Assembly (NCBI GenBank): GCA_001874305.1
Contig: MPCU01000004.1
Coordinates: 1 to 64,000 of the forward strand
DNA: 64,000 bases
DNA from: Bacteriovorax sp. MedPE-SWde
GTDB taxonomy: Bacteria > Bdellovibrionota > Bacteriovoracia > Bacteriovoracales > Bacteriovoracaceae
Direction: 5' to 3'
Positions 1 through 64,000 of this stretch are shown here, one piece after another (position 1 is the stretch's first letter; each line of letters opens with the position of its first letter). Both the position numbers and the translations under genes were made by a program. The notes beneath the pieces are model-generated. The model was given only the letters and a program-made list of their open reading frames with translations. It did no database searches and was not told the origin of the DNA.

Positions 1-1
1 C

Positions 2-2206
2 AACGATGTTGCTAATATGACTTTCACTTTCTTAGATGCGGCCTTTGTTTCAAATTCAAACGCTTCTAATGTTGTTGATTATAATAAGTCTGACTTTGCT
101 GTTAGCTATATTGATGCAGCATCTCTGGCATATGACTCAACAGCTCTAACAGAAGGTGTTTCTAATACCGGCTCGATTGATGACATCATGGTTATCACGC
201 TTACAGGTGATACATTTGAAGCTGATTTAACTGGTGACATAACAGCAACAAATGTTCCAACTGGCCTTACAGCAGTATTTACTAGAGATAGCTCTACACA
301 AATAACTGTTTCATTCACAGGAACTGCTAGTGCACATGAGAATGCTAATGATATTTCTAACCTAACAGTCACTTTTGCAGATACAGCATTTGTAGGAAAT
401 ACTGACGCTACAAATGTCACTAATTACTTAACTAATACAATCTCTGTAGACTTCATTGATTCTGCATCACTCTCCTATGATACTATTGCCTTTACTGAGG
501 CAGCAGATAACACAGGTGCAATAACTGATACTCTAGTAATTACTCTTACGGGTGACACATTCGACGCTGATTTAACAGGAGATATTACGGCAGCGAATAT
601 TCCGACAGGACTAAGTGCTGTATTTACAAGAGACTCTGCAACTCAGGTAACAATGTCTCTATCAGGAAGTGCATCATCTCACATTAATACAGATGACATT
701 GGTAATATCAGTGTTACTTTCTTAGATAATGCTTTTGTTTCAAATACATTGGCGGCCAATGTAACAAACTATTCTACAACTAATATTACTGCTGACTTTA
801 ATGATCCAGCAGCTATTTCTTATGCTTCTGCTATATTTACGGAACCAATTGCCAATGATGGATCAATTAGTAACTCAATCGTTATAACTCTTGTAGATGA
901 TACTTTTGAGGCTGACTTAACTGGCGATATCACAGTTACAAATGTTCCTACTGGACTTGCTTCAAGTATCGTAAGAGACTCGGCAACTCAAGTGACACTC
1001 TCTCTTACAGGAAATTCATTAAGCCATTTAGATGCTGACGATATCGCAAACCTCACAGTTACATTCCTTGATGCTGCTTTTGTCTCAAATACTTCGGCAT
1101 CAAATGTTGTAGGTTACATTAAATCAGATATCTCAGTAGATTTCATACAACCGGCCGAGCTTAGCTATAGTGGAACAACTTTCACTGAAGAATTATCTCT
1201 TACGTATGATGCTAATACGATGGCGATTTATCATATGGATGGAACTCTTGGAAATACAACGACATTTGTAGATGATAGCTCACTTTCATCTCCAGTAAAT
1301 CTAACGGCAGTTGGTGGAACACCGTCGTTATCAAGTGTTCAGTCTAAGTTTGGTGCTGCCTCTTATAGAACATCAGGGCCATATCTTGAAACAGGCTTAA
1401 ACTCTGCCTTTGATTTTTCTGGAGACTTTACAGCTGAGACATGGGTTTATCTGGATGCAGGATTATTAACAACTTATTCATCTGTAGGTCTGATTGCACT
1501 AGAAGGTAGCTCTACAACAAATGCGTGGCAAGTAAATGCAAATAATGATGGAAGCCTTACTCTCTATGGAGATAATGCAGGAACTCAAACTTCAGTTGCT
1601 AGCTCAGCTACTTCACTAATATCAGAAGGAACTTGGCATCATATCGCAGTAGTCAAGAATGGTTCAGGTGCCGGGTCTTGGGATGTTTACCTTGATGGTA
1701 CATCAGTAATTAATACTGATGCAGATGCTTACTGGACTACCGGAAATCATAATTTCACTGTTGGTGTAGATATTTGGAATACTTCAACTACTGTTGAGGG
1801 GTACTTTGATGAAGTACGAGTAAGTGATAATGCGAGATATACAGCAGGATTTACGCCTCAGACAGCGCAATTCGGATCTAATGCCTATGTCGGTCGTATT
1901 GCGAACTCACTCACTGTAACACTAGCAAACGGAACTTTTACTGGAACAAATGGGGATGATTTCGTAACAGGATCTAAGGTTACAATTACTAACCTTCCTA
2001 CCGGGCTCACTGCGAAGGTCACTCGAGATAGTGATACACAAGTAACAGTAACTCTTGAGGGAGAGGCAACCAATCATGTAGATGGCGTTGATGATATCTC
2101 TAACTTCCAGGTTACCTTCGAAGACACAGCTTTCAATGGTGGTATAAGTGCCGCAAATGTTACTAATTATGACGAAGCTAGTATAGTAATCGATTACCTC
2201 GACTAA
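2..2206 (+). CDS. Giant repetitive surface/adhesin-like protein, 3' part, with nested LamG-like domain
   Basis: This is the C-terminal end of a larger protein. The frame is open to the left edge, and the residues before the first ATG (NDVAN) match the internal repeat sequence NDISN, so the true start lies outside the window. The visible part contains repeats of 115 residues (period exactly 345 bp) with recurring cores such as VITLTGDTFEADLTGDI and NVPTGL, which look like beta-sandwich modules of a surface protein. In the last repeat a stretch of about 230 residues interrupts the unit. It reads like a LamG/concanavalin-type lectin domain (AIYHMDG near its start, DFTAETWVYLDAG, GTWHHIAVVKNG, YFDEVRVSDNARY). 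No C-terminal anchor or sorting motif is seen; the protein ends with the repeat. Export and prey or matrix attachment are inferred. Confidence 0.8.
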   Translation, partial: NDVANMTFTFLDAAFVSNSNASNVVDYNKSDFAVSYIDAASLAYDSTALTEGVSNTGSIDDIMVITLTGDTFEADLTGDITATNVPTGLTAVFTRDSSTQITVSFTGTASAHENANDISNLTVTFADTAFVGNTDATNVTNYLTNTISVDFIDSASLSYDTIAFTEAADNTGAITDTLVITLTGDTFDADLTGDITAANIPTGLSAVFTRDSATQVTMSLSGSASSHINTDDIGNISVTFLDNAFVSNTLAANVTNYSTTNITADFNDPAAISYASAIFTEPIANDGSISNSIVITLVDDTFEADLTGDITVTNVPTGLASSIVRDSATQVTLSLTGNSLSHLDADDIANLTVTFLDAAFVSNTSASNVVGYIKSDISVDFIQPAELSYSGTTFTEELSLTYDANTMAIYHMDGTLGNTTTFVDDSSLSSPVNLTAVGGTPSLSSVQSKFGAASYRTSGPYLETGLNSAFDFSGDFTAETWVYLDAGLLTTYSSVGLIALEGSSTTNAWQVNANNDGSLTLYGDNAGTQTSVASSATSLISEGTWHHIAVVKNGSGAGSWDVYLDGTSVINTDADAYWTTGNHNFTVGVDIWNTSTTVEGYFDEVRVSDNARYTAGFTPQTAQFGSNAYVGRIANSLTVTLANGTFTGTNGDDFVTGSKVTITNLPTGLTAKVTRDSDTQVTVTLEGEATNHVDGVDDISNFQVTFEDTAFNGGISAANVTNYDEASIVIDYLD
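119..1153 (+). repeat. Three full 345-bp tandem coding repeats
   Basis: Equivalent codons (A-S/A-L/I-x-Y motif) fall at 119, 464, 809 and 1154, giving an exact 345-bp, 115-residue period. The units have diverged at the DNA level but keep the protein pattern. The fourth unit starts at 1154 and is split by the LamG-like insertion. A partial unit precedes 119. Confidence 0.85.
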
Positions 2207-2252
2207 ATAAGAACTCAATACAAATTTCCATTACTTAGGGTGTAGCTTTCAT

Positions 2253-2290
2253 TTGACTACTCACTGCACCAAGTTTAGTATCCGGATACT
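2253..2290 (+). promoter_or_regulatory. σ70-type promoter with overlapping palindrome upstream of menB
   Basis: A TTGACT -35 at 2253-2258 and a TAGTAT -10 at 2276-2281 are separated by 17 bp. A perfect 14-bp palindrome, AGTATCCGGATACT, covers 2277-2290, that is the -10 and the expected start site. It could be an operator, but this is inference. The menB ATG lies about 28 bp further on behind a GGAG ribosome binding site. Confidence 0.55.
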
Positions 2291-2317
2291 TTCAAAATTC
2301 ACAAATTGGAGATTTAA

Positions 2318-3220
2318 ATGACTGAAAAGGTTTCTGAAATATTTAACCCTGAACTATGGGATGTTGTACCTGGCTTTGATTTCACAGATATCACTTATCA
2401 CCGTGCAAAAGATCAAGGAACAGTGAGAATTGCATTCAACAGACCTGAAGTAAGAAACGCGTTTAGACCTCAAACTGTAGATGAATTATATAGAGCACTA
2501 GATCATGCACGTATGTGGTCTGATGTTGGTGTTGTACTTATCACTGGAAATGGACCATCACCAAAAGATGGTGGTTGGGCATTCTGCTCTGGTGGAGATC
2601 AGAGAATTCGTGGAAAAGATGGATATAAGTATGTAAGCGAAGACGGAGTACCAGATCCAGCAAAGCTTGGTCGTCTTCACATTCTTGAAGTTCAAAGACT
2701 CATTCGCTTTATGCCCAAGATTGTTGTGGCAGTTGTTCCTGGTTGGGCAGTTGGTGGTGGTCACTCTCTACACGTTGTATGTGATCTTACTCTTGCTTCA
2801 AAAGAGCATGCAGTATTCAAGCAGACAGATCCAGATGTGGCCTCATTTGATTCAGGTTATGGTTCAGCATACCTTGCAAGACAATGTGGACAAAAAAGAG
2901 CAAGAGAGATCTTCTTCTGTGGGTTTAATTATTCGGCAGATGAAGCATTTGATATGGGAATGATTAATAGATCTATTCCCCATGACGAACTAGAAGTTGA
3001 AGCTCTTAGATGGTCAAAGGAAATGAACTCAAAATCTCCAACAGCAATGAGAATGCTTAAGTTTGGTTTCAACCTTCTTGATGATGGAATGGTTGGACAG
3101 CAATTATTTGCAGGAGAAGCAACAAGGCTCGCTTATGGAACTGACGAAGCAACTGAAGGTAGAACTGCTTTTCTAGAAAAAAGAGATCAGGACTTTTCTT
3201 CATACCCTTGGCATTACTAA
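2318..3220 (+). CDS. menB: 1,4-dihydroxy-2-naphthoyl-CoA synthase
   Basis: A crotonase-fold enzyme that closes the second ring in menaquinone synthesis, converting o-succinylbenzoyl-CoA to 1,4-dihydroxy-2-naphthoyl-CoA in the cytoplasm. The sequence has the MenB-specific CSGGDQRIRG stretch, the oxyanion-hole region GWAVGGGHSLH, the active-site region QTDPDVASFDSGYGSA and the C-terminal AFLEKRDQDFSSYPWHY typical of the family. Its 300 residues are close to the usual length. The start has a GGAG site (ttggagatttaaatg). The other men genes are not in the window. A DMT exporter follows 3 bp after the stop and is probably cotranscribed. Confidence 0.96.
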   Translation: MTEKVSEIFNPELWDVVPGFDFTDITYHRAKDQGTVRIAFNRPEVRNAFRPQTVDELYRALDHARMWSDVGVVLITGNGPSPKDGGWAFCSGGDQRIRGKDGYKYVSEDGVPDPAKLGRLHILEVQRLIRFMPKIVVAVVPGWAVGGGHSLHVVCDLTLASKEHAVFKQTDPDVASFDSGYGSAYLARQCGQKRAREIFFCGFNYSADEAFDMGMINRSIPHDELEVEALRWSKEMNSKSPTAMRMLKFGFNLLDDGMVGQQLFAGEATRLAYGTDEATEGRTAFLEKRDQDFSSYPWHY

Positions 3221-3223
3221 AAA

Positions 3224-4099
3224 GTGTTAGGTTTAGTTCTTCTTACATTAGCATGTGCAATTTGGGGTCTTGGCTTTGCTGGGACTCGTTGGACACTTTT
3301 AGACTACTCTCCGGTTTGGTCTCATTGTTTACGCTATGTATTTGCAGGATCAATGGCGCTACCATTACTTGTTTATAGAAGAGGCTTTACTCATATTAAG
3401 GGAGCTTTCATTTGCTCCCTATTTCTTATGGCCGGACTACAGTTTCAAACAATTGGTATTGCCCACACAACAATGGCAAAGTCTGGTTTCCTAACTGTAT
3501 TCTATTCAGTGTTCACACCAATTCTTGCCGTTATCTTTTTAAAGCAAAAGCTGAGAAAGACCTTCTGGGGACTTCTAGTTGTCGCAATGTTTGGGATGTT
3601 TCTGATGTGCGATCTAAAGCTTGATGGCTTTAATAAGGGAGATCTCTTTGTTCTCGTTTCGGCGCTATTTTTCTCACTGCATATCTTAGCAGTAGATCAC
3701 TATGCGGAAGAAGTAGATTCAATGAACTTTAATTTTCTTCAGTGTTTCTTTATGGGGATTCAAGGTATCTCATTAGGCTTATTCTTAGAGGGTCCAGTGA
3801 GTCTTGCTCCACTATTTAAGGCAAGTGCCCTTACTTTTCCATCTAGTCTCATAGGCTTTGTTATACTCTCAGTCTTCTCTTCTTTAATCGCTTTCTCATT
3901 ACAGATTTTTGCTCAGAAGAGAACTCCTCCACATATCGTTGGGCTAGTATTTCTAAGTGAGTCTATCTTTGCGAGTATATTCGGCCGCGTCTTCTTCAAT
4001 GAGATCATCACGTCAAAAGGTTTCATGGGAGCAATAATTATTCTTATTGCAGTCGCACTAATTCCAAAATTTGCTCAAATCCAAAAGCCTGCTCACTAG
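3224..4099 (+). CDS. EamA/DMT-family membrane transporter
   Basis: A 291-residue inner-membrane protein of about ten hydrophobic segments with the two-fold EamA repeat pattern: ACAIWGLGFAGTRW near the N-terminus and LIAFSLQIFAQKRTPP then FLSESIFASIFGRVFFNE in the second half. It is likely an exporter of a small metabolite, as for the RhaT/EamA family; the substrate cannot be read from sequence. It starts with GTG immediately after the menB stop, so translation is probably coupled. A second DMT gene lies at 37279-38157. Confidence 0.85.
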   Translation: MLGLVLLTLACAIWGLGFAGTRWTLLDYSPVWSHCLRYVFAGSMALPLLVYRRGFTHIKGAFICSLFLMAGLQFQTIGIAHTTMAKSGFLTVFYSVFTPILAVIFLKQKLRKTFWGLLVVAMFGMFLMCDLKLDGFNKGDLFVLVSALFFSLHILAVDHYAEEVDSMNFNFLQCFFMGIQGISLGLFLEGPVSLAPLFKASALTFPSSLIGFVILSVFSSLIAFSLQIFAQKRTPPHIVGLVFLSESIFASIFGRVFFNEIITSKGFMGAIIILIAVALIPKFAQIQKPAH

Positions 4100-4214
4100 G
4101 AACAGGCAGGCCAAAGCAAACACGACCTACTATCCACAGTATGAATGAGTCTGAACTCGAACTATCAAGAAAAACTAAAATTCATGTAAAGTCATGGGCT
4201 TAAGTTGCTTTTTG

Positions 4215-4240
4215 AACTCGTTTTCATAATCGAGTTTTCT
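4215..4240 (+). terminator. Weak terminator-like hairpin after the DMT gene
   Basis: AACTCG (4215-4220) and CGAGTT (4231-4236) can pair over a 10-nt loop and are followed by a short T-rich run. The stem is short. It lies in the 177-bp gap between the converging DMT gene and msrA, where nothing else was recognised. Confidence 0.3.
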
Positions 4241-4276
4241 ATAAAATTAGACTAAGAAATTAGGCAATGAGAGAGA

Positions 4277-4750
4277 CTACAGTCCGCAGACCATCTGTCC
4301 TCTCTTATGCAGATACTTCTGATGATACTCTTCTGCTGGGTGATAATTGTACTCAGCGACAATTGTAGTCACTATAGGCGCTTTATATCCACCATTCGCT
4401 TCAAGGTCTTTTAATGCCTCTTGAGCTATGATCTTTTGCTCATCCGTCGTATAGAAGATTACCGAGCGATATTGAGTTCCCACATCTGGTCCCTGTCTAT
4501 TTAGTTCCATTGGATTATGGGAAGACCAAAATAATGATAACAATGACTTATATGTAATTCTCTCTGGATCAAAGGTTACTTTTACGACTTCAGCATGTCC
4601 CGTCGTTCCTCTGCAAATCTCTTCGTAACTAGGCTCAGGAAGGTCGCCACCACAATAGCCTACTTCAGTTTCAGAAACGCCCTGGAGTTGTCTAAACTTC
4701 TCTTCTACACCCCAAAAACATCCTGCTCCAAATATTGCTACTTCTGACAT
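4277..4750 (-). CDS. msrA: Peptide-methionine (S)-S-oxide reductase
   Basis: Repairs oxidised methionine in proteins by reducing methionine-S-sulfoxide. The family's catalytic GCFWG motif is at residues 10-14 (AIFGAGCFWGVEEKF), followed by VGYCGG, and the HNPMELNRQGPDVGTQYRS and YHPAEEYHQKYL blocks. Its 157 residues match the short cytoplasmic MsrA form; no signal peptide is seen. There is no fused MsrB. It is transcribed alone, divergent from the SpoU-type methyltransferase. Confidence 0.96.
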   Translation of the reverse strand: MSEVAIFGAGCFWGVEEKFRQLQGVSETEVGYCGGDLPEPSYEEICRGTTGHAEVVKVTFDPERITYKSLLSLFWSSHNPMELNRQGPDVGTQYRSVIFYTTDEQKIIAQEALKDLEANGGYKAPIVTTIVAEYNYHPAEEYHQKYLHKRGQMVCGL

Positions 4751-4831
4751 TACTTCTCCTCTAGTTGCCTAAGTACATATTGTCCTTTAATTATAGTGTA
4801 AATTAACCTTCAATTGTTACGGAAAAATATC

Positions 4832-5374
4832 ATGGGAAAGAAGACAAACGCATTTCTTCAGCGAAAATTCGATAAAGAGCTAGAAATCAATGCAGAAAGG
4901 GCCAAAGAAGGTATCCACGATCTCATTATTGTCCTCGATCACCTCAAGGGTAACTTCAATATGGGGAAAATTATGCGCACCGCAGAGATCTATTCTGTAC
5001 GCGAAGTCCATATTATTGGAACGAAGTTCTTTGATCCAACAATTGCAAAGGGTGCTCTAAAGAGAGTAAAGATCTATTTTTATGATAGTTTTGAAGAGTC
5101 AATTAACAGAGTAAAGAAATTAGGTTTTACGCCTATCACTTTTGACTCTAAAACAGATAATTATCTGAGTAGCGTGAAACTTCCAGAGAAGGTCGCGTTC
5201 ATTTTTGGTCATGAAGAGTTTGGACCTCTCTATGACAAAGATCTCCATCCAGATGTTCAAATGGTTAAGATTAAACAATATGGCCTAACAGAGAGTCTTA
5301 ATGTCTCAGTGGCCGCATCCATAGCGATGTACGAATACACTCGTCAGTATGGAAAAGATATAGCTCAAATATAG
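4832..5374 (+). CDS. SpoU/TrmH-family RNA 2'-O-methyltransferase
   Basis: A SPOUT-fold RNA methyltransferase. Seen in the sequence are the motif 1 region (VLDHLKGNFNMGKIMRTAEI), motif 2 (VAFIFGHEEFGP) and motif 3 (YGLTESLNVSVAASIAMYEY), which form the knotted SAM site. The whole protein is the catalytic domain with a short N-terminal extension, so it resembles TrmH/TrmL-like enzymes acting on tRNA; the exact target is not readable. The ATG at 4832 is chosen over a TTG at 4814. Its 3' end overlaps the convergent acylphosphatase gene by 10 bp. Confidence 0.85.
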   Translation: MGKKTNAFLQRKFDKELEINAERAKEGIHDLIIVLDHLKGNFNMGKIMRTAEIYSVREVHIIGTKFFDPTIAKGALKRVKIYFYDSFEESINRVKKLGFTPITFDSKTDNYLSSVKLPEKVAFIFGHEEFGPLYDKDLHPDVQMVKIKQYGLTESLNVSVAASIAMYEYTRQYGKDIAQI

Positions 5375-5694
5375 AATTCAACGTCCCCTGAGCAGGACCT
5401 ATTTTCGACATTATCAGTTGTGACTTCATGGGTTTTGAGATCAACAAAGTTATCGAGTAATTCAATACTCTTAACCTTTGCTCCCCATGAATTTAGTTCC
5501 TCTGAAACTTGAAGCTCTTCAAGAAATCTTTCAACGTGGTCACGATCACCCACCAACGAACAAGTCACCTTGTCTCTGTCGGCCCGTGAATTTGTTGCTC
5601 CACCAATGAATCCTCTTTTCTTAGCACCAAGACAAAAAGTTCTGCGAAACATTACCGCCTGAACTTTACCAAAAACACAAAAACTCTGTTTCAT
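5365..5694 (-). CDS. Acylphosphatase-like protein
   Basis: A small alpha/beta protein that would hydrolyse the carboxyl-phosphate bond of acylphosphates. The signature GKVQAVMFRRTF corresponds to the family motif GxVQGVxFR, with Arg kept; the second motif, around GGATNSRADRDKV, keeps the catalytic Asn. The Gly to Ala change in the first motif and a longer C-terminal tail (to 109 residues, against about 90 usual) are atypical. A transcription unit with the downstream DUF3179 gene is unlikely because that gene lies upstream on this strand and is separated by 30 bp. Confidence 0.75.
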   Translation of the reverse strand: MKQSFCVFGKVQAVMFRRTFCLGAKKRGFIGGATNSRADRDKVTCSLVGDRDHVERFLEELQVSEELNSWGAKVKSIELLDNFVDLKTHEVTTDNVENRSCSGDVEFYI

Positions 5695-5724
5695 ATCTCA
5701 CCTTCACGACTATTTTCAATGTCT

Positions 5725-6555
5725 CTATTCTAGCACAGTTCCATGGGGATAGAATGTTCTTAGTGCAAACCAATAGCCGCTTATACACTTGTATTTACTT
5801 GACGGACACTGAACTCGCCCATCTTTAAGAAGTAACTTCTCCCCTCGATATGTTACTCCACTTTTTGCACTAGAAGTCGCTACAAGATAGGCCTTTGTTT
5901 TGTCCCAAAATAGAATCGTCCACTCCTTAGAAAAAAACCTGTCATCCCTATGTTTAATGGGAAAGAAGATTTGCTTACTCTCTTCATAGCCACGATAAGG
6001 ATCTCTTTTATAGTCTCTAAAAAAGCCAGTCTTATCTGACAAAACAATACTTTGAGGTTTGTCCTCTAAGTACTTATAGAGATTAACAATTCGAGATTCC
6101 ACAAGCATCAATGCCTTGCCTTTACTCTTACCTGTCACCGCTTTGAGCATAAGTTGAGACCAAAGAGAATCGCTCTGCTTATCATACAGAAGAACATCAC
6201 TTTGGTAGAGCAGTCCAGAAACTCCAAAGACTCGCCCCTCGGATTTGAATACAATCCCGGTTCCACAAAGAGGACAGTATGTGATGACATTTTCTCCATC
6301 ATTGACGATCTCATGCCAGTTGAGAATTGATATGGGATAGAGTTTATTGCCAACATTTATGGCCCTTTCTCTTTTTGTGAATTTGGCCAGTGCTGACTTA
6401 CTATCTATAAATTTAGGATTATCTATGGATGGGATTCCATCTCGAGGAGGTCCTCCTCTACGGATATCGGCCTCAGGAACAAGGCCTGCTGAAAGGTTGA
6501 AACCATTCATTGCTAAAGTCAGACTTGAATACAATATAAGTAAAAGTAGCTTCAT
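5725..6555 (-). CDS. Secreted DUF3179 domain protein
   Basis: A 276-residue protein with an N-terminal hydrophobic signal (MKLLLLILYSSLTLAMNG), so probably exported. The body matches the DUF3179 family pattern: GGPPRDGIPSIDNPKF near the start, a CPLCGTG cysteine pair (YCPLCGTGIVF), GVSGLLYQSDVLLYD, DSLWSQL and a C-terminal SGYWFALRTFYP. The family has no established biochemical function; the CxxC suggests metal or thiol chemistry. It is followed on the same strand by the acylphosphatase. Confidence 0.82.
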   Translation of the reverse strand: MKLLLLILYSSLTLAMNGFNLSAGLVPEADIRRGGPPRDGIPSIDNPKFIDSKSALAKFTKRERAINVGNKLYPISILNWHEIVNDGENVITYCPLCGTGIVFKSEGRVFGVSGLLYQSDVLLYDKQSDSLWSQLMLKAVTGKSKGKALMLVESRIVNLYKYLEDKPQSIVLSDKTGFFRDYKRDPYRGYEESKQIFFPIKHRDDRFFSKEWTILFWDKTKAYLVATSSAKSGVTYRGEKLLLKDGRVQCPSSKYKCISGYWFALRTFYPHGTVLE

Positions 6556-6593
6556 GCTACTTAGTGATCAAAGAGCACCTATTGTGACATATA

Positions 6594-7172
6594 TTACATC
6601 AGCCCAAAGCTCTTCTTAGCTAATTTAATGGCGATCGCGAGAAGGATTATTCCAAACAATTTTCTTAAGATCATAATTCCAGATTGTCCCAGAATTCGGG
6701 AAATTAGTGTAGATGACTTTAAGACAAGATAAATGAAAATGAGATTGATTATTATTCCTGCACCTATATCCCACTTAGAAAACTCAGCTCTTAATGAAAT
6801 AAGAGTTGTCATTGTTCCTGCACCAGCAATGAGAGGAAACACTAAAGGAACTAATGTTGATTTGGCCTTTTCTTCATCGGGGTCGGTTTTAAATATCTCT
6901 ACACCAAGGACCATTTCAAGACCTAGAAAGAACATGATTAAAGCTCCCGCTGCGGAGAATGAAGTCACATCAACTCCAAATAACTTGAGAATATTTGAAC
7001 CTAGAAATAAGAAGAGAAACATTATTAGGCCAGAATAAACTGTCGCTTTCGCAGACTCTATTGATCCATGCTTCTGTCTAAGATTTATAATAATTGGTAT
7101 TGCTCCAATTATATCAATAACTGAAAATAAAATAATTGAAACAGAGAAAATGTCTTTAGGGATATAGTTCAT
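6594..7172 (-). CDS. MarC-family integral membrane protein
   Basis: A six-helix inner-membrane protein of the MarC/UPF0056 family. Family features seen are the N-terminal FSVIDIIGAIPIIINL helix, FLGSNILKLFGVDVTSFSAAGALIMF and PLVFPLIAGAGTMTTLISL. The role of the family is not settled; despite its name it is not established as a drug-resistance factor. A GTG at 7187 overlaps the stop of the upstream GST gene, but the ATG at 7172 with GAGAG before it is preferred. Cotranscription with the GST gene is very likely. Confidence 0.85.
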   Translation of the reverse strand: MNYIPKDIFSVSIILFSVIDIIGAIPIIINLRQKHGSIESAKATVYSGLIMFLFLFLGSNILKLFGVDVTSFSAAGALIMFFLGLEMVLGVEIFKTDPDEEKAKSTLVPLVFPLIAGAGTMTTLISLRAEFSKWDIGAGIIINLIFIYLVLKSSTLISRILGQSGIMILRKLFGIILLAIAIKLAKKSFGLM

Positions 7173-7186
7173 ATTTATAGCTCTCA

Positions 7187-7753
7187 CTAAACTCTTGGAT
7201 TAGTCTCCAATATCTCCGGTCGAGAACTATTCACCTCATAGAAAGTTACAAGATTCTTATACTCCGACCAGTTTTCAACTTCTCTATAGCTTAGCCAATC
7301 AAGAAATGTATAGAGCCAATTTTCTCTAATTCCATAATCATCTGAAAGCTCTGAAGTTTTTTCATTTAACGCTGTAAGAATTCTCTTTAATCTACCATCC
7401 AATATTTTTCCTAGGCGGCTACTTCTATCAGAATCCATTTCAAACATCTTTAATTGAAAGAGAAGTAATGCCGCATCACAGGCTTCATCAACTTCCTTCA
7501 TGAATAGCTTTTCCTCTAAAGAAAAATCTCTTCCTAATAGATAAGACGCCATAATAGTTGAATCAAATATCTCCTTTCCTTCGTCAATTAGGACAGGAAC
7601 TCTTCTTGTATTTGAGTGCTTGGCCAGCTCTTCTTGTCCTTCTGGAGACATTACATTTATCACTTTGAAGTCAAACTCCCTATCAGATAGAAGTATTCTT
7701 ATTCTTCTTACAAATGGTGAAGCTGTTGATCCTATAAGTAGTGGTTTATTCAT
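7187..7753 (-). CDS. Glutathione S-transferase-like protein
   Basis: The N-terminal 75 residues form a GST thioredoxin-like domain: IGSTASPFVRRIRILL, then RRVPVLIDEG with the cis-Pro, then IFDSTIMASYLL corresponding to the ES(xx)I glutathione-binding turn. The C-terminal half is a helical GST domain. The Ser in STASPF sits where many bacterial GSTs carry the catalytic Ser/Cys. Its 188 residues are slightly short for the family. Detoxification or redox function is inferred. It is the first gene of a pair with marC. Confidence 0.78.
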   Translation of the reverse strand: MNKPLLIGSTASPFVRRIRILLSDREFDFKVINVMSPEGQEELAKHSNTRRVPVLIDEGKEIFDSTIMASYLLGRDFSLEEKLFMKEVDEACDAALLLFQLKMFEMDSDRSSRLGKILDGRLKRILTALNEKTSELSDDYGIRENWLYTFLDWLSYREVENWSEYKNLVTFYEVNSSRPEILETNPRV

Positions 7754-7775
7754 TATCTATCCCCTCGCGTCAAAC

Positions 7776-7804
7776 TTGTCACATGAGCACCGCCATTCTA
7801 TATT
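7776..7804 (+). promoter_or_regulatory. Promoter placing the transcription start at the ABC gene's ATG
   Basis: TTGTCA at 7776-7781, a 17-bp spacer and TATATT at 7799-7804. The expected start site is 7811, the A of the ABC ATPase start codon. No Shine-Dalgarno sequence precedes that ATG, so the message is predicted to be leaderless. Confidence 0.5.
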
Positions 7805-7810
7805 TCACCC

Positions 7811-8803
7811 ATGATAATTACTAAAGATCTTACCAAAAAATTCGTCAGTTACAAAAAAGAAGAAGGCATGAAAGGTGCTTTCAATTCTTTCTTTAAAAGA
7901 GAAGCTGTTGAGAAGTTTGCCGTTGACCACTTTGACCTCAATATTGAACAAGGTGAAATCATCGGACTCCTAGGCCCAAATGGCGCTGGAAAAACAACTC
8001 TTATGAAAATGCTTACGGGTATCATTGTTCCAAGTAGCGGTACGGTTGAAATAGCTGGGCACTCACCATGGAAGAGAGAAAAAGATTTTAGAAAGAAGAT
8101 CGCCTTAGTAATGGGACAGAAGTCTCAGCTTTGGTGGGATATTCCATCTATTGATTCTTTTAAACTACTTCAAAAGTATTATGAGATCCCTGATGCTCGC
8201 TATAACGAAAAGATTAATATGATGGGTGAACTACTGAATGTGAAAGACCTCTTTCATGTTCACGTAAGAAAACTATCTCTTGGAGAGAGAATGAAGCTGG
8301 AGCTAATGGCTTCTTTACTCCATGATCCTCAAGTTCTCTTTCTGGATGAGCCAACTATTGGTCTTGATCTTGTAGCACAAGAAAATATTAGACAGTTTCT
8401 TAAAGACTACCATGCACAACATAATACAACGATTGTTCTGACATCTCACTATATGGCGGATGTGCAGGCCCTTTGCCCACATCTCGTTCTAATCTCAGGA
8501 GGAAAGAAGTCCTATGATGGCTCTCTTGAGAAGTTTGAAAATATTCTAGGTCATAAGAAGTCTGTGTATTTTACTTTCAATCAATGTATCGATAAGACTG
8601 ATGATTTTTGGAAAACTCAAGACGTTCTCTTCTCAGAGAATTGTGATGAAGTTGAACTCAAACTCGACGACCATGAAATTAGAGAAGTATCCGCGGCAAT
8701 CTTAAATAAGTTTCCTGTTGTAGATTTTCACACAGAGAAAATGCCAATTGAAAAAGTCATGAAGAAGATTATGGAAAATCCGGAGATCTTGTCAGGCGTA
8801 TGA
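7811..8803 (+). CDS. ABC-2 type exporter, ATP-binding subunit
   Basis: ATPase of an ABC exporter. Walker A is GLLGPNGAGKTT at about residues 54-65; the signature is LSLGERMKLELM; Walker B is VLFLDEPTIGLD; the H-loop is TSHYMAD. The N-terminal KKFVSYKKEEGMKG extension and the partner permeases fit the uncharacterised ABC-2 family whose permeases belong to ABC2_membrane_6 (DUF990). The substrate is unknown. It overlaps the first permease gene by 4 bp (ATGA), so the three genes form a coupled operon. Confidence 0.92.
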   Translation: MIITKDLTKKFVSYKKEEGMKGAFNSFFKREAVEKFAVDHFDLNIEQGEIIGLLGPNGAGKTTLMKMLTGIIVPSSGTVEIAGHSPWKREKDFRKKIALVMGQKSQLWWDIPSIDSFKLLQKYYEIPDARYNEKINMMGELLNVKDLFHVHVRKLSLGERMKLELMASLLHDPQVLFLDEPTIGLDLVAQENIRQFLKDYHAQHNTTIVLTSHYMADVQALCPHLVLISGGKKSYDGSLEKFENILGHKKSVYFTFNQCIDKTDDFWKTQDVLFSENCDEVELKLDDHEIREVSAAILNKFPVVDFHTEKMPIEKVMKKIMENPEILSGV

Positions 8804-9597
8804 ATAACTTACAAAAATGGGTTCAAACGATAAAGATTTCTTGGAAGCGATATACAGCATATCGTCTCAACTTCTTTTTACAGATTATTGGTCCATCACT
8901 TATATTCTTCTTTATTAAATACAATCTTTGGAGCTCTATTTATAGTGGTGAAGAAGGCTTAGTAATAAAGGGCTACGACTTCAACCAGATGATTACCTAT
9001 CACATTTGGAGTTTTGTTGTTGCTCAAATAGCTCAAGGGCATACGGCACTTAACCTATCTATAGATATACGAATGGGTAGAATCTCAAGCTATTTGATTT
9101 ATCCATTTAACTTTTGGGAATTTCATACAGCTTCATTTCTAGGGTTTCAAATTCTTCAGTTGGGAATCACTTGTCTCTCAATGACAGTATTTTCTCTTTT
9201 GGGAATTCTACCGGATTTTACATTGTCCGGAATGCTCTATGGTATATCTGCATGTCTCTATGTGAGTCTCTTTTGGTATGCACTTCAGTACTTCACTGGA
9301 ATGTTGGCCTTTTGGTTAGAAGAAACATGGATTCTAAGAGTTATCCTTCAAGTTATTACTGTTTTTCTATCCGGAGCAGTTATTCCACTTGAGCTTTTTC
9401 CAGAAGCTGTGAGAAGTGTTCTTGAATACACTCCTTTTCCTTATCTTACTTACTACCCTATTAAAATATTTATGGGTGCCCCTGTTGATATGCTTAACTT
9501 CTACGGAGTTATTACGATTTGGCTGGCAATTTTTACGGCCATTAACTCATACCTATGGAAGCGAGGAATTCGACTCTATACAGCGGCGGGGATGTAA
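8800..9597 (+). CDS. ABC-2 type exporter permease 1
   Basis: A 265-residue permease with six hydrophobic segments, including LNFFLQIIGPSLIFFFI and the C-terminal LSGAVIPLELFPEAVR followed by LEYTPFPYLTYYPIKIFMG, which is characteristic of the ABC2_membrane_6/DUF990 permeases paired with this type of ATPase. It overlaps the ATPase gene by 4 bp, and its stop codon shares one base with the ATG of the second permease, so expression is translationally coupled. Confidence 0.85.
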   Translation: MNNLQKWVQTIKISWKRYTAYRLNFFLQIIGPSLIFFFIKYNLWSSIYSGEEGLVIKGYDFNQMITYHIWSFVVAQIAQGHTALNLSIDIRMGRISSYLIYPFNFWEFHTASFLGFQILQLGITCLSMTVFSLLGILPDFTLSGMLYGISACLYVSLFWYALQYFTGMLAFWLEETWILRVILQVITVFLSGAVIPLELFPEAVRSVLEYTPFPYLTYYPIKIFMGAPVDMLNFYGVITIWLAIFTAINSYLWKRGIRLYTAAGM

Positions 9598-10397
9598 TGA
9601 AGTTATTCTCAGAAACTAAACACTATCTCTCAGTTTATAGAAAGTTCATTTCGACAAGCGTCTCTGAAGCAACGAGTTTTAGAACTAGCTTTATCCTGAT
9701 GATTTTCATGGATATATTCTTCTTTCTCTCTGCAATACTGACAGTTGATTTTATCTATGATCATGTTGCGACTATTGGAAGTTGGAAAAGACCTCAGCTG
9801 ATGTTCTTCATATCGTTTATGCTAACAGTGGATCATCTTCATATGCTCTTACTTAGTCATAACTTTTGGCGCTTCTCTGATGATCTTAAGTCTGGAAACC
9901 TAGACTTTACTCTACTTCGACCATTGAGCTCAATATTTATAGTATTCTTTAGATATTTTAAACCATCGTCTATTCCAAATAGCTTTATCTCTACTGGAAC
10001 ACTTATCTACTTTGGAATGCAAAATGGCTTTGGCCCAACACAGTGGATCTTACTTCCATTCTTGGTTATTTTGGCCTTTATACTTCTAGCATTATTAGAG
10101 TTCATCATCTCATGTGCAATGTTCTGGCTTGTTGAAGGCCTAGGAATTAATTTTTTAAGAATGCAAATGCAACAGCTTTCAAGATGGCCTGATTTTATCT
10201 ACGGATACTTTACTAAGAAGCTTCTAACATTTGGGGTACCTGTCCTACTTATTGGCTCAGGACCTGTACATTTTTTATTAGACATAAATAATTGGCCTTA
10301 CCTACTTGGAATGATTGTCTCCTGTATTGGTTGCTTTTACTTCCTTATTTTTCTTTGGAATAGAGGCCTCAATCATTACGACTCAGCATCGAGCTAA
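9597..10397 (+). CDS. ABC-2 type exporter permease 2
   Basis: The second membrane subunit of the exporter: 266 residues, about six hydrophobic segments, with LKSGNLDFTLLRPLSSIFIVFFRYF corresponding to the conserved loop after helix 3 of DUF990 permeases. The ATG at 9597 overlaps the preceding stop (taATG); an in-frame ATG at 9555 would lie inside permease 1 and is less likely. Together with the preceding two genes it would form a heterodimeric exporter of unknown cargo. Confidence 0.83.
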   Translation: MKLFSETKHYLSVYRKFISTSVSEATSFRTSFILMIFMDIFFFLSAILTVDFIYDHVATIGSWKRPQLMFFISFMLTVDHLHMLLLSHNFWRFSDDLKSGNLDFTLLRPLSSIFIVFFRYFKPSSIPNSFISTGTLIYFGMQNGFGPTQWILLPFLVILAFILLALLEFIISCAMFWLVEGLGINFLRMQMQQLSRWPDFIYGYFTKKLLTFGVPVLLIGSGPVHFLLDINNWPYLLGMIVSCIGCFYFLIFLWNRGLNHYDSASS

Positions 10398-10416
10398 TTA
10401 AATAAAAGGATATAAT

Positions 10417-10803
10417 ATGGAAAACTTCATCAACATGATTATCAAGAACCTTGAAGGGAATGGTTTCCCAGACAAGAAAGTATCTCTTCCAACAGAGAAG
10501 ATGTACGAAGTTGCTGACAGTAAAGGATTCAGCTTCAATGCAGTCCTTGACGAGATGAAAGCAAATCATCAAATAGAAACAGAGATCGGACCAGAAAAGA
10601 CAGTGTTTTTTAAGTCTCTACCTGAGCAGGCATCAAATCCTTTTGAGGGAATGGACCAAATGTCTATGATGAAACAAGCTCAAGAGATGATGTCTAAAAT
10701 GGACCCTGAAGAACTTAAGAAAATGCAAGATATGATAATGAATATGTCACCTGAAGAAAAAGAAGAACTCATGAAAAAAGGAAAAGGAATGGGACTAATC
10801 TAA
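10417..10803 (+). CDS. Small methionine-rich protein of unknown function
   Basis: 128 residues with no signal peptide. The N-terminal half (to about residue 65) looks like a compact helical domain. The C-terminal half is rich in Met, Glu, Lys and Gln (MSMMKQAQEMMSKM, then MDPEELKKMQDM and MSPEEKEELMKK) and is predicted as amphipathic helices, reminiscent of STI1/chaperone-tail or signal-recognition M-domain-like sequences, but no family can be assigned. A GGATAT-type weak ribosome site precedes the ATG. It follows the ABC operon by 19 bp and may be read with it. Its end overlaps the next, convergent gene by 9 bp. Confidence 0.7.
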   Translation: MENFINMIIKNLEGNGFPDKKVSLPTEKMYEVADSKGFSFNAVLDEMKANHQIETEIGPEKTVFFKSLPEQASNPFEGMDQMSMMKQAQEMMSKMDPEELKKMQDMIMNMSPEEKEELMKKGKGMGLI

Positions 10804-11835
10804 GTCCCATTTATACATTTCATACTTCTTTGCACAAAGAGATTTATTAAAGTCATCAATTGATCTTCTTAAATCTCTTCCAGTATCTTTAAACTTCTCA
10901 CTTACTTCCGCCTTAGTAATTACATCATCAAGTTTTAATTCTGCAGTTCTTATATACTTTGCCATGACATTCTCATCGATAATTCTAAGTAATGAGTACT
11001 CCACTAATGAGGAAGGTCCAACAAGGGCCAGTGGAAACATGAGTCCATCAATAGGATTCTTTGCACAATATGATTTTTCAAATTGAAAGCTAGAGTTAAA
11101 GAGTGCAGTAATCACAGACCTCTGAATATCATCATCACTAATACTACTCTTCGCCTCTAGTAGTTTCTTCTCTTTGAATATTGCAAGAGCACTTACTGCA
11201 GTATTTAAAATTTGTCCGGTGGCGGTATGTCCTTGAGTAGAAAAATCTTGTAGCTGCTCTGTTAAGCAACCTATTCTTTTCATGTCACACTCTAACCTTA
11301 GCTCTTTCTTTATCGCTAAGAGATCTAGGGCCTCCTGTCCCGTTTGGATAATAAAGGCAGTCGATGGATGTACGGACTTCTTTAATACACTTAATCCAAA
11401 CCTATTTCTTACATTACTTTCGCCGAAGTAATTGAACACTGATGCAAGTAGGATATTAAAGAAAAGGCCTGTAAAAATAATTTTTCGAAGCGAGTTCTTT
11501 TCAGTGAACTCTTTATTAACCACAACAATACTTGTGAGAAGATGTGCAAAGGGAAAGAAGAAGAGTGTCGCCATATATCCGACTCTCTTTGCAAATGATT
11601 TCTCGAGGTTTTTTAAATAGCGATAAAAGCCATCTTCGAGAATTATTGCTGTGATAATACCAACAAGTAGCAATATAAAATTGAGGTAGAACTCTGCCCT
11701 ATAGTATTCAAAACGATTACAGAAAATCAGTATAGATATTAAGCTTAGGTTTAGAGCGAGAGAAGGTAGCGCTCTATTTCTCATAAACGAGACATATTCT
11801 TGATGAGTTGATTCTTTAATATTTGGAAATTTCAT
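10795..11835 (-). CDS. Multi-pass membrane protein of unknown function
   Basis: 346 residues. About four hydrophobic helices occupy residues 25-160 (LALNLSLISILIFC, LNFILLLVGIITAIIL, MATLFFFPFAHLLTSIVVV, IIFTGLFFNILLASVF); the remaining 185 residues form a soluble domain with several cysteines (C179, C186 region and C near the C-terminus). If that domain is periplasmic, disulfides are possible. No family was recognised. The gene lies downstream of nsrR on the same strand, 30 bp after it, so it may be part of that unit. Confidence 0.7.
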   Translation of the reverse strand: MKFPNIKESTHQEYVSFMRNRALPSLALNLSLISILIFCNRFEYYRAEFYLNFILLLVGIITAIILEDGFYRYLKNLEKSFAKRVGYMATLFFFPFAHLLTSIVVVNKEFTEKNSLRKIIFTGLFFNILLASVFNYFGESNVRNRFGLSVLKKSVHPSTAFIIQTGQEALDLLAIKKELRLECDMKRIGCLTEQLQDFSTQGHTATGQILNTAVSALAIFKEKKLLEAKSSISDDDIQRSVITALFNSSFQFEKSYCAKNPIDGLMFPLALVGPSSLVEYSLLRIIDENVMAKYIRTAELKLDDVITKAEVSEKFKDTGRDLRRSIDDFNKSLCAKKYEMYKWDLD

Positions 11836-11865
11836 ATATTTAAAGATATAGGAATACTCTTATCA

Positions 11866-12294
11866 CTACAATGAAAGAGCGTCACTTAGGCCAGACTTAT
11901 TAGAAACAACATCTGAAAGGTAGTATTCTTCAAGCGTTAGATAGAAACTATTTTGTGCCTTCTTAAGGGCCGCCTTTAACTTACAAGCACCATTAATTTG
12001 GCATTCTCCCTCATCAGAAAAGCACTCAACAAGCTTTGTATCGTTTTCCAGGTCTCTAACCAGCTTACCAATATTTAAGGCCTTAGGATCAATCTTAAGT
12101 CTTAGACCTCCGCCCTTACCTTTAAAGCTTTCAATGACACCTAATTTAGAGAGATTATGAACGACTTTAACAAGGTGGTTCTTAGAGATCTTGTAGCTCT
12201 CAGCAATTTCTGCCACTGTCGATAACTTGTCCCCTTTAAGGGCCAAGTATATCAATACCCTAAGGCTATAGTCAGTAAAGTTTGAGAGTCTCAT
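11866..12294 (-). CDS. nsrR: Rrf2-family, NsrR-like iron-sulfur repressor
   Basis: A winged-helix Rrf2 regulator that in NsrR senses nitric oxide through an Fe-S cluster. The N-terminus MRLSNFTDYSLRVLIYLAL is characteristic of NsrR; the helix-turn-helix covers about residues 25-55, and three cysteines (C91, C98, C104; ECFSDEGECQINGACKL) form the cluster-binding arm. The ATG at 12294 has a GGAAAGAG ribosome site and gives the usual 142 residues; an upstream extension is rejected. It is divergent from a truncated haemoglobin, with a near-perfect dyad between. Gene name is by similarity; IscR-like function is less likely because of Cys spacing and context. Confidence 0.85.
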   Translation of the reverse strand: MRLSNFTDYSLRVLIYLALKGDKLSTVAEIAESYKISKNHLVKVVHNLSKLGVIESFKGKGGGLRLKIDPKALNIGKLVRDLENDTKLVECFSDEGECQINGACKLKAALKKAQNSFYLTLEEYYLSDVVSNKSGLSDALSL

Positions 12295-12355
12295 CTCTTT
12301 CCTATAATTAAATTCATAATTTTCTTTACCAGAATACAAAATATGTTATAACTTT

Positions 12356-12382
12356 ATAATATATATTTCAAATACATATTAT
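12356..12382. promoter_or_regulatory. Probable NsrR operator (27-bp dyad)
   Basis: Left arm ATAATATATATTT (12356-12368), centre C, right arm AAATACATATTAT (12370-12382). The arms match at 12 of 13 positions. AT-rich dyads of this form, with ATTT/AAAT cores, are the known style of NsrR sites. It lies 16 bp upstream of the haemoglobin ATG. It also covers a TTGAAA-N17-TAACAT promoter on the minus strand toward nsrR, which would allow autoregulation. Confidence 0.65.
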
Positions 12383-12397
12383 AACCAAGGGCAATTT

Positions 12398-12763
12398 ATG
12401 ACTACATTATTTGAACAAATCGGTGGAAGAGACGCAGTTAACGCAGCTGTAGACATTTTTTATAACAAAGTATTAGCAGATGACAGAATCAAGCACTTCT
12501 TTGAAGGTATTGAGATGAAGAACCAAAGACGTAAGCAAATCCTATTTCTTACGATGGCATTTGGTGGTCCAAATAACTACGATGGTGTTGATATGAGAAA
12601 AGGACACGCTCACCTAGTTGAAAAAGGGCTTAATGACTCTCATTTTGACGCTGTTGTTGAAAACTTAGGAGCAACACTTACTGAGCTTGGTGTTCCAGCG
12701 GAACTAATCGGGCAAGTTGCTGCGATTGCAGAGACAACAAGAAATGACGTTTTAGGTAAGTAA
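12398..12763 (+). CDS. Truncated haemoglobin, group I
   Basis: A 121-residue 2-on-2 globin. It begins TTLFEQIGGRDAVNAAVDIFY, typical of group I (trHbN); the proximal histidine is H67 or the HAHL region (GHAHLVEKGL), and FGGPNNYDG is the usual EF turn. Known group I truncated globins bind O2 and can convert nitric oxide to nitrate. The NsrR-like gene next door and the dyad in front support a nitric-oxide detoxification role. It is a single-gene unit; an AAGGGC sequence may serve as ribosome site. Confidence 0.93.
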   Translation: MTTLFEQIGGRDAVNAAVDIFYNKVLADDRIKHFFEGIEMKNQRRKQILFLTMAFGGPNNYDGVDMRKGHAHLVEKGLNDSHFDAVVENLGATLTELGVPAELIGQVAAIAETTRNDVLGK

Positions 12764-12843
12764 TATCAATGTATTTTCTTCACTAAAGCTTCTTTCAATT
12801 CCATTATGTGTTACTTTCTGGAAAATAATACATTGGAGCATAA

Positions 12844-13449
12844 GTGAAGAAGATATTTCTATCGGTACTAATTATTGCCAATATTTCTGTGGCGGCAAAT
12901 ACATCTACGAAAGCTATTACTAAAACATCTGAAACAACATCAGTTGATAAAGACTCACAAAGTAATAGAAAGGATCTTAAGTACTCTATTCAATATGGTG
13001 GAGGACTACTCCTTTTGAGTGCCGCAACAATATTGGAAATTAACTACCTTAAAAATTCTAAAAGGTCTTTTTCACTTAGGTATGCAAAAAGTGATGCTGA
13101 CCAGTACGACGACGAAGAGCAGACGGCCCTACTTGCAGGGATGAAGCTATTCTCAGGAAACTCATTCTATGTGAGACCTGAAGCTTATTATAGAGATTTT
13201 CAAGAAACTGTTAGTCCTGAGCTATTCTCTAGTGAAACAAGACAAAGAAAAGTTCAAGATATCGGTATTTCAATTAATATTGGAAACGAATGGCAGTGGG
13301 AAAACTTCACTCTTGGCTGTGACTGGATTGGAGCCGCTTATCAAGTTGCAACTTTAAAAGATAACGGAGAAAGAGACTGGCTTTATAGCGATGACCTCGA
13401 GATCCTACAATTAAGTTTTTTGAATTTAAGACTTGGTTACTCATTCTAA
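12844..13449 (+). CDS. Exported protein of unknown function, possible small outer-membrane barrel
   Basis: 201 residues with a signal peptide (MKKIFLSVLIIANISVAANT). After a Ser/Thr-rich linker there is a hydrophobic stretch (YGGGLLLLSAATILEINYL) and then alternating beta-type segments (FSLRYAKSD, SFYVRPEAYYRDF, IGISINIGNEWQW, FTLGCDWIGAAYQV) ending in an aromatic LRLGYSF. A final Phe after alternating residues is typical of outer-membrane barrels. No family was recognised. It starts with GTG behind a GGAG site and ends in front of a bidirectional terminator. Confidence 0.7.
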   Translation: MKKIFLSVLIIANISVAANTSTKAITKTSETTSVDKDSQSNRKDLKYSIQYGGGLLLLSAATILEINYLKNSKRSFSLRYAKSDADQYDDEEQTALLAGMKLFSGNSFYVRPEAYYRDFQETVSPELFSSETRQRKVQDIGISINIGNEWQWENFTLGCDWIGAAYQVATLKDNGERDWLYSDDLEILQLSFLNLRLGYSF

Positions 13450-13459
13450 ACAAATAAAA

Positions 13460-13479
13460 AAGGCTCCAATCGGAGCCTT
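13460..13479. terminator. Bidirectional intrinsic terminator
   Basis: Perfect stem AAGGCTCC (13460-13467) and GGAGCCTT (13472-13479) with an AATC loop. On the minus strand it is followed by six T residues; on the plus strand by a T-rich run (aatatttt). It separates the convergent genes 12844-13449 and 13488-14213. Confidence 0.9.
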
Positions 13480-13487
13480 AATATTTT

Positions 13488-14213
13488 CTATTTCTTTCTA
13501 TTTTTCTTCATGAAGTTTTTAAATCTTGCGATTTGTTTTCTTGCTTTTCGTAAACTCTTTGCTTGGTTCTTAGTACTTGATGCCTTTGACTCTCCAAGAG
13601 CAACAACATTACAAGTAACTCTATCAAAAACAATGATATCTAGCTCACCAATTGTTCTCTTACCTTTTGCGTATGTGTACTCTACACCTGAAGCAACTGT
13701 GTAATCAGACTTAGGGTAGATATTTCCAAGTTCTTGTAGGTAGTAACGAGAAAGAACTTCTAGAACAGCACCAACATTTGGTCTCTTCATATTCTCTCTT
13801 TTCGCTGTTTCTCTTACATACTTTAAGTATGTATTCATTTGCTCTTCTCTGTCGTAGAACGAAACTTCCATCTCACTTTCAAATGGAGCTTTACCGGCCA
13901 TATCCGCAAATGGACGATCTATATTTACGTAAATATCTTTAGAGCAAGATCTATTAACCATTCCTCTTTCAGTTTCAAGTGCACACCAAACTGAATCAAC
14001 GGCCTTTCTTGAAATTGGAAAACCGTATGTGTATCCATATTTCTTAGCATCTTGAACACCAAAGAAAATATACTTTTGGATAGATGTGAATCTCTCATAG
14101 TTCCATGAAGGACAATCTGCATCTTTGTAATTAGTAACGTGTTTGAAGTGAGTTGTGTTTGCTGAAGCAGCAAATGAAAGGGTAACTAAAAGTAGAAGCA
14201 CTAGCGATTTCAT
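13488..14213 (-). CDS. Exported protein with probable PD-(D/E)XK nuclease domain
   Basis: 241 residues with a clear signal peptide (MKSLVLLLLVTLSFAASANT). The N-terminal half has four cysteines (C34, C77, C90 and one near 201) that could form disulfides. The C-terminal half shows the order of a PD-(D/E)XK nuclease core: E152 in a helix (GAVLEVLSRYY), D192 (GELDIIVFD) and E208-x-K210 (VVALGESKAS), followed by a basic helix (SLRKARKQIARFKNFMKK). Predicted to cleave DNA or RNA outside the cytoplasm, which in a predator could mean prey nucleic acid; this is inference. The ATG at 14213 has a GGGAGAG site and starts the signal peptide; an upstream in-frame start at 14249 is rejected. Confidence 0.65.
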   Translation of the reverse strand: MKSLVLLLLVTLSFAASANTTHFKHVTNYKDADCPSWNYERFTSIQKYIFFGVQDAKKYGYTYGFPISRKAVDSVWCALETERGMVNRSCSKDIYVNIDRPFADMAGKAPFESEMEVSFYDREEQMNTYLKYVRETAKRENMKRPNVGAVLEVLSRYYLQELGNIYPKSDYTVASGVEYTYAKGKRTIGELDIIVFDRVTCNVVALGESKASSTKNQAKSLRKARKQIARFKNFMKKNRKK

Positions 14214-14278
14214 TTTCTCTCCCTGTTGAAAACGCATTAGTTGTAACAAATATTTTATATAAGTCCAACTTAATAATA

Positions 14279-14304
14279 CTCACCATTACGACTATAACGG
14301 TGAG
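14279..14304 (-). terminator. Probable terminator of the small secreted gene
   Basis: CTCACCATTA (14279-14288) and TAACGGTGAG (14295-14304) form a 10-bp stem with one mismatch over a six-base loop. On the minus strand the trailing sequence is T/A-rich (TATTATTAAG) rather than a pure T tract. Confidence 0.6.
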
Positions 14305-14316
14305 CATCAAAACAAA

Positions 14317-14625
14317 TTACATATGTGTTTCTATAAGGTCTGCGTAAATAATCTCGCAGTTTGCACCAATTACCACTTCGTAAGTATCGTGTGAAGGCCA
14401 AACCTCAGGGTCTTTGTCCCAAACTTGGTGATAAACATCAAAGAATCCATCCCCCATCCACTTTACATCGTAGTTTTGAAAACCATCCTGTGCGGCCAAA
14501 AGTCCACCAGAAGCAACGATCTTTTCTTGAACTGTAGAGAGAACTTTCTCCTCACATGTCTTGAAACTATCCGCGAAAGAGCTAAATGAGATTAATGATG
14601 CGATTAATAGAATTGAGTATTTCAT
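14317..14625 (-). CDS. Small exported protein of unknown function
   Basis: 102 residues with a signal peptide (MKYSILLIASLISFSSFADS). The mature part of about 83 residues has two cysteines (in KTCEEKV and GANCEIIYADLI) that could form one disulfide, and several Trp and Asp residues (YDVKWMGDGFFDVYHQVWD). A GGAGG-type site (aggaggcc) precedes the ATG. No family was recognised. It lies 15 bp downstream of the SDR gene on the same strand and is read after tetR and SDR or alone. Confidence 0.7.
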   Translation of the reverse strand: MKYSILLIASLISFSSFADSFKTCEEKVLSTVQEKIVASGGLLAAQDGFQNYDVKWMGDGFFDVYHQVWDKDPEVWPSHDTYEVVIGANCEIIYADLIETHM

Positions 14626-14640
14626 AGGGCCTCCTAAATT

Positions 14641-15288
14641 TTAGAAGGGTATCTCACACTTATCTTCTGTATGCCAGAAAATTCCAGAGTCGTTGATATC
14701 AAAGCGAGCTATGTCATCGATTATATTCTTTGCCGATTGATCAGGAGTAATATTTCCATTACCTTCTGTCATCTCTGTTTGAACATATCCGGGGTGAAAA
14801 ATTAGAACCGTGATCCCATATTCTTTAAGTTCCTGAGATAGTGTCTTGGCCAAGTTATTTAATGCTGCTTTAGAAGCTCTATAACCGTAGTATTGACCAG
14901 AGTTATCTTTGGTCGAGCCCATAACACTTGAAATGAAAACAAGCTTTGTTCCTGACTTAAACTTAGTTTGAATCCTGTGAGCAAGTGCTACTTGAGAAAT
15001 GGCATTAACCATGAATTGTTCAAGTAGTGTAAAGATATCAAGATAGTCTTCATCAAAGAAGCCCATTCCAGCGTTGAATACTGCAATATCTATTTCACTT
15101 GGAATAACTTCTGTATTTTCTAGAAACTCATCATTTGAAAAATCAAAGTCCAAGTAGGTCTTGGTTTTAAGTTTGCTCAGCTCATCGCTAACAGATCTCG
15201 TTAAGCAATGAACTTCATTATCTTGAGAAAACTGTCTCGCTAACTCGAGTCCAATCCCTCTATTACAGCCCGTTAAGAGAACCTTCAT
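14641..15288 (-). CDS. Short-chain dehydrogenase/reductase
   Basis: A 215-residue NAD(P)-dependent Rossmann oxidoreductase. The cofactor motif is LLTGCNRGIGLELA (TGxxxGIG), NAG is at about residue 73-75 (VFNAGMG), the catalytic Ser lies in FISSVMGS and the YxxxK pair is YYGYRASK. HPGYVQTEM follows as in classical SDRs. The substrate is not known. Its ATG directly follows the stop of the TetR-type gene (TAA-ATG), so the two are cotranscribed and the regulator may control its own partner. Confidence 0.9.
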   Translation of the reverse strand: MKVLLTGCNRGIGLELARQFSQDNEVHCLTRSVSDELSKLKTKTYLDFDFSNDEFLENTEVIPSEIDIAVFNAGMGFFDEDYLDIFTLLEQFMVNAISQVALAHRIQTKFKSGTKLVFISSVMGSTKDNSGQYYGYRASKAALNNLAKTLSQELKEYGITVLIFHPGYVQTEMTEGNGNITPDQSAKNIIDDIARFDINDSGIFWHTEDKCEIPF

Positions 15289-15906
15289 TTAAGACAAGCC
15301 CCAAAGAGGTTTTAAAATTGCGAGTCCATCTCTTTTAAAGTCAATATTTACGATTTCTAAGTTATTTGCAACAAGACAGTTCTTGAGGTCACTACTAATG
15401 TCGTAGTTCTGCCAAACACCAATTAGAACATTATATGAAAGAACCATTTTCTTTCTTAGGTTTTCCTGAGGGACTTCAAATTTAGGATGCATTACTTCTG
15501 CAACACCATCTAAAAGCTTAGCAAGGCCTTTTCTATATTTAAGAAAAACTTCTTCGCTTACGTTTCTCTCTAAGACTACTGGTGCTTTAGAGGCAAGCTT
15601 TAGTAAAACTGGTCTTGCTAAAAGAGAGTCTACAAACTCTTCTAAAAAGTGCTCTACTTTCTTAGTATCGAATTGAAATGATTTTGCCCACTCATGGAAT
15701 AGACTTAATAAAACTGAGAGAAAAAGCTCTTCTTTAGTTTCAAAATAAGTATAGACTGTCCCTTTAGCTACGCCGGCCTTCTTTGCCACTTCACTAATTG
15801 AAGGTAGTTTATCAAGTTGATCATCAAGTAGCTCAAAGGCAGCATTGATAATCATAGTTCTCTTGATTTCTTTTTCTTCAAGACTTGTAGATCTAATTTT
15901 TCCCAT
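15289..15906 (-). CDS. TetR-family transcriptional regulator
   Basis: About 205 residues from the ATG at 15906. The N-terminal DNA-binding domain is typical: IINAAFELLDD, then ISEVAKKAGVAKGTVYTYFETKEELF, with the recognition helix at GVAKGTVYTYF. The C-terminal ligand-binding half is not recognisable to a subfamily. Cotranscribed with the SDR gene with no gap. The ligand may relate to the SDR substrate (inference). An in-frame start 30 bp further upstream lacks a better ribosome site. Confidence 0.92.
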   Translation of the reverse strand: MGKIRSTSLEEKEIKRTMIINAAFELLDDQLDKLPSISEVAKKAGVAKGTVYTYFETKEELFLSVLLSLFHEWAKSFQFDTKKVEHFLEEFVDSLLARPVLLKLASKAPVVLERNVSEEVFLKYRKGLAKLLDGVAEVMHPKFEVPQENLRKKMVLSYNVLIGVWQNYDISSDLKNCLVANNLEIVNIDFKRDGLAILKPLWGLS

Positions 15907-16020
15907 TATATAACCTAAAGGCCTTTTACGGCTCATCGCATCTTAAGTGTGTATTTTCTTTGATAAACTATAGCACCTTCAGAAGAGATTTGTAAAAGTC
16001 ACATTTCAATAGGTTACAAT

Positions 16021-16644
16021 TTAATTGGCCAGGGCCATTGGACCAAGCGGCTTCTTTTTCTTCTTATCTGGACCTACTGGGATAAATACTCGGCATGCAT
16101 AGATATCGTCATTCTCGGCTTCGGCCTTCACACATTTCATCTTTCGACCCCTTCTCTTCTCATACAAAATACCATCATCTCGTTTATGATAGGTCGACAC
16201 ACCTAAGTCCATTCTGTCATAGAGGTACTGGGCCAGCTTCCCTTCTGTATAAATATGGAGTCTGCCATCTATAAACTCAAGCTCGGCCTTGCCCTTAGTT
16301 TTTGATGTTTTAATATATTCTTCAAAGTTTCCTTTTCCATAATCGTGATCCGTCCAATATGAGCTAAGCTCTCCTTCTCCTAAATCTTTTAAATAAAAGT
16401 GGCAGTGATAAATTCGACTAGGCTCTCTTACACAGAATATATGTCTATCATTTTTAAAAATGAGTCCGTGTACGAGATCGGCATAAACACTTTTAACAGG
16501 TAGACGCTTAAAAATATCTCGAGCAATATTAGAATCTAAAATACTTAACTCAGTAGTGTGTGCAGACATCTCTACACCTATAACCTCTTTTGCAGTCGTT
16601 AATGTTGAACCTAAAATACATATCGCTATCAAATATTTTCTCAT
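16021..16644 (-). CDS. Exported protein of unknown function
   Basis: 207 residues with an N-terminal signal (MRKYLIAICILGSTLTTAKE). The mature protein has two to four cysteines (CVREPSRIYHCHFYL and MKCVKAEAENDDIYACRVF) in pairs that could form disulfides, and a basic, Pro-rich tail (PDKKKKKPLGPM). Beta-rich, with repeated aromatic and charged residues. No family was recognised. A GGAGAGG ribosome site is visible on the minus strand. It is a single-gene unit. Confidence 0.7.
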   Translation of the reverse strand: MRKYLIAICILGSTLTTAKEVIGVEMSAHTTELSILDSNIARDIFKRLPVKSVYADLVHGLIFKNDRHIFCVREPSRIYHCHFYLKDLGEGELSSYWTDHDYGKGNFEEYIKTSKTKGKAELEFIDGRLHIYTEGKLAQYLYDRMDLGVSTYHKRDDGILYEKRRGRKMKCVKAEAENDDIYACRVFIPVGPDKKKKKPLGPMALAN

Positions 16645-16767
16645 ATTCGCCTCTCCTTAAAAGAGAGACTATACGACTCAAGTTAATTTGCCATCAATGT
16701 TCAATGAAGTTTTCAAAGAGTTGACATTGGCCTGACGCAAATCAGCGTAAGCTATTGAATATAAAAA

Positions 16768-16788
16768 AAGAGGTACATCGTACCTCTT
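16768..16788 (-). terminator. Intrinsic terminator of the glutamate-synthase-like gene
   Basis: Perfect 9-bp stem AAGAGGTAC (16768-16776) and GTACCTCTT (16780-16788) with a 3-nt loop. On the minus strand it runs directly into seven T residues (16769-16763). It begins 5 bp after the stop of the gene ending at 16794. Confidence 0.93.
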
Positions 16789-16793
16789 AGTCA

Positions 16794-18341
16794 TTAGTTG
16801 AAGTTTAATTCCTTATCTATCAACGAACCTATCTCTCTTTGAGGAAAAATCTCTTCGTAGTTTTTAACTTCTATTGGACTAACTCTTCTGTAAAGATGTG
16901 CACGATTCAAGTGACTAGGTTTATCAGTTCTTGAAGCACAAAGAATCTCATGAACACTCTCAATCGTTCCGTATTGATAGTTTGCAACTCTGACACCTTT
17001 ATCATCTGGATCAAGTCCTTTTGTCAGCATTGGGTCTTGAGTAGCAACACCAGCAGGGCAAGTATTCTTATTACAAATTAGTGCCTGAATACAACCAAGG
17101 GCCAGCATCATTCCCCTAGCAGAATAACAAGCATCTGCACCTAGCGCCAAAGCCTTGATAACATCAAAGCCTGTTAGAATCTTCCCACTAGCAATGATCT
17201 TTAATTCTTTTCGCAGATTATATCCACGAAGAATATTATTAGCTTTAATTAAACCTTCTTTTAAAGGTGTTCCTATTGAATCAGAAAACTCTACAGGTGC
17301 GGCACCCGTACCACCTTCAGATCCATCGATAGAAATATAATCAGGCGTAATTCCAGTGCTTATCATTTGCTTACATAGGTCATGAAACTCAACTCGTGAA
17401 CCAAAGCACATTTTGATACCAATTGGCTTTCCACCTGATAACTCTCTTAATCTTTTTACAAATTGCAGAAGCTCAAAATTGTTTTTAAATGCGGAATGAC
17501 ATGCGGGAGACTCCACTCTTGTCCATGGTTTGACTCCACGTATCTCTGCGATCTCTTCTGTATTTTTCCCTGCAGGCAGAATTCCTCCGTGACCAGGCTT
17601 AGCCCCTTGAGATAACTTTACCTCAATCATTTTTACCTCACCTCGAACTGCATTCTTTTCAAACATTTCAGGACAAAAATCTCCCTCTTCTGTTCGACAT
17701 CCAAAGTATCCTGTACCAACTTGCCAAATTAAATCTCCACCGTGCTTGAGGTGATATGAACTAATAGCACCCTCTCCGGTGTTGTGTGCAAAATTACCAA
17801 TCTTAGCTCCTTTATTAAGCGCTTCAATTGCTGTCTTACTTAAGGCACCAAAACTCATTGCCGAGATATTTAATAAGCTTGAAGAGTAAGGCTTAGTACA
17901 ATCCTTGCCTCCAATTTTCACACGTAAATCTTCTTCTGAAATTTCATCGAGATCAAGTGGATACATACTGTGATTAATCCACTCATAACCTTCTGCGTAG
18001 ACATCTTCTTGAGTTCCATATGGTTTTGTCGAAAGATCTTTCTTTGCTCTTTGATAAACAACAGATCTCTTTACTCTATTTATCGGTGTGCCATCAATAT
18101 CTGATTCAATGAAGTATTGATAAATCTTAGGTCTCAACTCCTCCATCCAATACCTCATCCTTCCAAAGAGAGGATAGTTTCTTCTAATCGTTTGTCTCTT
18201 TTGGAACACATCCGCAAAGCCAATAAAAGCAAGGAATAGGACAGGACCAATCGATATGTAGAAAGCGATTCTTAAATAGATGAATGCCAAGGCCTCTAGG
18301 ATTAGAATAACAAAACTTATGGCGAAAAATTCTCTTCTCAC
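16794..18341 (-). CDS. Membrane-anchored FMN-binding glutamate synthase-like protein
   Basis: 515 residues. Two hydrophobic helices lie at residues 5-45 (FFAISFVILILEALAFIYL, FYISIGPVLFLAFIGF). The rest is the FMN/Fe-S alpha-barrel domain of glutamate synthase large subunits: NISAMSFGALS, NTGEGAISSYH, KLSQGAKPGHGGILP, ISIDGSEGGTGAAP and the cysteine cluster CIQALICNKNTCPAG. No amidotransferase domain is present, as in stand-alone archaeal-type or YerD-like proteins, so the true substrate is uncertain. Single-gene unit ending at a strong terminator. Confidence 0.9.
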   Translation of the reverse strand: MRREFFAISFVILILEALAFIYLRIAFYISIGPVLFLAFIGFADVFQKRQTIRRNYPLFGRMRYWMEELRPKIYQYFIESDIDGTPINRVKRSVVYQRAKKDLSTKPYGTQEDVYAEGYEWINHSMYPLDLDEISEEDLRVKIGGKDCTKPYSSSLLNISAMSFGALSKTAIEALNKGAKIGNFAHNTGEGAISSYHLKHGGDLIWQVGTGYFGCRTEEGDFCPEMFEKNAVRGEVKMIEVKLSQGAKPGHGGILPAGKNTEEIAEIRGVKPWTRVESPACHSAFKNNFELLQFVKRLRELSGGKPIGIKMCFGSRVEFHDLCKQMISTGITPDYISIDGSEGGTGAAPVEFSDSIGTPLKEGLIKANNILRGYNLRKELKIIASGKILTGFDVIKALALGADACYSARGMMLALGCIQALICNKNTCPAGVATQDPMLTKGLDPDDKGVRVANYQYGTIESVHEILCASRTDKPSHLNRAHLYRRVSPIEVKNYEEIFPQREIGSLIDKELNFN

Positions 18342-18551
18342 AGTAACTCCAAATTATTTGTGTATATTACTAATCGATTGTTGACAGAATTTATTGAGAA
18401 TTGACGTAAGTATTTAAAAAGTCGACATATTTTCCCTATAAATTGGCCGTTTAAGGAGACGACACCGCCTGTAACTTCTTCAAAAAAACTACTTCGAGTG
18501 CAACTTTCAACTAGAATGAAACGGATATAAATCATTCTATAAAGGATCTAC

Positions 18552-19793
18552 TTGAAAAAGATTTTCGTAGCGACTCTATTACCTCTTTTCGTCTTAATGA
18601 ACTCTGCCAGTGCTACAAACGTTGCTGTTATAGATTCGGGTCTAGACGTTACTCACCCATTTCTCATTACGAGCCTATGGAAGAATACTCCAGAATATGA
18701 GGGAGAAGATCATTTCGACGATGATGAAAATGGCTTAATTGATGACATTTTTGGATATAACTTTGAACAAGATAATAATGACCTTATCGATCTCCTAAAT
18801 AATATTGAATTCATGATGAGTGATTATGAATATTTTGAGCTACAAGATAGAGTCATAAGAACCAAGCAAGGTCTGGATAATTTACCGCAAGAGGAAGTTG
18901 ATGCTTTTGGCCTAGATAATCGAAGAGGACATGCCTACGAATTTGGACATAAGGCACATGGAACACATGTTAGTGGGATCATTGCAAAAGAAAACCCTCT
19001 TGTTAATATCATGGGAATTAAGAAGGGTAATAGAATTGTTGAAATTGCTCCTTATATAAAAGAAATAAAAAACTATCAACTTAAGAATGTTGCTCTTGGA
19101 GATGTTGAAGACCTTGAGGAAACCGTTCTCTATTTAAAAGAAAATAATATCAGAGTCGCCAATGGATCATTTGGAACTCCTTACGAAGCTGTCATTAATA
19201 GATTTCTCACTCTAAGAACATATGGCCACCATATGTCAGAGATTAAATATATATCGCGTCTCTATCAAATTGAATTATTAAAAGCACAAGAAGAAACACT
19301 ATCCCTCTCTCCAAAAACGCTCTTTGTTTTTGCAGCTGGAAATAGTGGTTATAATAACGATACTAAAATATTTACTCCAGCTAATGTTCAAATTGATAAT
19401 GCACTAACTGTGGCAGCGACAATAGATAGAAGTGCTCTTGCGGACTTCTCTTGCTACGGAGAAAAAACAGTTCACATCGCCGCACCAGGGGTTGGTATTC
19501 TATCAACAGTTCCAGGTGATCAACTTTTAAAAATGTCTGGTACAAGCCAAGCAGCTCCTTTTGTTACAAGAGTGGCATCACTCGTTCTTGATGTTAATTC
19601 TGACTTAAAGTCTGTCGAAGTAAAAAGAATATTAATTGAAACCGTTGACAAGAAAGACTTCCTAAAAGGAAAAGTCTCTTCAGGTGGTATTGTTAATGAA
19701 CAAAGAGCAATCGAAGCCGCGAGACTTTCAAAAGACTCCTCACTAGAGATCGCAATTCAACTAGCAAACATAACAATACCTGATGAATTATAA
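18552..19793 (+). CDS. Exported subtilisin-like serine protease (S8)
   Basis: 413 residues with a signal peptide ending near ASA-T22. The catalytic triad is D28 (VAVIDSGLD), H136 (HGTHVSGII) and S332 (GTSQAAPFV), with the oxyanion Asn in FAAGNSGYNND. The D28 motif follows the cleavage site within a few residues, so there is no I9-type propeptide. A long insert of about 100 residues, rich in Asp, Glu and Asn (DDDENGLIDDIFGYN, possible calcium ligands), separates Asp and His. The start is TTG behind AAAGGA. It is probably a periplasmic or secreted protease; in a predator prey protein is a plausible substrate (inference). Confidence 0.93.
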   Translation: MKKIFVATLLPLFVLMNSASATNVAVIDSGLDVTHPFLITSLWKNTPEYEGEDHFDDDENGLIDDIFGYNFEQDNNDLIDLLNNIEFMMSDYEYFELQDRVIRTKQGLDNLPQEEVDAFGLDNRRGHAYEFGHKAHGTHVSGIIAKENPLVNIMGIKKGNRIVEIAPYIKEIKNYQLKNVALGDVEDLEETVLYLKENNIRVANGSFGTPYEAVINRFLTLRTYGHHMSEIKYISRLYQIELLKAQEETLSLSPKTLFVFAAGNSGYNNDTKIFTPANVQIDNALTVAATIDRSALADFSCYGEKTVHIAAPGVGILSTVPGDQLLKMSGTSQAAPFVTRVASLVLDVNSDLKSVEVKRILIETVDKKDFLKGKVSSGGIVNEQRAIEAARLSKDSSLEIAIQLANITIPDEL

Positions 19794-19827
19794 TGTCTTA
19801 GCATAAAAAAGAAGTTATATTAAATTC

Positions 19828-20454
19828 ATGAAAAAATCACAACTCATTGTCACTGGACCAAAGTCCGCTAAGAAAGTATTTATCTTTGCCCATGGAGCTG
19901 GTGCTCCTATGGATAGCGACTGGATGAATGAAGTCTCCACTCTATTAAAAGATCAATCAATTACAACAGTAAGGTTTGAGTTTCCCTACATGCAAGAAAG
20001 AAGGGAAACAGGAAAAAAAAGACCCCCGAATACTCAAAAGGTTTTACTTGAGACATGGAAAGAAGTAATTGCTCTATATGCAGACAAAGAGATCTACATT
20101 GGAGGAAAGTCTATGGGTGGAAGAATGGCCTCTCTCATAAGTGATGAAGAAGCCGTTAAAGGGCTTATTTGCCTTGGCTTTCCTTTTCACGCCCCAGGAA
20201 AGTTTGATATCAATGATCCAAAAGGTAGAATTGAACACCTTAAGAGCTTAAAAACAAAATCAATTATTATCCAAGGAGAGAGAGACTCCATGGGGAACCT
20301 AGAAGAAGTTAAACAATACACTTTTTCTAAGAAGATTAAAGTCCACTGGATGAATGATGGAGATCACTCATTAAAACCGAGAAAGAAGTCTGGTTATACT
20401 CTAGAAGATAACCTCGATGAAGCAGTGAAAATAATTTCAAAGTTTATGGCGTAG
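19828..20454 (+). CDS. Alpha/beta hydrolase of the KANL3/Tex30 type
   Basis: 208 residues, cytoplasmic. FAHGAGAPMDSDWM near the N-terminus and the nucleophile elbow GGKSMGGRMAS are typical of this small hydrolase family; Asp in IIQGERDSMG and His in NDGDHSLKPR complete the triad. The substrate is unknown. A TATATT box ends 6 bp before the ATG and no ribosome site is visible, so the mRNA may be leaderless, although no good -35 was found. Confidence 0.85.
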   Translation: MKKSQLIVTGPKSAKKVFIFAHGAGAPMDSDWMNEVSTLLKDQSITTVRFEFPYMQERRETGKKRPPNTQKVLLETWKEVIALYADKEIYIGGKSMGGRMASLISDEEAVKGLICLGFPFHAPGKFDINDPKGRIEHLKSLKTKSIIIQGERDSMGNLEEVKQYTFSKKIKVHWMNDGDHSLKPRKKSGYTLEDNLDEAVKIISKFMA

Positions 20455-20537
20455 AAGACTATAGTTCTCAAGAACTATAATTAACCGAACATTATTCTCA
20501 GTTTTATATAGCGCCAAAGTTTGCTAAACTACTAATA

Positions 20538-20960
20538 ATGAACGAAAAGATCTCGAAGGCGAGCTCCCTTCCCGAGAAATTAACAGATATACTTAAAGAT
20601 GTAATGGATCCCATTAGTGTCGCGTATTTTACTGCGGCCGATGAGAATATGAACTTTAAGTGTGTCTTTAGCGCGACTCCTCTGTATAGAGAAGGTCAAA
20701 AGTATTCAATATACAATATTCCATCTTTATTTAGACTCATTCTTTCTAAAGCAAACCTTCTTCCTGAAAATGAAGTTGATTCAGTATTTGAAAATTTTGA
20801 AAAACAGTTTTGTTATATTTTAGAATGGGTTGATATCAAGAAAGTTTTGGTTTTTGATATTAGGGATTTAAACTTTTTTGAAGATCAAGCACTCGTAAAA
20901 GAGTTAATCAAGGAAAGAGAGCTTATAGTAGAAGCACTGGATAAGGCGGTTTATGAGTAG
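20538..20960 (+). CDS. Protein of unknown function
   Basis: 140 residues, no signal peptide or transmembrane helix. Acidic, mixed alpha/beta composition, with a hydrophobic core around VSVAYFTAADENMNFKCVF and an acidic helical C-terminus (LVKELIKERELIVEALD). No family was recognised. An extended -10 (TGCTAAACT) ends 7 bp before the ATG. It overlaps the next gene by 8 bp, so the two are translated as a pair. Confidence 0.65.
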   Translation: MNEKISKASSLPEKLTDILKDVMDPISVAYFTAADENMNFKCVFSATPLYREGQKYSIYNIPSLFRLILSKANLLPENEVDSVFENFEKQFCYILEWVDIKKVLVFDIRDLNFFEDQALVKELIKERELIVEALDKAVYE

Positions 20961-21288
20961 AAACCTCTTTCCCACATATAATGTCGACAACCTTAAAGAC
21001 AGTATTTTTATTGAAGTTAATGGATCAAATGCAGAGCTTCATAAACTAAGCCTAGACTCTCTAGCTATTATTACTGGTAAGAAGTTTATAGATGAAGAAA
21101 CGGCTCGAATTAACATAACTTTTGGAACAAAAGAATTTCTCTTTCAGGGTCGAATTGTTCATTTTAAGTACCTAAGAGAACTTAAAAAATATTCATATAA
21201 GATTGATTTAGAGTTTAATGAAAAAAGACAATTTCTAATGTGGCTTGCTATTATTAAAGGCCTACACAAAGCTAGATTTTCATGTTGA
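20953..21288 (+). CDS. Small protein, possibly PilZ-like
   Basis: 111 residues, coupled to the preceding gene by an 8-bp overlap. The middle and end (INITFGTKEFLFQGRIVHF, YSYKIDLEFN) have the beta-rich layout of a PilZ barrel, but the RxxxR and (D/N)xSxxG motifs needed for cyclic di-GMP binding are not clear, so the assignment is weak. Its 3' end overlaps the convergent glycosyltransferase gene by 17 bp. Its position next to the polysaccharide locus is suggestive only. Confidence 0.55.
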   Translation: MSRNLFPTYNVDNLKDSIFIEVNGSNAELHKLSLDSLAIITGKKFIDEETARINITFGTKEFLFQGRIVHFKYLRELKKYSYKIDLEFNEKRQFLMWLAIIKGLHKARFSC

Positions 21289-22447
21289 GTTCTTTCCAGA
21301 ACTGAGTCTGCTGACTTTCAACCTCTACCAACCTTTCTTGAGCACCCTTTGCAATATTCATGTACTCAGATTTTTCACTTAAATCAGATAAAGCGCTATA
21401 GAGTCCTGCGTGATCGTATGGATGAATTCTTAATCCACTCTTAGAATTTACAACCAACTCTCCACTCCCCCCAAGGCAAGTAGAAACAACGGGAATCCCA
21501 GCCGCAAACGCTTCAATTATAACTCTTCCAAATGGCTCTGGTCTTAAAGATGTGTGAAGTAATATATCAATATTTGCAAAGATATCTTTTGGTTGCTGCT
21601 TTCCTTTAAATGAAATCAAAGAGTCCTGAGATGATAGTTCTAATAATTGATTGAGATAATTTTGATGTTCACCTTTAGTCGAATAAATATCACCACCATA
21701 AATGGCAATTTCTCTTATCCCCAATTCTTTTAACTCGTTTCGATACATTCTTTCAAACTCTAAAACAGTATGTATTCCCTTCCATGGTGCAAGCATAGAG
21801 GCCACACCAATAACCATAGATCTATCATGGTCTTGACCAAGATCTCTACGTTGAATATTTCCAACAGGATTATAGATCGTCATGATTTCACTATTATTAC
21901 AATCAGATGCCATTAACTCCTTAATGGACTTCTCTACTGAAAACGAATTTGCTAATAAGATTTTTTTTAATGAACTTGATTTCTTTAATTGTTTCCAGAT
22001 GTGGCGATATATTCCACCGTTAAATGGATAATCTCTAAAATGCCAAATGAAAATCCCCTCATAAGAAATAATTTTTGAAAATAGCAAAACTGGAAGGCCA
22101 ATTTTATTACCATTCGTCCACAAAACGTCCATTGCACCTAGATCTAATCTCTTTAAATTCATTAGGATCTGAATCATTCCAATCAGCATTTTAAAAAGAG
22201 AGACTACACCAACACCTCCAGACCTTGAAGCAGAGTAAAGGCCTCGAGGGTATTGAAGATAGGTTATCTTTGCATTAGGAGAGCTTTCAAGGATATGATC
22301 TTTTAAATCCTGTGCTTGATCTACTCCATCTACGATAGGAATAACATATGTGATTTTACATTCATTGAGATTGAGAATTTGTGAAGTAATACTTCTTTCA
22401 GCTCCACCTAAGACTGGCGAATTATATAGAAGTGCAACGCTTTTCAT
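21272..22447 (-). CDS. GT4-family glycosyltransferase
   Basis: 391 residues of GT-B fold. N-terminal LLYNSPVLGGAERSI is the acceptor-domain glycine loop of GT4 enzymes; in the C-terminal donor domain are GVASMLAPWKGIHTVLEF, the EPFGRVIIEAFAAGIPVV E-x7-E motif and the GGSGELV loop. It transfers a nucleotide-activated sugar to a lipid-linked glycan at the inner face of the membrane. Last gene of a four-gene minus-strand unit, overlapping the previous gene by 4 bp. Confidence 0.9.
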   Translation of the reverse strand: MKSVALLYNSPVLGGAERSITSQILNLNECKITYVIPIVDGVDQAQDLKDHILESSPNAKITYLQYPRGLYSASRSGGVGVVSLFKMLIGMIQILMNLKRLDLGAMDVLWTNGNKIGLPVLLFSKIISYEGIFIWHFRDYPFNGGIYRHIWKQLKKSSSLKKILLANSFSVEKSIKELMASDCNNSEIMTIYNPVGNIQRRDLGQDHDRSMVIGVASMLAPWKGIHTVLEFERMYRNELKELGIREIAIYGGDIYSTKGEHQNYLNQLLELSSQDSLISFKGKQQPKDIFANIDILLHTSLRPEPFGRVIIEAFAAGIPVVSTCLGGSGELVVNSKSGLRIHPYDHAGLYSALSDLSEKSEYMNIAKGAQERLVEVESQQTQFWKELNMKI

Positions 22448-23454
22448 AAATTCTTCCTATTTCTAAAAAGCTTTGAAAACATATCAATTGAGTGGGAGCT
22501 CAGTGTATGCTTAAAAGTATTATCTCTCATTTTTGAATAGTTCCCTAATGCCTTTTTAAAGTCATCATGAAATTCATCAGTAAATTTAGGATTAAAGACA
22601 ACTCCATTATAAAGATGATGGACATTTTCAGGAAGTCCTCCAGTATTTGAAACAATACTAGGAACACCATATTTACCTGCTTCTAAACAAGTAAGTCCGA
22701 AGCCTTCATAGAAGCCCTTATCAGAGTCATCTTTAGACAGGAGAATATTAAAGTGCGCTCTACGATAAAATTCTTCTCTTTGTGAATCACTAAGCTCACT
22801 CTTAGCTTCAATAGTAATTCTATTTGAAGTTATACGAGAGCTATTTGTTAATAGCTTTATTTTTAACGTTGGATTATGTGCGGCAATATCCTCAAGTAGC
22901 TTAATTACTCCATCAAGATTCTTATGAGGGACATCCCTTACGATACATACAAATAGGATCTCACTTATAATATTATTATCAATAAGTTCAGCTCCATTCG
23001 TATCAATGCAATTATGAAAGACACTGTCTCTACTATAGTCAACATTAAGGCCAAAGCTATTGAGTTTATTCATTGTAAATTCTGAAATAAAAATATTTTC
23101 ATGAGAGTTCTGAAAATATGAAATCATCTTTGGCCTAAGTATTTTCTTTATGATTCTTTTTATTATATTGGGTGAATAAAATAGAATTTCAGATCCGTGG
23201 ATAAAATTAGTATTCTTTTGAGTATTCCATCTCCCAAAAAAACCGCCCATATAATGAATATTGAGAACTCTCTCATAACTAGAAGCATCGACTTTGCTCA
23301 TTTCTCGAGGATCATTCCAAACGACAACATCAAATTCTTGCTGGTTGACCTCGAGTGCTTTTTCAAGTGCTAAAGTATATGTACTCAGTCCTCCTAAACG
23401 AGGTGGATAATCTGGAGTCGTAATTAACCACTTCTTAGTTGTTAATTTTGTCAT
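22444..23454 (-). CDS. GT4-family glycosyltransferase
   Basis: 337 residues. TTPDYPPRLGGLSTYTLALE is the classic N-terminal motif of GT4 mannosyl- or glucosyltransferases; the donor domain has CIVRDVPHKNLDGVIKLL and GFGLTCLEAGKYGVPSIVS with GGLPE. The ATG at 23454 has a GAAGG ribosome site and is preferred over a TTG at 23466. The start overlaps the end of the previous gene by 20 bp. Sugar specificity cannot be read. Confidence 0.88.
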   Translation of the reverse strand: MTKLTTKKWLITTPDYPPRLGGLSTYTLALEKALEVNQQEFDVVVWNDPREMSKVDASSYERVLNIHYMGGFFGRWNTQKNTNFIHGSEILFYSPNIIKRIIKKILRPKMISYFQNSHENIFISEFTMNKLNSFGLNVDYSRDSVFHNCIDTNGAELIDNNIISEILFVCIVRDVPHKNLDGVIKLLEDIAAHNPTLKIKLLTNSSRITSNRITIEAKSELSDSQREEFYRRAHFNILLSKDDSDKGFYEGFGLTCLEAGKYGVPSIVSNTGGLPENVHHLYNGVVFNPKFTDEFHDDFKKALGNYSKMRDNTFKHTLSSHSIDMFSKLFRNRKNL

Positions 23455-24550
23455 ATAAACCTTCAAGCTTCATTATTACTTTATGCTCATTAAAAATATC
23501 TAGTGCTCGTCTTTGAGCATTACTGGCCATTAGACTTAAATCCTTTTTATCCATTTGGATTACCTTCAACATTGCATTTACGATATTTCTTTGTGCATTT
23601 AAAGGAGAGGTCGAATCATACTTAATGCATTCACTATTATTTATAAACTCTTCAGATGCTCCACTTTGACTAGAGCAAACTAGAGGCGTTGCACTTAATA
23701 ATACTTCCGCAATTGTTAGGCCAAAAGGTTCATAAAATCGAGAGCTGTGTATCACACACTGATTTGACTCTAGGACACTAGCAATGTCAGACTTGTAACC
23801 GTGAAATTCGACCTTGCCATCTAAACCTAGCCTAGCTATTTCCCCTAAGAGGAATTCTTTATACTCTATATCGGCTTTTGAGTTCGCATCACCATAGAGA
23901 TTCAACTTCACAGGGTAACTTTCTATGTCCTTTAAACCTTTGAGAATCAATTCAATATTCTTAAATGATGTAATCCTTCCAAGGTGAGCAAAACTGAATA
24001 TACTTGATTCAAATGACTTTTCTACAAGATAAGATTTTACAATTGGGCTAACAATGCTACTTGAATGCTCAAAGGAAGCTGGTACAAGTTCTCCAATTCT
24101 CTTTAAATGAGCTGAATTATAAAATACATAGTCGACACTAAAGAGAGAAGCAATTCTATCAAAAACTGTACCTACAGGCCCATGTTGATACCAAACCTTC
24201 TTTATATCTTTTCTAAACCCTGCAAGACTTATTAAGAGTTGTGCATATCCCATTGCTGAGTGAATAAGTGATATATCATTCTGAACTAACACTTTTCTAA
24301 GTTTTATGAGTACACTAAATAACTTTATAGGGTTTCTCATCCTCAATTCTTTATCGATAACGATAGTCTTGATCGAGCTTTGCTTTGCCTGCTCTTCGAG
24401 ATCTCCATGACCAATGATAATGAGAGTTGGCTCCCACTCTCCATTTTTAAGGTGGGCGCGACAATAGTTCAGCGTCGCCATTTCTGCACCGCCTACAAAT
24501 GAGTTTACAGAGAAATAAGCGACTTTCTTAAGCTGCTTTCTTTTCGTCAT
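23435..24550 (-). CDS. GT4-family glycosyltransferase
   Basis: 371 residues from the ATG at 24550 (AAGAGAG site). The N-terminus is VAYFSVNSFVGGAEMATLNY; the donor site is FAHLGRITSFKNIELILKGL and YEPFGLTIAEVLLSATPLVC followed by SGASEEF. A hypothetical extended start at 24574 is less likely. It overlaps the initiating transferase gene by 23 bp, as part of a tightly packed polysaccharide unit. Confidence 0.9.
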   Translation of the reverse strand: MTKRKQLKKVAYFSVNSFVGGAEMATLNYCRAHLKNGEWEPTLIIIGHGDLEEQAKQSSIKTIVIDKELRMRNPIKLFSVLIKLRKVLVQNDISLIHSAMGYAQLLISLAGFRKDIKKVWYQHGPVGTVFDRIASLFSVDYVFYNSAHLKRIGELVPASFEHSSSIVSPIVKSYLVEKSFESSIFSFAHLGRITSFKNIELILKGLKDIESYPVKLNLYGDANSKADIEYKEFLLGEIARLGLDGKVEFHGYKSDIASVLESNQCVIHSSRFYEPFGLTIAEVLLSATPLVCSSQSGASEEFINNSECIKYDSTSPLNAQRNIVNAMLKVIQMDKKDLSLMASNAQRRALDIFNEHKVIMKLEGLYDKINN

Positions 24551-25691
24551 CGCTCTCTTCTTTCTTACCACCATCTACTATTTGAAATTCAAAGCTATCA
24601 ACTTTAGAGCTATCTATTATTGTTAACTTTTCTTTTCTTAAAGACTTTAAAATATTTCTAAGACTGAATTTAAACCCTTTCTTCATCCAATATTTCATTC
24701 CAAAATATGCCTGAAATGCTCCAATCATAAAAATTAGAGTTACATACGTTAGTTGAACATTTAGCTCAAATAGCGCCAACATACTTAAAGAGAACGTAAA
24801 GAACATACCGTATGAGAAGAATAAGATATTAGTAGTCTGTGGAGGTGTAAGCTTAAAGTAATTCATTAGAATATGGTGAAGATGAAATTTATCACCTTTA
24901 AAGGGTGACTTACCATTCATCAGTCTTCTCGTAAAAGATATTCCAACCTCACCCATTGAAAGCGTCATTGGTAAAACAGATATTATTAAGGCCTCTACGA
25001 GGTTTACTTGAGACTTTAAACTTGAAAATAATGAAGTCATCAAGAAAAGATATGTGAAGCCAATAAATGCACCACCAATTTCACCTAAGTGCATCTTCGA
25101 TGGGTATTTATTTAAAAAGCTAAATGCAAGTACCGCTCCCATTGATATCATTGAGAACGAAATTGTCACTGGAGATACATAATACATCGCTAGGGCAATA
25201 TAAGTTGAGTATACCAGTGTCGATAGCTTAATACTCATCGTATCAAGACCATCTAAGAGATTGGTTCCATTTAAAATCCCTACTCCGTAGAATGCCATAA
25301 CAACAAAAACAATAGTAGAGAATTGCCCACCGATTGAGAGAGAACTTACTATAGAAAAGCATGCTACCGATATTACTTGAGAAAATAACTTCACTATAGG
25401 TCTTAACTCATAGCGATCGTCCATGTATCCATAGAAGGTAATCATCGCAGAACAAATAAAGTATGAAACTTTAACACCAGTACTTACTGGTAATAATAGA
25501 GAGACCCCCATTATCGTTAATGCGATCGGTAATCCGGCCAATAGCTGAGCACCAGAAGATGATTTTCCCGAATATATGAGAAAGGCCCTTCGTAAACTTG
25601 TTACCTTCGATCTTCTTAATGAATAGAGTGCTAATAGCCCAAATAAAGACAGACAAAAGGAACTAAAAAAGTATGTTAAATACAACTTCAT
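24528..25691 (-). CDS. MraY/WecA-type polyprenyl-phosphate glycosyl-1-phosphate transferase
   Basis: 387 residues, about ten transmembrane helices. It would start glycan synthesis by transferring a sugar-1-phosphate (such as GlcNAc-1-P) to undecaprenyl phosphate. Family motifs are present: GYMDDRYELRPIVKL (the DDxxD-like site), NGTNLLDGLDTMS (NxxNxxDGxDGL) and, near 245-270, GDKFHLHHILMN (HxxH loop). A tail of about 45 charged residues extends beyond the last helix. The ATG at 25691 has GGAGG. First gene of the minus-strand unit that contains three glycosyltransferases. Confidence 0.88.
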   Translation of the reverse strand: MKLYLTYFFSSFCLSLFGLLALYSLRRSKVTSLRRAFLIYSGKSSSGAQLLAGLPIALTIMGVSLLLPVSTGVKVSYFICSAMITFYGYMDDRYELRPIVKLFSQVISVACFSIVSSLSIGGQFSTIVFVVMAFYGVGILNGTNLLDGLDTMSIKLSTLVYSTYIALAMYYVSPVTISFSMISMGAVLAFSFLNKYPSKMHLGEIGGAFIGFTYLFLMTSLFSSLKSQVNLVEALIISVLPMTLSMGEVGISFTRRLMNGKSPFKGDKFHLHHILMNYFKLTPPQTTNILFFSYGMFFTFSLSMLALFELNVQLTYVTLIFMIGAFQAYFGMKYWMKKGFKFSLRNILKSLRKEKLTIIDSSKVDSFEFQIVDGGKKEESDDEKKAA

Positions 25692-25805
25692 CAATCCTCC
25701 TACCTCCTTTTCGAGATAAGAAATATTAAGTTAATTTTTTTAAAGTTCCCTATAAAATCATGGTATTCTTTTCCATATTATAGGTTTATTTACAGGTAGC
25801 AGAAC

Positions 25806-27182
25806 TTGAGCAAAACACTCATAATTAACCCAATTAAAGAAGAAATATATTACACAAAATTTCTCATTGATGGATTCGCTGATTGTGAGTTCCTAGGAAG
25901 AGAAAGCTTAAATGAAACACTTACAACTGAACCGGACCTTATTAGCTCTGTTGATATTTTAATCGTCGCTTTTAATATGAAAGGTTTCTCTGCCCTTCTT
26001 GAAGAACTACAGTCTGAAACTAATCAAATAAAAACAATAATTACTTTTAAGCAGGAAGAAAGTGAAGCTGTCGAGCAACATATTACTTACAATCCAAATA
26101 TCGTTACATATTGTATTAATGGTGGAGATGTTGCAAAACTAGAAAGCTCATATCGCAGACTTTCAAAGCTTCAAGAGAGAACAAGTAAAGGGGCATCTTA
26201 CTGTAGAGTACGAATAGATTACTTTCTAAAGTTTAGTAAGGTTATTTGCGATGTCTTTATAAAGTTATCTGAAGAAAAATATATCAAAATAATAAATCGT
26301 CATCAGGAATACTCTGAAGATGATATTAATAAATATATTGATAAGGACTGTAATCATCTCTATATAAAAGAGTTCGATTTCAAACTCTTCGTCAACGGTG
26401 TAGTTAAGAATATTCAAGAGAAGAATCATTCTAAACTTCCTGTTCTTGCTGGAGAAAACTCATTCATACCACTCACCTGTCAGGAAACTGTTCATGAGAT
26501 GGTTCACAAGATGGGCCTATCAACTCAGGCATTAATGTTAACTAACGAAGCAATCAACTCTACGATTAAGCTAGTGCAAAAAAATGATGTTTATAAACTA
26601 TTGAAGAAAACTCTTGGTGAAGGGACATATATTAGCGAGATTAGTATGCTTGTGAATTATATCTCATGTGCAATTTGTAGAGAGTCAGAATGGAAAGCAC
26701 CTGATAATTATCTAAGACTTAGTATTGCCTCTTTTTTTCAGAACATTTCTCTAAATGAGGACAATCTTGCCAAAATAGAAATGACTTCGACTCCAGAGTT
26801 TGAAGACCTTTTTAATACATCAAAAAAGAAAGTCACTGAACATCCTTCAAAGTCAGCAGATCAAGTTCTAAAAATAAAAGGATTACCTATTGGTGTAGAT
26901 AAAATAATAATGAATCACCATGAAAGATATGATGGAAAAGGTTTTCCTCGAGGTATTGACTACACTCGACTTGATCCTATGACATCAATTTTTGTCGTTT
27001 CACTTGAGCTTGCCAATACTCTCTATGAGACAGGGTTTTACCGAGACGCCATTATTGAAAAGATTCTCGAAATGGAGTCTCGATACACGAAAGGCTCATT
27101 TGCAAAGATTATGTCTGCCATGAAAGTGGCCTTTGCAATCCCACTAATTGAGCATGATAGGCAAGATTTTTTAAATGAATAA
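25806..27182 (+). CDS. HD-GYP-like protein with degenerate active site
   Basis: 458 residues. The N-terminal 120 resemble a receiver-type alpha/beta domain that has lost the phospho-acceptor Asp (LIVAFNMKGF where an Asp is expected). The C-terminal 200 residues align with HD-GYP cores: HPSKSADQVLK and H371-H372-E373 (NHHERYDGKGFPRGI, GYP changed to GFP). The HD doublet is missing: the equivalent SFFQNISL carries Q312-N313. True cyclic di-GMP hydrolysis is therefore doubtful; a binding or scaffold role is more likely. It starts with TTG. It overlaps the next GT4 gene by 8 bp, tying it to polysaccharide synthesis. Confidence 0.75.
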   Translation: MSKTLIINPIKEEIYYTKFLIDGFADCEFLGRESLNETLTTEPDLISSVDILIVAFNMKGFSALLEELQSETNQIKTIITFKQEESEAVEQHITYNPNIVTYCINGGDVAKLESSYRRLSKLQERTSKGASYCRVRIDYFLKFSKVICDVFIKLSEEKYIKIINRHQEYSEDDINKYIDKDCNHLYIKEFDFKLFVNGVVKNIQEKNHSKLPVLAGENSFIPLTCQETVHEMVHKMGLSTQALMLTNEAINSTIKLVQKNDVYKLLKKTLGEGTYISEISMLVNYISCAICRESEWKAPDNYLRLSIASFFQNISLNEDNLAKIEMTSTPEFEDLFNTSKKKVTEHPSKSADQVLKIKGLPIGVDKIIMNHHERYDGKGFPRGIDYTRLDPMTSIFVVSLELANTLYETGFYRDAIIEKILEMESRYTKGSFAKIMSAMKVAFAIPLIEHDRQDFLNE

Positions 27183-28344
27183 CTCTCAAGATAAAGTTAC
27201 CCTTGCCCTCTTTGCTCACGAAATAGTCCCTGAGATTGGGCATAGTCGAGCAATGATTGAAACGATTAATCAACTTCCAGCAGATAAGATTGAAAAGCTG
27301 TATATCATTTCCTTTGAAATGACTTCGGCCAGTAAAATTTTTCCTAAGCTCGCCTCTAAAGTCGAGTTTATCAAAGTTCCTAAGCTTTACTTTGGTCCTT
27401 TCTTAGTGAAGATGCTGTATTTCTTTATAGCAAGTTGGCTTGTGGCCAAAACTCGTATTCCAGCAAAAGCAAAGAAGATCGGAATTGGGATAGCCTCTCT
27501 AACTGTTGATTATGTAAATATTCAATTCATACACAGAGAATGGGAGTATTTCTATTTTAAGAATTTCTCATTTCCAATACATAAGTATATTTATAAGAAG
27601 TTACTCTTCTTCTTTTTTAAACTTGGTGAAAACTACCTTTATCGCTTTAAAGACTCTACTAAGTTTTCAGTTCTTTCTAAGTTTGAAGCATCGTACTTGG
27701 AGTCTACTTTCAAGGTTCCAAAGCATAACTTAAAGCTAAACTATTCTGGAATTAATCTTGATAACTTTAAGTTTAGTAATTCAAGTAAAGATAAAATATT
27801 CATGGATTTAAAAGAGAAGTATCCTCAACTTGAGAAAATCGACATTGAGAGACCTATCTATTTATTTGTTGGTGCATTTGAAAGAAAGGGCCTCCATCTT
27901 GTTATTGAAAAAATTCAGGAGGTGCCAAACGCTCAACTCTTAGTAGTTGGTAGTCCTGAAGCAGGTGGAAACTTTCACTTTCCAAGTAGTCTCAATATTA
28001 CACATATTAAATTCACTAAAGAGATACAAAGCTTCTATCAAATATCAGACTGCTTTATCTTCCCAACGATATATGAACCATTTGGACTTGTACTGGCAGA
28101 AGCTGCTTGCATGGGTCTAAAAATATATACTACAAGCTATAAAGTTGGTGCAAGCGAGCTTCTGGGTAATCTAGATCAAGTCCATATATTTGATGACCCA
28201 AACGATATAGTGATTGAACCTCTAGAAGTACCTCTCTCTTATGAAGAAAAGCTTAAACTTAGAGAACAAAGACTTGAGCGCCTTCAGTCAATGACATGGA
28301 AGAAAACAGGCGAGAGTTTTTGGGAAGTCTTAAACCTCCCCTAG
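27175..28344 (+). CDS. GT4-family glycosyltransferase
   Basis: 389 residues. The N-terminal ALFAHEIVPEIGHSRAMIET stands in for the usual glycine loop; the donor site is conserved: FVGAFERKGLHLVIEKI and YEPFGLVLAEAACMGLKIY, then GASELLG. It could attach to the same glycan as the minus-strand enzymes. Its stop codon shares CTAG with the stop of the convergent SLBB gene. It is the second gene of a two-gene unit with the HD-GYP-like gene. Confidence 0.88.
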   Translation: MNNSQDKVTLALFAHEIVPEIGHSRAMIETINQLPADKIEKLYIISFEMTSASKIFPKLASKVEFIKVPKLYFGPFLVKMLYFFIASWLVAKTRIPAKAKKIGIGIASLTVDYVNIQFIHREWEYFYFKNFSFPIHKYIYKKLLFFFFKLGENYLYRFKDSTKFSVLSKFEASYLESTFKVPKHNLKLNYSGINLDNFKFSNSSKDKIFMDLKEKYPQLEKIDIERPIYLFVGAFERKGLHLVIEKIQEVPNAQLLVVGSPEAGGNFHFPSSLNITHIKFTKEIQSFYQISDCFIFPTIYEPFGLVLAEAACMGLKIYTTSYKVGASELLGNLDQVHIFDDPNDIVIEPLEVPLSYEEKLKLREQRLERLQSMTWKKTGESFWEVLNLP

Positions 28345-28874
28345 TCTTTCTTAACCTGTCTAAGAAGAAGAATACTTGAGAGAACTGTAGCAAAAACACC
28401 AATTAACCCCGTGTAATATGCTCTATTTTCAAGGTATTCATCTTTAGGAACAAAAATAGAGTCACCTGGTTGAAGTGTTTCTCTATAGACTTTACTATTT
28501 CCACCTTCGGAAATGTCGTAACGTAGAACCTTAAAAGTTTCCTTATCTTTTCTTGTCAGTTTTACTTTTTCAAGTTTTGCACTTGAGCTAGGTCCACCGG
28601 CCATTGAAAGTCCATTTAGGAAAGTCGTGTTTACTGGAACAAAGTGAAGACCAGACTTCTTAACTTCTCCCCAAAAATGTACAGGTATTAGTACTTTTCC
28701 TTTTACCGATGGTGAAAAGAATACCGAACCATATGACTTGGGCATACCTTTTACCTCTGAAGGTAGAGTGAACTCTTTAATGTTATAATTAGAGTTTCCC
28801 GCAGCAAATGCTGAAGAAGAAATTAGTAATGATGCCGAAAGGATATTGATTTTTAAGGTAGTAATTATTTTCAT
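28341..28874 (-). CDS. SLBB-domain polysaccharide export-like protein
   Basis: 177 residues. A signal peptide (LSASLLISSSAFAAG) is followed by one SLBB domain of about residues 60-150 (PVHFWGEVKKSGLHFVPVN, LSMAGGPSSSAKLEKVKL, LQPGDSIFVPKDEY). A C-terminal hydrophobic helix (YTGLIGVFATVLSSILLL) ends the protein. The N-terminal poly-export domain and lipobox that define Wza are absent, so it is at most a partner of an export channel or an atypical one. The gene diverges from the Wzy-like gene with only 26 bp between start codons. Confidence 0.82.
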   Translation of the reverse strand: MKIITTLKINILSASLLISSSAFAAGNSNYNIKEFTLPSEVKGMPKSYGSVFFSPSVKGKVLIPVHFWGEVKKSGLHFVPVNTTFLNGLSMAGGPSSSAKLEKVKLTRKDKETFKVLRYDISEGGNSKVYRETLQPGDSIFVPKDEYLENRAYYTGLIGVFATVLSSILLLRQVKKD

Positions 28875-28900
28875 AGGATTTAGTGTAGCAAAGAGAATTT

Positions 28901-30403
28901 ATGGAAACAATAATTAATAGCAACACAGCAAGTCATAAGTTTAAATCTAAGCTGACAAAAGTCTTTGTTTGCATGTTAATTATACACTTTGTTCTCAATT
29001 TCTTAGGTTTAGGGGTATTACAATACTTCTATGTACTAGAGCTGGCCGTCTTCTTTCTCATGATATTTGCACTCGATCCATCAGAAGTGATTCCCTACTT
29101 CTTTCCGTTATTAATGATTGAAGGACAAGGAAGAGTTTTATGGTCGTACAACCCGGCATTTAGGATTGTGTTCGACTTCTTTCTACTCCTAATCACATTT
29201 AGAACATTCTATATAAAGAAACGTATAATAGACGTAAGGGCCATTCCAAACTACATCTATCTCTTAATATTCTTTCACTTTGTTTGGTATGGAATTCAGC
29301 TCTTCAATCCTAACTCCGTAGGTTTCTTCGGCGTTTTGGCCGCAACAAAAGTTTATATTATCCCATTCTTTTTCTTCTTAAGCTTCCTTGCTAATGATGG
29401 TCTATCAAAACCTGAGAACCTTATAAAGACTCGAAATATAATGATACTAACTCTTGGTCTTGAATCCGCCTTGGCAATATTTCAGTTTACGCAGGGAGAT
29501 CAATTTATAACAGGGATGCATCCGTACTATGCAACAATTATTGGAGATGCATTTACAGGAGATCTCTATCGCTCGTTTGGAACTACCCACCTTGCTGGTG
29601 GGTATGCTATCTACATTCTACTCTTTCTTCCACTAATCTTCTTAGTTCCGGCCAAGAAGAAATCAATCTTCGTTATACAACTTATTGTTGTAGCACTTTG
29701 CTTATATGCAATGTTTCTTGCACAGGTTAGGTCAGCCTTTATCAAGGCCATTATTATCATGACCATTATAAGTATTGGTTTGTTCTTAAGAGGTGAAAAG
29801 AAATTTAAGAAATTGGTACAACTAACGATATTTGTAGTTATTGGATTCATTTCAGTTAATTCGCTTAATTTTAATATCGCCAATAGTGATGCAAAGTACA
29901 AGAGTGCGATTATAAGACTCTTCTCTATTTTTGATCAACGCACACTTACAAAATCTAGGCATGGTCCCTCTGTAGCAATTTCATATATCCTAGAGAAGCT
30001 TGATGATGCCCCACTCGGTCTAGGACCAGGGAGAACTGGAGCGGCAAGTGGTATGAATAAAGCAAAGATACAAAATGATCCCATTTTTGGAGTAAGTAAG
30101 AGTTGGGCGCTAGATAATCTCTTTGTTAGTCTTTCAATAGACCTTGGGATTGGGATGATATTCTACATGCTTGTCATTATTTTATTGCCTTTGAAGCTTC
30201 TTAATCACTGTGTAAGGGCATTTCTAAGAAATAGTCCAATCTTTCCCGCTTTATGGGTAACAAGTGTTTCATCTACAATTATACTATTAGGAAATTGGGG
30301 AGCAATTGGTCTTCCATATAACCCTGAATCATTTTGTTTTTGGTTCTTTATTGCCCTGGGATTTAAAAATGTCGAAGAGTCCAATTTTGAAAGCATACAC
30401 TAA
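28901..30403 (+). CDS. O-antigen ligase/polymerase (Wzy-like) membrane protein
   Basis: 500 residues with about twelve hydrophobic helices and a large periplasmic loop around residues 330-400 (SAIIRLFSIFDQRT and LGLGPGRTGAASG). The sequence around FGTTHLAGGYAIYILLFLPLIF and the loop place it with the Wzy/WaaL family, which polymerises or ligates lipid-linked glycans at the periplasmic face. Polymerase is more likely than ligase because of the Wzz-like gene close by. The promoter must lie within the SLBB gene or the 26-bp gap. Confidence 0.83.
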   Translation: METIINSNTASHKFKSKLTKVFVCMLIIHFVLNFLGLGVLQYFYVLELAVFFLMIFALDPSEVIPYFFPLLMIEGQGRVLWSYNPAFRIVFDFFLLLITFRTFYIKKRIIDVRAIPNYIYLLIFFHFVWYGIQLFNPNSVGFFGVLAATKVYIIPFFFFLSFLANDGLSKPENLIKTRNIMILTLGLESALAIFQFTQGDQFITGMHPYYATIIGDAFTGDLYRSFGTTHLAGGYAIYILLFLPLIFLVPAKKKSIFVIQLIVVALCLYAMFLAQVRSAFIKAIIIMTIISIGLFLRGEKKFKKLVQLTIFVVIGFISVNSLNFNIANSDAKYKSAIIRLFSIFDQRTLTKSRHGPSVAISYILEKLDDAPLGLGPGRTGAASGMNKAKIQNDPIFGVSKSWALDNLFVSLSIDLGIGMIFYMLVIILLPLKLLNHCVRAFLRNSPIFPALWVTSVSSTIILLGNWGAIGLPYNPESFCFWFFIALGFKNVEESNFESIH

Positions 30404-30692
30404 TTTAATGAGGGAAATTAATGGGGTTAAGATCTTAGATACGATCCCCTTAGACTACTTCCTGCATATGATTTTTGGAATGGCGATATATCTAATCGCT
30501 CGTGCCTTTAAGATATCATCTTCAAAGAGTTTAATCCTCGTTTTCACAATTGAGGGAATAAAAGAATTTGCAGATAGTTTTGCTATGACAAATACCATTG
30601 AAGAAAACATTGCAGACTTTGTCATTACAGTTTCCCTGCCACTTCTCGCTTTCCTAATAGAAAAGAAGAAATCAAAGGTAAAACTTAATTAA
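30369..30692 (+). CDS. Small VanZ-like membrane protein
   Basis: 107 residues from the ATG at 30369 (GGGA seven bases ahead), overlapping the Wzy-like gene by 35 bp. Three hydrophobic segments; DYFLHMIFGMAIYLIA, EGIKEFADSF and NIADFVITVSLPLLAFL recall the D-x-x-x-H and E...D...N pattern of VanZ-like proteins, but the match is distant. Function unknown; likely linked to the glycan locus by position. Its end overlaps the convergent Wzz-like gene by 8 bp. Confidence 0.65.
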   Translation: MSKSPILKAYTNLMREINGVKILDTIPLDYFLHMIFGMAIYLIARAFKISSSKSLILVFTIEGIKEFADSFAMTNTIEENIADFVITVSLPLLAFLIEKKKSKVKLN

Positions 30693-32184
30693 AGTCTGGA
30701 GTATTACCAATAACTTCAAGGTTTTCAAAATTCTTCTTTAGCTCATATTCATCGTAAATCTTAGTGTCAAAAAGATAGCGTACAAGGACAACCGTAAAAA
30801 GTAAAAAGAAGGAGACGAAACTGGCAAATAGTAGCATCTTACCTCTTGAAGTTCGTTTATAAATGCTAACGTCAGTTACATTCTTAGAAAATACAAAATC
30901 TGATACCACTGTCGATTCAAGAAGAGTTAGCTGGACAAGTTTCTTTTCAAGAAGTTTGATATATTCAAGATCAGGCTTTGTCAGCTCAATCCTTGCTTCA
31001 TATTCTTTTTGTAGCTTAGAAGTCTTTCCTATTTTATCTTGTAACTCTTTCAACTCTGTTTCTATTCTTGAAAACTGGCGTCTCTTTACTTTAGTTTCAA
31101 AGCCTATATTATTTGAATTCACATCTTTTTGCTTTAAGAACTCCTCTCTACTTCCAACAAGACGTCTATAATTTGGAATTGCATAAAGCTCTCTTTGAGC
31201 ATCTTTCATTTCATTCTTAAGGTCATTAATTATACCTTTATCTTCTTTAGACAAATTTGTAAGCGATACCTCTATTGCATTAATATCCTGTCTAAGCTTC
31301 TCAATCTTCTTATCAAGGGCTTTGGCCTTACGAGATTGATTAATCTCATTTTGAGAGAATCTTTTCTTTAACGTATTCTTAGTTTGCTCTAACTTTGACT
31401 CTGTAAGATCAAGCTCAACTTTCTTAGAATGATAGTGACCTTGGACTATTTGTATTCTATCTAACATTTGCTTCAACTGTTCTTTTAATCGATTATTCTT
31501 CTCTTCAATATCTAACGGATCCTGTAGTTTCAATTCGGTTCTCTTTTTTAAAGAGAGATCTTGCATCACAGATTTTTGTTGAAGTAGAATATGCTTTATA
31601 GAGCTAGTTCTTACATTTTGAATTGTCTTTTCTAAAATACTTAATAAGAATATTGTTGTATCTTTATCAAGAGTCTTAACCTTAAGAATGAACTTCTTAT
31701 TCACGGCCATATCTTGTTCAATGCTAAAAAGGCCCCCAACCATTCCCATAATATTTTTTGTAATACATTCTTTATCTTCAGAACATAACTGTAGAGACTC
31801 TTCTAGTGTTTTTATTTTCTTTGACGACAGACCCGTAAAAATTAATTTTTCATATTTCCCAGAAGCATAAATTTCTTCAGATAGCTTTCGTTGAAAGTCC
31901 AGAGAGCTAAACATGCTGATAATTTCAGCTGAAGTTATACCGTCTTGGTTCTCACCAATAATTCTTGCTATCATTAGAGTAGGAGAATCTGAGTCATTAG
32001 AAATATTTTTAAAGGTCTTACTTTGTAAGAATATATTATTTTGATTTGCGTAGTTATAGATAAAGAATGAAAAAACAATAACAGGGACCAGTAACGATGA
32101 AATAAGATATCGCCCAATGAGCTTTTTAAAAAAGCCAAAATTAATGATCGTCGTTTCATCTAAAATTACATTTAATTTCTTCAT
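30685..32184 (-). CDS. Wzz-like chain-length determinant/polysaccharide co-polymerase
   Basis: 499 residues with the Wzz layout: an N-terminal transmembrane helix (YLISSLLVPVIVFSFFIYNY, about 27-46), a periplasmic part of about 400 residues with coiled coils (the Lys/Glu/Gln-rich 200-430 region), and a C-terminal helix (MLLFASFVSFFLLFTVVLV). A conventional cytosolic kinase domain is not fused; two CpsD-like genes precede it, the nearer overlapping by 4 bp. It controls the length of the glycan made by the Wzy-like protein (family knowledge and context). Confidence 0.85.
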   Translation of the reverse strand: MKKLNVILDETTIINFGFFKKLIGRYLISSLLVPVIVFSFFIYNYANQNNIFLQSKTFKNISNDSDSPTLMIARIIGENQDGITSAEIISMFSSLDFQRKLSEEIYASGKYEKLIFTGLSSKKIKTLEESLQLCSEDKECITKNIMGMVGGLFSIEQDMAVNKKFILKVKTLDKDTTIFLLSILEKTIQNVRTSSIKHILLQQKSVMQDLSLKKRTELKLQDPLDIEEKNNRLKEQLKQMLDRIQIVQGHYHSKKVELDLTESKLEQTKNTLKKRFSQNEINQSRKAKALDKKIEKLRQDINAIEVSLTNLSKEDKGIINDLKNEMKDAQRELYAIPNYRRLVGSREEFLKQKDVNSNNIGFETKVKRRQFSRIETELKELQDKIGKTSKLQKEYEARIELTKPDLEYIKLLEKKLVQLTLLESTVVSDFVFSKNVTDVSIYKRTSRGKMLLFASFVSFFLLFTVVLVRYLFDTKIYDEYELKKNFENLEVIGNTPDFN

Positions 32185-32903
32185 TTAAAAAGGCTCCGGA
32201 ATAATCCCTTCTTCTCGACCTTATCAACTTCTTTATGATCCATCAGCAATCCCTTAAGGGTTACTCCATAATCACCAAAAAATGAAATAATATGATCTAT
32301 TTCTTCTTTCTTTGTTAAACTTTGTGCAACTATTAGAGAGAGTGTTTCAAAGCGCTCTAATATTGGAAAATAGATTTGTGGACTATTTTGAATTTTATGT
32401 ATCTCGGGTACATCCCAAAGAATAATGTCATATGAGTCAAGAAAATCATCAATGAGCTCTTGTTCATCCTCATTTTCTTCAGCATGCTTCTCATTCAGGA
32501 GAAAATCTTCTAAAAGAATAAAGTCAAAGTGATTGTGAAATGTATTAACGTTAAATACTAGATCATCATTTAGAAAAACTTCATGACCTTTGTCCATATC
32601 TACAATCTCAGAAAAGTAACCACTTGTTAAATTCTCAGTTACAATAGCTATTTTCAGATCATCATGATGATCAAAGAAACTAGCTAATCCCATTATCGTT
32701 TTCTGTTGTGATGTATGATAGCCAGTAGATCCAATGGCAAAAGATTTAATGCCAGAATTAAAGTCTTTGAGGTATGAAGCCCCTATTTTAAAGAGTTCCT
32801 GATGATTCTCTACTTTATAGAAAAATCTCGTTCTCTTCTTCTTTCTTCTGTCAGGCTTTACCTCTTCTTCCATTTTAAGGTTAGCAAAAACATCATTAGA
32901 CAT
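32181..32903 (-). CDS. CpsD/BY-kinase-like protein with degenerate P-loop (second copy)
   Basis: 240 residues, soluble. A CpsD/ParA-type fold is suggested by the region SFAIGSTGYHTSQQKTIMGL (residues 54-73) at the Walker A place and SYDIILWDVPEI (D164) at the Walker B place. The P-loop lacks the G-x-GK-T spacing, and the lysine of K68-T69 is preceded by QQ, so ATP binding is doubtful. No C-terminal tyrosine cluster is present. Homologous along its length to the C-terminal half of the next gene upstream. Coupled to the Wzz-like gene by a 4-bp overlap; 11 bp separate it from its paralogue. Confidence 0.7.
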   Translation of the reverse strand: MSNDVFANLKMEEEVKPDRRKKKRTRFFYKVENHQELFKIGASYLKDFNSGIKSFAIGSTGYHTSQQKTIMGLASFFDHHDDLKIAIVTENLTSGYFSEIVDMDKGHEVFLNDDLVFNVNTFHNHFDFILLEDFLLNEKHAEENEDEQELIDDFLDSYDIILWDVPEIHKIQNSPQIYFPILERFETLSLIVAQSLTKKEEIDHIISFFGDYGVTLKGLLMDHKEVDKVEKKGLFRSLFK

Positions 32904-32914
32904 GACTCGCCTCC

Positions 32915-34255
32915 TTACACTGCAAGAACAAGCCCCTTAAAAGGAACCTTGTATTTTTCAAAGTAGTCTTTAACCTGGTGAAGGTCTGTATATTTCGACT
33001 CGTTTGCCTTAACAACAAGGCTAACACTTTCAAGTGATCTAATAACTGGATAGAAGACCTCTTTTTTATTATCCATTTCTTTTAACTCTGGTAAGTCCCA
33101 CAGTACAACATCGGCCCCTTCTACAAATTGATCTACAAATTCTTCAAACGATGTATTACCTAACTGGTACATTACATCACAAATTTCAGAGAATTCTACA
33201 AACTCAACTCCTTGGGTTGCGTAGCATGTATAGCTTGCATCTTCTCCTAGGATTGGTTTCTTAACCTCTTCGAGATCTTGAATATGATTGTGATAAAGAG
33301 TTTTTTGAAGATCATCAGTAACAACAGTCACTGTTATCTTAGCATTATAATTAAGGAAAGATGTAACACCAAGAACTGTCTTCTCGCGTTCTCCCTTCAT
33401 ACCAGAGCTATTGAAGGCCAAACTTTTAATACCTCTATTGAAGTCTCTTAAGTAAGAATCTCCTAACTTGAATAGTTCAATGTGGTTTTTAACTTTATAA
33501 TATAGTTTAGAAAGAGATTTATTATTCTTTCTCTTAAACTCGTGTCGACTTATCTCAACTTCTGCAACATTTTCATCGCCTGAAGAGTCTTCCATAGATA
33601 GATCAGAGAAAATAAACTCTTCTTCCGATTTAACTTCTTCTTTGTCAGATTTACTGCCAGATGTTCCAAAGTCTATTTCACTTTCTTTTTCAATATTATC
33701 AGGAGCTAGTACTTCTATCGTTTGTGCTTTCTTTTTTGGCTGAGTTTTCTCATTTTGAGCAAGAAGAGCTACGGCTTCTTCGAATTCATTCTTCAAAGTG
33801 TTAGAGCGACCTAAGACTGCTCCGTCTAAGAAGCTTTGATTCAACTGCTTCTCTATACTTCTTCCATTTAAATTACTCTTTGAAGAGATTTGCTTTCGAG
33901 GTTTCTTCTTTTCGTCAAAAATAAGATTCGTTCTCTTAACATCATTAGCTTTTACTTCTTCAATTACTATTTTATTAATTTTTCTATTCTGAGTAATATA
34001 TGATTCAAGATCACCTCTTGATATTTCCTTTTCTCCGGCCTTATCAACAACTGAGATACGTGTTTGTTTCTCATCACTAGACTTGTCATAGTGAGGAGGT
34101 TTAATGAATACGAGATTACCTTTTGCATGCATGCTCTTATCTATTTCAAAGTTATCTGCAACTTTGCTAGAATTAGACGCATCAGTACACTCCAAGGAAG
34201 TATCCTTTTTCTCATCTTCTAAAATGTCATATGTATCAAGCTTTCTAACGCCCAT
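32915..34255 (-). CDS. CpsD/BY-kinase-like protein with long charged N-terminal region (first copy)
   Basis: 446 residues. Residues 1-235 are charged, low-complexity and probably disordered. Residues 236-446 match the neighbouring 32181-32903 protein: YYKVKNHIELFKLGDSYLRD against FYKVENHQELFKIGASYLKD, SLAFNSSGMKGEREKTVLGV at the P-loop place, and ADVVLWDLPELKEM at the Walker B place. The P-loop is degenerate here too. Probably arisen by tandem duplication. First gene of the unit; an AAGGGA ribosome site precedes ATG and a TATAAT box lies at 34284-34279 on this strand, without a clear -35. Confidence 0.7.
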   Translation of the reverse strand: MGVRKLDTYDILEDEKKDTSLECTDASNSSKVADNFEIDKSMHAKGNLVFIKPPHYDKSSDEKQTRISVVDKAGEKEISRGDLESYITQNRKINKIVIEEVKANDVKRTNLIFDEKKKPRKQISSKSNLNGRSIEKQLNQSFLDGAVLGRSNTLKNEFEEAVALLAQNEKTQPKKKAQTIEVLAPDNIEKESEIDFGTSGSKSDKEEVKSEEEFIFSDLSMEDSSGDENVAEVEISRHEFKRKNNKSLSKLYYKVKNHIELFKLGDSYLRDFNRGIKSLAFNSSGMKGEREKTVLGVTSFLNYNAKITVTVVTDDLQKTLYHNHIQDLEEVKKPILGEDASYTCYATQGVEFVEFSEICDVMYQLGNTSFEEFVDQFVEGADVVLWDLPELKEMDNKKEVFYPVIRSLESVSLVVKANESKYTDLHQVKDYFEKYKVPFKGLVLAV

Positions 34256-34449
34256 GACAATTCCCTTGTGACTACTCTATTATAGTCCTAACATATGAAT
34301 ATATCGGTCTTCTAAAGAGGAATATTTAGGAATTAAACTTTTCTCATTGAATTTAGGTTAATAGCGACTTCAAAGGCAAACTTTTCCCTAAAAGAGTTAA
34401 TATATGCCCATATTTCTCAACTATTTTCATAGAGAATTTACTCACGATG

Positions 34450-34479
34450 TTGGCAGTATACATAAAATTCACTTAATAT
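34450..34479 (+). promoter_or_regulatory. Promoter of a predicted leaderless hydrolase gene
   Basis: TTGGCA at 34450-34455 and TAATAT at 34474-34479 are 18 bp apart. The -10 ends 6 bp before the ATG at 34486, so transcription should start at the start codon. No Shine-Dalgarno sequence is present. Nothing else was recognised in the gap 34256-34485 apart from the minus-strand -10 mentioned for the CpsD-like unit. Confidence 0.45.
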
Positions 34480-34485
34480 AGTTTT

Positions 34486-35274
34486 ATGAATCAAAAACAA
34501 ACTAAAGACAATTTTATATTAATTAGAGGTCTCGCACGTGAGTCGGGACACTGGGACTTATTCCCAAAAACACTACAAAGTAGATTCCCTGAAGCTAATA
34601 TTCACTTCATCGATCTGCCAGGATCGGGAAAGTACCACAACACTGACTACCCACTTTCGGAGAAGCGTCTCATCAATTTCGTTCACGATAAAATCCTCAC
34701 GCTTAAAGATAGGCACAAAGGAACTTGGTCTGTAATCGGAATCTCTCTTGGTGGGATCGTATCAATGAAGCTTTTGGAAAAATATCCTACAGCTCTTGAT
34801 TACGCTTTTATTATAAACTCAAGTGCCAGAGGGTTATCTCCTTTCTATAAAAGGCTGTACTTTAAAGTTTACGGATCATTTCTAGGAACCTTAACGGCAA
34901 AGAGTTTTGAAGAAAGAGAAATGAAAATATTAAACTTTACCACAAATATTCTTCCCGAGAATGAGAAGAAGAGAATTTCTAAATCTTGGGCGAAGATACA
35001 TAGTCAGCGTCCCATACAGTTAAACAATATCATACGACAATTATTATGGGCCGCCAAAGCCAAGACACCAAAAAGTATAGAAACAAGAATGCTTATCATG
35101 GCAGGAAAGCAAGATGGACTTTGTCATTACAGTTGTAGTGAAGAGATTGCAAAACAACTAAATAAAAATCTCTCCTTGCACGACCATGCAGGACACGATC
35201 TCCCAGCAGATGATGGGAACTGGGTCGTTTCACAAATAAATGACTTTATAAGAAACGATCTCGATACTCTATAG
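34486..35274 (+). CDS. Alpha/beta hydrolase
   Basis: 262 residues, no signal peptide. FILIRGLARESGHWDLF at the N-terminus replaces the usual HG oxyanion loop with RGLAR; the nucleophile elbow is VIGISLGGIVSM and the catalytic pair is Asp in MAGKQDGLC and His in HDHAGHDLP. The substrate is unknown; esterase or lipid-related activity is possible. Its 3' end overlaps the convergent DCC gene by 29 bp. Confidence 0.85.
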   Translation: MNQKQTKDNFILIRGLARESGHWDLFPKTLQSRFPEANIHFIDLPGSGKYHNTDYPLSEKRLINFVHDKILTLKDRHKGTWSVIGISLGGIVSMKLLEKYPTALDYAFIINSSARGLSPFYKRLYFKVYGSFLGTLTAKSFEEREMKILNFTTNILPENEKKRISKSWAKIHSQRPIQLNNIIRQLLWAAKAKTPKSIETRMLIMAGKQDGLCHYSCSEEIAKQLNKNLSLHDHAGHDLPADDGNWVVSQINDFIRNDLDTL

Positions 35275-35629
35275 GGGCCAGTGGACATGCATCAAGCCTC
35301 TTTCCAAGCTTATATCGATTAATTGCCAATAAATTATAAATTGAGTCTCTAAGTGGCCGTGGTAGTAATATTAAAGCAAGCATTAGCTTCCACGGAAAGC
35401 CAAGACAAGAGACGGCCCTAATTGCGGCGTCACTCTTTTCATATATTTTATCGTCAATTTTTAAGACTACGGTACTAATGTCTTCAGAATACTTTTTAGG
35501 GATAGCAGAGTGAGCGTACTCACCCTGTAGACTTGAATATTTTAAAATTTTCTTATGATCTCTTTTAAGGAGAAAATTAACTAACTTATTACAGATAAGA
35601 CAATGCCCATCTATAAAGAGAATCGCCAC
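35246..35629 (-). CDS. DCC-family (DUF393) thiol oxidoreductase-like protein
   Basis: 127 residues. The family-defining DxxC-x2-C is seen as FIDGHCLICNKLVNFLLKRD at the N-terminus, followed by FSSLQGE-like YSSLQGEYA and DAAIRAVSCLGFPWKL. It ends with YRLGKRLDACPLAP-like sequence, as in the family. A thioredoxin-like redox role is predicted; none is established. It directly follows the GreA-C-like gene (its start is adjacent to that gene's stop), so the two are an operon. Confidence 0.88.
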   Translation of the reverse strand: MAILFIDGHCLICNKLVNFLLKRDHKKILKYSSLQGEYAHSAIPKKYSEDISTVVLKIDDKIYEKSDAAIRAVSCLGFPWKLMLALILLPRPLRDSIYNLLAINRYKLGKRLDACPLAPIEYRDRFL

Positions 35630-36001
35630 TTAGATTATCTCTTCAACAAGGTACTTTCTTTCTTGTCCTCTCATGTCGATAACAACTTCATCACCCTTTT
35701 CACTTTGAAGGATTGCATCACCAAGAGTAGAAAAAACAGAGATTACAACAACTGCCTCATTTCCTACTTTCATAATATTGCCCATTCCAGATGGAGCTAG
35801 AAAGTACGTGTTAATCTTACCGTTATAGTTAAGTCTCACAACTGATCCAATTTGAACCTTACCTGACTTATCATCTAGAGAAATTTCCTCATACATGTCT
35901 TTTTCAGATAGAAGTGCACCCTTTGTCGCTTCGTCTCCTGCCATCGTGACTTCTGTATCTATTCCTTGAACAATCTTATCTATAATCAGGGACTTATCCA
36001 T
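35630..36001 (-). CDS. Stand-alone GreA/GreB C-terminal-like domain protein
   Basis: 123 residues. From about residue 48 the sequence follows the FKBP-like C-terminal domain of Gre factors: VQIGSVVRLNYNGKINTYFL, VVVISVFSTLGDAILQSEKG, DEVVID, KYLVEEI. The N-terminal coiled coil that reaches into the RNA polymerase channel is missing; instead there is a short helical region (EATKGALLSEKDMYEEISL). Possibly an Rnk-like or Gre-fold regulator acting on RNA polymerase; this is inference. First gene of a pair with the DCC gene. Confidence 0.75.
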   Translation of the reverse strand: MDKSLIIDKIVQGIDTEVTMAGDEATKGALLSEKDMYEEISLDDKSGKVQIGSVVRLNYNGKINTYFLAPSGMGNIMKVGNEAVVVISVFSTLGDAILQSEKGDEVVIDMRGQERKYLVEEII

Positions 36002-36118
36002 CTATCTATCCTTATGTTAAGCGTTTTTAGATTAGCTTTATAATATCATGCACTTATATTTTGCGCTAACAGTATAATTTTTTCTATATCCCCTTTGCCA
36101 GAAATGTCGAAAATGCTA

Positions 36119-36151
36119 TGTTTCAACAAACAACATGAAACAGTTTTTTTT
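36119..36151 (+). terminator. Terminator-like hairpin in the rlmN leader
   Basis: TGTTTCA (36119-36125) and TGAAACA (36136-36142) form a perfect 7-bp stem over a 10-nt loop, then G and eight T residues. The stem is AT-rich. No plus-strand gene ends upstream, so it is either an attenuator 25 bp before rlmN or the end of a short RNA from 36002-36118, where nothing else was recognised. Confidence 0.45.
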
Positions 36152-36176
36152 ACAATTTCAAAAGATTGACTAATAT

Positions 36177-37286
36177 ATGACTATTAAAAGACCTATCTAC
36201 GACTTAACGCCCTTAGAGCTCTCCTCTTTTTGTAAAGAAAATGATCTCCCTGACTTTGTTCAAGCAGAGCTTGATAAGTGGTTCTTTCTCAAAAAAGACC
36301 TCGATCAATCAAAGTGGGATAAGATTTCTAAAGAGCGTATGAAGTTTCTCAATGAGAAATTTAGCTTTGAGCTTCCAAAGGTTGTATGGCAAGGTCTCTC
36401 ATCTGACGGTACAAGAAAGTTTCTCATTGGCCTATCTGACGGAAATAGTGTCGAAGCAGTTGCTATCCCAGCAAAAGATAGATTAACTCTCTGTATATCC
36501 TCTCAAGTTGGTTGCGCTATTGGCTGTACATTCTGCCATACGGGAACACAGGGCTTAACAAGAAACCTAAAGGCCCATGAGATAACAGGTCAATTCTTAG
36601 CCGTTTCTCAATGGCTCATAAAGAACGTCTCACCTACTTCACGACTATCAAATATTGTCTTCATGGGACAGGGTGAGCCACTACATAACTTTCAAAATGT
36701 TAAAAAGTCTGTCGAAATATTCTTGAATCCAAATGGAATAGCTCTAAGTAAAACAAAAGTAACCCTATCTACTTCAGGTCTAGTTCCTCAAATTGAAAAG
36801 TGGGAAGAGTTTCCTGATATCAATGTAGCAATATCTCTACATGCAGTTCGTGATGATCTAAGATCTCAACTAATGCCTATTAATAAGAGACACGATCTTA
36901 AAAGACTCTTTGATGCACTTAAGAATATCCCATTGAAGACATCAAGACGTATTACATATGAATACCTAATGATAGCTGGACTCAATGATCAGCAACAAGA
37001 TATTGACGGCCTATGCGAACTTCTCCCAAAAAAGCGCTCTAAGATAAACCTCATTCCATTTAATGAATATCCTGGTAGTGACTATAAACGTCCATCCGAC
37101 GAGCAAGTTCTCTGGTTTCAAGATCAGCTTCATAAACAAGGCTTTACTTGTACAATCCGTGTAACCAAGGGTGATGATATTCTTGCAGCATGTGGCCAAC
37201 TAAAAACTGAGTTTGAAAAAGTTAATAAGTGGGATGGTGATAGAGTATCCCCTAAGGCCATTGAGACTTATCAACCTAATGAGTAA
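36177..37286 (+). CDS. rlmN: 23S rRNA (adenine-2503-C2)/tRNA methyltransferase RlmN
   Basis: A radical-SAM enzyme that methylates C2 of A2503 in 23S rRNA and A37 of some tRNAs. The CxxxCxxC cluster motif is QVGCAIGCTFCHTGTQG, and the family continues with FMGQGEPLHNF, LSTSGLVPQI, VAISLHAV and INLIPFNEYPGSDY. The cysteines used for methyl transfer lie in CTFC and near the end (AACGQL). 369 residues is normal. Its 3' end overlaps the DMT gene by 8 bp. Confidence 0.96.
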   Translation: MTIKRPIYDLTPLELSSFCKENDLPDFVQAELDKWFFLKKDLDQSKWDKISKERMKFLNEKFSFELPKVVWQGLSSDGTRKFLIGLSDGNSVEAVAIPAKDRLTLCISSQVGCAIGCTFCHTGTQGLTRNLKAHEITGQFLAVSQWLIKNVSPTSRLSNIVFMGQGEPLHNFQNVKKSVEIFLNPNGIALSKTKVTLSTSGLVPQIEKWEEFPDINVAISLHAVRDDLRSQLMPINKRHDLKRLFDALKNIPLKTSRRITYEYLMIAGLNDQQQDIDGLCELLPKKRSKINLIPFNEYPGSDYKRPSDEQVLWFQDQLHKQGFTCTIRVTKGDDILAACGQLKTEFEKVNKWDGDRVSPKAIETYQPNE

Positions 37287-38157
37287 CCCAACAGCGATGA
37301 TGGCAATCGGTGCCATCCTTATAGCTTTTAGTCCAATCATTACAAAAGCAGTTACTTTACAACCTACGACCATAGGATTTTATAGATTCTTCTTCGCCCT
37401 CATAACAATGAGTATTGTCTCTCTTTGTATGAGAAAGCAGCTTAGCGATAAATTCTCTAGAGTGGAGTTTAAACGTTCTCTTCCCTATATTATGAGTGCA
37501 GGACTTTTCTTTTCTCTAGATCTCTATGTTTGGAATAGATCAATTTTGTCAGTCGGTTCAGGAGTTGCGACACTATTAGCAAATACTCAAGTCTTCTACC
37601 TTGCCCTTGTAGGGGTAATTGTCTTTAAGGAAAAATTAAAACCATTCTTTTACCCTGCAATGCTTATAGCTGTTATTGGTATCGTTCTAACAAGTCTTCC
37701 ATTTATAGATTTAGATAGAGTTAATGAGAAATCAATGGGGATAGTTTATGGACTATTAACAGGTGTGAGTTATTCATTCGTAACTTTTTCTCTTAGAAAG
37801 GCGAATGACCACTTCAAAGGTCATCCTATTATCATTGTCTATGGAATGACATTCTTTGCTGCTATATTTTCTTTTCTCATGACTATTGCTGAAGGTAGTT
37901 TCAAATTAATTAGTGGCGCTGATATAGGATATATGTTCTTGTATGGAAGTCTTATCCACTTTGTTGGTTGGCTCCTCATATCTAAAGCTATAAAGGTCAT
38001 ACCGATTGCTCTAGCAAGCTTACTATTACTTCTACAGCCAATCTGTGCGACTGTTCTTGGCCATCTTATATTTGATGAGTACCTTAGTATCACGCAGCTT
38101 ATTGGACTTACTCTAAGCCTTCTAGGGATTTATCTTGCGATGAGAGCGAGAGAATAA
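37279..38157 (+). CDS. EamA/DMT-family membrane transporter
   Basis: 292 residues from the ATG at 37279 (MSNPTAMMAIGAIL), overlapping the rlmN end by 8 bp; a longer start upstream would add a non-hydrophobic leader and is rejected. About ten helices with the two-fold EamA repeat: SPIITKAVTLQPTTIGFYRF and FSLDLYVWNRSILSVGSG, then LLLLQPICATVLGHLIFDEYLS in the second half. Substrate unknown. Cotranscribed with rlmN. Confidence 0.85.
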   Translation: MSNPTAMMAIGAILIAFSPIITKAVTLQPTTIGFYRFFFALITMSIVSLCMRKQLSDKFSRVEFKRSLPYIMSAGLFFSLDLYVWNRSILSVGSGVATLLANTQVFYLALVGVIVFKEKLKPFFYPAMLIAVIGIVLTSLPFIDLDRVNEKSMGIVYGLLTGVSYSFVTFSLRKANDHFKGHPIIIVYGMTFFAAIFSFLMTIAEGSFKLISGADIGYMFLYGSLIHFVGWLLISKAIKVIPIALASLLLLLQPICATVLGHLIFDEYLSITQLIGLTLSLLGIYLAMRARE

Positions 38158-38159
38158 GT

Positions 38160-38507
38160 TTAATTATCACGTGATCTTCTTTCACGTCTTCTCTCTCTTC
38201 TATCTTCTCTAAACTCTTGTCGATCTTCTCTTTGCTCTAATCTATCTTCTTTACGATCAGAACGGTAATCTTGCCTTTCGGCCTTTTGATCCTGACGGTA
38301 CTCTTTCTTTGAACTATAGTCACCATCTTGCCAACTCTTGCGGTTTTCTTTTCTTTCTTTTCTATAGTTTTGTCTATCCTGACGCCTCTCTTGACGGTAC
38401 TCACGATTGTCCTCTCGAGCTTGACGATTTCTTCTCTCACCTCTACGTGCAAATACACTTGTTGCCGTTAGAGTTAAAACTATAATTATTAGAATTGGTT
38501 TGTTCAT
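38160..38507 (-). CDS. Exported protein of Arg/Glu/Asp/Gln repeats (charged helix)
   Basis: 115 residues. A signal peptide (MNKPILIIIVLTLTATSVFA) is followed by a body made almost only of Arg, Lys, Glu, Asp, Gln, Asn and Tyr, in recurring units such as RQDRQNYRKERKENRK and REDRQEFREDRRERR. The alternating charges predict a long single alpha-helix. No homology was recognised. The stop is 2 bp from that of the convergent DMT gene. A TAAGCGGAGGAATT ribosome site is seen on the minus strand. Confidence 0.7.
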   Translation of the reverse strand: MNKPILIIIVLTLTATSVFARRGERRNRQAREDNREYRQERRQDRQNYRKERKENRKSWQDGDYSSKKEYRQDQKAERQDYRSDRKEDRLEQREDRQEFREDRRERRRERRSRDN

Positions 38508-38652
38508 TAATTCCTCCGCTTAGGGAGTATAACGACGACTTCTACGCGAAATTTTGCTAAATTAAGTATGTGAATAATTCTAATTACTTAAATTTTATAC
38601 AGATATTATATATTTAGATTCGCTCTCTAGAATTCGCCATTAAAATGAGTCA

Positions 38653-39654
38653 TCAAAGAGCAATTTTTATCAGCCTTTCTATAAGGTCATCATATGAGAT
38701 ACCTGCTTCTCTAGCAGATAAAGCAAATTCATCACCCATGGCCACATTAGGGTTTGGATTTGCCTCCAAGACAAATGGTGTACCATCTTCACTAACTCTT
38801 AGGTCGATTCTTGCATATCCGGATAGCTCTAAGGCCCTATAGGTCTTCTTAGCTGTTTCAATTATTTTCTTTTCCAAATCGTTCTCAAGAATAGCAGGCC
38901 TAGAATCAACACCTTTCCTATCCCTATAGTTCTTATCCCACTTGGCCTTTTCTGAGTAGAACTCCTTAGTAGGATTTTCAGACTTTTCAAATACTAGTTC
39001 CCAAACGGGAAGAACTTGTAGTCTCTTATTTCCAAGAACTCCCACATAGAACTCTCGTCCTTCTACAAACTCTTCAACTATTACTTCTCCACCATATTTT
39101 TCAATGAGGTATTCTATTCTTTCGTAAAGCTTTTCTTCAGTACTAACAACTGAGGCCGCAGATAGACCTAGAGAGGCCTCCTGATGAAGGCATTTAACTA
39201 TTAATGGGAAGCTTAATTTCTTCTCTAGTTTTTTTAAACGAGACTTTCCAAAAACTTGGAACTTTGGCGTTGGAATTCTATGATACGAAAGAAGTTTTTT
39301 GGCAATCGCCTTATCTCTAGCGATCATTAATCCGCGAGGGTTACTTCCAGTATATTTAGTTCTTAGTAACTCTAGATAACTTACAACATTTTGATCAAAG
39401 AGCACCTCTCCATCAAACTCTTCTAATAAGTTAAAGATGACATGGGGCTTAAACTCTTCTATGGCCTGTCTAATTACTTTTAGATCCGAGTAAACACCAA
39501 GAACTAATACTTCATGACCACTATTTTCAAGAGAATTTATGACGTTATATTCAGTAATCCAGGGAGAGAATTCAAGCTCTACACCTTTTTTCTTATGAGC
39601 ATCCTCAGGAGGGACAAGATCTTGGTGCATTAATACTAAAACTCTATACTTCAC
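38653..39654 (-). CDS. D-alanine-D-alanine ligase-like ATP-grasp enzyme
   Basis: 333 residues, cytoplasmic. ATP-grasp features: IARDKAIAKKLLSYHRIPTPKF, the ATP lysine and glycine loop in PLIVKCLHQEASLGLS, EEFVEGREFYVGVLG, and the metal-binding end FVLEANPNPNVAMGDEF. The overall plan is that of Ddl-type carboxylate-amine ligases, so it likely joins an amino acid or peptide to a carboxylate, but the substrate is unknown. A true Ddl is less likely because the context is a protease operon, not mur genes. Last gene of the operon, overlapping the previous gene by 4 bp. Confidence 0.85.
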   Translation of the reverse strand: MKYRVLVLMHQDLVPPEDAHKKKGVELEFSPWITEYNVINSLENSGHEVLVLGVYSDLKVIRQAIEEFKPHVIFNLLEEFDGEVLFDQNVVSYLELLRTKYTGSNPRGLMIARDKAIAKKLLSYHRIPTPKFQVFGKSRLKKLEKKLSFPLIVKCLHQEASLGLSAASVVSTEEKLYERIEYLIEKYGGEVIVEEFVEGREFYVGVLGNKRLQVLPVWELVFEKSENPTKEFYSEKAKWDKNYRDRKGVDSRPAILENDLEKKIIETAKKTYRALELSGYARIDLRVSEDGTPFVLEANPNPNVAMGDEFALSAREAGISYDDLIERLIKIAL

Positions 39655-40664
39655 ATGATTATCCTATGTTTTCCTTCCTTGAAAAACTTCTTTGCATGAG
39701 TCTCGACCAGGCCTTCAAGCCCTTCAAGTTTCTTCTTTTGACTTCCTCTCTTATGAATTTTGAGCCCTTTATTTCGCGCCAAATCTTCTAAGTCCGTGAG
39801 TGCCGATTCAATCTTATACTGATATTGTCTTGTTCTTGTTGCTACATTCTTCTTTAAAGTTTTTCTATTTTCTTTCAACTGTTCATAGAGCTCTTCAGAT
39901 TGTGAATAGTTCTTATGAGATAGAAAAGATCTTAAATGATAATGTGAGCTTGAACCCTTCAATCTTTGTACTTTATTATTATAGTAGCTTCTTAAAGAAA
40001 TATCCATCATTTCAAAGTGATCTACATTTTGATAGCAAATGACATTAGGTTTTTCATTCTTTAAAACCTTCATTCTTCTTTGGATATAGTTTAGCTTTTC
40101 TATTGCAGGCCATGTCTCATATCGTTTTCTCCAAGATGAATTAGGAGTAAGCCAAACAGCAAAGCTTTCTGCCCAATCTTCTTCTGGGTGTGCTTGGGCA
40201 TAAGAGTCTTCTAAATGTTGAACAAATTTCTTTGAATATTTCTTAGCAGTGTAGCTCTCAGGGTACTTCTGATCACAATCACCAAAAAGGACTCTTCTCT
40301 CATCACATTCCCTAAGAAAATAAGCATTATCTATTGCATGGCCACATTCATGCCTCATTAACTTCATAAACCAGTCGTTATTAGACCCTTCCGCATGGCC
40401 GATCATTTTCTTTTCTAATTCAATAAGTCTTGGATGCATAAGAAAGAATGGAAGAGCAAAAGCCGTTATTCCATCTGGGCAAAACCAATCATCACTGATC
40501 CAAACTTTAGGGCGAAACTTAATCTTCTTCTTTTCTAACTCTCGATGTAGTTCATCAAGACAGTTTGAAAATTGAGAGGTTTCAAAACTTATAGGTAGGT
40601 CACAAATTCTCATTCTTAAAAGTTGAGAGTCTGTTAAATTTGATAATTCATCAAAGTACTTCAC
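39651..40664 (-). CDS. Putative zinc metallopeptidase (HExxH)
   Basis: 337 residues with no signal peptide. The zinc motif is H105-E-C-G-H109 (MRHECGHAIDNAYF), with the probable third ligand E166 in EEDWAESFAVWL, the layout of a gluzincin-like family (resembles the putative zinc-binding metallopeptidase family). The C-terminal 150 residues are basic and helical (KNVATRTRQYQYKIES), perhaps for substrate binding. Its 4-bp overlaps at both ends with a trypsin-like protease gene and an ATP-grasp gene suggest coupled expression of the three. Confidence 0.78.
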   Translation of the reverse strand: MKYFDELSNLTDSQLLRMRICDLPISFETSQFSNCLDELHRELEKKKIKFRPKVWISDDWFCPDGITAFALPFFLMHPRLIELEKKMIGHAEGSNNDWFMKLMRHECGHAIDNAYFLRECDERRVLFGDCDQKYPESYTAKKYSKKFVQHLEDSYAQAHPEEDWAESFAVWLTPNSSWRKRYETWPAIEKLNYIQRRMKVLKNEKPNVICYQNVDHFEMMDISLRSYYNNKVQRLKGSSSHYHLRSFLSHKNYSQSEELYEQLKENRKTLKKNVATRTRQYQYKIESALTDLEDLARNKGLKIHKRGSQKKKLEGLEGLVETHAKKFFKEGKHRIIM

Positions 40665-41650
40665 TCAAGACATCCCTTGTTAATAATACACGAGATGATT
40701 TTCTTACTTTCAAAGTTTACTGAAGAGTTAGAAAGGTCTTCTTTTATTCTATAAAATGGAACCATATGAGAAGATTGTAATCTGAAAATTCCATGTAGCT
40801 TTTTATTAGCTAGGATTTTCTTAATCGTATCGTTTGTAAAACTTAAGATATAACTTCCAGTAGAGTTTGCTAATGCATAGAGCTTCTTTTCTTTTTTAAG
40901 AAATACTGGAGAGCCAGAATCCCCCGGAGAAGAGTCACACCCCATAGTTTCACCGTCTTTATCGGCCAAAAATATTTGACATAGATCTGAGTCTTCTTCT
41001 AAAAAGTTCTGTTCTTCATTTCTATTATATCCCCTACCAGCGGTAAGTAATGCTGTAGATTTCTGCATCTTCTTCCACTCTATATCAAGAGGAGCTTCAT
41101 CTATTACTGTATCCGATAGAATAAAAGCATAATCTAGCTCACTACCCGTTCTAATAATTTTTGAACAATTTATTTTCTCATCTCGAGTATTTGATATTTC
41201 TAATGTCGGGCACTCTTCCCCCCTAACGACATGCCTATTTGTAGCAATTAAGCTTTGCCCTTCATACTTACCAAGATAAACGCCCGTCGCTGACCCAACT
41301 CTTAATATATGATGATCTAATCCGCTATCAATAATTGAAGACATTTCTTTTCGATTCCAGTCGTCTCCGATTTGATACGACCTTCCCATGGATTGTTTAT
41401 ATTGATAAAGAAAAGACTCTAAGAAGTGCTCTCCAAAACTTGTATATTCAAAAGAGGCCAGCACAGCTTTTGTATAGTCATCTGGGCCACAAAAAAGAAG
41501 AGTTGTACTCATTGCATAGAGAATATCTTCCCTATCCATATCAGTCTGTGCAGCTTTTAACTCACTAATATCACTGTCAATACCACAACTATTGGCCGCC
41601 AAAGAGCTTAGAAACAAGCTTAAAAATGTTAATAATTTCAATATTTTCAC
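40661..41650 (-). CDS. Exported trypsin-like serine protease (S1 fold)
   Basis: 329 residues with an N-terminal hydrophobic signal (LLTFLSLFLSSLAANSC). The catalytic triad is H140 (IATNRHVV), D173 (LDYAFI) and S245 (SSPGDSGSPVF); cysteines around it (C147, C162, C224, C238) may form disulfides. About 100 residues of non-homologous sequence precede the protease core, possibly a propeptide or regulatory domain. The start is GTG, 7 bp after a TATACT box on this strand, with no ribosome site. First gene of the three-gene protease/metallopeptidase/ATP-grasp operon. Confidence 0.85.
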   Translation of the reverse strand: MKILKLLTFLSLFLSSLAANSCGIDSDISELKAAQTDMDREDILYAMSTTLLFCGPDDYTKAVLASFEYTSFGEHFLESFLYQYKQSMGRSYQIGDDWNRKEMSSIIDSGLDHHILRVGSATGVYLGKYEGQSLIATNRHVVRGEECPTLEISNTRDEKINCSKIIRTGSELDYAFILSDTVIDEAPLDIEWKKMQKSTALLTAGRGYNRNEEQNFLEEDSDLCQIFLADKDGETMGCDSSPGDSGSPVFLKKEKKLYALANSTGSYILSFTNDTIKKILANKKLHGIFRLQSSHMVPFYRIKEDLSNSSVNFESKKIISCIINKGCLE

Positions 41651-41716
41651 GCAGTGCAGTATATCATCTCTTAGGCTAATTTAAATAGGTCTTGTAACTA
41701 TTACGCAGCTTAAATA

Positions 41717-41758
41717 CTGATCTAAATCATTGTGATCACACTGATTTCAAACGATATT
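41717..41758 (+). promoter_or_regulatory. FNR-type box and promoter of hemN
   Basis: CTGAT-CTAA-ATCAT at 41717-41730 differs from the FNR consensus TTGAT-N4-ATCAA at two outer positions. A TTGTGA (41730-41735), 17-bp spacer and GATATT (41753-41758) form a promoter whose start would be 41765, the A of the hemN ATG. The box centre is then at -41.5. An imperfect dyad with a TGTGATCACA core (41727-41744) overlaps the -35. Confidence 0.6.
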
Positions 41759-41764
41759 CATCCA

Positions 41765-43096
41765 ATGAATAAACTCATTGAAAAGTACGACAGACCAGGA
41801 CCAAGATATACAAGCTTCCCAGCACTTCCATTTTGGAAGAATGACCTCGACGAAGCTCAATGGGTTGAACACATAAGAGAGTCTCTATTAATTGAACCTG
41901 CAATAGACTTGTATATTCATATCCCTTTTTGCCAAAAGCTATGCTGGTACTGTGGGTGCAATAGAATTATCACAAAGGACCAAAAACGCTCTAATGAATA
42001 TATACAGGCCCTAAAGAATGAATGGAGCTTTTATCTTCATCACTTTCCAGGTATTGAAATCAAGTCTATCCACTTTGGAGGGGGAACACCTACCTTTCTT
42101 CCTGCTGAGCAGTTAAATGAGCTGCTATCTATATTCTCTAATCATATTGACCCAAAGTTTATTGGCTCAATTGAAATTGATCCAAGAACTGTAGATAGAG
42201 ATCAGCTTATTGTTCTTAAAAGTTTTGGTTTTAAAAGAGCATCCCTTGGCATTCAAGATTTTGAAGAAGAAGTACAAATTGCAATTAATAGAATTCAAAG
42301 CTACTCACTAGTCGAAGGTGTCGTGAAGATGCTTAAAGAGACGGGTTTTGAATCAATCAACTTTGATTTAATCTTTGGACTACCTAAGCAAACAGTGAAG
42401 TCTATAAATGACACAATAGAAAAGGTTTCAAATCTAGATCCAGATCTTCTTGCATTCTATAGCTATGCCCATTTACCAGAAAGAATAGCTAATCAGAAAC
42501 TCATTAATGAAGAATTTCTTCCTATAGGAAAAGATAAACGAGAGCTCTATGAAAAAGGAAAGGCCGCTCTATTTAAAGCTGGATACTTTGAAGTGGGAAT
42601 GGACCATTTTGCAAAGAGTGAAAGCTATCTCTATAAAGCATTTGATAATAAGAAGCTCCATAGATCCTTCATGGGATATACAGACACAAAGTCCTCTACC
42701 TTAATTGGACTTGGCGCTACGAGCATTTCAAATACAAGAACGAGCTTTAGACAAAATGAAAAAGATGTAAAATCCTATGTTGCTCAGATGTCCCAGATAG
42801 CATTACCAGTAAATCAAACATCTCATGTCCTATCAAGTTCAGACCAGGTAACAAATGACATCATACAAAGCCTTATGTGTAATCTACAGGCCGATATAAC
42901 CCTACTAAGAGAAGTTGAAATGTGGTCATTTATAGAGAATGGTCTTAGTGAATTTGAAAAGGATAAGCTCTTAAGAATTGATGATGATATGTTATACATT
43001 ACAGAAATTGGAAGAATTTTTCTAAGAAATATTTGTATGGTTCTAGATCCCTATCTCGGAAAAAAGGGCGCACTAAGATTCAGTCAAACAGTTTAG
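41765..43096 (+). CDS. hemN: Oxygen-independent coproporphyrinogen III dehydrogenase
   Basis: A radical-SAM enzyme that oxidises two propionates of coproporphyrinogen III to vinyl groups, in haem synthesis without O2. The cluster motif is FCQKLCWYCGCN (CxxxCxxC), preceded by RPGPRYTSFPALP, which marks true HemN rather than HemW; HFGGGTPTFL and LGIQDFEEEVQ follow. 443 residues is normal. The ATG at 41765 is preferred to a GTG at 41732, which would lie in the dyad. No ribosome site is seen, consistent with a leaderless message. The stop shares TTAG with the convergent response-regulator gene. Confidence 0.95.
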   Translation: MNKLIEKYDRPGPRYTSFPALPFWKNDLDEAQWVEHIRESLLIEPAIDLYIHIPFCQKLCWYCGCNRIITKDQKRSNEYIQALKNEWSFYLHHFPGIEIKSIHFGGGTPTFLPAEQLNELLSIFSNHIDPKFIGSIEIDPRTVDRDQLIVLKSFGFKRASLGIQDFEEEVQIAINRIQSYSLVEGVVKMLKETGFESINFDLIFGLPKQTVKSINDTIEKVSNLDPDLLAFYSYAHLPERIANQKLINEEFLPIGKDKRELYEKGKAALFKAGYFEVGMDHFAKSESYLYKAFDNKKLHRSFMGYTDTKSSTLIGLGATSISNTRTSFRQNEKDVKSYVAQMSQIALPVNQTSHVLSSSDQVTNDIIQSLMCNLQADITLLREVEMWSFIENGLSEFEKDKLLRIDDDMLYITEIGRIFLRNICMVLDPYLGKKGALRFSQTV

Positions 43097-43773
43097 CTTT
43101 TAACAACATGAATTTGATTATGACGGTTGATTTTAATTGTAAAATTGGCCGGTCTAATCTTATTCCTAAGATTAGTCATATGAGTGTTTATTGCTCTTGA
43201 AACAACAGTAGTATCACCCCAAACATACTTAATTAGCTCTTCTTTGGGAATTCTCTCTTCTTGCTTCATAAGTATATAGTAAAGGATTTTAAATTCTATT
43301 GAAGTAAGAGAAACCTCTTCTCCTTCAATTGATGCCTGGAAATTATCCATACATAACTCAAGATTTTCACAACGAAGAGATGTTTTCTCTTCATTACTAT
43401 CACTTGTTTTAAATAACTTATTTAATATACGAGCTTTAATTTGAGAAGAAGACATTGTTCTAACGAGAAAGTCTTCTGGACCTAAAAGTAGTGCCTTTGA
43501 AACTGTCTCATCAGAGTCATCCATTGAGTAGAACATTACTGGAATACATGCTGTCTCTTCGTCTGCAGCAAGTTCTCTAAAAACTTGAATCCCATCCTTC
43601 ACTGGCATATGAACATCTAATATGACCATGTCCGGCTTTACTGACTTTACATAACTAAGCGCATCAACAGAATCATCTTTAGTAGATATCACAAAATCAT
43701 CCTCAAAAATGTCTTCAAACATTTCAAGGTTTAGTAAATTATCATCAATATAGAGTAACGAGTATTTCTTCAT
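43093..43773 (-). CDS. OmpR-type response regulator with altered receiver
   Basis: 226 residues. The receiver domain has the acidic pair D10/D11 and the phospho-acceptor D53 (MVILDVHMPVKDG). The conserved lysine near residue 105 is replaced by Arg (EDFLVRTMSS where DFLxKP is usual). The C-terminal winged helix (Trans_reg_C) includes LTSIEFKILYYILMKQ and RAINTHMTNLRNKI. No histidine kinase is adjacent, so it is an orphan. Its stop overlaps hemN by 4 bp. Confidence 0.85.
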   Translation of the reverse strand: MKKYSLLYIDDNLLNLEMFEDIFEDDFVISTKDDSVDALSYVKSVKPDMVILDVHMPVKDGIQVFRELAADEETACIPVMFYSMDDSDETVSKALLLGPEDFLVRTMSSSQIKARILNKLFKTSDSNEEKTSLRCENLELCMDNFQASIEGEEVSLTSIEFKILYYILMKQEERIPKEELIKYVWGDTTVVSRAINTHMTNLRNKIRPANFTIKINRHNQIHVVKS

Positions 43774-43893
43774 GGATTATTAGTAGTTTACACAATTTTT
43801 CTTGCTTTTAAGAGTCAAGAAATCTTTATTATACAAAACAATTATTATTTCACACCGCTTTAAGTCATTAATATCTCGTAGTCGTCAATCCAT

Positions 43894-45396
43894 CTAGAGT
43901 ATTGAACGAATTCTATTGTAGAAATATTGCTTCTCTTCTTTACTAAAAAGAAGAAGATTACAGACCAGAAGATTAGCGACTCCAATAAAGAGTCCATACA
44001 TAAAGAGCGCTGACCATGTCTTAACAATACTAAAGTCATAAAAATGAAGACCTAGATAAGATACAAAAAGTAAGTAGATTAATGAAGGAAGAAAAGTAAG
44101 AACAATCTTTTTAACCGATAGAGCGAACTCATCTTTTAAATGCCAAACTATCCACCAACCAAAGAGAGTGAAGTAAGTAAACAGTGTTCCAAGAATTGGA
44201 CCAGAGTGTTTATAAGTTAAAGTGAAATATATTGAAGTACCAATATTCAAAATAGTACTTAAGATTTGTAGTTTCATTAAGCGATGAACTTTATGAGTTA
44301 CAGTAAAACACCATCCCCAAAATGTTAAAACAGATTGAACGAACATATTAACAACTGCTACAAAAATAAAAAAGTCACTAACAAAGAGAGACTCCCCTAC
44401 CCATAAAGTAACAAATGACTTGGAAAGGAAAATAATTGGAACTGCAAAGATCACAGATACAACTGAGATAAATTTAGAAATTCTAAAAAAGAGATCTCGA
44501 AATTTTTCATCTTCTCCAGAGTTATATAACTCTCCCATTGCTGCCCACGTTGCACCAGAAATCCCCATGAGAAAATTTCCAGCTATGCTAACAATTCTTT
44601 GTGATATGAAAAATGCTGAAACAGCTATTGGAGACATACACTTCGAAATAATAATAGTATCGGAGTAGATACTTAAGCGCCCCGTAATACTCGTCAATAG
44701 AACTGGCCATTGTATATGCCAAATATCTTTCTTTTTCTGTTCAATTTCCTCGCTTGTAATTTCTCTTTCTAGAGGAGGTACAATTTTTTTAAACTTATAA
44801 AGATAGTAGAAGTATGGAAGAAGCTGACCAAAAGCAAAGCCAATTGCCATCCCCACAAGTCCAAAGCCAATATACCCAAGACCAATTGCAACAACTGAGT
44901 AGAAGACATTTTGAAAAGTTAATCCAAAACCAATTAAATATCCTAATTGTTTAGCTTCTAAGTACGCTTGATTTACCTTTAGAGACAAAAAGAAAATACC
45001 TATTCCCATAATCAGATATGCTAAGTAGAACTCTCTCTTTGGGATATCTGAAACTGGAACAAGATAGGAAAGAAATGGTATAAATGCTAGAAATACAAAA
45101 ACAGAAACAACTGTAATTTTATAGTATATTCTCTTACTTGCTATGATTGCTGCCCACTTATCTGACACGTCCATTTTGGCCATGGATTTATTCAGAATCA
45201 TCATCATAGATCCAAAAATTCCAACATCTAAAATACCAAAGTAAGAAAAGATATCAAAGAGAACACGATAGACACCATATCTCTCTTCACCTACATACTT
45301 CAATAGTAGCGGAGCCGTTATGAAACTAACGATGATTCCCGCAATCATTCGGAAATTCTGTACAAAGAAACTGATTAAACTTTTTTTAGACCTCAA
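43894..45396 (-). CDS. Wzx-like oligosaccharide flippase (MOP superfamily)
   Basis: 500 residues with about fourteen hydrophobic helices. The start RSKKSLISFFVQNFRMIAGI and the repeated membrane pattern are those of Wzx/RfbX flippases, which move lipid-linked glycans across the inner membrane. The main polysaccharide locus at 21-34 kb lacks a flippase, so this gene could supply it (inference). The 120-bp gap between it and the response regulator shows no clear terminator. Confidence 0.82.
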   Translation of the reverse strand: MRSKKSLISFFVQNFRMIAGIIVSFITAPLLLKYVGEERYGVYRVLFDIFSYFGILDVGIFGSMMMILNKSMAKMDVSDKWAAIIASKRIYYKITVVSVFVFLAFIPFLSYLVPVSDIPKREFYLAYLIMGIGIFFLSLKVNQAYLEAKQLGYLIGFGLTFQNVFYSVVAIGLGYIGFGLVGMAIGFAFGQLLPYFYYLYKFKKIVPPLEREITSEEIEQKKKDIWHIQWPVLLTSITGRLSIYSDTIIISKCMSPIAVSAFFISQRIVSIAGNFLMGISGATWAAMGELYNSGEDEKFRDLFFRISKFISVVSVIFAVPIIFLSKSFVTLWVGESLFVSDFFIFVAVVNMFVQSVLTFWGWCFTVTHKVHRLMKLQILSTILNIGTSIYFTLTYKHSGPILGTLFTYFTLFGWWIVWHLKDEFALSVKKIVLTFLPSLIYLLFVSYLGLHFYDFSIVKTWSALFMYGLFIGVANLLVCNLLLFSKEEKQYFYNRIRSIL

Positions 45397-45457
45397 ATAA
45401 CGTACCCTATACCAAAAATAACAATATCTTTAGTATAGCGAACTTTATACTCGCTTC

Positions 45458-46006
45458 CTATGCGGCACTACTATTTTCTTTTTCATCCATCCCTTTTTGA
45501 AGAGCATCATTCCAATACTTCATAGTTTCTTCACCTATAAAGTGCTTATAGTTAGGATATACTTCTTTTTGTAAGTAATTCACCAACTCATGTGCTTCAT
45601 CTTCAAGTCCGAAAATAACCAAAGAGTGAATCACTCTAGCGATACGGATAAAATTATGGTTATAGGCCGTCGGCCAGTCCTTCGTAAGGAAGTTTTGAAA
45701 GCCTCGTGGTCGAGTAAACTTACAGGCTGAATGTTTTACCTCAAAACCCCAAAAGTTTTCCATTATATTTAACGAATGGAGGATATTTTCTTTTACTGCA
45801 TCATCTTTTAACATCTCTTTAAGGTCTGCTTGTCCAACAACAGGCGCAGTATCATTGTGCTTACTCATCATCTCCAATGGAAACATCCATTGAATAAAGT
45901 GGTGAGTATTCTCTAGCTCCCAGTCGTTAAAACTCCACATATCTTTTAGGTACAACCCTTCGGGGTTTCTTTGTTTATTAGTATAGAATGAACGTAATTG
46001 CCCCAT
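45458..46006 (-). CDS. OGFr-N-domain-like protein
   Basis: 182 residues, cytoplasmic. The central WSFNDWELENTHHFIQWMFPL (around residues 24-44, W-x-x-W plus LExxHxxIQWMFP) is the hallmark of the OGFr N-terminal domain, first named in animals and also found in bacteria. Further along, FQNFLTKDWPTAYNHNFIRI and RVIHSLVIFGLEDEA are consistent with a helical fold. Function in bacteria is unknown. A CAGGAGGAATTC ribosome site precedes the ATG. It is a single gene. Confidence 0.75.
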   Translation of the reverse strand: MGQLRSFYTNKQRNPEGLYLKDMWSFNDWELENTHHFIQWMFPLEMMSKHNDTAPVVGQADLKEMLKDDAVKENILHSLNIMENFWGFEVKHSACKFTRPRGFQNFLTKDWPTAYNHNFIRIARVIHSLVIFGLEDEAHELVNYLQKEVYPNYKHFIGEETMKYWNDALQKGMDEKENSSAA

Positions 46007-46194
46007 GAATTCCTCCTGATTTAGTACAGTACTATTATACTATTGAGAGGAATAATACAGATTATGATACTTAGCTTTCTCTAAGCTTTTGAATTTACGG
46101 AAAATATAAACGACTTAACGACTAGATTAATTGGCAATAAGAACTATTGAAGACAATCAAGAAATCTTGACTGTTAATATTTTTTAAAAGTCTT

Positions 46195-46302
46195 TAGAAT
46201 TAGGATAGATAAAGTTTTTGGGCGACATCTTCTCGAATTTGTTGTCTCATCCCTATGCAAACCATGCACTAAATGGGCCTTCGTAAGAGGGCCCATTTTT
46301 TT
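46195..46302 (+). ncRNA. Candidate small RNA ending at a strong terminator
   Basis: A strong intrinsic terminator lies on the plus strand although no plus-strand protein gene ends nearby: AAATGGGCC (46271-46279), 10-nt loop, GGCCCATTT (46290-46298) and seven T residues (46296-46302). Upstream, TAGAAT (46195-46200) could be a -10; TTGACT at 46167 is 22 bp away, too far for a good -35. Only a tiny open frame (M-Q-T-M-H) precedes the hairpin. The RNA start is a guess. The rest of the gap 46007-46194 contains a small dyad (TCAAGAAATCTTGA, 46157-46170). Confidence 0.4.
46271..46302 (+). terminator. Strong plus-strand intrinsic terminator
   Basis: 9-bp GC-rich stem (AAATGGGCC / GGCCCATTT), loop of 10 bases, then seven T residues. 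The minus-strand reading of the hairpin is not followed by a T tract, so it does not primarily terminate the gene ending at 46301 on the minus strand. Confidence 0.85.
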
Positions 46303-46762
46303 ATAAGCGTCCACCACAATGAGGCATTGTTGGATCATAAGGATTGTGAACTTTTTCTTTCTTCGATATATCTTGAATCCACTTCTTTCTCACCATAGGA
46401 CAATAATAAGCTTGGTACTTTTCTCCAAGGTCAAACTTATTAATAACTCTAATTAAATAAACATTCGCAAAGTGATAGTACTTATTATTGTCATCCCTTG
46501 AGTTTGAGTTAGCAATTTTCTTTAAGTACTTAATAGCATTTTTAATAATTGGTTTTATTTTCTTATGCTCTACTTTAGTTAAGCTCTTAACGAGGTCCTT
46601 TTTTACATCAACGACCTTTTTAACATCATATGAGAAGTAGGACTCATGAAGCTTCTCATTAGTCTCTAGAGACTTTATTAATAATTTCTTTGTTTTTGGA
46701 TCTACTGCTTCTTTTGCAAAAATAGAAAAACCTAAAATAATTAAAACTAAAATCTTCTTCAT
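46301..46762 (-). CDS. Exported DUF3347-like protein
   Basis: 153 residues with a signal peptide (MKKILVLIILGFSIFAKEA). The C-terminal segment AYYCPMVRKKWIQ then NPYDPTMPHCGG matches the end of DUF3347 domains (CPM...W...NPY...M..CG), which are found in or next to copper/heavy-metal efflux proteins such as CusB homologues. The cysteines and Met could bind metal. It follows the Hsp20-like gene by 9 bp and is cotranscribed with it. An AGGATG ribosome site is seen. Confidence 0.72.
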   Translation of the reverse strand: MKKILVLIILGFSIFAKEAVDPKTKKLLIKSLETNEKLHESYFSYDVKKVVDVKKDLVKSLTKVEHKKIKPIIKNAIKYLKKIANSNSRDDNNKYYHFANVYLIRVINKFDLGEKYQAYYCPMVRKKWIQDISKKEKVHNPYDPTMPHCGGRL

Positions 46763-46771
46763 AAATTCATC

Positions 46772-47278
46772 CTATACTTTTTTAAATTCTATTATAATAT
46801 TATCACCCTCTGTTTTAACATCAGGGTTTCCTTGATCAACGTCTTTAGGAATATAGAAGCTTCGTGAGAATGAGGACTTTGTTTTTGATGTTCCCCAGTC
46901 ATTCTTAATAATCTTCTCTACATTAAGACTAACTACAAAGAGACCTTTATTAACGTTGAACTTTAAAGAATCTCTATTTATTCCTACTCCACTAATAACG
47001 ATCTTGTAAAACTTATCAGTCTCGAATTCTTCGACTTCAACCCCACCAGATAGTCCTCTCTCAAGCTTCTTCATTTGTTTTTTAAAAATATTATCCATGG
47101 ACTTCATCATAAGATCTTTATTATTGTCCATAGGGTTTCCAAACGCTCTGTTTTTGGCCCTTAGCTTTTGCTGAGAATCACCTTTAGTATTTTCTATATG
47201 GACATAGTCATTAATCCCATATGCAATAATAACCCCAAGCCCGAAGGCCAACGCATGGGTCAAGTATGTTTTCTTCAT
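46772..47278 (-). CDS. Membrane-anchored Hsp20/alpha-crystallin-like protein
   Basis: 168 residues. A single N-terminal hydrophobic helix (THALAFGLGVIIAYGIN) anchors a periplasmic part: a charged linker with a helical stretch (MKSMDNIFKKQMKKLERGL), then from about residue 80 the beta-sandwich of small heat-shock proteins (FYKIVISGVGINRDSLKF, FVVSLNVEKI, FSRSFYIPKDVDQ, GDNIIIEFKKV). Envelope chaperone activity is inferred. Small heat-shock proteins are normally cytoplasmic. First gene of a pair with the DUF3347-like gene. TATAAT lies 30-40 bp upstream on this strand. Confidence 0.75.
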   Translation of the reverse strand: MKKTYLTHALAFGLGVIIAYGINDYVHIENTKGDSQQKLRAKNRAFGNPMDNNKDLMMKSMDNIFKKQMKKLERGLSGGVEVEEFETDKFYKIVISGVGINRDSLKFNVNKGLFVVSLNVEKIIKNDWGTSKTKSSFSRSFYIPKDVDQGNPDVKTEGDNIIIEFKKV

Positions 47279-47353
47279 AAGATTCCTCTCAATTGTTGAC
47301 GCCGATATATTATAATGATTTATTCATTATTTAAACAATTAGAGGTCAATTGA

Positions 47354-48022
47354 ATGAAAGATAAGAAGAAAGTTGTTCTATTTTGGAGTGGTGGTAAAGA
47401 TTCAGCAATGGCCCTTAAGAGAATTAAAGAAAACCCTAACTTAGAAATAGTCTCACTAGTATCAACTTTTGACGCACTCAGTAGCGAAATTAAGTACCAT
47501 GGTGTACCAGAGGTCTTAATCACACAACAAGCACAACTTCTGGGGCTTCCACTAATAAGAGTCTATCTTCCACAGGACTGTACTAATGAACAGTACCAAG
47601 AAGCACTTGATAAGTACCTGCGACTATTTAAAGCAAAAGGTGTTGAGCTTGTGGCCTTTGGCGATATACACCTCGAAGACATTAGGAAGTACAGAGAAGA
47701 GCTACTTGCCCCTTATGAACTAGAAGCATATTTTCCTCTGTGGAAAGAGGATCCAAAAGCTTTATTTAGCGAGCTCTTAACGAGCGGACATAGAGTTATC
47801 ATCAGTTCAGTAAATGAAGATGTACTGCCCATCAGGTTTCTCGCGAAGGAGCTTTCCCATGAACTCATCGACCAATTTGAGAATATAGATATCCTTGGAG
47901 AAAATGGTGAATATCATTCATTTGTAACATTTGGTCCGGGCTTTAAAATGAGGGTTTTGTTTTCAAAAAATGTAACTATCTCTCAAGGTCCTTACACTGT
48001 ATGTAAGTTAAGAGAGGCTTAA
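47354..48022 (+). CDS. COG2102/DUF71 ATP-pyrophosphatase-like amidoligase, probable B12 salvage
   Basis: 222 residues. An N-type ATP pyrophosphatase: the PP-loop is VLFWSGGKDSAMALKR; the family C-terminal motif is GENGEYHSFVTFGPGF. Eukaryal and archaeal members (Dph6) amidate diphthine, which bacteria lack; comparative genomics has linked a bacterial subgroup to vitamin B12 salvage. Here it lies just upstream of a cobalamin riboswitch, btuB-like receptor and tonB, which supports that subgroup. An AGAGGT ribosome site precedes the ATG. Confidence 0.83.
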   Translation: MKDKKKVVLFWSGGKDSAMALKRIKENPNLEIVSLVSTFDALSSEIKYHGVPEVLITQQAQLLGLPLIRVYLPQDCTNEQYQEALDKYLRLFKAKGVELVAFGDIHLEDIRKYREELLAPYELEAYFPLWKEDPKALFSELLTSGHRVIISSVNEDVLPIRFLAKELSHELIDQFENIDILGENGEYHSFVTFGPGFKMRVLFSKNVTISQGPYTVCKLREA

Positions 48023-48114
48023 CAATTAGAGTCCTACCTTTAGAATAAATCTTCATATTTATTCATCAAAACCTCATCATCATTTATTATCATAATGATG
48101 AATGGAGGTATAAG

Positions 48115-48630
48115 GTGAAAAGAAATTCTAACTATATTCCAGTAATTGTCAGAACTCTCTTGGGAGCTATCTTTCTTATTAGCGGTACGAACTCATTCAT
48201 GAGTTTCCTACCTGAAGAACAATACTCTGCAGAAGGTCTTCAGTTTATAAATGCTTTAAAAGAGTCAGGTTACCTATTTGCGCTGATAAAGAGTATGGAG
48301 ATACTTGGAGGCTCAATGTTAATTTTCAACCTCTTCGTGCCCGCTGTAATCACACTACTAGCTCCAATTATTGTTAATATATTTCTCTTTGAGCTCTTGC
48401 TTAGTGATAGCTACCTTATTGTGCCTACTATTCTTCTCGCATGTGAATGCTATCTCTTTTATGAGTATAGAAAACTATTCTCATGGCTCTTTGTTTATCA
48501 AGTTCAAACGCATACAAATGATCTCCATCCACCTGAACTGATAATTCTAGATCAACTGAAAGAAGAGAATCCTGAAGAGTATGAACATCTCATTAAGGCG
48601 AGAGGTGTTAACAACATAATAATGCGATAA
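48115..48630 (+). CDS. DoxX-like membrane protein
   Basis: 171 residues. The N-terminal two thirds form four hydrophobic helices with a DoxX-type layout (VRTLLGAIFLISGTNSFMSF near the start, LIKSMEILGGSMLIFNLFVPA); a soluble tail of about 55 residues follows. DoxX family members vary in role; none can be assigned. It begins with GTG behind GGAGG and sits between the DUF71 gene and the riboswitch, on the same strand. Confidence 0.7.
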   Translation: MKRNSNYIPVIVRTLLGAIFLISGTNSFMSFLPEEQYSAEGLQFINALKESGYLFALIKSMEILGGSMLIFNLFVPAVITLLAPIIVNIFLFELLLSDSYLIVPTILLACECYLFYEYRKLFSWLFVYQVQTHTNDLHPPELIILDQLKEENPEEYEHLIKARGVNNIIMR

Positions 48631-48635
48631 ATTTA

Positions 48636-48660
48636 TCACCTCGACTCATCATCGAGGTGA
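48636..48660 (+). terminator. Hairpin after the DoxX-like gene
   Basis: Perfect 9-bp stem TCACCTCGA (48636-48644) and TCGAGGTGA (48652-48660) with a 7-nt loop, 5 bp after the stop. The T-rich run (ctctctttttc) begins about 5-10 bases later. It probably ends the DoxX-like transcript before the riboswitch leader. Confidence 0.55.
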
Positions 48661-48697
48661 CAACTCCTCTCTTTTTCTGCTACCTTTACCGTAATAT

Positions 48698-48782
48698 TAA
48701 ATGAACATCGACTATGGTGAACTTGGTGAAATTCCAAGACTGTCCCGCAACGGTTAAAGTCCGACCCCAGTATGTTTTTCCC
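48698..48782 (+). promoter_or_regulatory. Cobalamin riboswitch
   Basis: The conserved core GGTGAAATTCC...GACTGTCCCGCAACGGTTAAAGTCCGA at 48725-48763 is the central element of cobalamin riboswitches (GGTGaAAaTCC, CTGtCCCGCAAC). The element ends about 12 bp before the btuB ATG. The ribosome site GAGGAGG (48783-48789) directly follows, so control is probably translational. The boundaries are approximate. Confidence 0.9.
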
Positions 48783-48793
48783 GAGGAGGCAAA

Positions 48794-50578
48794 ATGAAGA
48801 GATCTATTCTATTCACAACACTATTAATTCCAACACTAGTTTTCGCCGATAACTATATCGTTACGGCCGAAAAAATCTCCAAATCAACAAAAGAAACTTC
48901 AAACTCCATAACTGTAATTACAGAAGATCAGATTGAAAAAAGTGGAGCTCAATCATTTAAGGATATTATCCAATCAATTCCTGGAGTATATATCTCATCG
49001 AATGGTTCACTCGGCGGGATTTCAACTCTTCGAATAAGAGGTGCTTCGACAGGATTTTCAAAAGTAGTTATCGATGGATTAGAAATGAATGATTCATCCA
49101 ATCCCGATTACGCATTTGAAATTAATCAATTAGATATTTCTAATATAGAACAAATTGAAGTCCTTAAAGGATCACAAAGTGTAATATATGGATCTGAAGC
49201 AATTGGTGGTGTGATTAAGATCACTACAAAGCAATCAAAAGAAAAGAAGACTAATATTTCATTAACAGCAGGAAGCTTCAATACAAAGGCCATGAGCTTT
49301 TCAAGTACTGGTAGTAAAAATAAAGTAAGTTACTCATTGGGAGGTAGCTTTTATATTACTGATGGTATTTCTAGCTATAATGAGAAGAGAACTGTTCATG
49401 CAGAAAAAGACAGATATAATAGAGTCAACCTCAAGTCTCTTTTAAAGTATCAATTCTCTAAGAAGTCATCACTCTCCTATCAAGCACATTTATTAAAATC
49501 TGATTTGGATATTGACTCTTTTGGTGCAGATAAAGAGAGTGGAGATAATTCAAGTTACGACCAGAACCTACATAAACTTACTTACTCAACAAGATTATTT
49601 AAGGATCTGCTAAAGTCAGATCTTAGCTATGCCTTTACTGATGTATATAGAAATAATGAAGCTCAACCTGCGACATTCCGAGGTAAGAATAAGAAGGTTA
49701 CGTGGAATGGTACGCATTATGTGCAAAAATCACTCACTGCACTCTACGGCCTAGAGTATGATTATCAGGAGACTACCCAAAAGTTTAGTGGATCTACTAA
49801 TATAGAGAAGTCTACAGATGTTTCCTCAGCATATGTCTCAACTCACTTTACTCAAGACAAGTTTTTCTTTGATCTTGGTTTAAGACAAGATAAACATCAG
49901 GCCTACGACTCACATTCGACTTATAAGGTTGGTGCTGGTTTAAATCTTCCCCGTAATATAGTTTTAAAATCTACCTATGCTACGGGATATAAGGCCCCGA
50001 CGATTTATCAATTAAATATCGGAGCAAATCCAAATCATAATTTAAGACCTACAGAAAGTAAGAGTTATGACTTTACTTTGATAGTTCCACACTCAATAGC
50101 GTCCTTGGAGCTTAGCTATTTCAATTTTGATTATAAGAATCAGATTAAATACACCGGAACTTGGGGTGTAAATGATAAGTACGACAATATCGATGAGAGT
50201 AGAATCAATGGTTACGAACTTGCGATAAACCTTAGCCTCAACAAATATCTCAGTTGGGACAACGGATTCACGTATACAAAATCTAAAGATAAGATGACTG
50301 GCCTTGATCTTTTAAAAACACCAAAGAAAGTCGCTAGAAGTATACTTACATATTCACATAACGAAAGCTTTAGTGCTGCAACTACATTTAAATACGTAGG
50401 TGAACGTTTTGATTTTGGTCAAAAGAGAATTCCATCTTACCTTGTTGGAGATATGGTCTTTAACTATGAAAATATTCAAGCGAGAGTTGCGAATATTTTA
50501 AACAAAGAGTATGAAGATACTGACACTTACGGAACACCTGATAGAAGCTACTACTTGAGTTATAAACTTGAACTCTAA
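48794..50578 (+). CDS. btuB: TonB-dependent outer-membrane receptor, BtuB-like
   Basis: 594 residues. A signal peptide (MKRSILFTTLLIPTLVFADN) is followed by a TonB-box-like region (YIVTAEKISKS), the plug domain to about residue 130 (SITVITEDQIEKSGAQSFKD, SIPGVYISSNGSLGG, LRIRGASTGFSKVVIDG, LKGSQSVIYGSEAIGGV) and a 22-strand barrel, ending in an aromatic residue region (YYLSYKLEL). It would import cobalamin using proton-motive energy through TonB. The cobalamin riboswitch in front strongly supports the substrate. Cotranscribed with tonB. Confidence 0.9.
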   Translation: MKRSILFTTLLIPTLVFADNYIVTAEKISKSTKETSNSITVITEDQIEKSGAQSFKDIIQSIPGVYISSNGSLGGISTLRIRGASTGFSKVVIDGLEMNDSSNPDYAFEINQLDISNIEQIEVLKGSQSVIYGSEAIGGVIKITTKQSKEKKTNISLTAGSFNTKAMSFSSTGSKNKVSYSLGGSFYITDGISSYNEKRTVHAEKDRYNRVNLKSLLKYQFSKKSSLSYQAHLLKSDLDIDSFGADKESGDNSSYDQNLHKLTYSTRLFKDLLKSDLSYAFTDVYRNNEAQPATFRGKNKKVTWNGTHYVQKSLTALYGLEYDYQETTQKFSGSTNIEKSTDVSSAYVSTHFTQDKFFFDLGLRQDKHQAYDSHSTYKVGAGLNLPRNIVLKSTYATGYKAPTIYQLNIGANPNHNLRPTESKSYDFTLIVPHSIASLELSYFNFDYKNQIKYTGTWGVNDKYDNIDESRINGYELAINLSLNKYLSWDNGFTYTKSKDKMTGLDLLKTPKKVARSILTYSHNESFSAATTFKYVGERFDFGQKRIPSYLVGDMVFNYENIQARVANILNKEYEDTDTYGTPDRSYYLSYKLEL

Positions 50579-50583
50579 CAAAT

Positions 50584-51126
50584 ATGCAAATAACTAACTT
50601 TATTATTACTTTGATTATAATCAGCTCGCTCCATGCAGGAATTCTTGTGTGGAGCCACTCTGATATAAGCAAAGATGCAAAGTTAAATATAGCAAGCTCT
50701 AGTCATAGTGTTACGATACGAATTAAGTCGCCTACACGAGAAAATATAGATTTTAAAAAGCCTAAGAAACAGGGCCAGCGAAAGCGTAGAGAAAAGATTA
50801 TAAAGCCTTCGAAGCAATCTACAGAGAAAGGTCATCAAGGAGTTCTTTCTCCGGCAAAGAGTTTAACTAAAATTTCAATGGAATATCCATACCTATCTCA
50901 AGTTTATGGAGAGGAAGGAACAGTAGCACTAGAGGTCCATATTTCGCGCCAGGGAGAGATTTCGAAAGTTCTCCTGATTAAGTCCTCGGGATATGATCGA
51001 CTTGATACGATGGCGATTTCAAAGCTTAAAGTTGCAACTTTTTCTCCAGCAACGAGACATGGCAAAAGTGTAGACTCAAAGCTTAATTTAACCTTTGAAT
51101 TCAAATTGAGCGAAGCTCATAAGTAG
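50584..51126 (+). CDS. tonB: TonB-like energy transducer
   Basis: 180 residues, 5 bp after btuB. An N-terminal helix (NFIITLIIISSLHAGILVW) carries a His as in TonB; a basic, Lys/Arg/Pro-containing spacer follows, and the C-terminal domain from about residue 95 is TonB-like (YPYLSQVYGEEGTVALEVHI, SSGYDRLDTMAISKLKVATF, PATRHGKSV). It spans the periplasm to energise the receptor. ExbB/ExbD are not in the window, so they must be supplied from elsewhere. No Shine-Dalgarno sequence is clear; translation may be coupled to btuB. Confidence 0.88.
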   Translation: MQITNFIITLIIISSLHAGILVWSHSDISKDAKLNIASSSHSVTIRIKSPTRENIDFKKPKKQGQRKRREKIIKPSKQSTEKGHQGVLSPAKSLTKISMEYPYLSQVYGEEGTVALEVHISRQGEISKVLLIKSSGYDRLDTMAISKLKVATFSPATRHGKSVDSKLNLTFEFKLSEAHK

Positions 51127-51203
51127 TGGAAATACCGAGTCATCAAGAAAAAACAATACTAATTTACTAAAGTATTATTCCAAACTGTCGAATAATATTC
51201 TGT

Positions 51204-52514
51204 ATGCGTATAAGTAACTCATTCCCATATTTATTAATCTCCTCCCTCCTCGGACTCTTCCTAGGAATGGCAGTACCAATGTGTTTTGCTTTCATTGATC
51301 TACATGAGCTTGGTATGAGTTTTGATTATACAAATACTGTCGATATTTTAAAATCTCAAAAGATTTATACATTTTCATTGATAGCATTCCCGACATTATT
51401 TACATTCTTATTCTATTTAATAACATCATCTATGATTAAGAACAAAAAGCTAAAGAGACAAAAAGATTTTACGGCCAATGTTCTTGATTCAATGGAAGAC
51501 TATATCTTCACCGTCAACAAGACCTATTCTCTTGAGCTTCAAAATAAATTAAGTAATATTCAAAATAAGAATGATCTTATAAATGCTGTCTATACTCATG
51601 AAACCTATTTAAATTTAGTAACTGGACGATCAGAGCATTACGAAATTGACTTCAATGGTAAGTCCTATCTTGTGCACTTTAATTCTTCAGATAATAAAGA
51701 ACAGCACTTAGGGATCCTCTCTCTTAAGGATATTAGCTCTCTTAAAGAACAGCAAGGTGTTATTAATCAAAAGAACAAAGAGATTGAAGTAACTAGCCGA
51801 ATGAGTGCTCTTGGAGAAATTGCGGCCGGTGTAGCACATGAGATAAATAATCCCCTTGCTATAATTCAAGGTAATATTTCATTACTTATTGCAAAGTTTA
51901 GAAAAGAACAGAAGATCGATATTAAAAAGCTAGAGATATGTGAAGATAAGATTGCTGACAATATCGATAGAATATCAAATATAATTAGGAACCTAAGAAA
52001 CCTTGCAACATCAGGATCAGCGAGTAACCACACATGTAGCCTTGAAGAACTTCTTGAGAAGTCTGCTCCTATTGTAACTAATGTTACAAATACTAACGCT
52101 ATTAAATTTATAAAAGAAGTGAATATCCCTACAGATACAATCGTAAAATTCAATGCTATTGAATTCACGCAAATACTTTTCAATCTTGTTTCTAACTCTA
52201 AAGATGCTATGCACGACTTTAAGGGAGAGAGATGGTTTAAGATTATTATTGATAAAGTAGAAAATGAAGTTGTATTCAAAGTAGTAGACTCTGGAGAAGG
52301 TATCCCAGAAGAGAAAGCTGCGAAGATCTTCACTCCTCTATTTACAACAAAAGATTTTGGAAAGGGCTCTGGTCTAGGACTCAGTCTTTCGGGAATGCTT
52401 GCGAAGAAGAACGATGCTGTGCTCGTCTACGACAAGCACGCTATAAATACGACATTCGTTATTAAAACTCAATTGGTAAAAGAAGAAGCTATCGAGGAAA
52501 AGGTCGCGGCCTAA
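51204..52514 (+). CDS. Sensor histidine kinase
   Basis: 436 residues. Two transmembrane helices (ISSLLGLFLGMAVPMCFAFI, FSLIAFPTLFTFLFYLITSS) enclose a short loop of about 25 residues; a PAS-like region follows at about 95-185. The H-box is GEIAAGVAHEINNPLAI, and the ATPase has NSKDAM (N-box), DSGEGIPEE (G1) and GKGSGLGLSLS (G2). It is predicted to phosphorylate a response regulator; the convergent single-domain regulator next door is the obvious candidate. The two stop codons share CTAA. Confidence 0.92.
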   Translation: MRISNSFPYLLISSLLGLFLGMAVPMCFAFIDLHELGMSFDYTNTVDILKSQKIYTFSLIAFPTLFTFLFYLITSSMIKNKKLKRQKDFTANVLDSMEDYIFTVNKTYSLELQNKLSNIQNKNDLINAVYTHETYLNLVTGRSEHYEIDFNGKSYLVHFNSSDNKEQHLGILSLKDISSLKEQQGVINQKNKEIEVTSRMSALGEIAAGVAHEINNPLAIIQGNISLLIAKFRKEQKIDIKKLEICEDKIADNIDRISNIIRNLRNLATSGSASNHTCSLEELLEKSAPIVTNVTNTNAIKFIKEVNIPTDTIVKFNAIEFTQILFNLVSNSKDAMHDFKGERWFKIIIDKVENEVVFKVVDSGEGIPEEKAAKIFTPLFTTKDFGKGSGLGLSLSGMLAKKNDAVLVYDKHAINTTFVIKTQLVKEEAIEEKVAA

Positions 52515-52903
52515 GTAATTTGAGGATGTAGTTTTACGATCTCATCTTTTAAGAAGTTAAAATCGATAGGCTTAGTTAGATAATTCAACGCCCCACCTTC
52601 TTTAGATTCTTTACGATATTCTTCATTATCATATGCAGTCATCATAAATACATCAATATGTGGATACATTGCTTTTACTTTATTGAGCAATTCGATCCCA
52701 CTCATTCCAGGCATATTAATATCTGAAAGAATTAGAATAATGTCATTGCCATCGCTTAAAGATAATTTATCAAGGGCCTGACTTGCATCAGGAGTAAAAG
52801 AGAGACGTACTTTCCCATCCTTTATCCATTTTCTAAAAAATGATTTAAAAAGGAACTCTGTGTCAGTTTCATCATCTACTAAGAGGATGTGTACGTTTAG
52901 CAT
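52511..52903 (-). CDS. Single-domain response regulator
   Basis: 130 residues forming one receiver domain: acidic cluster LLVDDE, phospho-acceptor Asp in LILSDINMPGMSG, Thr in MMTAYD, and the conserved Lys in YLTKPIDF. No output domain, so it probably acts by protein contact, as CheY or a phosphorelay intermediate. The ATG at 52903 has GGAGA seven bases ahead; a TTG start 12 bp upstream is rejected. Convergent with the histidine kinase gene. Confidence 0.9.
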   Translation of the reverse strand: MLNVHILLVDDETDTEFLFKSFFRKWIKDGKVRLSFTPDASQALDKLSLSDGNDIILILSDINMPGMSGIELLNKVKAMYPHIDVFMMTAYDNEEYRKESKEGGALNYLTKPIDFNFLKDEIVKLHPQIT

Positions 52904-53018
52904 TTCTATCTCCAAAAATTTAATTATACTCTATTTTACCATGCTCCACCCACTTATTAAATTATTATATCATCAATATAATAGGTCTATAAATGAGCCT
53001 AAAAACTAAGGTAGTATT

Positions 53019-53039
53019 TAGGTTAGACAATCTAACCTA
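53019..53039 (-). terminator. Hairpin downstream of the LAS peptidase gene
   Basis: Perfect 9-bp stem TAGGTTAGA (53019-53027) and TCTAACCTA (53031-53039) with a 3-nt loop. It starts 10 bp after the stop of the minus-strand gene. No T tract follows on that strand (AAATACT), so termination is probable rather than certain. Confidence 0.55.
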
Positions 53040-53048
53040 TAGCTTTTC

Positions 53049-54383
53049 CTAGTTTTCACAGGCCGCTTTAGTAGTCTTGTGAGCAGGATTAAAACATACA
53101 TGAATATGGTTATCGTGTATTTTCTTACTATCGTAACTTATTCTTTTCTTGGCCTTTATCTTTCTATCATTAAAGAAAACAACATATGCCCCAGCGTCAA
53201 ATAGCTCATTTATCAAATCAGTTGTTCTCTTTCGAGAATAGGCCCTACTTCTAAATGTTAGGCCATTACTATAATCTTCAAGCTTATCTGTCTTTAAAGG
53301 GCGAATATCTATACACTTTCCAGACCAATGACTTAGGTGAGTATTCCAGCTCTTATGATGATACATATTCCCTATTTCAACTAGGCACCCTGGATTGTCA
53401 GAGTCACACTTATCTTGAAATTTTTCTAGAGACTTTAAGAATGCGCACTGAGTGCCCGGTAGTAAATAGGCATCAGAGTTCTTCTTATCGTCTGGCTTAT
53501 AGTGGTAAGTATTAAAAGGACCTAGTCCTTTACTACTTAAAGGAAATTTTACAAGTGCAGGTCTCGCCTTCACAGGCTTACCATTTTTCCAATTCTGATG
53601 AGGACTAAGTATTTCTAAGTCTCCAATTGAGTACCCCTTAAAGCCAACTTGATGTCTTACTTTTTCTAAGATTGGAAGAACCTTACTCATCATATTTCTT
53701 TCTAGAGGGTGAACATGATCAAAAATTCCACACTCTCCAATATTTATAAACTTTGATGCAACTTTTTCTCCATCCTTATCTAGTAGATCTACTTTATACT
53801 TATCAAAGCAGAGCTCCTTGTCACTGTAGCAACATCTCTCAACCTGGAACTTTCCATCTTCCATTGCTAAGGATAGGGCGACAGAGTATGGATCAATATT
53901 TCCAGGGGTTTTAAAAAGTGGTGCATTCTCTTGAAGAACAAAGACATACTTTGCAACCTTTCGAAGAGACTTTTTATGAATAAAACCTACTGAGCCTTTC
54001 TTTGCCCTTTTAAGTCCTGTTGTTCCGCGCATAGTTGTCGCAAATCTTTTTCGCTGACCTCTTCCGGCCACTCCTATTGCAGAGTCTTCTCTTTTTTGCG
54101 AAGGTGTACTCAATACCTTTATGGGTACCCTGTAACTTGGGCTATCAGAGTAAGAAAAAAGTTCTGGCTCAATCTTAACCAGTGTTTCACGAGGCAGGTA
54201 AGTATCAATCTTTCCCTGATCTTCTACATTTCTTAAATTCTCATAGAGCCTATCACCTTGACGATACTCATCAGAAACAAAGAATGGCGGATCAGAGATC
54301 TCACCACTTTCACAAACGACTTGCTCATTTCCATTGGCCGTTAACGACAAAAGAAATAATATAAATACTAATCCCCTTGCCAT
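53049..54383 (-). CDS. Exported LAS-type metallopeptidase, probable peptidoglycan peptidase
   Basis: 444 residues from the ATG at 54383. A signal peptide (GLVFILFLLSLTANGNE) is followed by an N-terminal region with SH3-like features (YVFVLQENAPLFKTP) and a C-terminal zinc peptidase of the lysostaphin/D-Ala-D-Ala peptidase/hedgehog type: H352-x6-D359 (SHWSGKCIDIRP) and H426-x-H428 (HDNHIHVCF). Enzymes with this motif set cleave D-amino-acid-containing peptide bonds in peptidoglycan. It has many cysteines (at least ten) suggesting a disulfide-rich exported protein. In a predator it could act on its own wall or on the prey's. Confidence 0.78.
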   Translation of the reverse strand: MARGLVFILFLLSLTANGNEQVVCESGEISDPPFFVSDEYRQGDRLYENLRNVEDQGKIDTYLPRETLVKIEPELFSYSDSPSYRVPIKVLSTPSQKREDSAIGVAGRGQRKRFATTMRGTTGLKRAKKGSVGFIHKKSLRKVAKYVFVLQENAPLFKTPGNIDPYSVALSLAMEDGKFQVERCCYSDKELCFDKYKVDLLDKDGEKVASKFINIGECGIFDHVHPLERNMMSKVLPILEKVRHQVGFKGYSIGDLEILSPHQNWKNGKPVKARPALVKFPLSSKGLGPFNTYHYKPDDKKNSDAYLLPGTQCAFLKSLEKFQDKCDSDNPGCLVEIGNMYHHKSWNTHLSHWSGKCIDIRPLKTDKLEDYSNGLTFRSRAYSRKRTTDLINELFDAGAYVVFFNDRKIKAKKRISYDSKKIHDNHIHVCFNPAHKTTKAACEN

Positions 54384-54787
54384 AGTCTCACCTCTTTCTT
54401 GCATATTAACTTTCCATTATTCTGTATTCTAATAATCATTCGATCAGATTTCTCTTTTAGTGATTTACTAAAGAGGCTAGAAAAAGACCTTCCAATAATA
54501 ACCGATTTATTAGAACTAGCTGCTGTAACAGCATGAAGGAGTTCTTCATTTTTGTGGAACTCAACACCTAGCTTAAGACCGCTTTTATTAAAGCTTGCCC
54601 TTATATCAAGAGTCCTATAACTATCAATACTCAACCTAGAAGGAAGCTTCCCCCAGTTCTTTAGAACTTTAAGATCCCCACTAGTAACTGTTGGTATCTC
54701 CACAAGTCGCTCAAGTTTAAGGCCACTTACTGAACATCCATACGAATATGAAGCTGTAAGTAGTAGTAATATCAATATCTTCTTCAT
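54368..54787 (-). CDS. Exported protein of unknown function
   Basis: 139 residues with a signal peptide (MKKILILLLLTASYSYGCSV); the Cys at 18 (SYGC) is a weak lipobox. The remaining sequence is beta-like with a C-terminal KLICKKEVRLWQGD. No family was recognised. It is the first gene of a pair with the LAS peptidase gene, overlapping it by 16 bp, which suggests related function, perhaps an accessory or inhibitor (inference). Confidence 0.65.
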   Translation of the reverse strand: MKKILILLLLTASYSYGCSVSGLKLERLVEIPTVTSGDLKVLKNWGKLPSRLSIDSYRTLDIRASFNKSGLKLGVEFHKNEELLHAVTAASSNKSVIIGRSFSSLFSKSLKEKSDRMIIRIQNNGKLICKKEVRLWQGD

Positions 54788-54910
54788 TTTTACCTCATCA
54801 TCTCTTCGGCTAATAAGAATTCTCTCTTAGAAGATGCCCAAGCTTTTGACATACTATATAAAGAATTCCCCATTCCTGAGTCTGAGCCTCAACTATGAGA
54901 GAATCAACTC

Positions 54911-55588
54911 ATGAAAAAAATTGTAGGTCTTGTATTTTTATTGATATTTTCTCTTTCCTCTTATGCGGCTTCCCTATCAAAGGAGCACGAAGACAAGGTC
55001 AGAGGTATATTTGATTATATGAGAAAAACTACTCATACGAGCCTTAAGACAAAGAAGCTCTCAATGGACTTCTATAAAATTGATAATCCAAACTACTTCA
55101 TGGAATCCAATTTCCATATCTTTCCTCGACTATTTCTACTTAAGAAGAAGTATAGAATTGGTGTTAATCCTCTAATTTTTAAAGAGAATATTCCAAGAGA
55201 TGCTCTTCTTGGAGTTATGGCACATGAACTCATACATACCGAAGACTATGAAAATAGAACGGTCATTGGAGTAGGCCTAAAATTACTTAATAAAAAATCC
55301 AAGCGTAGGTATGAGAGATCAACAGATCTAAGAGTTGTCTTTAAAGGTCTTGGACATCACTTAATTCAATATAAAATTTGGCAATACTCACTGCTAACTC
55401 CAGAGGCCTTAATTATTAAGAAGAAAGAATACCTTACTCCTGAAGAAATAAACTTTGTGAGAGATGCATTCGAAAAACTAACTTTAGACGAAAAAGAGCT
55501 TCTCAAGAAAAAGTGGATAAAGAAAACACCACTTAATCTTAATGAGTTTAAAAAAAGCTACTCTATCTTTTTGGAAGATCTATTTTAA
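54911..55588 (+). CDS. Exported HExxH metallopeptidase
   Basis: 225 residues with a signal peptide (MKKIVGLVFLLIFSLSSYAAS). The zinc site is H105-E-L-I-H109 (GVMAHELIHTEDYEN); a possible third ligand lies in RYERSTDLRVV (E or D around 137-141), followed by a second His pair (GLGHHLIQY). The C-terminus is highly basic and helical. It resembles small secreted gluzincins; the substrate is unknown. Divergent from the LAS peptidase pair and overlapping the convergent MFS gene by 26 bp. Confidence 0.7.
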   Translation: MKKIVGLVFLLIFSLSSYAASLSKEHEDKVRGIFDYMRKTTHTSLKTKKLSMDFYKIDNPNYFMESNFHIFPRLFLLKKKYRIGVNPLIFKENIPRDALLGVMAHELIHTEDYENRTVIGVGLKLLNKKSKRRYERSTDLRVVFKGLGHHLIQYKIWQYSLLTPEALIIKKKEYLTPEEINFVRDAFEKLTLDEKELLKKKWIKKTPLNLNEFKKSYSIFLEDLF

Positions 55589-56708
55589 ATCTATCTGATA
55601 TTAGAAAAAGTATGAATGATCCAATATTTAACACATAGAAAAAGTAGAGAGCATTTCTAACACCAAAGATATCTGTTAACTGCCCAAATCCCCAGTGCAT
55701 TGAACTTAGAGTAATCCCAATAGTTGTCATAACAGAAGCTACCATCAGGTGGTTATATTCTTTAAAAGTATCGCTAATCCAATCCATACTGACAGGAAAT
55801 GCAAAGGACATTGTAAGTCCGCAAATAGGAAGGGCCAACGGGTGTATAAAGAAACCAATTGAAAAACAAATCAGTGTTGAAATGAACGATATTATAAGTA
55901 AGAACCTATTATCATGTTTAAAATCTACAAGTGCAAAAATTAATCTTCCAGACATTAAAGATATAAAGAAGTAACTTAAATATGAGTTTGCCATTTCAGT
56001 TGTAAACCCATGTGCTCTTGTAAGATACAGTGACAATCTACTTGAAACCATAATTTCACTTGCCACATAGAGACCTAAGAAAAGCCCTATCACAACCCTC
56101 TTTGAGAGACTTACAGGATACTTCTTGGAAGAAGTCTTCACATGTTCCTTATGAGTGTCTTCTACTTTTAAAGAATAAACGAGGACAAAAATAGTTAGTA
56201 CTGATACGTATTTAAAATAAGTAATCCAATTTTCACCGTAATGTATAAGAATATTAATTGCCTGTGGAGCTAAGAAAGAAGAGACACCATAAACACCATG
56301 AAGCCCTGACAAGTATCGACGTTTAAGTCTAGCTGGTGCTCCCTCAGTGACCATTATATTCATAGTTATAGCTAAACCACCTAAGCCTAAGCCCGCAATA
56401 GTCGCCATAGTAATAGTTAAAGGATAATTACCTAGCTGGGCAGCATAGGAAACACCATAACTTCCGAGGCCAATAAACAACATTGCAAATCGAGTCCCAC
56501 CGACTAATCCAGTTATGGGTAACCAAAAACGTCCCGTAAGGTTTACGACTAGTCCTGACAAAGAAACCGCCGTAAAAAGATAGGATCCCATATCTGTTGA
56601 AATTGAGAAATGCTTTAGAATATCTGGATAGGCCGCGCCTCTCCCATTATCAAAGAAGCTTAGTGCGATAAGACCAGTGTAGGCCAATATAATAAAACCA
56701 TAATTCAT
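55563..56708 (-). CDS. MFS transporter
   Basis: 381 residues with about twelve helices from the ATG at 56708 (GGAGA site; a longer start is rejected). The first helices read YGFIILAYTGLIALSFFDNGRGAAYPDIL; the loop between helices 2 and 3 has GRFWLPITGLVGGTR, and MSGRLIFALVDF appears in the second half, as in Bcr/sugar-porter-like MFS. The substrate cannot be read; export of a metabolite or drug or import of a sugar is possible. Confidence 0.82.
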   Translation of the reverse strand: MNYGFIILAYTGLIALSFFDNGRGAAYPDILKHFSISTDMGSYLFTAVSLSGLVVNLTGRFWLPITGLVGGTRFAMLFIGLGSYGVSYAAQLGNYPLTITMATIAGLGLGGLAITMNIMVTEGAPARLKRRYLSGLHGVYGVSSFLAPQAINILIHYGENWITYFKYVSVLTIFVLVYSLKVEDTHKEHVKTSSKKYPVSLSKRVVIGLFLGLYVASEIMVSSRLSLYLTRAHGFTTEMANSYLSYFFISLMSGRLIFALVDFKHDNRFLLIISFISTLICFSIGFFIHPLALPICGLTMSFAFPVSMDWISDTFKEYNHLMVASVMTTIGITLSSMHWGFGQLTDIFGVRNALYFFYVLNIGSFILFLISDRFKIDLPKR

Positions 56709-56842
56709 AAAATCTCCAGTATTTTCGGATAATCGCAAACGGATAAGCTTATGGCCATGGACTAGATAATAATTTCAGGCACATATACAAATTATTGAAT
56801 TATTCCCTCAATAATTTCAAATAAATAGCCGAGAAGAACACT

Positions 56843-58144
56843 ATGTTAAAAAGGTTATTAGTTATTTATTTATTAATCGTTCAAGGAGCGGCCCTCTCTC
56901 AAGAGCTAAGCGCCAAAGGTATACGCGATAAATACAATTCCATCATAAATTCTGATAACGACAATTTAAGAACATTTGCAAAAATTGCCAGGACCTTAAA
57001 AAGGGACGTAAAGAACCAAGCGTCACTCTATCCTATTGATACAAAAGCAGAAATGGAAATGGAAACATGTGTTGAGTGCAGGGAAATATTAAAACTAACC
57101 AACGCTGTTAATGAGATCCTTGAAAGAACGAATGAAGCCAAAGATCCTAAAAGTGCGACAGCACTAGAACTTGGAAATCTTAAAGCAGTTGCTGCCCTGG
57201 TTGAATATGTAGACGAAAACAGCAACAAAGACTGCTATACATTTACCAACAGAGATTTATCAGAAGAATTTACTACAATAGATAAAGAAGAGCTCACTCT
57301 TGAGTTTTCTCAAGAGATACTTATAAACTTTAGCTCAGGACAATTCTACAACGCAGGTGATGGATCAAGAGTTATCTGGTTAAGGGGTGTTGGAAAAGAC
57401 CTCAACAAAGTAGTTAGAGTAGATATTGATAAGCACAATAGAAAATTTCTAACATATTACACATTAAAAAAAGTAGATCCAGATATAAAAATTGAGAAAG
57501 AAAAAGAAGTCACTGACTATGGACTTCCAAGTTTAGGAACAGATGTAAAAGTTAAAAGACCAAGTATGAAGGACAGAACATCAGGAAAAGTAGATTACAC
57601 TCAAAAGCTCGAGTGGGCATCTGAAGATAACAAAGACTATTTAAAGATGACTGTTGGACCTGACATGAAATATAAGTACTATGTTCCAAGCTATATCTCT
57701 TTATTGAGTATTCATGCAGAAAATGAATTCTTTGATCAGTACCTAGTTAAGTCTAAACTTGATATCAATACAAAGAGGCAAAAAGGAGAAGTTAAGATTA
57801 TAGATGGAAATGACGGTCAGGAGCTCTTTACAGTAACAGCGAAACCTAGTCGAGCAGAACTCAGTGTCCCCTACGACTTTAATGTTTACGATTCATATAA
57901 TGTTTTAGGACGTGTTGGTTTAGACACCAAGGGCTCACAGAACTTTGGTGCTTCACTAAGAGATGGGGATGATGAATTATTAAATACTCAATACTCAAGA
58001 GGTTCTGATGGTGTTGAAATCATTAATATAGGGACAATGAAAAAAGTATCAAAAAATGGTACCCTCTCTTTAAAGCTAGAAAAAAGAAGTTCTCGAGACG
58101 ATTCAGCTGAATCAGCTTGGGTTAATTACGAATTAAAATTCTAA
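56843..58144 (+). CDS. Exported protein of unknown function, beta-rich
   Basis: 433 residues with a signal peptide (LLVIYLLIVQGAALSQELS). Residues 20-130 are helical with a Cys pair CVECREI. From about residue 140 to the end, alternating beta-strand patterns (LTLEFSQEILINFSSGQFYN, EVKIIDGNDGQELFTVTAKP, SLKLEKRSSRDDSAESAWVN) end in an aromatic YELKF, as in outer-membrane barrels, but repeated families were not recognised. A GAGAAGAAC site precedes ATG. Single-gene unit. Confidence 0.65.
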   Translation: MLKRLLVIYLLIVQGAALSQELSAKGIRDKYNSIINSDNDNLRTFAKIARTLKRDVKNQASLYPIDTKAEMEMETCVECREILKLTNAVNEILERTNEAKDPKSATALELGNLKAVAALVEYVDENSNKDCYTFTNRDLSEEFTTIDKEELTLEFSQEILINFSSGQFYNAGDGSRVIWLRGVGKDLNKVVRVDIDKHNRKFLTYYTLKKVDPDIKIEKEKEVTDYGLPSLGTDVKVKRPSMKDRTSGKVDYTQKLEWASEDNKDYLKMTVGPDMKYKYYVPSYISLLSIHAENEFFDQYLVKSKLDINTKRQKGEVKIIDGNDGQELFTVTAKPSRAELSVPYDFNVYDSYNVLGRVGLDTKGSQNFGASLRDGDDELLNTQYSRGSDGVEIINIGTMKKVSKNGTLSLKLEKRSSRDDSAESAWVNYELKF

Positions 58145-58210
58145 CTGTCTAAACTTTTGGCGCCAAAATGCCTCCAGCACAGTCTAACTTATTTAAAATA
58201 GTAATCCTAA

Positions 58211-58228
58211 CTTGGCATAGATAGTGCT
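58211..58228 (+). promoter_or_regulatory. σ54-like promoter of the PilZ gene
   Basis: CTTGGCATAGATAGTGCT has GG at 58214-58215 and GC at 58226-58227, the 12-bp GG-to-GC distance of σ54 promoters. The -24 box TTGGCA is consensus; the -12 box is GTGC instead of TTGC. The expected start is near 58239, about 20 bp before the ATG, with an AGGAGG site between. Confidence 0.5.
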
Positions 58229-58259
58229 TTATCTATTGATGTATACCAAGGAGGGTAAT

Positions 58260-58874
58260 ATGCATAACTTTATCCACGTATTTAATTTGAGTACTCAAAG
58301 AGATCTATTGGAAAATATCAGAGAAGACTCTCAATCAATAACAATATGGCAGTCTTTAGAGTTTAAGAAAAAACTCATGAAGGTTACTTGTGTAAAACTA
58401 AACCTCTATGACAAGCAATTAGAGTTAACGCCTAAGAGAAAAATATACTCATTCGATAGTAAACTTCCAGTCTATTTTTACTCATCTCATAGAACAAGTA
58501 TTTTTAAATCACGAATTATTTTCAATTCTAACTTTAAAGTCATCTTGAGATGGCCAGACAATTTCCTGATTGAAGATGAAAGGGATAATGAGCGTTTCTA
58601 TCACAGAAAGAATAAGAATATTTTATTCAAACTAAGAATTAATAATCAAATCGATAAAGAGTTTCAAAAACCTATAATTGATGAGTCTCTTGATGGGTTA
58701 TCTATTAGAGTTCCTCCTTCCGAATTACAGTATTATGACGAAGGGGCCAGTGTTAAAATAAAGTACAAAGACAAGTCTATCTTTGGGAGAATAAGTTACA
58801 TCTCCCCTCTACAAGATAAAATGTTCCCCAACCACATGAGAGTTGGAATAATTTTTCAAAATCTAACCCAATAG
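58260..58874 (+). CDS. PilZ-domain protein
   Basis: 204 residues from ATG 58260 behind AGGAGG. A long N-terminal region (about 1-100, YcgR-like beta layout) is followed by a PilZ barrel: ERFYHRK has the RxxxR-type basic site (ERDNERFYHRK), and DESLDGLSIRVP the DxSxxG motif. PilZ domains bind cyclic di-GMP. The gene may be part of a σ54-controlled set. It faces the acs gene with 7 bp between the stops. Confidence 0.8.
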   Translation: MHNFIHVFNLSTQRDLLENIREDSQSITIWQSLEFKKKLMKVTCVKLNLYDKQLELTPKRKIYSFDSKLPVYFYSSHRTSIFKSRIIFNSNFKVILRWPDNFLIEDERDNERFYHRKNKNILFKLRINNQIDKEFQKPIIDESLDGLSIRVPPSELQYYDEGASVKIKYKDKSIFGRISYISPLQDKMFPNHMRVGIIFQNLTQ

Positions 58875-58881
58875 ACGCAGA

Positions 58882-60777
58882 TTAGAGAACACCATTCTTG
58901 ATTTCGTCTACAACTGATGGATCAAGTAAAGTCGATGTATCTCCAAAATTAGAAAATTCATGGGCGGCAATCTTCCTAAGAATTCTTCGCATAATTTTCC
59001 CTGATCTTGTTTTAGGTAATCCTTTAACAATTTGAATTTTATCAGGCTTTGCAATTGGCCCGATACATTTAATTACTTCAGTTAAAATTTCTTTTTCAAT
59101 TTCATTAGAAGCACTCTTAGAAGTTATGATATATGCATATATCCCCTGACCTTTAATATCATGAGGGTATCCAACAACTGCGGCCTCTATTACATCAGGG
59201 TGCTGATCAATCGCATCTTCAACCTCCGCAGTACCGATACGATGCCCAGAAACATTTATAACATCATCAACACGTCCAGTTATTCTATAAAAGCCTTCTG
59301 AATCTCTCTTACAACCATCACCAGTAAAGTACTTTCCATCATAGGCACTTAAGTAAGTTTGCTTAAATCTCTCATGGTCGCCATAAATTGTTCTCACCAT
59401 TCCAGGCCATGGATTTTTGATACAAAGATTTCCTTCGGCCTCGACTTCTTTTATCTCTTCACCTTTTTCATTCATTAAAACTGGATGAACACCAGGAAGA
59501 GGAAGTGTTGCATGACATGGCTTTAACTCTGTAATTCCAGCGAGAGGAGAAATTAGAATCCCTCCTGTCTCTGTTTGCCACCATGTATCTACAATTGGAC
59601 AGTTCTTCTTTCCAACATGCTCATTATACCAATGCCAAGCTTCCTCATTAATAGGTTCACCTACTGAGCCCAAAACCTTCAATGAAGAAAGATCACTATT
59701 ATCGACATGCTCATTACCACAGCCCATTAACGCTCTAATTGCTGTTGGTGCTGTATAAAAATGAGAAATCTTATACTTCTCTACTACTTGCCAAAAGCGA
59801 CTAGCATCAGGCCAAGTTGGAACTCCTTCAAACATTACAGTTGTCGCTCCATTTAGTAGTGGTCCATAAGTTATATACGTATGTCCAGTTATCCAACCAA
59901 TGTCAGCTGTACACCAATATGTATCATTCTCTTCAACTTGAAAAACGTTAGCGAATGTATAAGCGGCCCATACCATATATCCAGCTGTAGTATGTTGAAT
60001 ACCTTTAGGTTTACCTGTTGAACCAGATGTATAAAGTACAAATAATGGATCTTCTGCTTCCATTGTTTCAGCAGGACAATCACTTGAAACATCAGAAATT
60101 AGCTCATGCCACCAGTGATCACGACCTTCTTTCATAGTAATCTCGTTATTTGCTCTTTTATGAACTATTACATTTTTTATAGAAGCACATCCAGGCATCT
60201 CTAGCGCTTCATCAGTAATCTTCTTTAACTCTATTGTCTTATTCCCTCTAAGACCTCCATCATTTGTAATAATCAAATTACAAGAGGCATCTTCAATTCT
60301 TCCCGCTAAGGCCTGAGCTGAAAAGCCACCAAAGACAACCGAGTGAATAGCACCTATTCTTGCACATGCTAGAACTGATATTAATAATTCAGGAACCATG
60401 GACATGTAGAGGCAAACCCTATCTCCCTTTTTTACACCAAGGGATTTAAACATATTCGCAGTTTTACAAACTTCTTCATGTAACTCTTTATAAGTATAGC
60501 GAGTCTCTTTTTCACTTGGATCATTTGGAACAAATAAGACCGCTTCTTTTTCAGGTTGAGTTTTAAGATGTCGATCAAGACAATTTTCCGTTATATTGAG
60601 TTGGGCACCATCAAACCATTTCACGTCAGATGAAGATATACTCCCAGACATTACGGAGTCCCACTTCTTTTTCCAATGAAAGCTATCTGCAATCTTGGCC
60701 CAGTACTCACTTGGTGAGTTTAATGCCTCGTCGTACTGTGCATGATAATCTTCAATATTATTGATCTTCCAATCCAT
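58882..60777 (-). CDS. acs: Acetyl-CoA synthetase
   Basis: 631 residues, the usual length. Activates acetate to acetyl-CoA via acetyl-AMP. The AMP-binding core is LYTSGSTGKPKGIQHTTAGY, ADIGWITGHTYITYGPL and VDTWWQTETGG; the hinge and acetylation-regulated Lys lie in LPKTRSGKIMRRILRKIA near the C-terminus. No GNAT-type acetylase is adjacent. Cytoplasmic. Single-gene unit; no plausible terminator in the 7-bp gap to the convergent PilZ gene. Confidence 0.97.
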   Translation of the reverse strand: MDWKINNIEDYHAQYDEALNSPSEYWAKIADSFHWKKKWDSVMSGSISSSDVKWFDGAQLNITENCLDRHLKTQPEKEAVLFVPNDPSEKETRYTYKELHEEVCKTANMFKSLGVKKGDRVCLYMSMVPELLISVLACARIGAIHSVVFGGFSAQALAGRIEDASCNLIITNDGGLRGNKTIELKKITDEALEMPGCASIKNVIVHKRANNEITMKEGRDHWWHELISDVSSDCPAETMEAEDPLFVLYTSGSTGKPKGIQHTTAGYMVWAAYTFANVFQVEENDTYWCTADIGWITGHTYITYGPLLNGATTVMFEGVPTWPDASRFWQVVEKYKISHFYTAPTAIRALMGCGNEHVDNSDLSSLKVLGSVGEPINEEAWHWYNEHVGKKNCPIVDTWWQTETGGILISPLAGITELKPCHATLPLPGVHPVLMNEKGEEIKEVEAEGNLCIKNPWPGMVRTIYGDHERFKQTYLSAYDGKYFTGDGCKRDSEGFYRITGRVDDVINVSGHRIGTAEVEDAIDQHPDVIEAAVVGYPHDIKGQGIYAYIITSKSASNEIEKEILTEVIKCIGPIAKPDKIQIVKGLPKTRSGKIMRRILRKIAAHEFSNFGDTSTLLDPSVVDEIKNGVL

Positions 60778-60840
60778 AGTTCATCCCTGATAAATATAAT
60801 TTATCTGTTATTTTCTCAGGCGAACTATCAATTTGTAAAG

Positions 60841-62148
60841 TTAATCCCGACTTAGAGGTAGAATCAATGAGAATATAGTCTTACCGTCTTGCCTTGAGCC
60901 CTCAATACGACCACCGTAGGAGTTAGCAAGGTACTGGGAAAGACTTAAGCCTAAACCAAATCCTTCACCTGGTGACTTTGTAGTATAAAAGGGAACAAAA
61001 ATCTCGGAAACATCATCTAAAGAGTTTCCAGTATCCGTAATAGTAATAATAATTTCATTTTGAGTTTCGACACTAGAGAATTCAATTTCTTTAATTTCTA
61101 AATCTTCACTAGAGATAATGGCATCTATAGAGTTGGTGTAAAAACTAAGAAGGATCTGAATTATCTCTTCTCTCTTTCCGAGAAAAGTAAGATTCTTACT
61201 AAGCTCATCATATTTTAAGACTATATGATTCGTACTTATTTTTTCATTAAATATACTCAACTCATTCACAACGATATCATAGAATGAAACCTCTTCCAAG
61301 ACACGGGACTTTACTTCAAAGCTAAAACCCTTCATTTTTAAAACTACTTCCTTGATACGTTCATGATTCTCGCGAATTTTATCAAACTTGCTATTTAAGT
61401 CATCCACTGAGATATTGCCTTTTTCTAAGTTCATCTGTGAGATGTTTACAAGGCCATCTGCTATCGCAAGAGGATTATTAATTTCGTGGGCGATACCAGA
61501 GGCCATTCTTCCGAGATTTGCCAATCTTAATGATTGGTCATTTAGCTCTCTTTGTTTTTGCCCATCGACAATTGCATCAATTGTCCTATCACTTAAATAC
61601 TTTAACTGCTTTACTCTATCCATAATCATAGGAGCATAACCAAATGTTATACCAGAAAGAACAAGAGGAACTACATCCCATAAGGAAAGAAGCCAGATTC
61701 CATTAGGAAAATGTAAGCATGCCATAGTACAAAAGAAAATTTTAGGTTTGTGATACAAGTAAGAGGCATGAGACTCTATCGATGCAACAATAAAGACCCA
61801 AGTTCCAAGGTGCGGAGTTGAAAGAAAACCATACTTATCGCCTTGATGAACAAGTAATACTCCGAGACTTATATCAAGTAGGATTGTTAAGAAATAGTAA
61901 ACTCGCTCATATACGCGTTTTCTTTCCTCTTCAAAACTATCAGAATATTTAAGCGCCATTATCATGTTTAGAGTACTGCATGTGACAACAATAGATACTA
62001 ACGTAATGAATATATTTGTAACTGCGAAATCAGGAACGATAACCCAGCTTCCAATAACAGTAAGGTAATTTCCCGCAGAGTTTGTTACTGCAGACTTAAA
62101 AACCGTGTAGCGTCTTAAAGAACGTGACTCCTCTAAAATATTCACCAA
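60841..62148 (-). CDS. Sensor histidine kinase with multi-helix membrane domain
   Basis: 435 residues. About six to seven hydrophobic helices occupy residues 20-180, without a large periplasmic domain, suggesting a membrane-embedded input. The H-box is GRMASGIAHEINNPLAIADG; the ATPase has NSIDAI, TDTGNSLDDV and GEGFGLGLSLSQ. The start is TTG at 62148 or GTG at 62145 behind AAAGGAGA. It is an orphan, not next to a response regulator, in a neighbourhood with acs and a lipoprotein. Confidence 0.9.
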   Translation of the reverse strand: MVNILEESRSLRRYTVFKSAVTNSAGNYLTVIGSWVIVPDFAVTNIFITLVSIVVTCSTLNMIMALKYSDSFEEERKRVYERVYYFLTILLDISLGVLLVHQGDKYGFLSTPHLGTWVFIVASIESHASYLYHKPKIFFCTMACLHFPNGIWLLSLWDVVPLVLSGITFGYAPMIMDRVKQLKYLSDRTIDAIVDGQKQRELNDQSLRLANLGRMASGIAHEINNPLAIADGLVNISQMNLEKGNISVDDLNSKFDKIRENHERIKEVVLKMKGFSFEVKSRVLEEVSFYDIVVNELSIFNEKISTNHIVLKYDELSKNLTFLGKREEIIQILLSFYTNSIDAIISSEDLEIKEIEFSSVETQNEIIITITDTGNSLDDVSEIFVPFYTTKSPGEGFGLGLSLSQYLANSYGGRIEGSRQDGKTIFSLILPLSRD

Positions 62149-62209
62149 ATCTCCTTTATTTAAGAGATTATCGGTTAATAATTTCGATATCTTAAAGGAG
62201 AAGTTCTAG

Positions 62210-62917
62210 TTATTCATATACAATCGGATAATTGTAGATATTAATATCATTTAGTACTCGGTCTGAATTTCTTGACGTTTCTACTCTATGGCTAAATTTT
62301 TGCCCACTAAACCTATCAATATACTCAGTTTTTAAGTGCTTCTCAGTTGACCAAAGAGGACCACCCAACTTCATAGAAAGCTCAGATTCTCCATTCATAG
62401 ATTTAATACAAAGGTCCAAACTATTACCACCTTGAAGTACTCTGATAATAGAACTTCCATTAATATTAGAACCTAGAGAAGATACATTTAACTGATCCTT
62501 TCTCTCTTTTAGAATATATGACTTAGTTAAGTTATATCTTTGGCAAGTAACTTTCGAATCATTAGACGTTACTCTTTGCTCAACAAATGAATAGATATTG
62601 TATCCATCATATTTAACAACAGTAGAAATGCTATGTTTTTGCATCAAGCATGTAGTACGTGCGCCAAATTGATTATAAATATTAGACTGGTATATCTCTA
62701 TCTCAGTCTTAGATAGGCCATTATAAATTCGACCGTACTCATGGCTCCTTTGGGAAATTAAATACTCTAATTCACCAAGACTAACCTGTTTCCCCTTTGA
62801 GCAAGACACAACTGCAGAGTTTAGGGTTCCAGTAACTTCATTATTTGTCTTATCTTCATTTCCCTTTCCGCAAGATATGACCATAAGTAGAATTGATATT
62901 CCTAAAATAGTACGCAT
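62210..62917 (-). CDS. Lipoprotein of unknown function
   Basis: 235 residues. A type II signal (MRTILGISILLMVISCGKGN) carries a lipobox ending in C16, so the mature protein is likely acylated. Several further cysteines (in SAVVSCSKGK, ARTTCLMQK, VTCQRYNLT and SLDLCIKSM) could form disulfides. No family was recognised. A GGGGAGGAAAGA ribosome site precedes ATG. It diverges from the σ54-controlled gene across 277 bp. Confidence 0.75.
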   Translation of the reverse strand: MRTILGISILLMVISCGKGNEDKTNNEVTGTLNSAVVSCSKGKQVSLGELEYLISQRSHEYGRIYNGLSKTEIEIYQSNIYNQFGARTTCLMQKHSISTVVKYDGYNIYSFVEQRVTSNDSKVTCQRYNLTKSYILKERKDQLNVSSLGSNINGSSIIRVLQGGNSLDLCIKSMNGESELSMKLGGPLWSTEKHLKTEYIDRFSGQKFSHRVETSRNSDRVLNDINIYNYPIVYE

Positions 62918-63020
62918 TCTTTCCTCCCCATATTAAACGCCTCACTTTATGGAAAAACTGTGGTTCATGACAAATTCTGTTTCTCAAAAAAGTCCATATG
63001 GCCGCCCTATGTAAGAAATT

Positions 63021-63080
63021 AGCCGTTTATTCTCACACGTAACCTATTGAAAGCATTACGAAACACATTCATAAACAGCT
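63021..63080. repeat. Inverted repeat upstream of the σ54 promoter
   Basis: AGCCGTTTAT (63021-63030) and ATAAACAGCT (63071-63080) are inverted copies matching at 9 of 10 positions. They lie about 60 and 110 bp upstream of the σ54 -24 box, the usual distance for enhancer-binding sites. Function is inference. Confidence 0.35.
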
Positions 63081-63140
63081 AATATCATTGATCTTCAATA
63101 CAAAAGCCAAGAATAAATCAGAGGAGCTTTTTGACACTAC

Positions 63141-63158
63141 TTGGCACTCCCCTTGCAA
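63141..63158 (+). promoter_or_regulatory. σ54 promoter
   Basis: TTGGCACTCCCCTTGCAA has both the TGGCAC and TTGC boxes intact, with GG (63143-63144) and GC (63155-63156) 12 bp apart. It is very close to the σ54 consensus. The expected start is near 63168, 27 bp before the ATG at 63195. Confidence 0.85.
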
Positions 63159-63194
63159 ATATGAACATATATTTATTTAGAGAGAGAGAGACTT

Positions 63195-64000
63195 ATGAGA
63201 AAACAATCATTTCTACTATCACTTTTATGTACACTGACAATTCTTTGTACAAATTCTTTTGCCAAAAACTATCCAGATCTTGGGATGAACTCTGGCAGAA
63301 GTGAAGAAGGATTAATTAAAGTAGATCTCCCTCTACCAATAGTTAAGAACGAAATTATCGGCCTCTTAACTGGTGAGAATGGACCAATAAACGAAATCAC
63401 AAGATTTGATATAGACCCTGTTAAAAGAGTCTTATTTGTCGATGGTAAATTAACTATGCCAGATAGTCTTCTACTCTCTATGGAAGATACTGCTGGAGAT
63501 AAATTAATGAGTGAGCATTCATTCTCATTCGCCATTGGCCTACCTTCACCAAGCCTTCTTTCTGTCTCTCGCTATGTACAATTTAAAATACACAGATTTC
63601 AACTTGATGGTATTGATTACACGAAGGGGTTTAATATTATCTCAAGAGTTGTACCAGCTATTTTATCAAATAGAAGTCTCATCAATTACTTTATGGATGA
63701 GTCAAAAGCTCCAACAGACTACTCAGATAGCGATATGTCTCTACTTATTAAGAACTTCATCGATAGTGGAGTTATTAGATTTAGAGATAACACTATAAGC
63801 ATAAAATTTAATTTAAAGAATTTCACTGACCTTAAGAGATTTGCATATTTAGAAGAGTTAAGATTATGGCACTTCTCCCCTATTCTACTAAAAGGTACAA
63901 AGGATAAGTATGCCTTTAGAATAGAAGCGGGACTAGGAAAGCCAGGTAAGAATTGGGTGTCAGCTGCAAAAGAGAGGCAATCTGAGGATATTGATAATAT
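63195..64000 (+). CDS. Exported protein of unknown function, 3' end outside the window
   Basis: At least 268 residues, open to the right edge. It starts ATG AGA AAA with a signal peptide (MRKQSFLLSLLCTLTILCTN, cleavage near SFAK). The mature part is rich in Lys, Asp, Leu and Ser with alternating short strands and helices; hydrophobic blocks such as SLLIKNFIDSGVIRF and LKRFAYLEELRLWHF are seen. No family was recognised. An almost ideal σ54 promoter lies upstream, so expression is likely conditional. A GAGAGAGAGAC sequence serves as ribosome site. Confidence 0.75.
   Translation, partial: MRKQSFLLSLLCTLTILCTNSFAKNYPDLGMNSGRSEEGLIKVDLPLPIVKNEIIGLLTGENGPINEITRFDIDPVKRVLFVDGKLTMPDSLLLSMEDTAGDKLMSEHSFSFAIGLPSPSLLSVSRYVQFKIHRFQLDGIDYTKGFNIISRVVPAILSNRSLINYFMDESKAPTDYSDSDMSLLIKNFIDSGVIRFRDNTISIKFNLKNFTDLKRFAYLEELRLWHFSPILLKGTKDKYAFRIEAGLGKPGKNWVSAAKERQSEDIDN

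Follow-up and report, generated by a model that had tools for sequence, protein, structure and literature searches.

Two adjacent genes of Bacteriovorax sp. MedPE-SWde, which encode a zinc metallopeptidase (MP) and a D-Ala-D-Ala-ligase-like ATP-grasp ligase (AG), are, to judge from their distribution, close to certain to form one functional module. Both lie in the window, i.e., the whole stretch of 64,000 nucleotides analysed here, directly downstream of the gene for a trypsin-like serine protease (Table 1). The MP-AG pair is widespread and accessory, and its near-obligate linkage across many bacterial groups points to two genes with one job. The current names of the two products, Ddl-like ligase and putative metallopeptidase, are misleading or empty. 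No report of the pairing was found in the literature searched, and an earlier mention is possible.

An earlier note on this DNA described three minus-strand genes with 4-base overlaps, and these are present in the window. The overlaps had been called ATGA-type; the length was right and the sequence was not, as the protease-MP and MP-AG junctions both read GTGA. The description of the protease as an exported S1-fold enzyme with H140, D173 and S245 was borne out: the three residues sit in NRHVV, LDYAF and GDSGSPV, the Trypsin_2 model (PF13365) scored 33.7 bits against a cut-off of 27.6, and the protein has a hydrophobic, signal-like N-terminal stretch, which MP and AG do not have. Similarly, no cell-wall gene cluster was found among the ORFs at 34-46 kb of the window, in agreement with the earlier note. 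Downstream of AG lies an ORF of 115 aa (38160-38507, minus strand) with a signal-like start, consisting nearly entirely of R/E/D/K/Q repeats.

Table 1. Positions in the window of the three genes and of the motifs discussed in the text.
Feature	Position	Strand	Remarks
AG, D-Ala-D-Ala-ligase-like ATP-grasp ligase	38653..39654	-	333 aa, GTG start; PF07478 Dala_Dala_lig_C, 125 bits
MP, zinc metallopeptidase, PF15887 Peptidase_Mx family	39651..40664	-	337 aa, GTG start
Exported trypsin-like serine protease, upstream neighbour, outside the conserved pair	40661..41650	-	Trypsin_2 PF13365
MP stop/AG start overlap, 4 bases	39651..39654	-	GTGA
MP zinc motif H105-E-C-G-H109	40338..40352	-	H105, E106, H109 invariant, 75 sequences
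MP motif Y155...E162, D163, E166	40167..40202	-	All four invariant, 75 sequences
MP C-terminal tail GKHRIIM	39654..39674	-	Form conserved in AG-paired MPs
AG magnesium/ATP motif E297-A-N299-P-N-P	38749..38766	-	E297, N299, N301, P302 invariant, 55 sequences
AG acidic pair D308-E309, in place of the serine that binds the acceptor in Ddl	38728..38733	-	

AG was found directly downstream of MP in 17/17 relatives that have MP, and the 4-base overlap between the two genes recurs in 10 of the 16 relatives measured. The genes flanking the pair differ between most of the 17 relatives and therefore the linkage is not a matter of general synteny. Among 192 genomes of the phylum (Bdellovibrionota), MP is present in 67, the main AG clade in 68 and both in 66, with AG directly downstream on the same strand for 64 of the 68 MP genes. 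Two of the four exceptions are contig breaks (MP is cut by the contig end in G055, and AG starts at base 5 of its contig in G051); in the other two genomes (G044 and G181) both genes are present and unlinked. The Fisher test of co-occurrence over the 192 genomes gave p = 5e-48, a value made too extreme by the relatedness of the genomes. The linkage of the pair is more than chance; that of the trio as a unit is not.

Apart from the window, Bacteriovorax sp. DB6_IX is the only one of the 17 relatives in which the trypsin-like protease adjoins the pair. The remaining 16, four of which belong to the same genus, do not have it there, and the homologues of the protease in 29 other genomes of the phylum sample are weak and lie away from the pair. 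One system comprising all three genes, to which the 4-base overlap with the protease in the window and the same gene order in that single close relative might point, is thus largely refuted by distribution and hardly credible. Moreover, the signal-like N-terminus is found on the protease only, so that this enzyme would act in a different compartment from MP and AG. The refuting condition set in the earlier note, homologues of the three genes usually lying apart, thus applies to the protease but not to MP and AG, which stay together, and the trio as a unit was rejected. The match of the protease to LmuA (PADLOC, E 6e-7) overlaps the trypsin-like domain and is uninformative. A defence system was also considered and rejected for the pair, since no PADLOC model was matched by MP or AG.

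The pair is not confined to the Bdellovibrionota. A scan of a genome collection with AG as the query gave, as its best 80 loci, members of this phylum and of about ten other named groups, including Acidobacteria, Nitrospira and other Nitrospirae, Planctomycetes, Alpha- and Gammaproteobacteria, Gemmatimonadetes, Methylomirabilis and Binatia, as well as single MAGs of Acidimicrobiia and Cyanobacteria (group names as in the records). MP is directly upstream of AG in 71 of these 80 loci. As for the remaining nine, the contig is too short in two (L092 and L115) and, L080 aside, four of the other six carry MP at another place in the genome. MP and AG are correlated in their similarity matrices (r = 0.77, 49 loci). 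The idea of a function specific to predators is contradicted by this distribution and was rejected, as the carriers include Acidobacteria, Nitrospira, Planctomycetes, Bradyrhizobium and others. The accessory nature of the pair can be seen in the Alphaproteobacteria, where 3 of 190 genomes have both genes, adjacent, and 187 have neither. In the Planctomycetia (119 genomes), six have both genes, one has AG alone, and in four there is a second-clade MP but no AG.

These second-clade planctomycete MPs (L130-L133) stand alone in genomes without AG and, lacking the conserved tail, end in TGRLTG or TGRLTC. Several divergent relatives of AG (L137-L141, 254-325 bits) keep the acidic acceptor pair, and a full-length MP was not found in their genomes. 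Second-clade planctomycete MPs and some divergent AGs thus occur without a partner, and each can act alone in places. No third gene was found to be conserved with the pair across groups. In five loci of Acidobacteria (L052, L055-L058), an amidase-like gene, identified by eye, is directly upstream of MP, a placement seen only there.

The AG product was correctly recognized in the earlier note as an ATP-grasp enzyme resembling D-Ala-D-Ala ligase (Table 1). Its structure model (pLDDT 94.6) has the same fold as DdlB of P. aeruginosa over the whole length (Z 32.9, 2.4 A, 291 residues), and it shares with Ddl the residues for ATP and magnesium as well as the catalytic arginine and lysines; K115, K154, R282, D284, E297 and N299 are invariant in 55 sequences. 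However, the enzyme differs from Ddl at the acceptor site. In Ddl, a serine binds the carboxylate of the acceptor. This serine, part of the motif NT-x-PG-M-T-x-x-S (S281 in DdlB), is replaced in AG by the pair D308-E309. The two positions hold an acid in 53 and 54 of the 55 rows, respectively, whereas the canonical Ddl of this genome has S-M. E35 of AG is a candidate counterpart of DdlB E15. Furthermore, AG has NPNP in place of the NT-x-PG of Ddl and a tryptophan in place of Y216. The exchange of serine for two acids speaks against a free D-amino acid as the acceptor, which would probably lack the usual carboxylate contact.

AG also scored below the NCBIfam cut-offs for Ddl (148.4 vs 243 and 139.2 vs 245.65 bits), and the canonical Ddl of the genome is located on another contig (C2). 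Based on these scores, the canonical gene elsewhere and the acidic acceptor site, AG as a simple Ddl was rejected; the argument of the earlier note against a simple Ddl was supported, and its refuting condition, AG as the only Ddl of the genome, does not hold. A role in the cell wall could still take another form, in which AG would make a variant D-amino-acid dipeptide for peptidoglycan and MP would cut wall peptides in the cytoplasm during recycling. The Ddl fold of AG speaks for such a role, which we regard as improbable given that a canonical Ddl is present elsewhere, that acids stand in place of the acceptor serine and that the surroundings of the pair lack conserved wall genes. AG may serve as a warning against taking every gene with a Ddl fold for one of cell-wall synthesis.

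The MP product scored above the Pfam gathering cut-off for Peptidase_Mx (38.5 vs 27 bits). The earlier note named H105-E-C-G-H109 and E166 in it; these residues are present, and H105, E106, H109 and E166 are invariant in the 75 sequences, as is E162, which is the likelier third zinc ligand. In the site of lethal factor, the third zinc ligand comes seven residues past the active-site tyrosine and a second-shell glutamate follows four residues later. The pattern Y155-x6-E162-x3-E166 agrees with that motif, and by this comparison E162 would be the ligand and E166 would belong to the second shell. The structure model of MP (pLDDT 93.7) matched the catalytic domain of lethal factor moderately (Z 9.4, 5.2 A, 165 residues), the PPEPs with Z up to 7.6 and 4l7a with Z 6.2. 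All of these fold matches are limited to residues 1-208 at most; they are moderate and would indicate the fold and not the function. MP, which has no signal peptide, is a gluzincin whose fold is probably that of Peptidase_Mx, lethal factor and the PPEPs. It has in common with the Peptidase_Mx family, including the solved putative metallopeptidase 4l7a of Bacteroides, the HExxH motif and Y-x6-E-D-x2-E. Compared with this family, however, MP is without a lipoprotein signal and has an additional helical C-terminal half, a conserved C-terminal tail and AG as a partner.

The tail at the extreme C-terminus has the form G-[RKH]-H-[RK]-[VI]-x-[LM] and is conserved in AG-paired MPs. This conservation could be caused in part by the ribosome-binding site of AG. 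The MPs unlinked to AG make this doubtful as a full explanation, as the tail is complete in one of three such MPs and partial in two. The AG-less planctomycete clade ends differently.

Co-occurrence of MP and AG shows a shared process, not one common molecule; a shared substrate and the order of the two steps are what we infer beyond it. In the reading we prefer, held tentatively and at a little under an even chance, AG ligates something to a peptide-like acceptor and MP cuts the same molecule. By Ddl-like chemistry, AG would use ATP to turn a carboxylate into an acyl phosphate and would join it to an amine, so that an amino acid or a short peptide would be placed on a peptide-like acceptor and not on a free D-amino acid. 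MP would either trim this molecule before the ligation or remove the addition made by AG, as RimB does for RimK. Support for this reading comes from the near-obligate co-occurrence and adjacency, the intact catalytic residues, the acidic acceptor site of AG, the folds, the parallel with S58 peptidases given below and the precedent of RimK and RimB. Against it stand the MPs and AGs that occur without a partner, the moderate fold matches of MP and the lack of any conserved third gene that would hint at a substrate. The idea of a coupled ligase and peptidase, put forward in the earlier note with one enzyme making a bond and two cutting, thus survives for MP and AG and falls for the protease.

Previous work on Pseudomonas showed that RimK polyglutamylates ribosomal protein S6 and that RimB, a retropepsin-like protease, takes the glutamates off again and stimulates RimK; a RimK/RimB hybrid enzyme also exists (PMC11957791). 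RimK/RimB (RimABK), an ATP-grasp ligase coupled to a peptidase that undoes the ligation, therefore resembles what is proposed for AG and MP. The components, on the other hand, come from other families: MP is an HExxH gluzincin, in contrast to the retropepsin-like aspartic protease RimB, and AG is of the Ddl type, whereas RimK belongs to another ATP-grasp family. Hence the MP-AG pair is not a member of RimK/RimB, and plausibly it works in a like manner. If the job of the pair is indeed to make and cut a bond on a protein or peptide, bacteria would have a further ligase-peptidase modification system in addition to RimK/RimB.

Another reading is a graspetide-like maturation, with AG cross-linking a ribosomal peptide and MP removing the leader. 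Graspetide loci can contain zincin-type metallopeptidases (PMC8939145), which would fit with MP. However, graspetide (RiPP) clusters have a precursor gene near the ligase, and no small ORF (18-90 aa, within 1.5 kb) near AG was conserved beyond closely related loci. In addition, AG is of the Ddl type, and the RimK model remained just below its cut-off on AG (20.7 vs 21 bits, compared with 125 bits for the Ddl model). Such maturation is therefore very improbable, and the ribosomally made peptide system suggested in the earlier note is disfavoured likewise, by the same search for a precursor beside the genes.

A parallel to the MP-AG pair is present in the same phylum. In 29 of 36 loci, a sister Ddl-like ATP-grasp, in many cases a tandem protein of about 680 residues, adjoins a gene for a Peptidase_S58 (DmpA-type) enzyme (e.g., L143:2995-6145, L145:4569-7866, L142:3976-6107 and 26 others). 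As in the MP-AG pair, a Ddl-like ligase lies beside a peptidase gene of the same strand. However, the peptidase fold is unrelated, and the sister ligases have N[AP]LP and, where AG has its acidic pair, serine or alanine; it is serine, as in the genome's Ddl, in the C-terminal domains of the S58-paired ATP-grasps. Two unrelated peptidase families beside one branch of ligases would be expected if ligase and peptidase share a bond type or a molecule.

The S58 peptidases (DmpA) are a family acting on small peptides, and their place beside the sister ligases could also be read in favour of a small-molecule pathway, in which the product of AG would be a dipeptide-like metabolite or a natural product, and MP would either break it down or trim a peptide precursor. 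The free-standing nature and the patchy distribution of the pair are consistent with this as well. However, the pair is not accompanied by any conserved transporter, tailoring enzyme or precursor gene, and the enzymes of the lethal-factor/PPEP fold known to date act as endopeptidases, with proteins or peptides as substrates. We consider the small-molecule pathway rather unlikely, though a serious candidate.

Returning to a peptide-like acceptor that is made and cut, a more specific form would be a reversible cycle, in which AG adds an amino acid to a basic-tailed C-terminus, possibly the G-x-H-R-[VI]-x-[LM] tail of MP itself, and MP removes it. A basic tail would suit the acidic acceptor site of AG. 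We think this form doubtful and would be surprised if it proved right; if true, it would be a widespread, undescribed modification cycle, and the S58 pairs would be a second ligase-peptidase cycle in the same phylum.

No plasmid matched the AG of the window and no phage record matched its MP. Relatives of the MP catalytic domain are present, without AG, on IMG/VR viral contigs (L151-L158, L162, L164-L171 and L173). In L164-L168, these relatives carry a HAD-like segment at the N-terminus and are preceded by two large genes, terminase- and portal-like by eye only. A divergent MP-AG pair (L150:3989-6108; 309 and 313 bits) lies on one further contig that is listed as viral but may be a misassigned piece of a chromosome.
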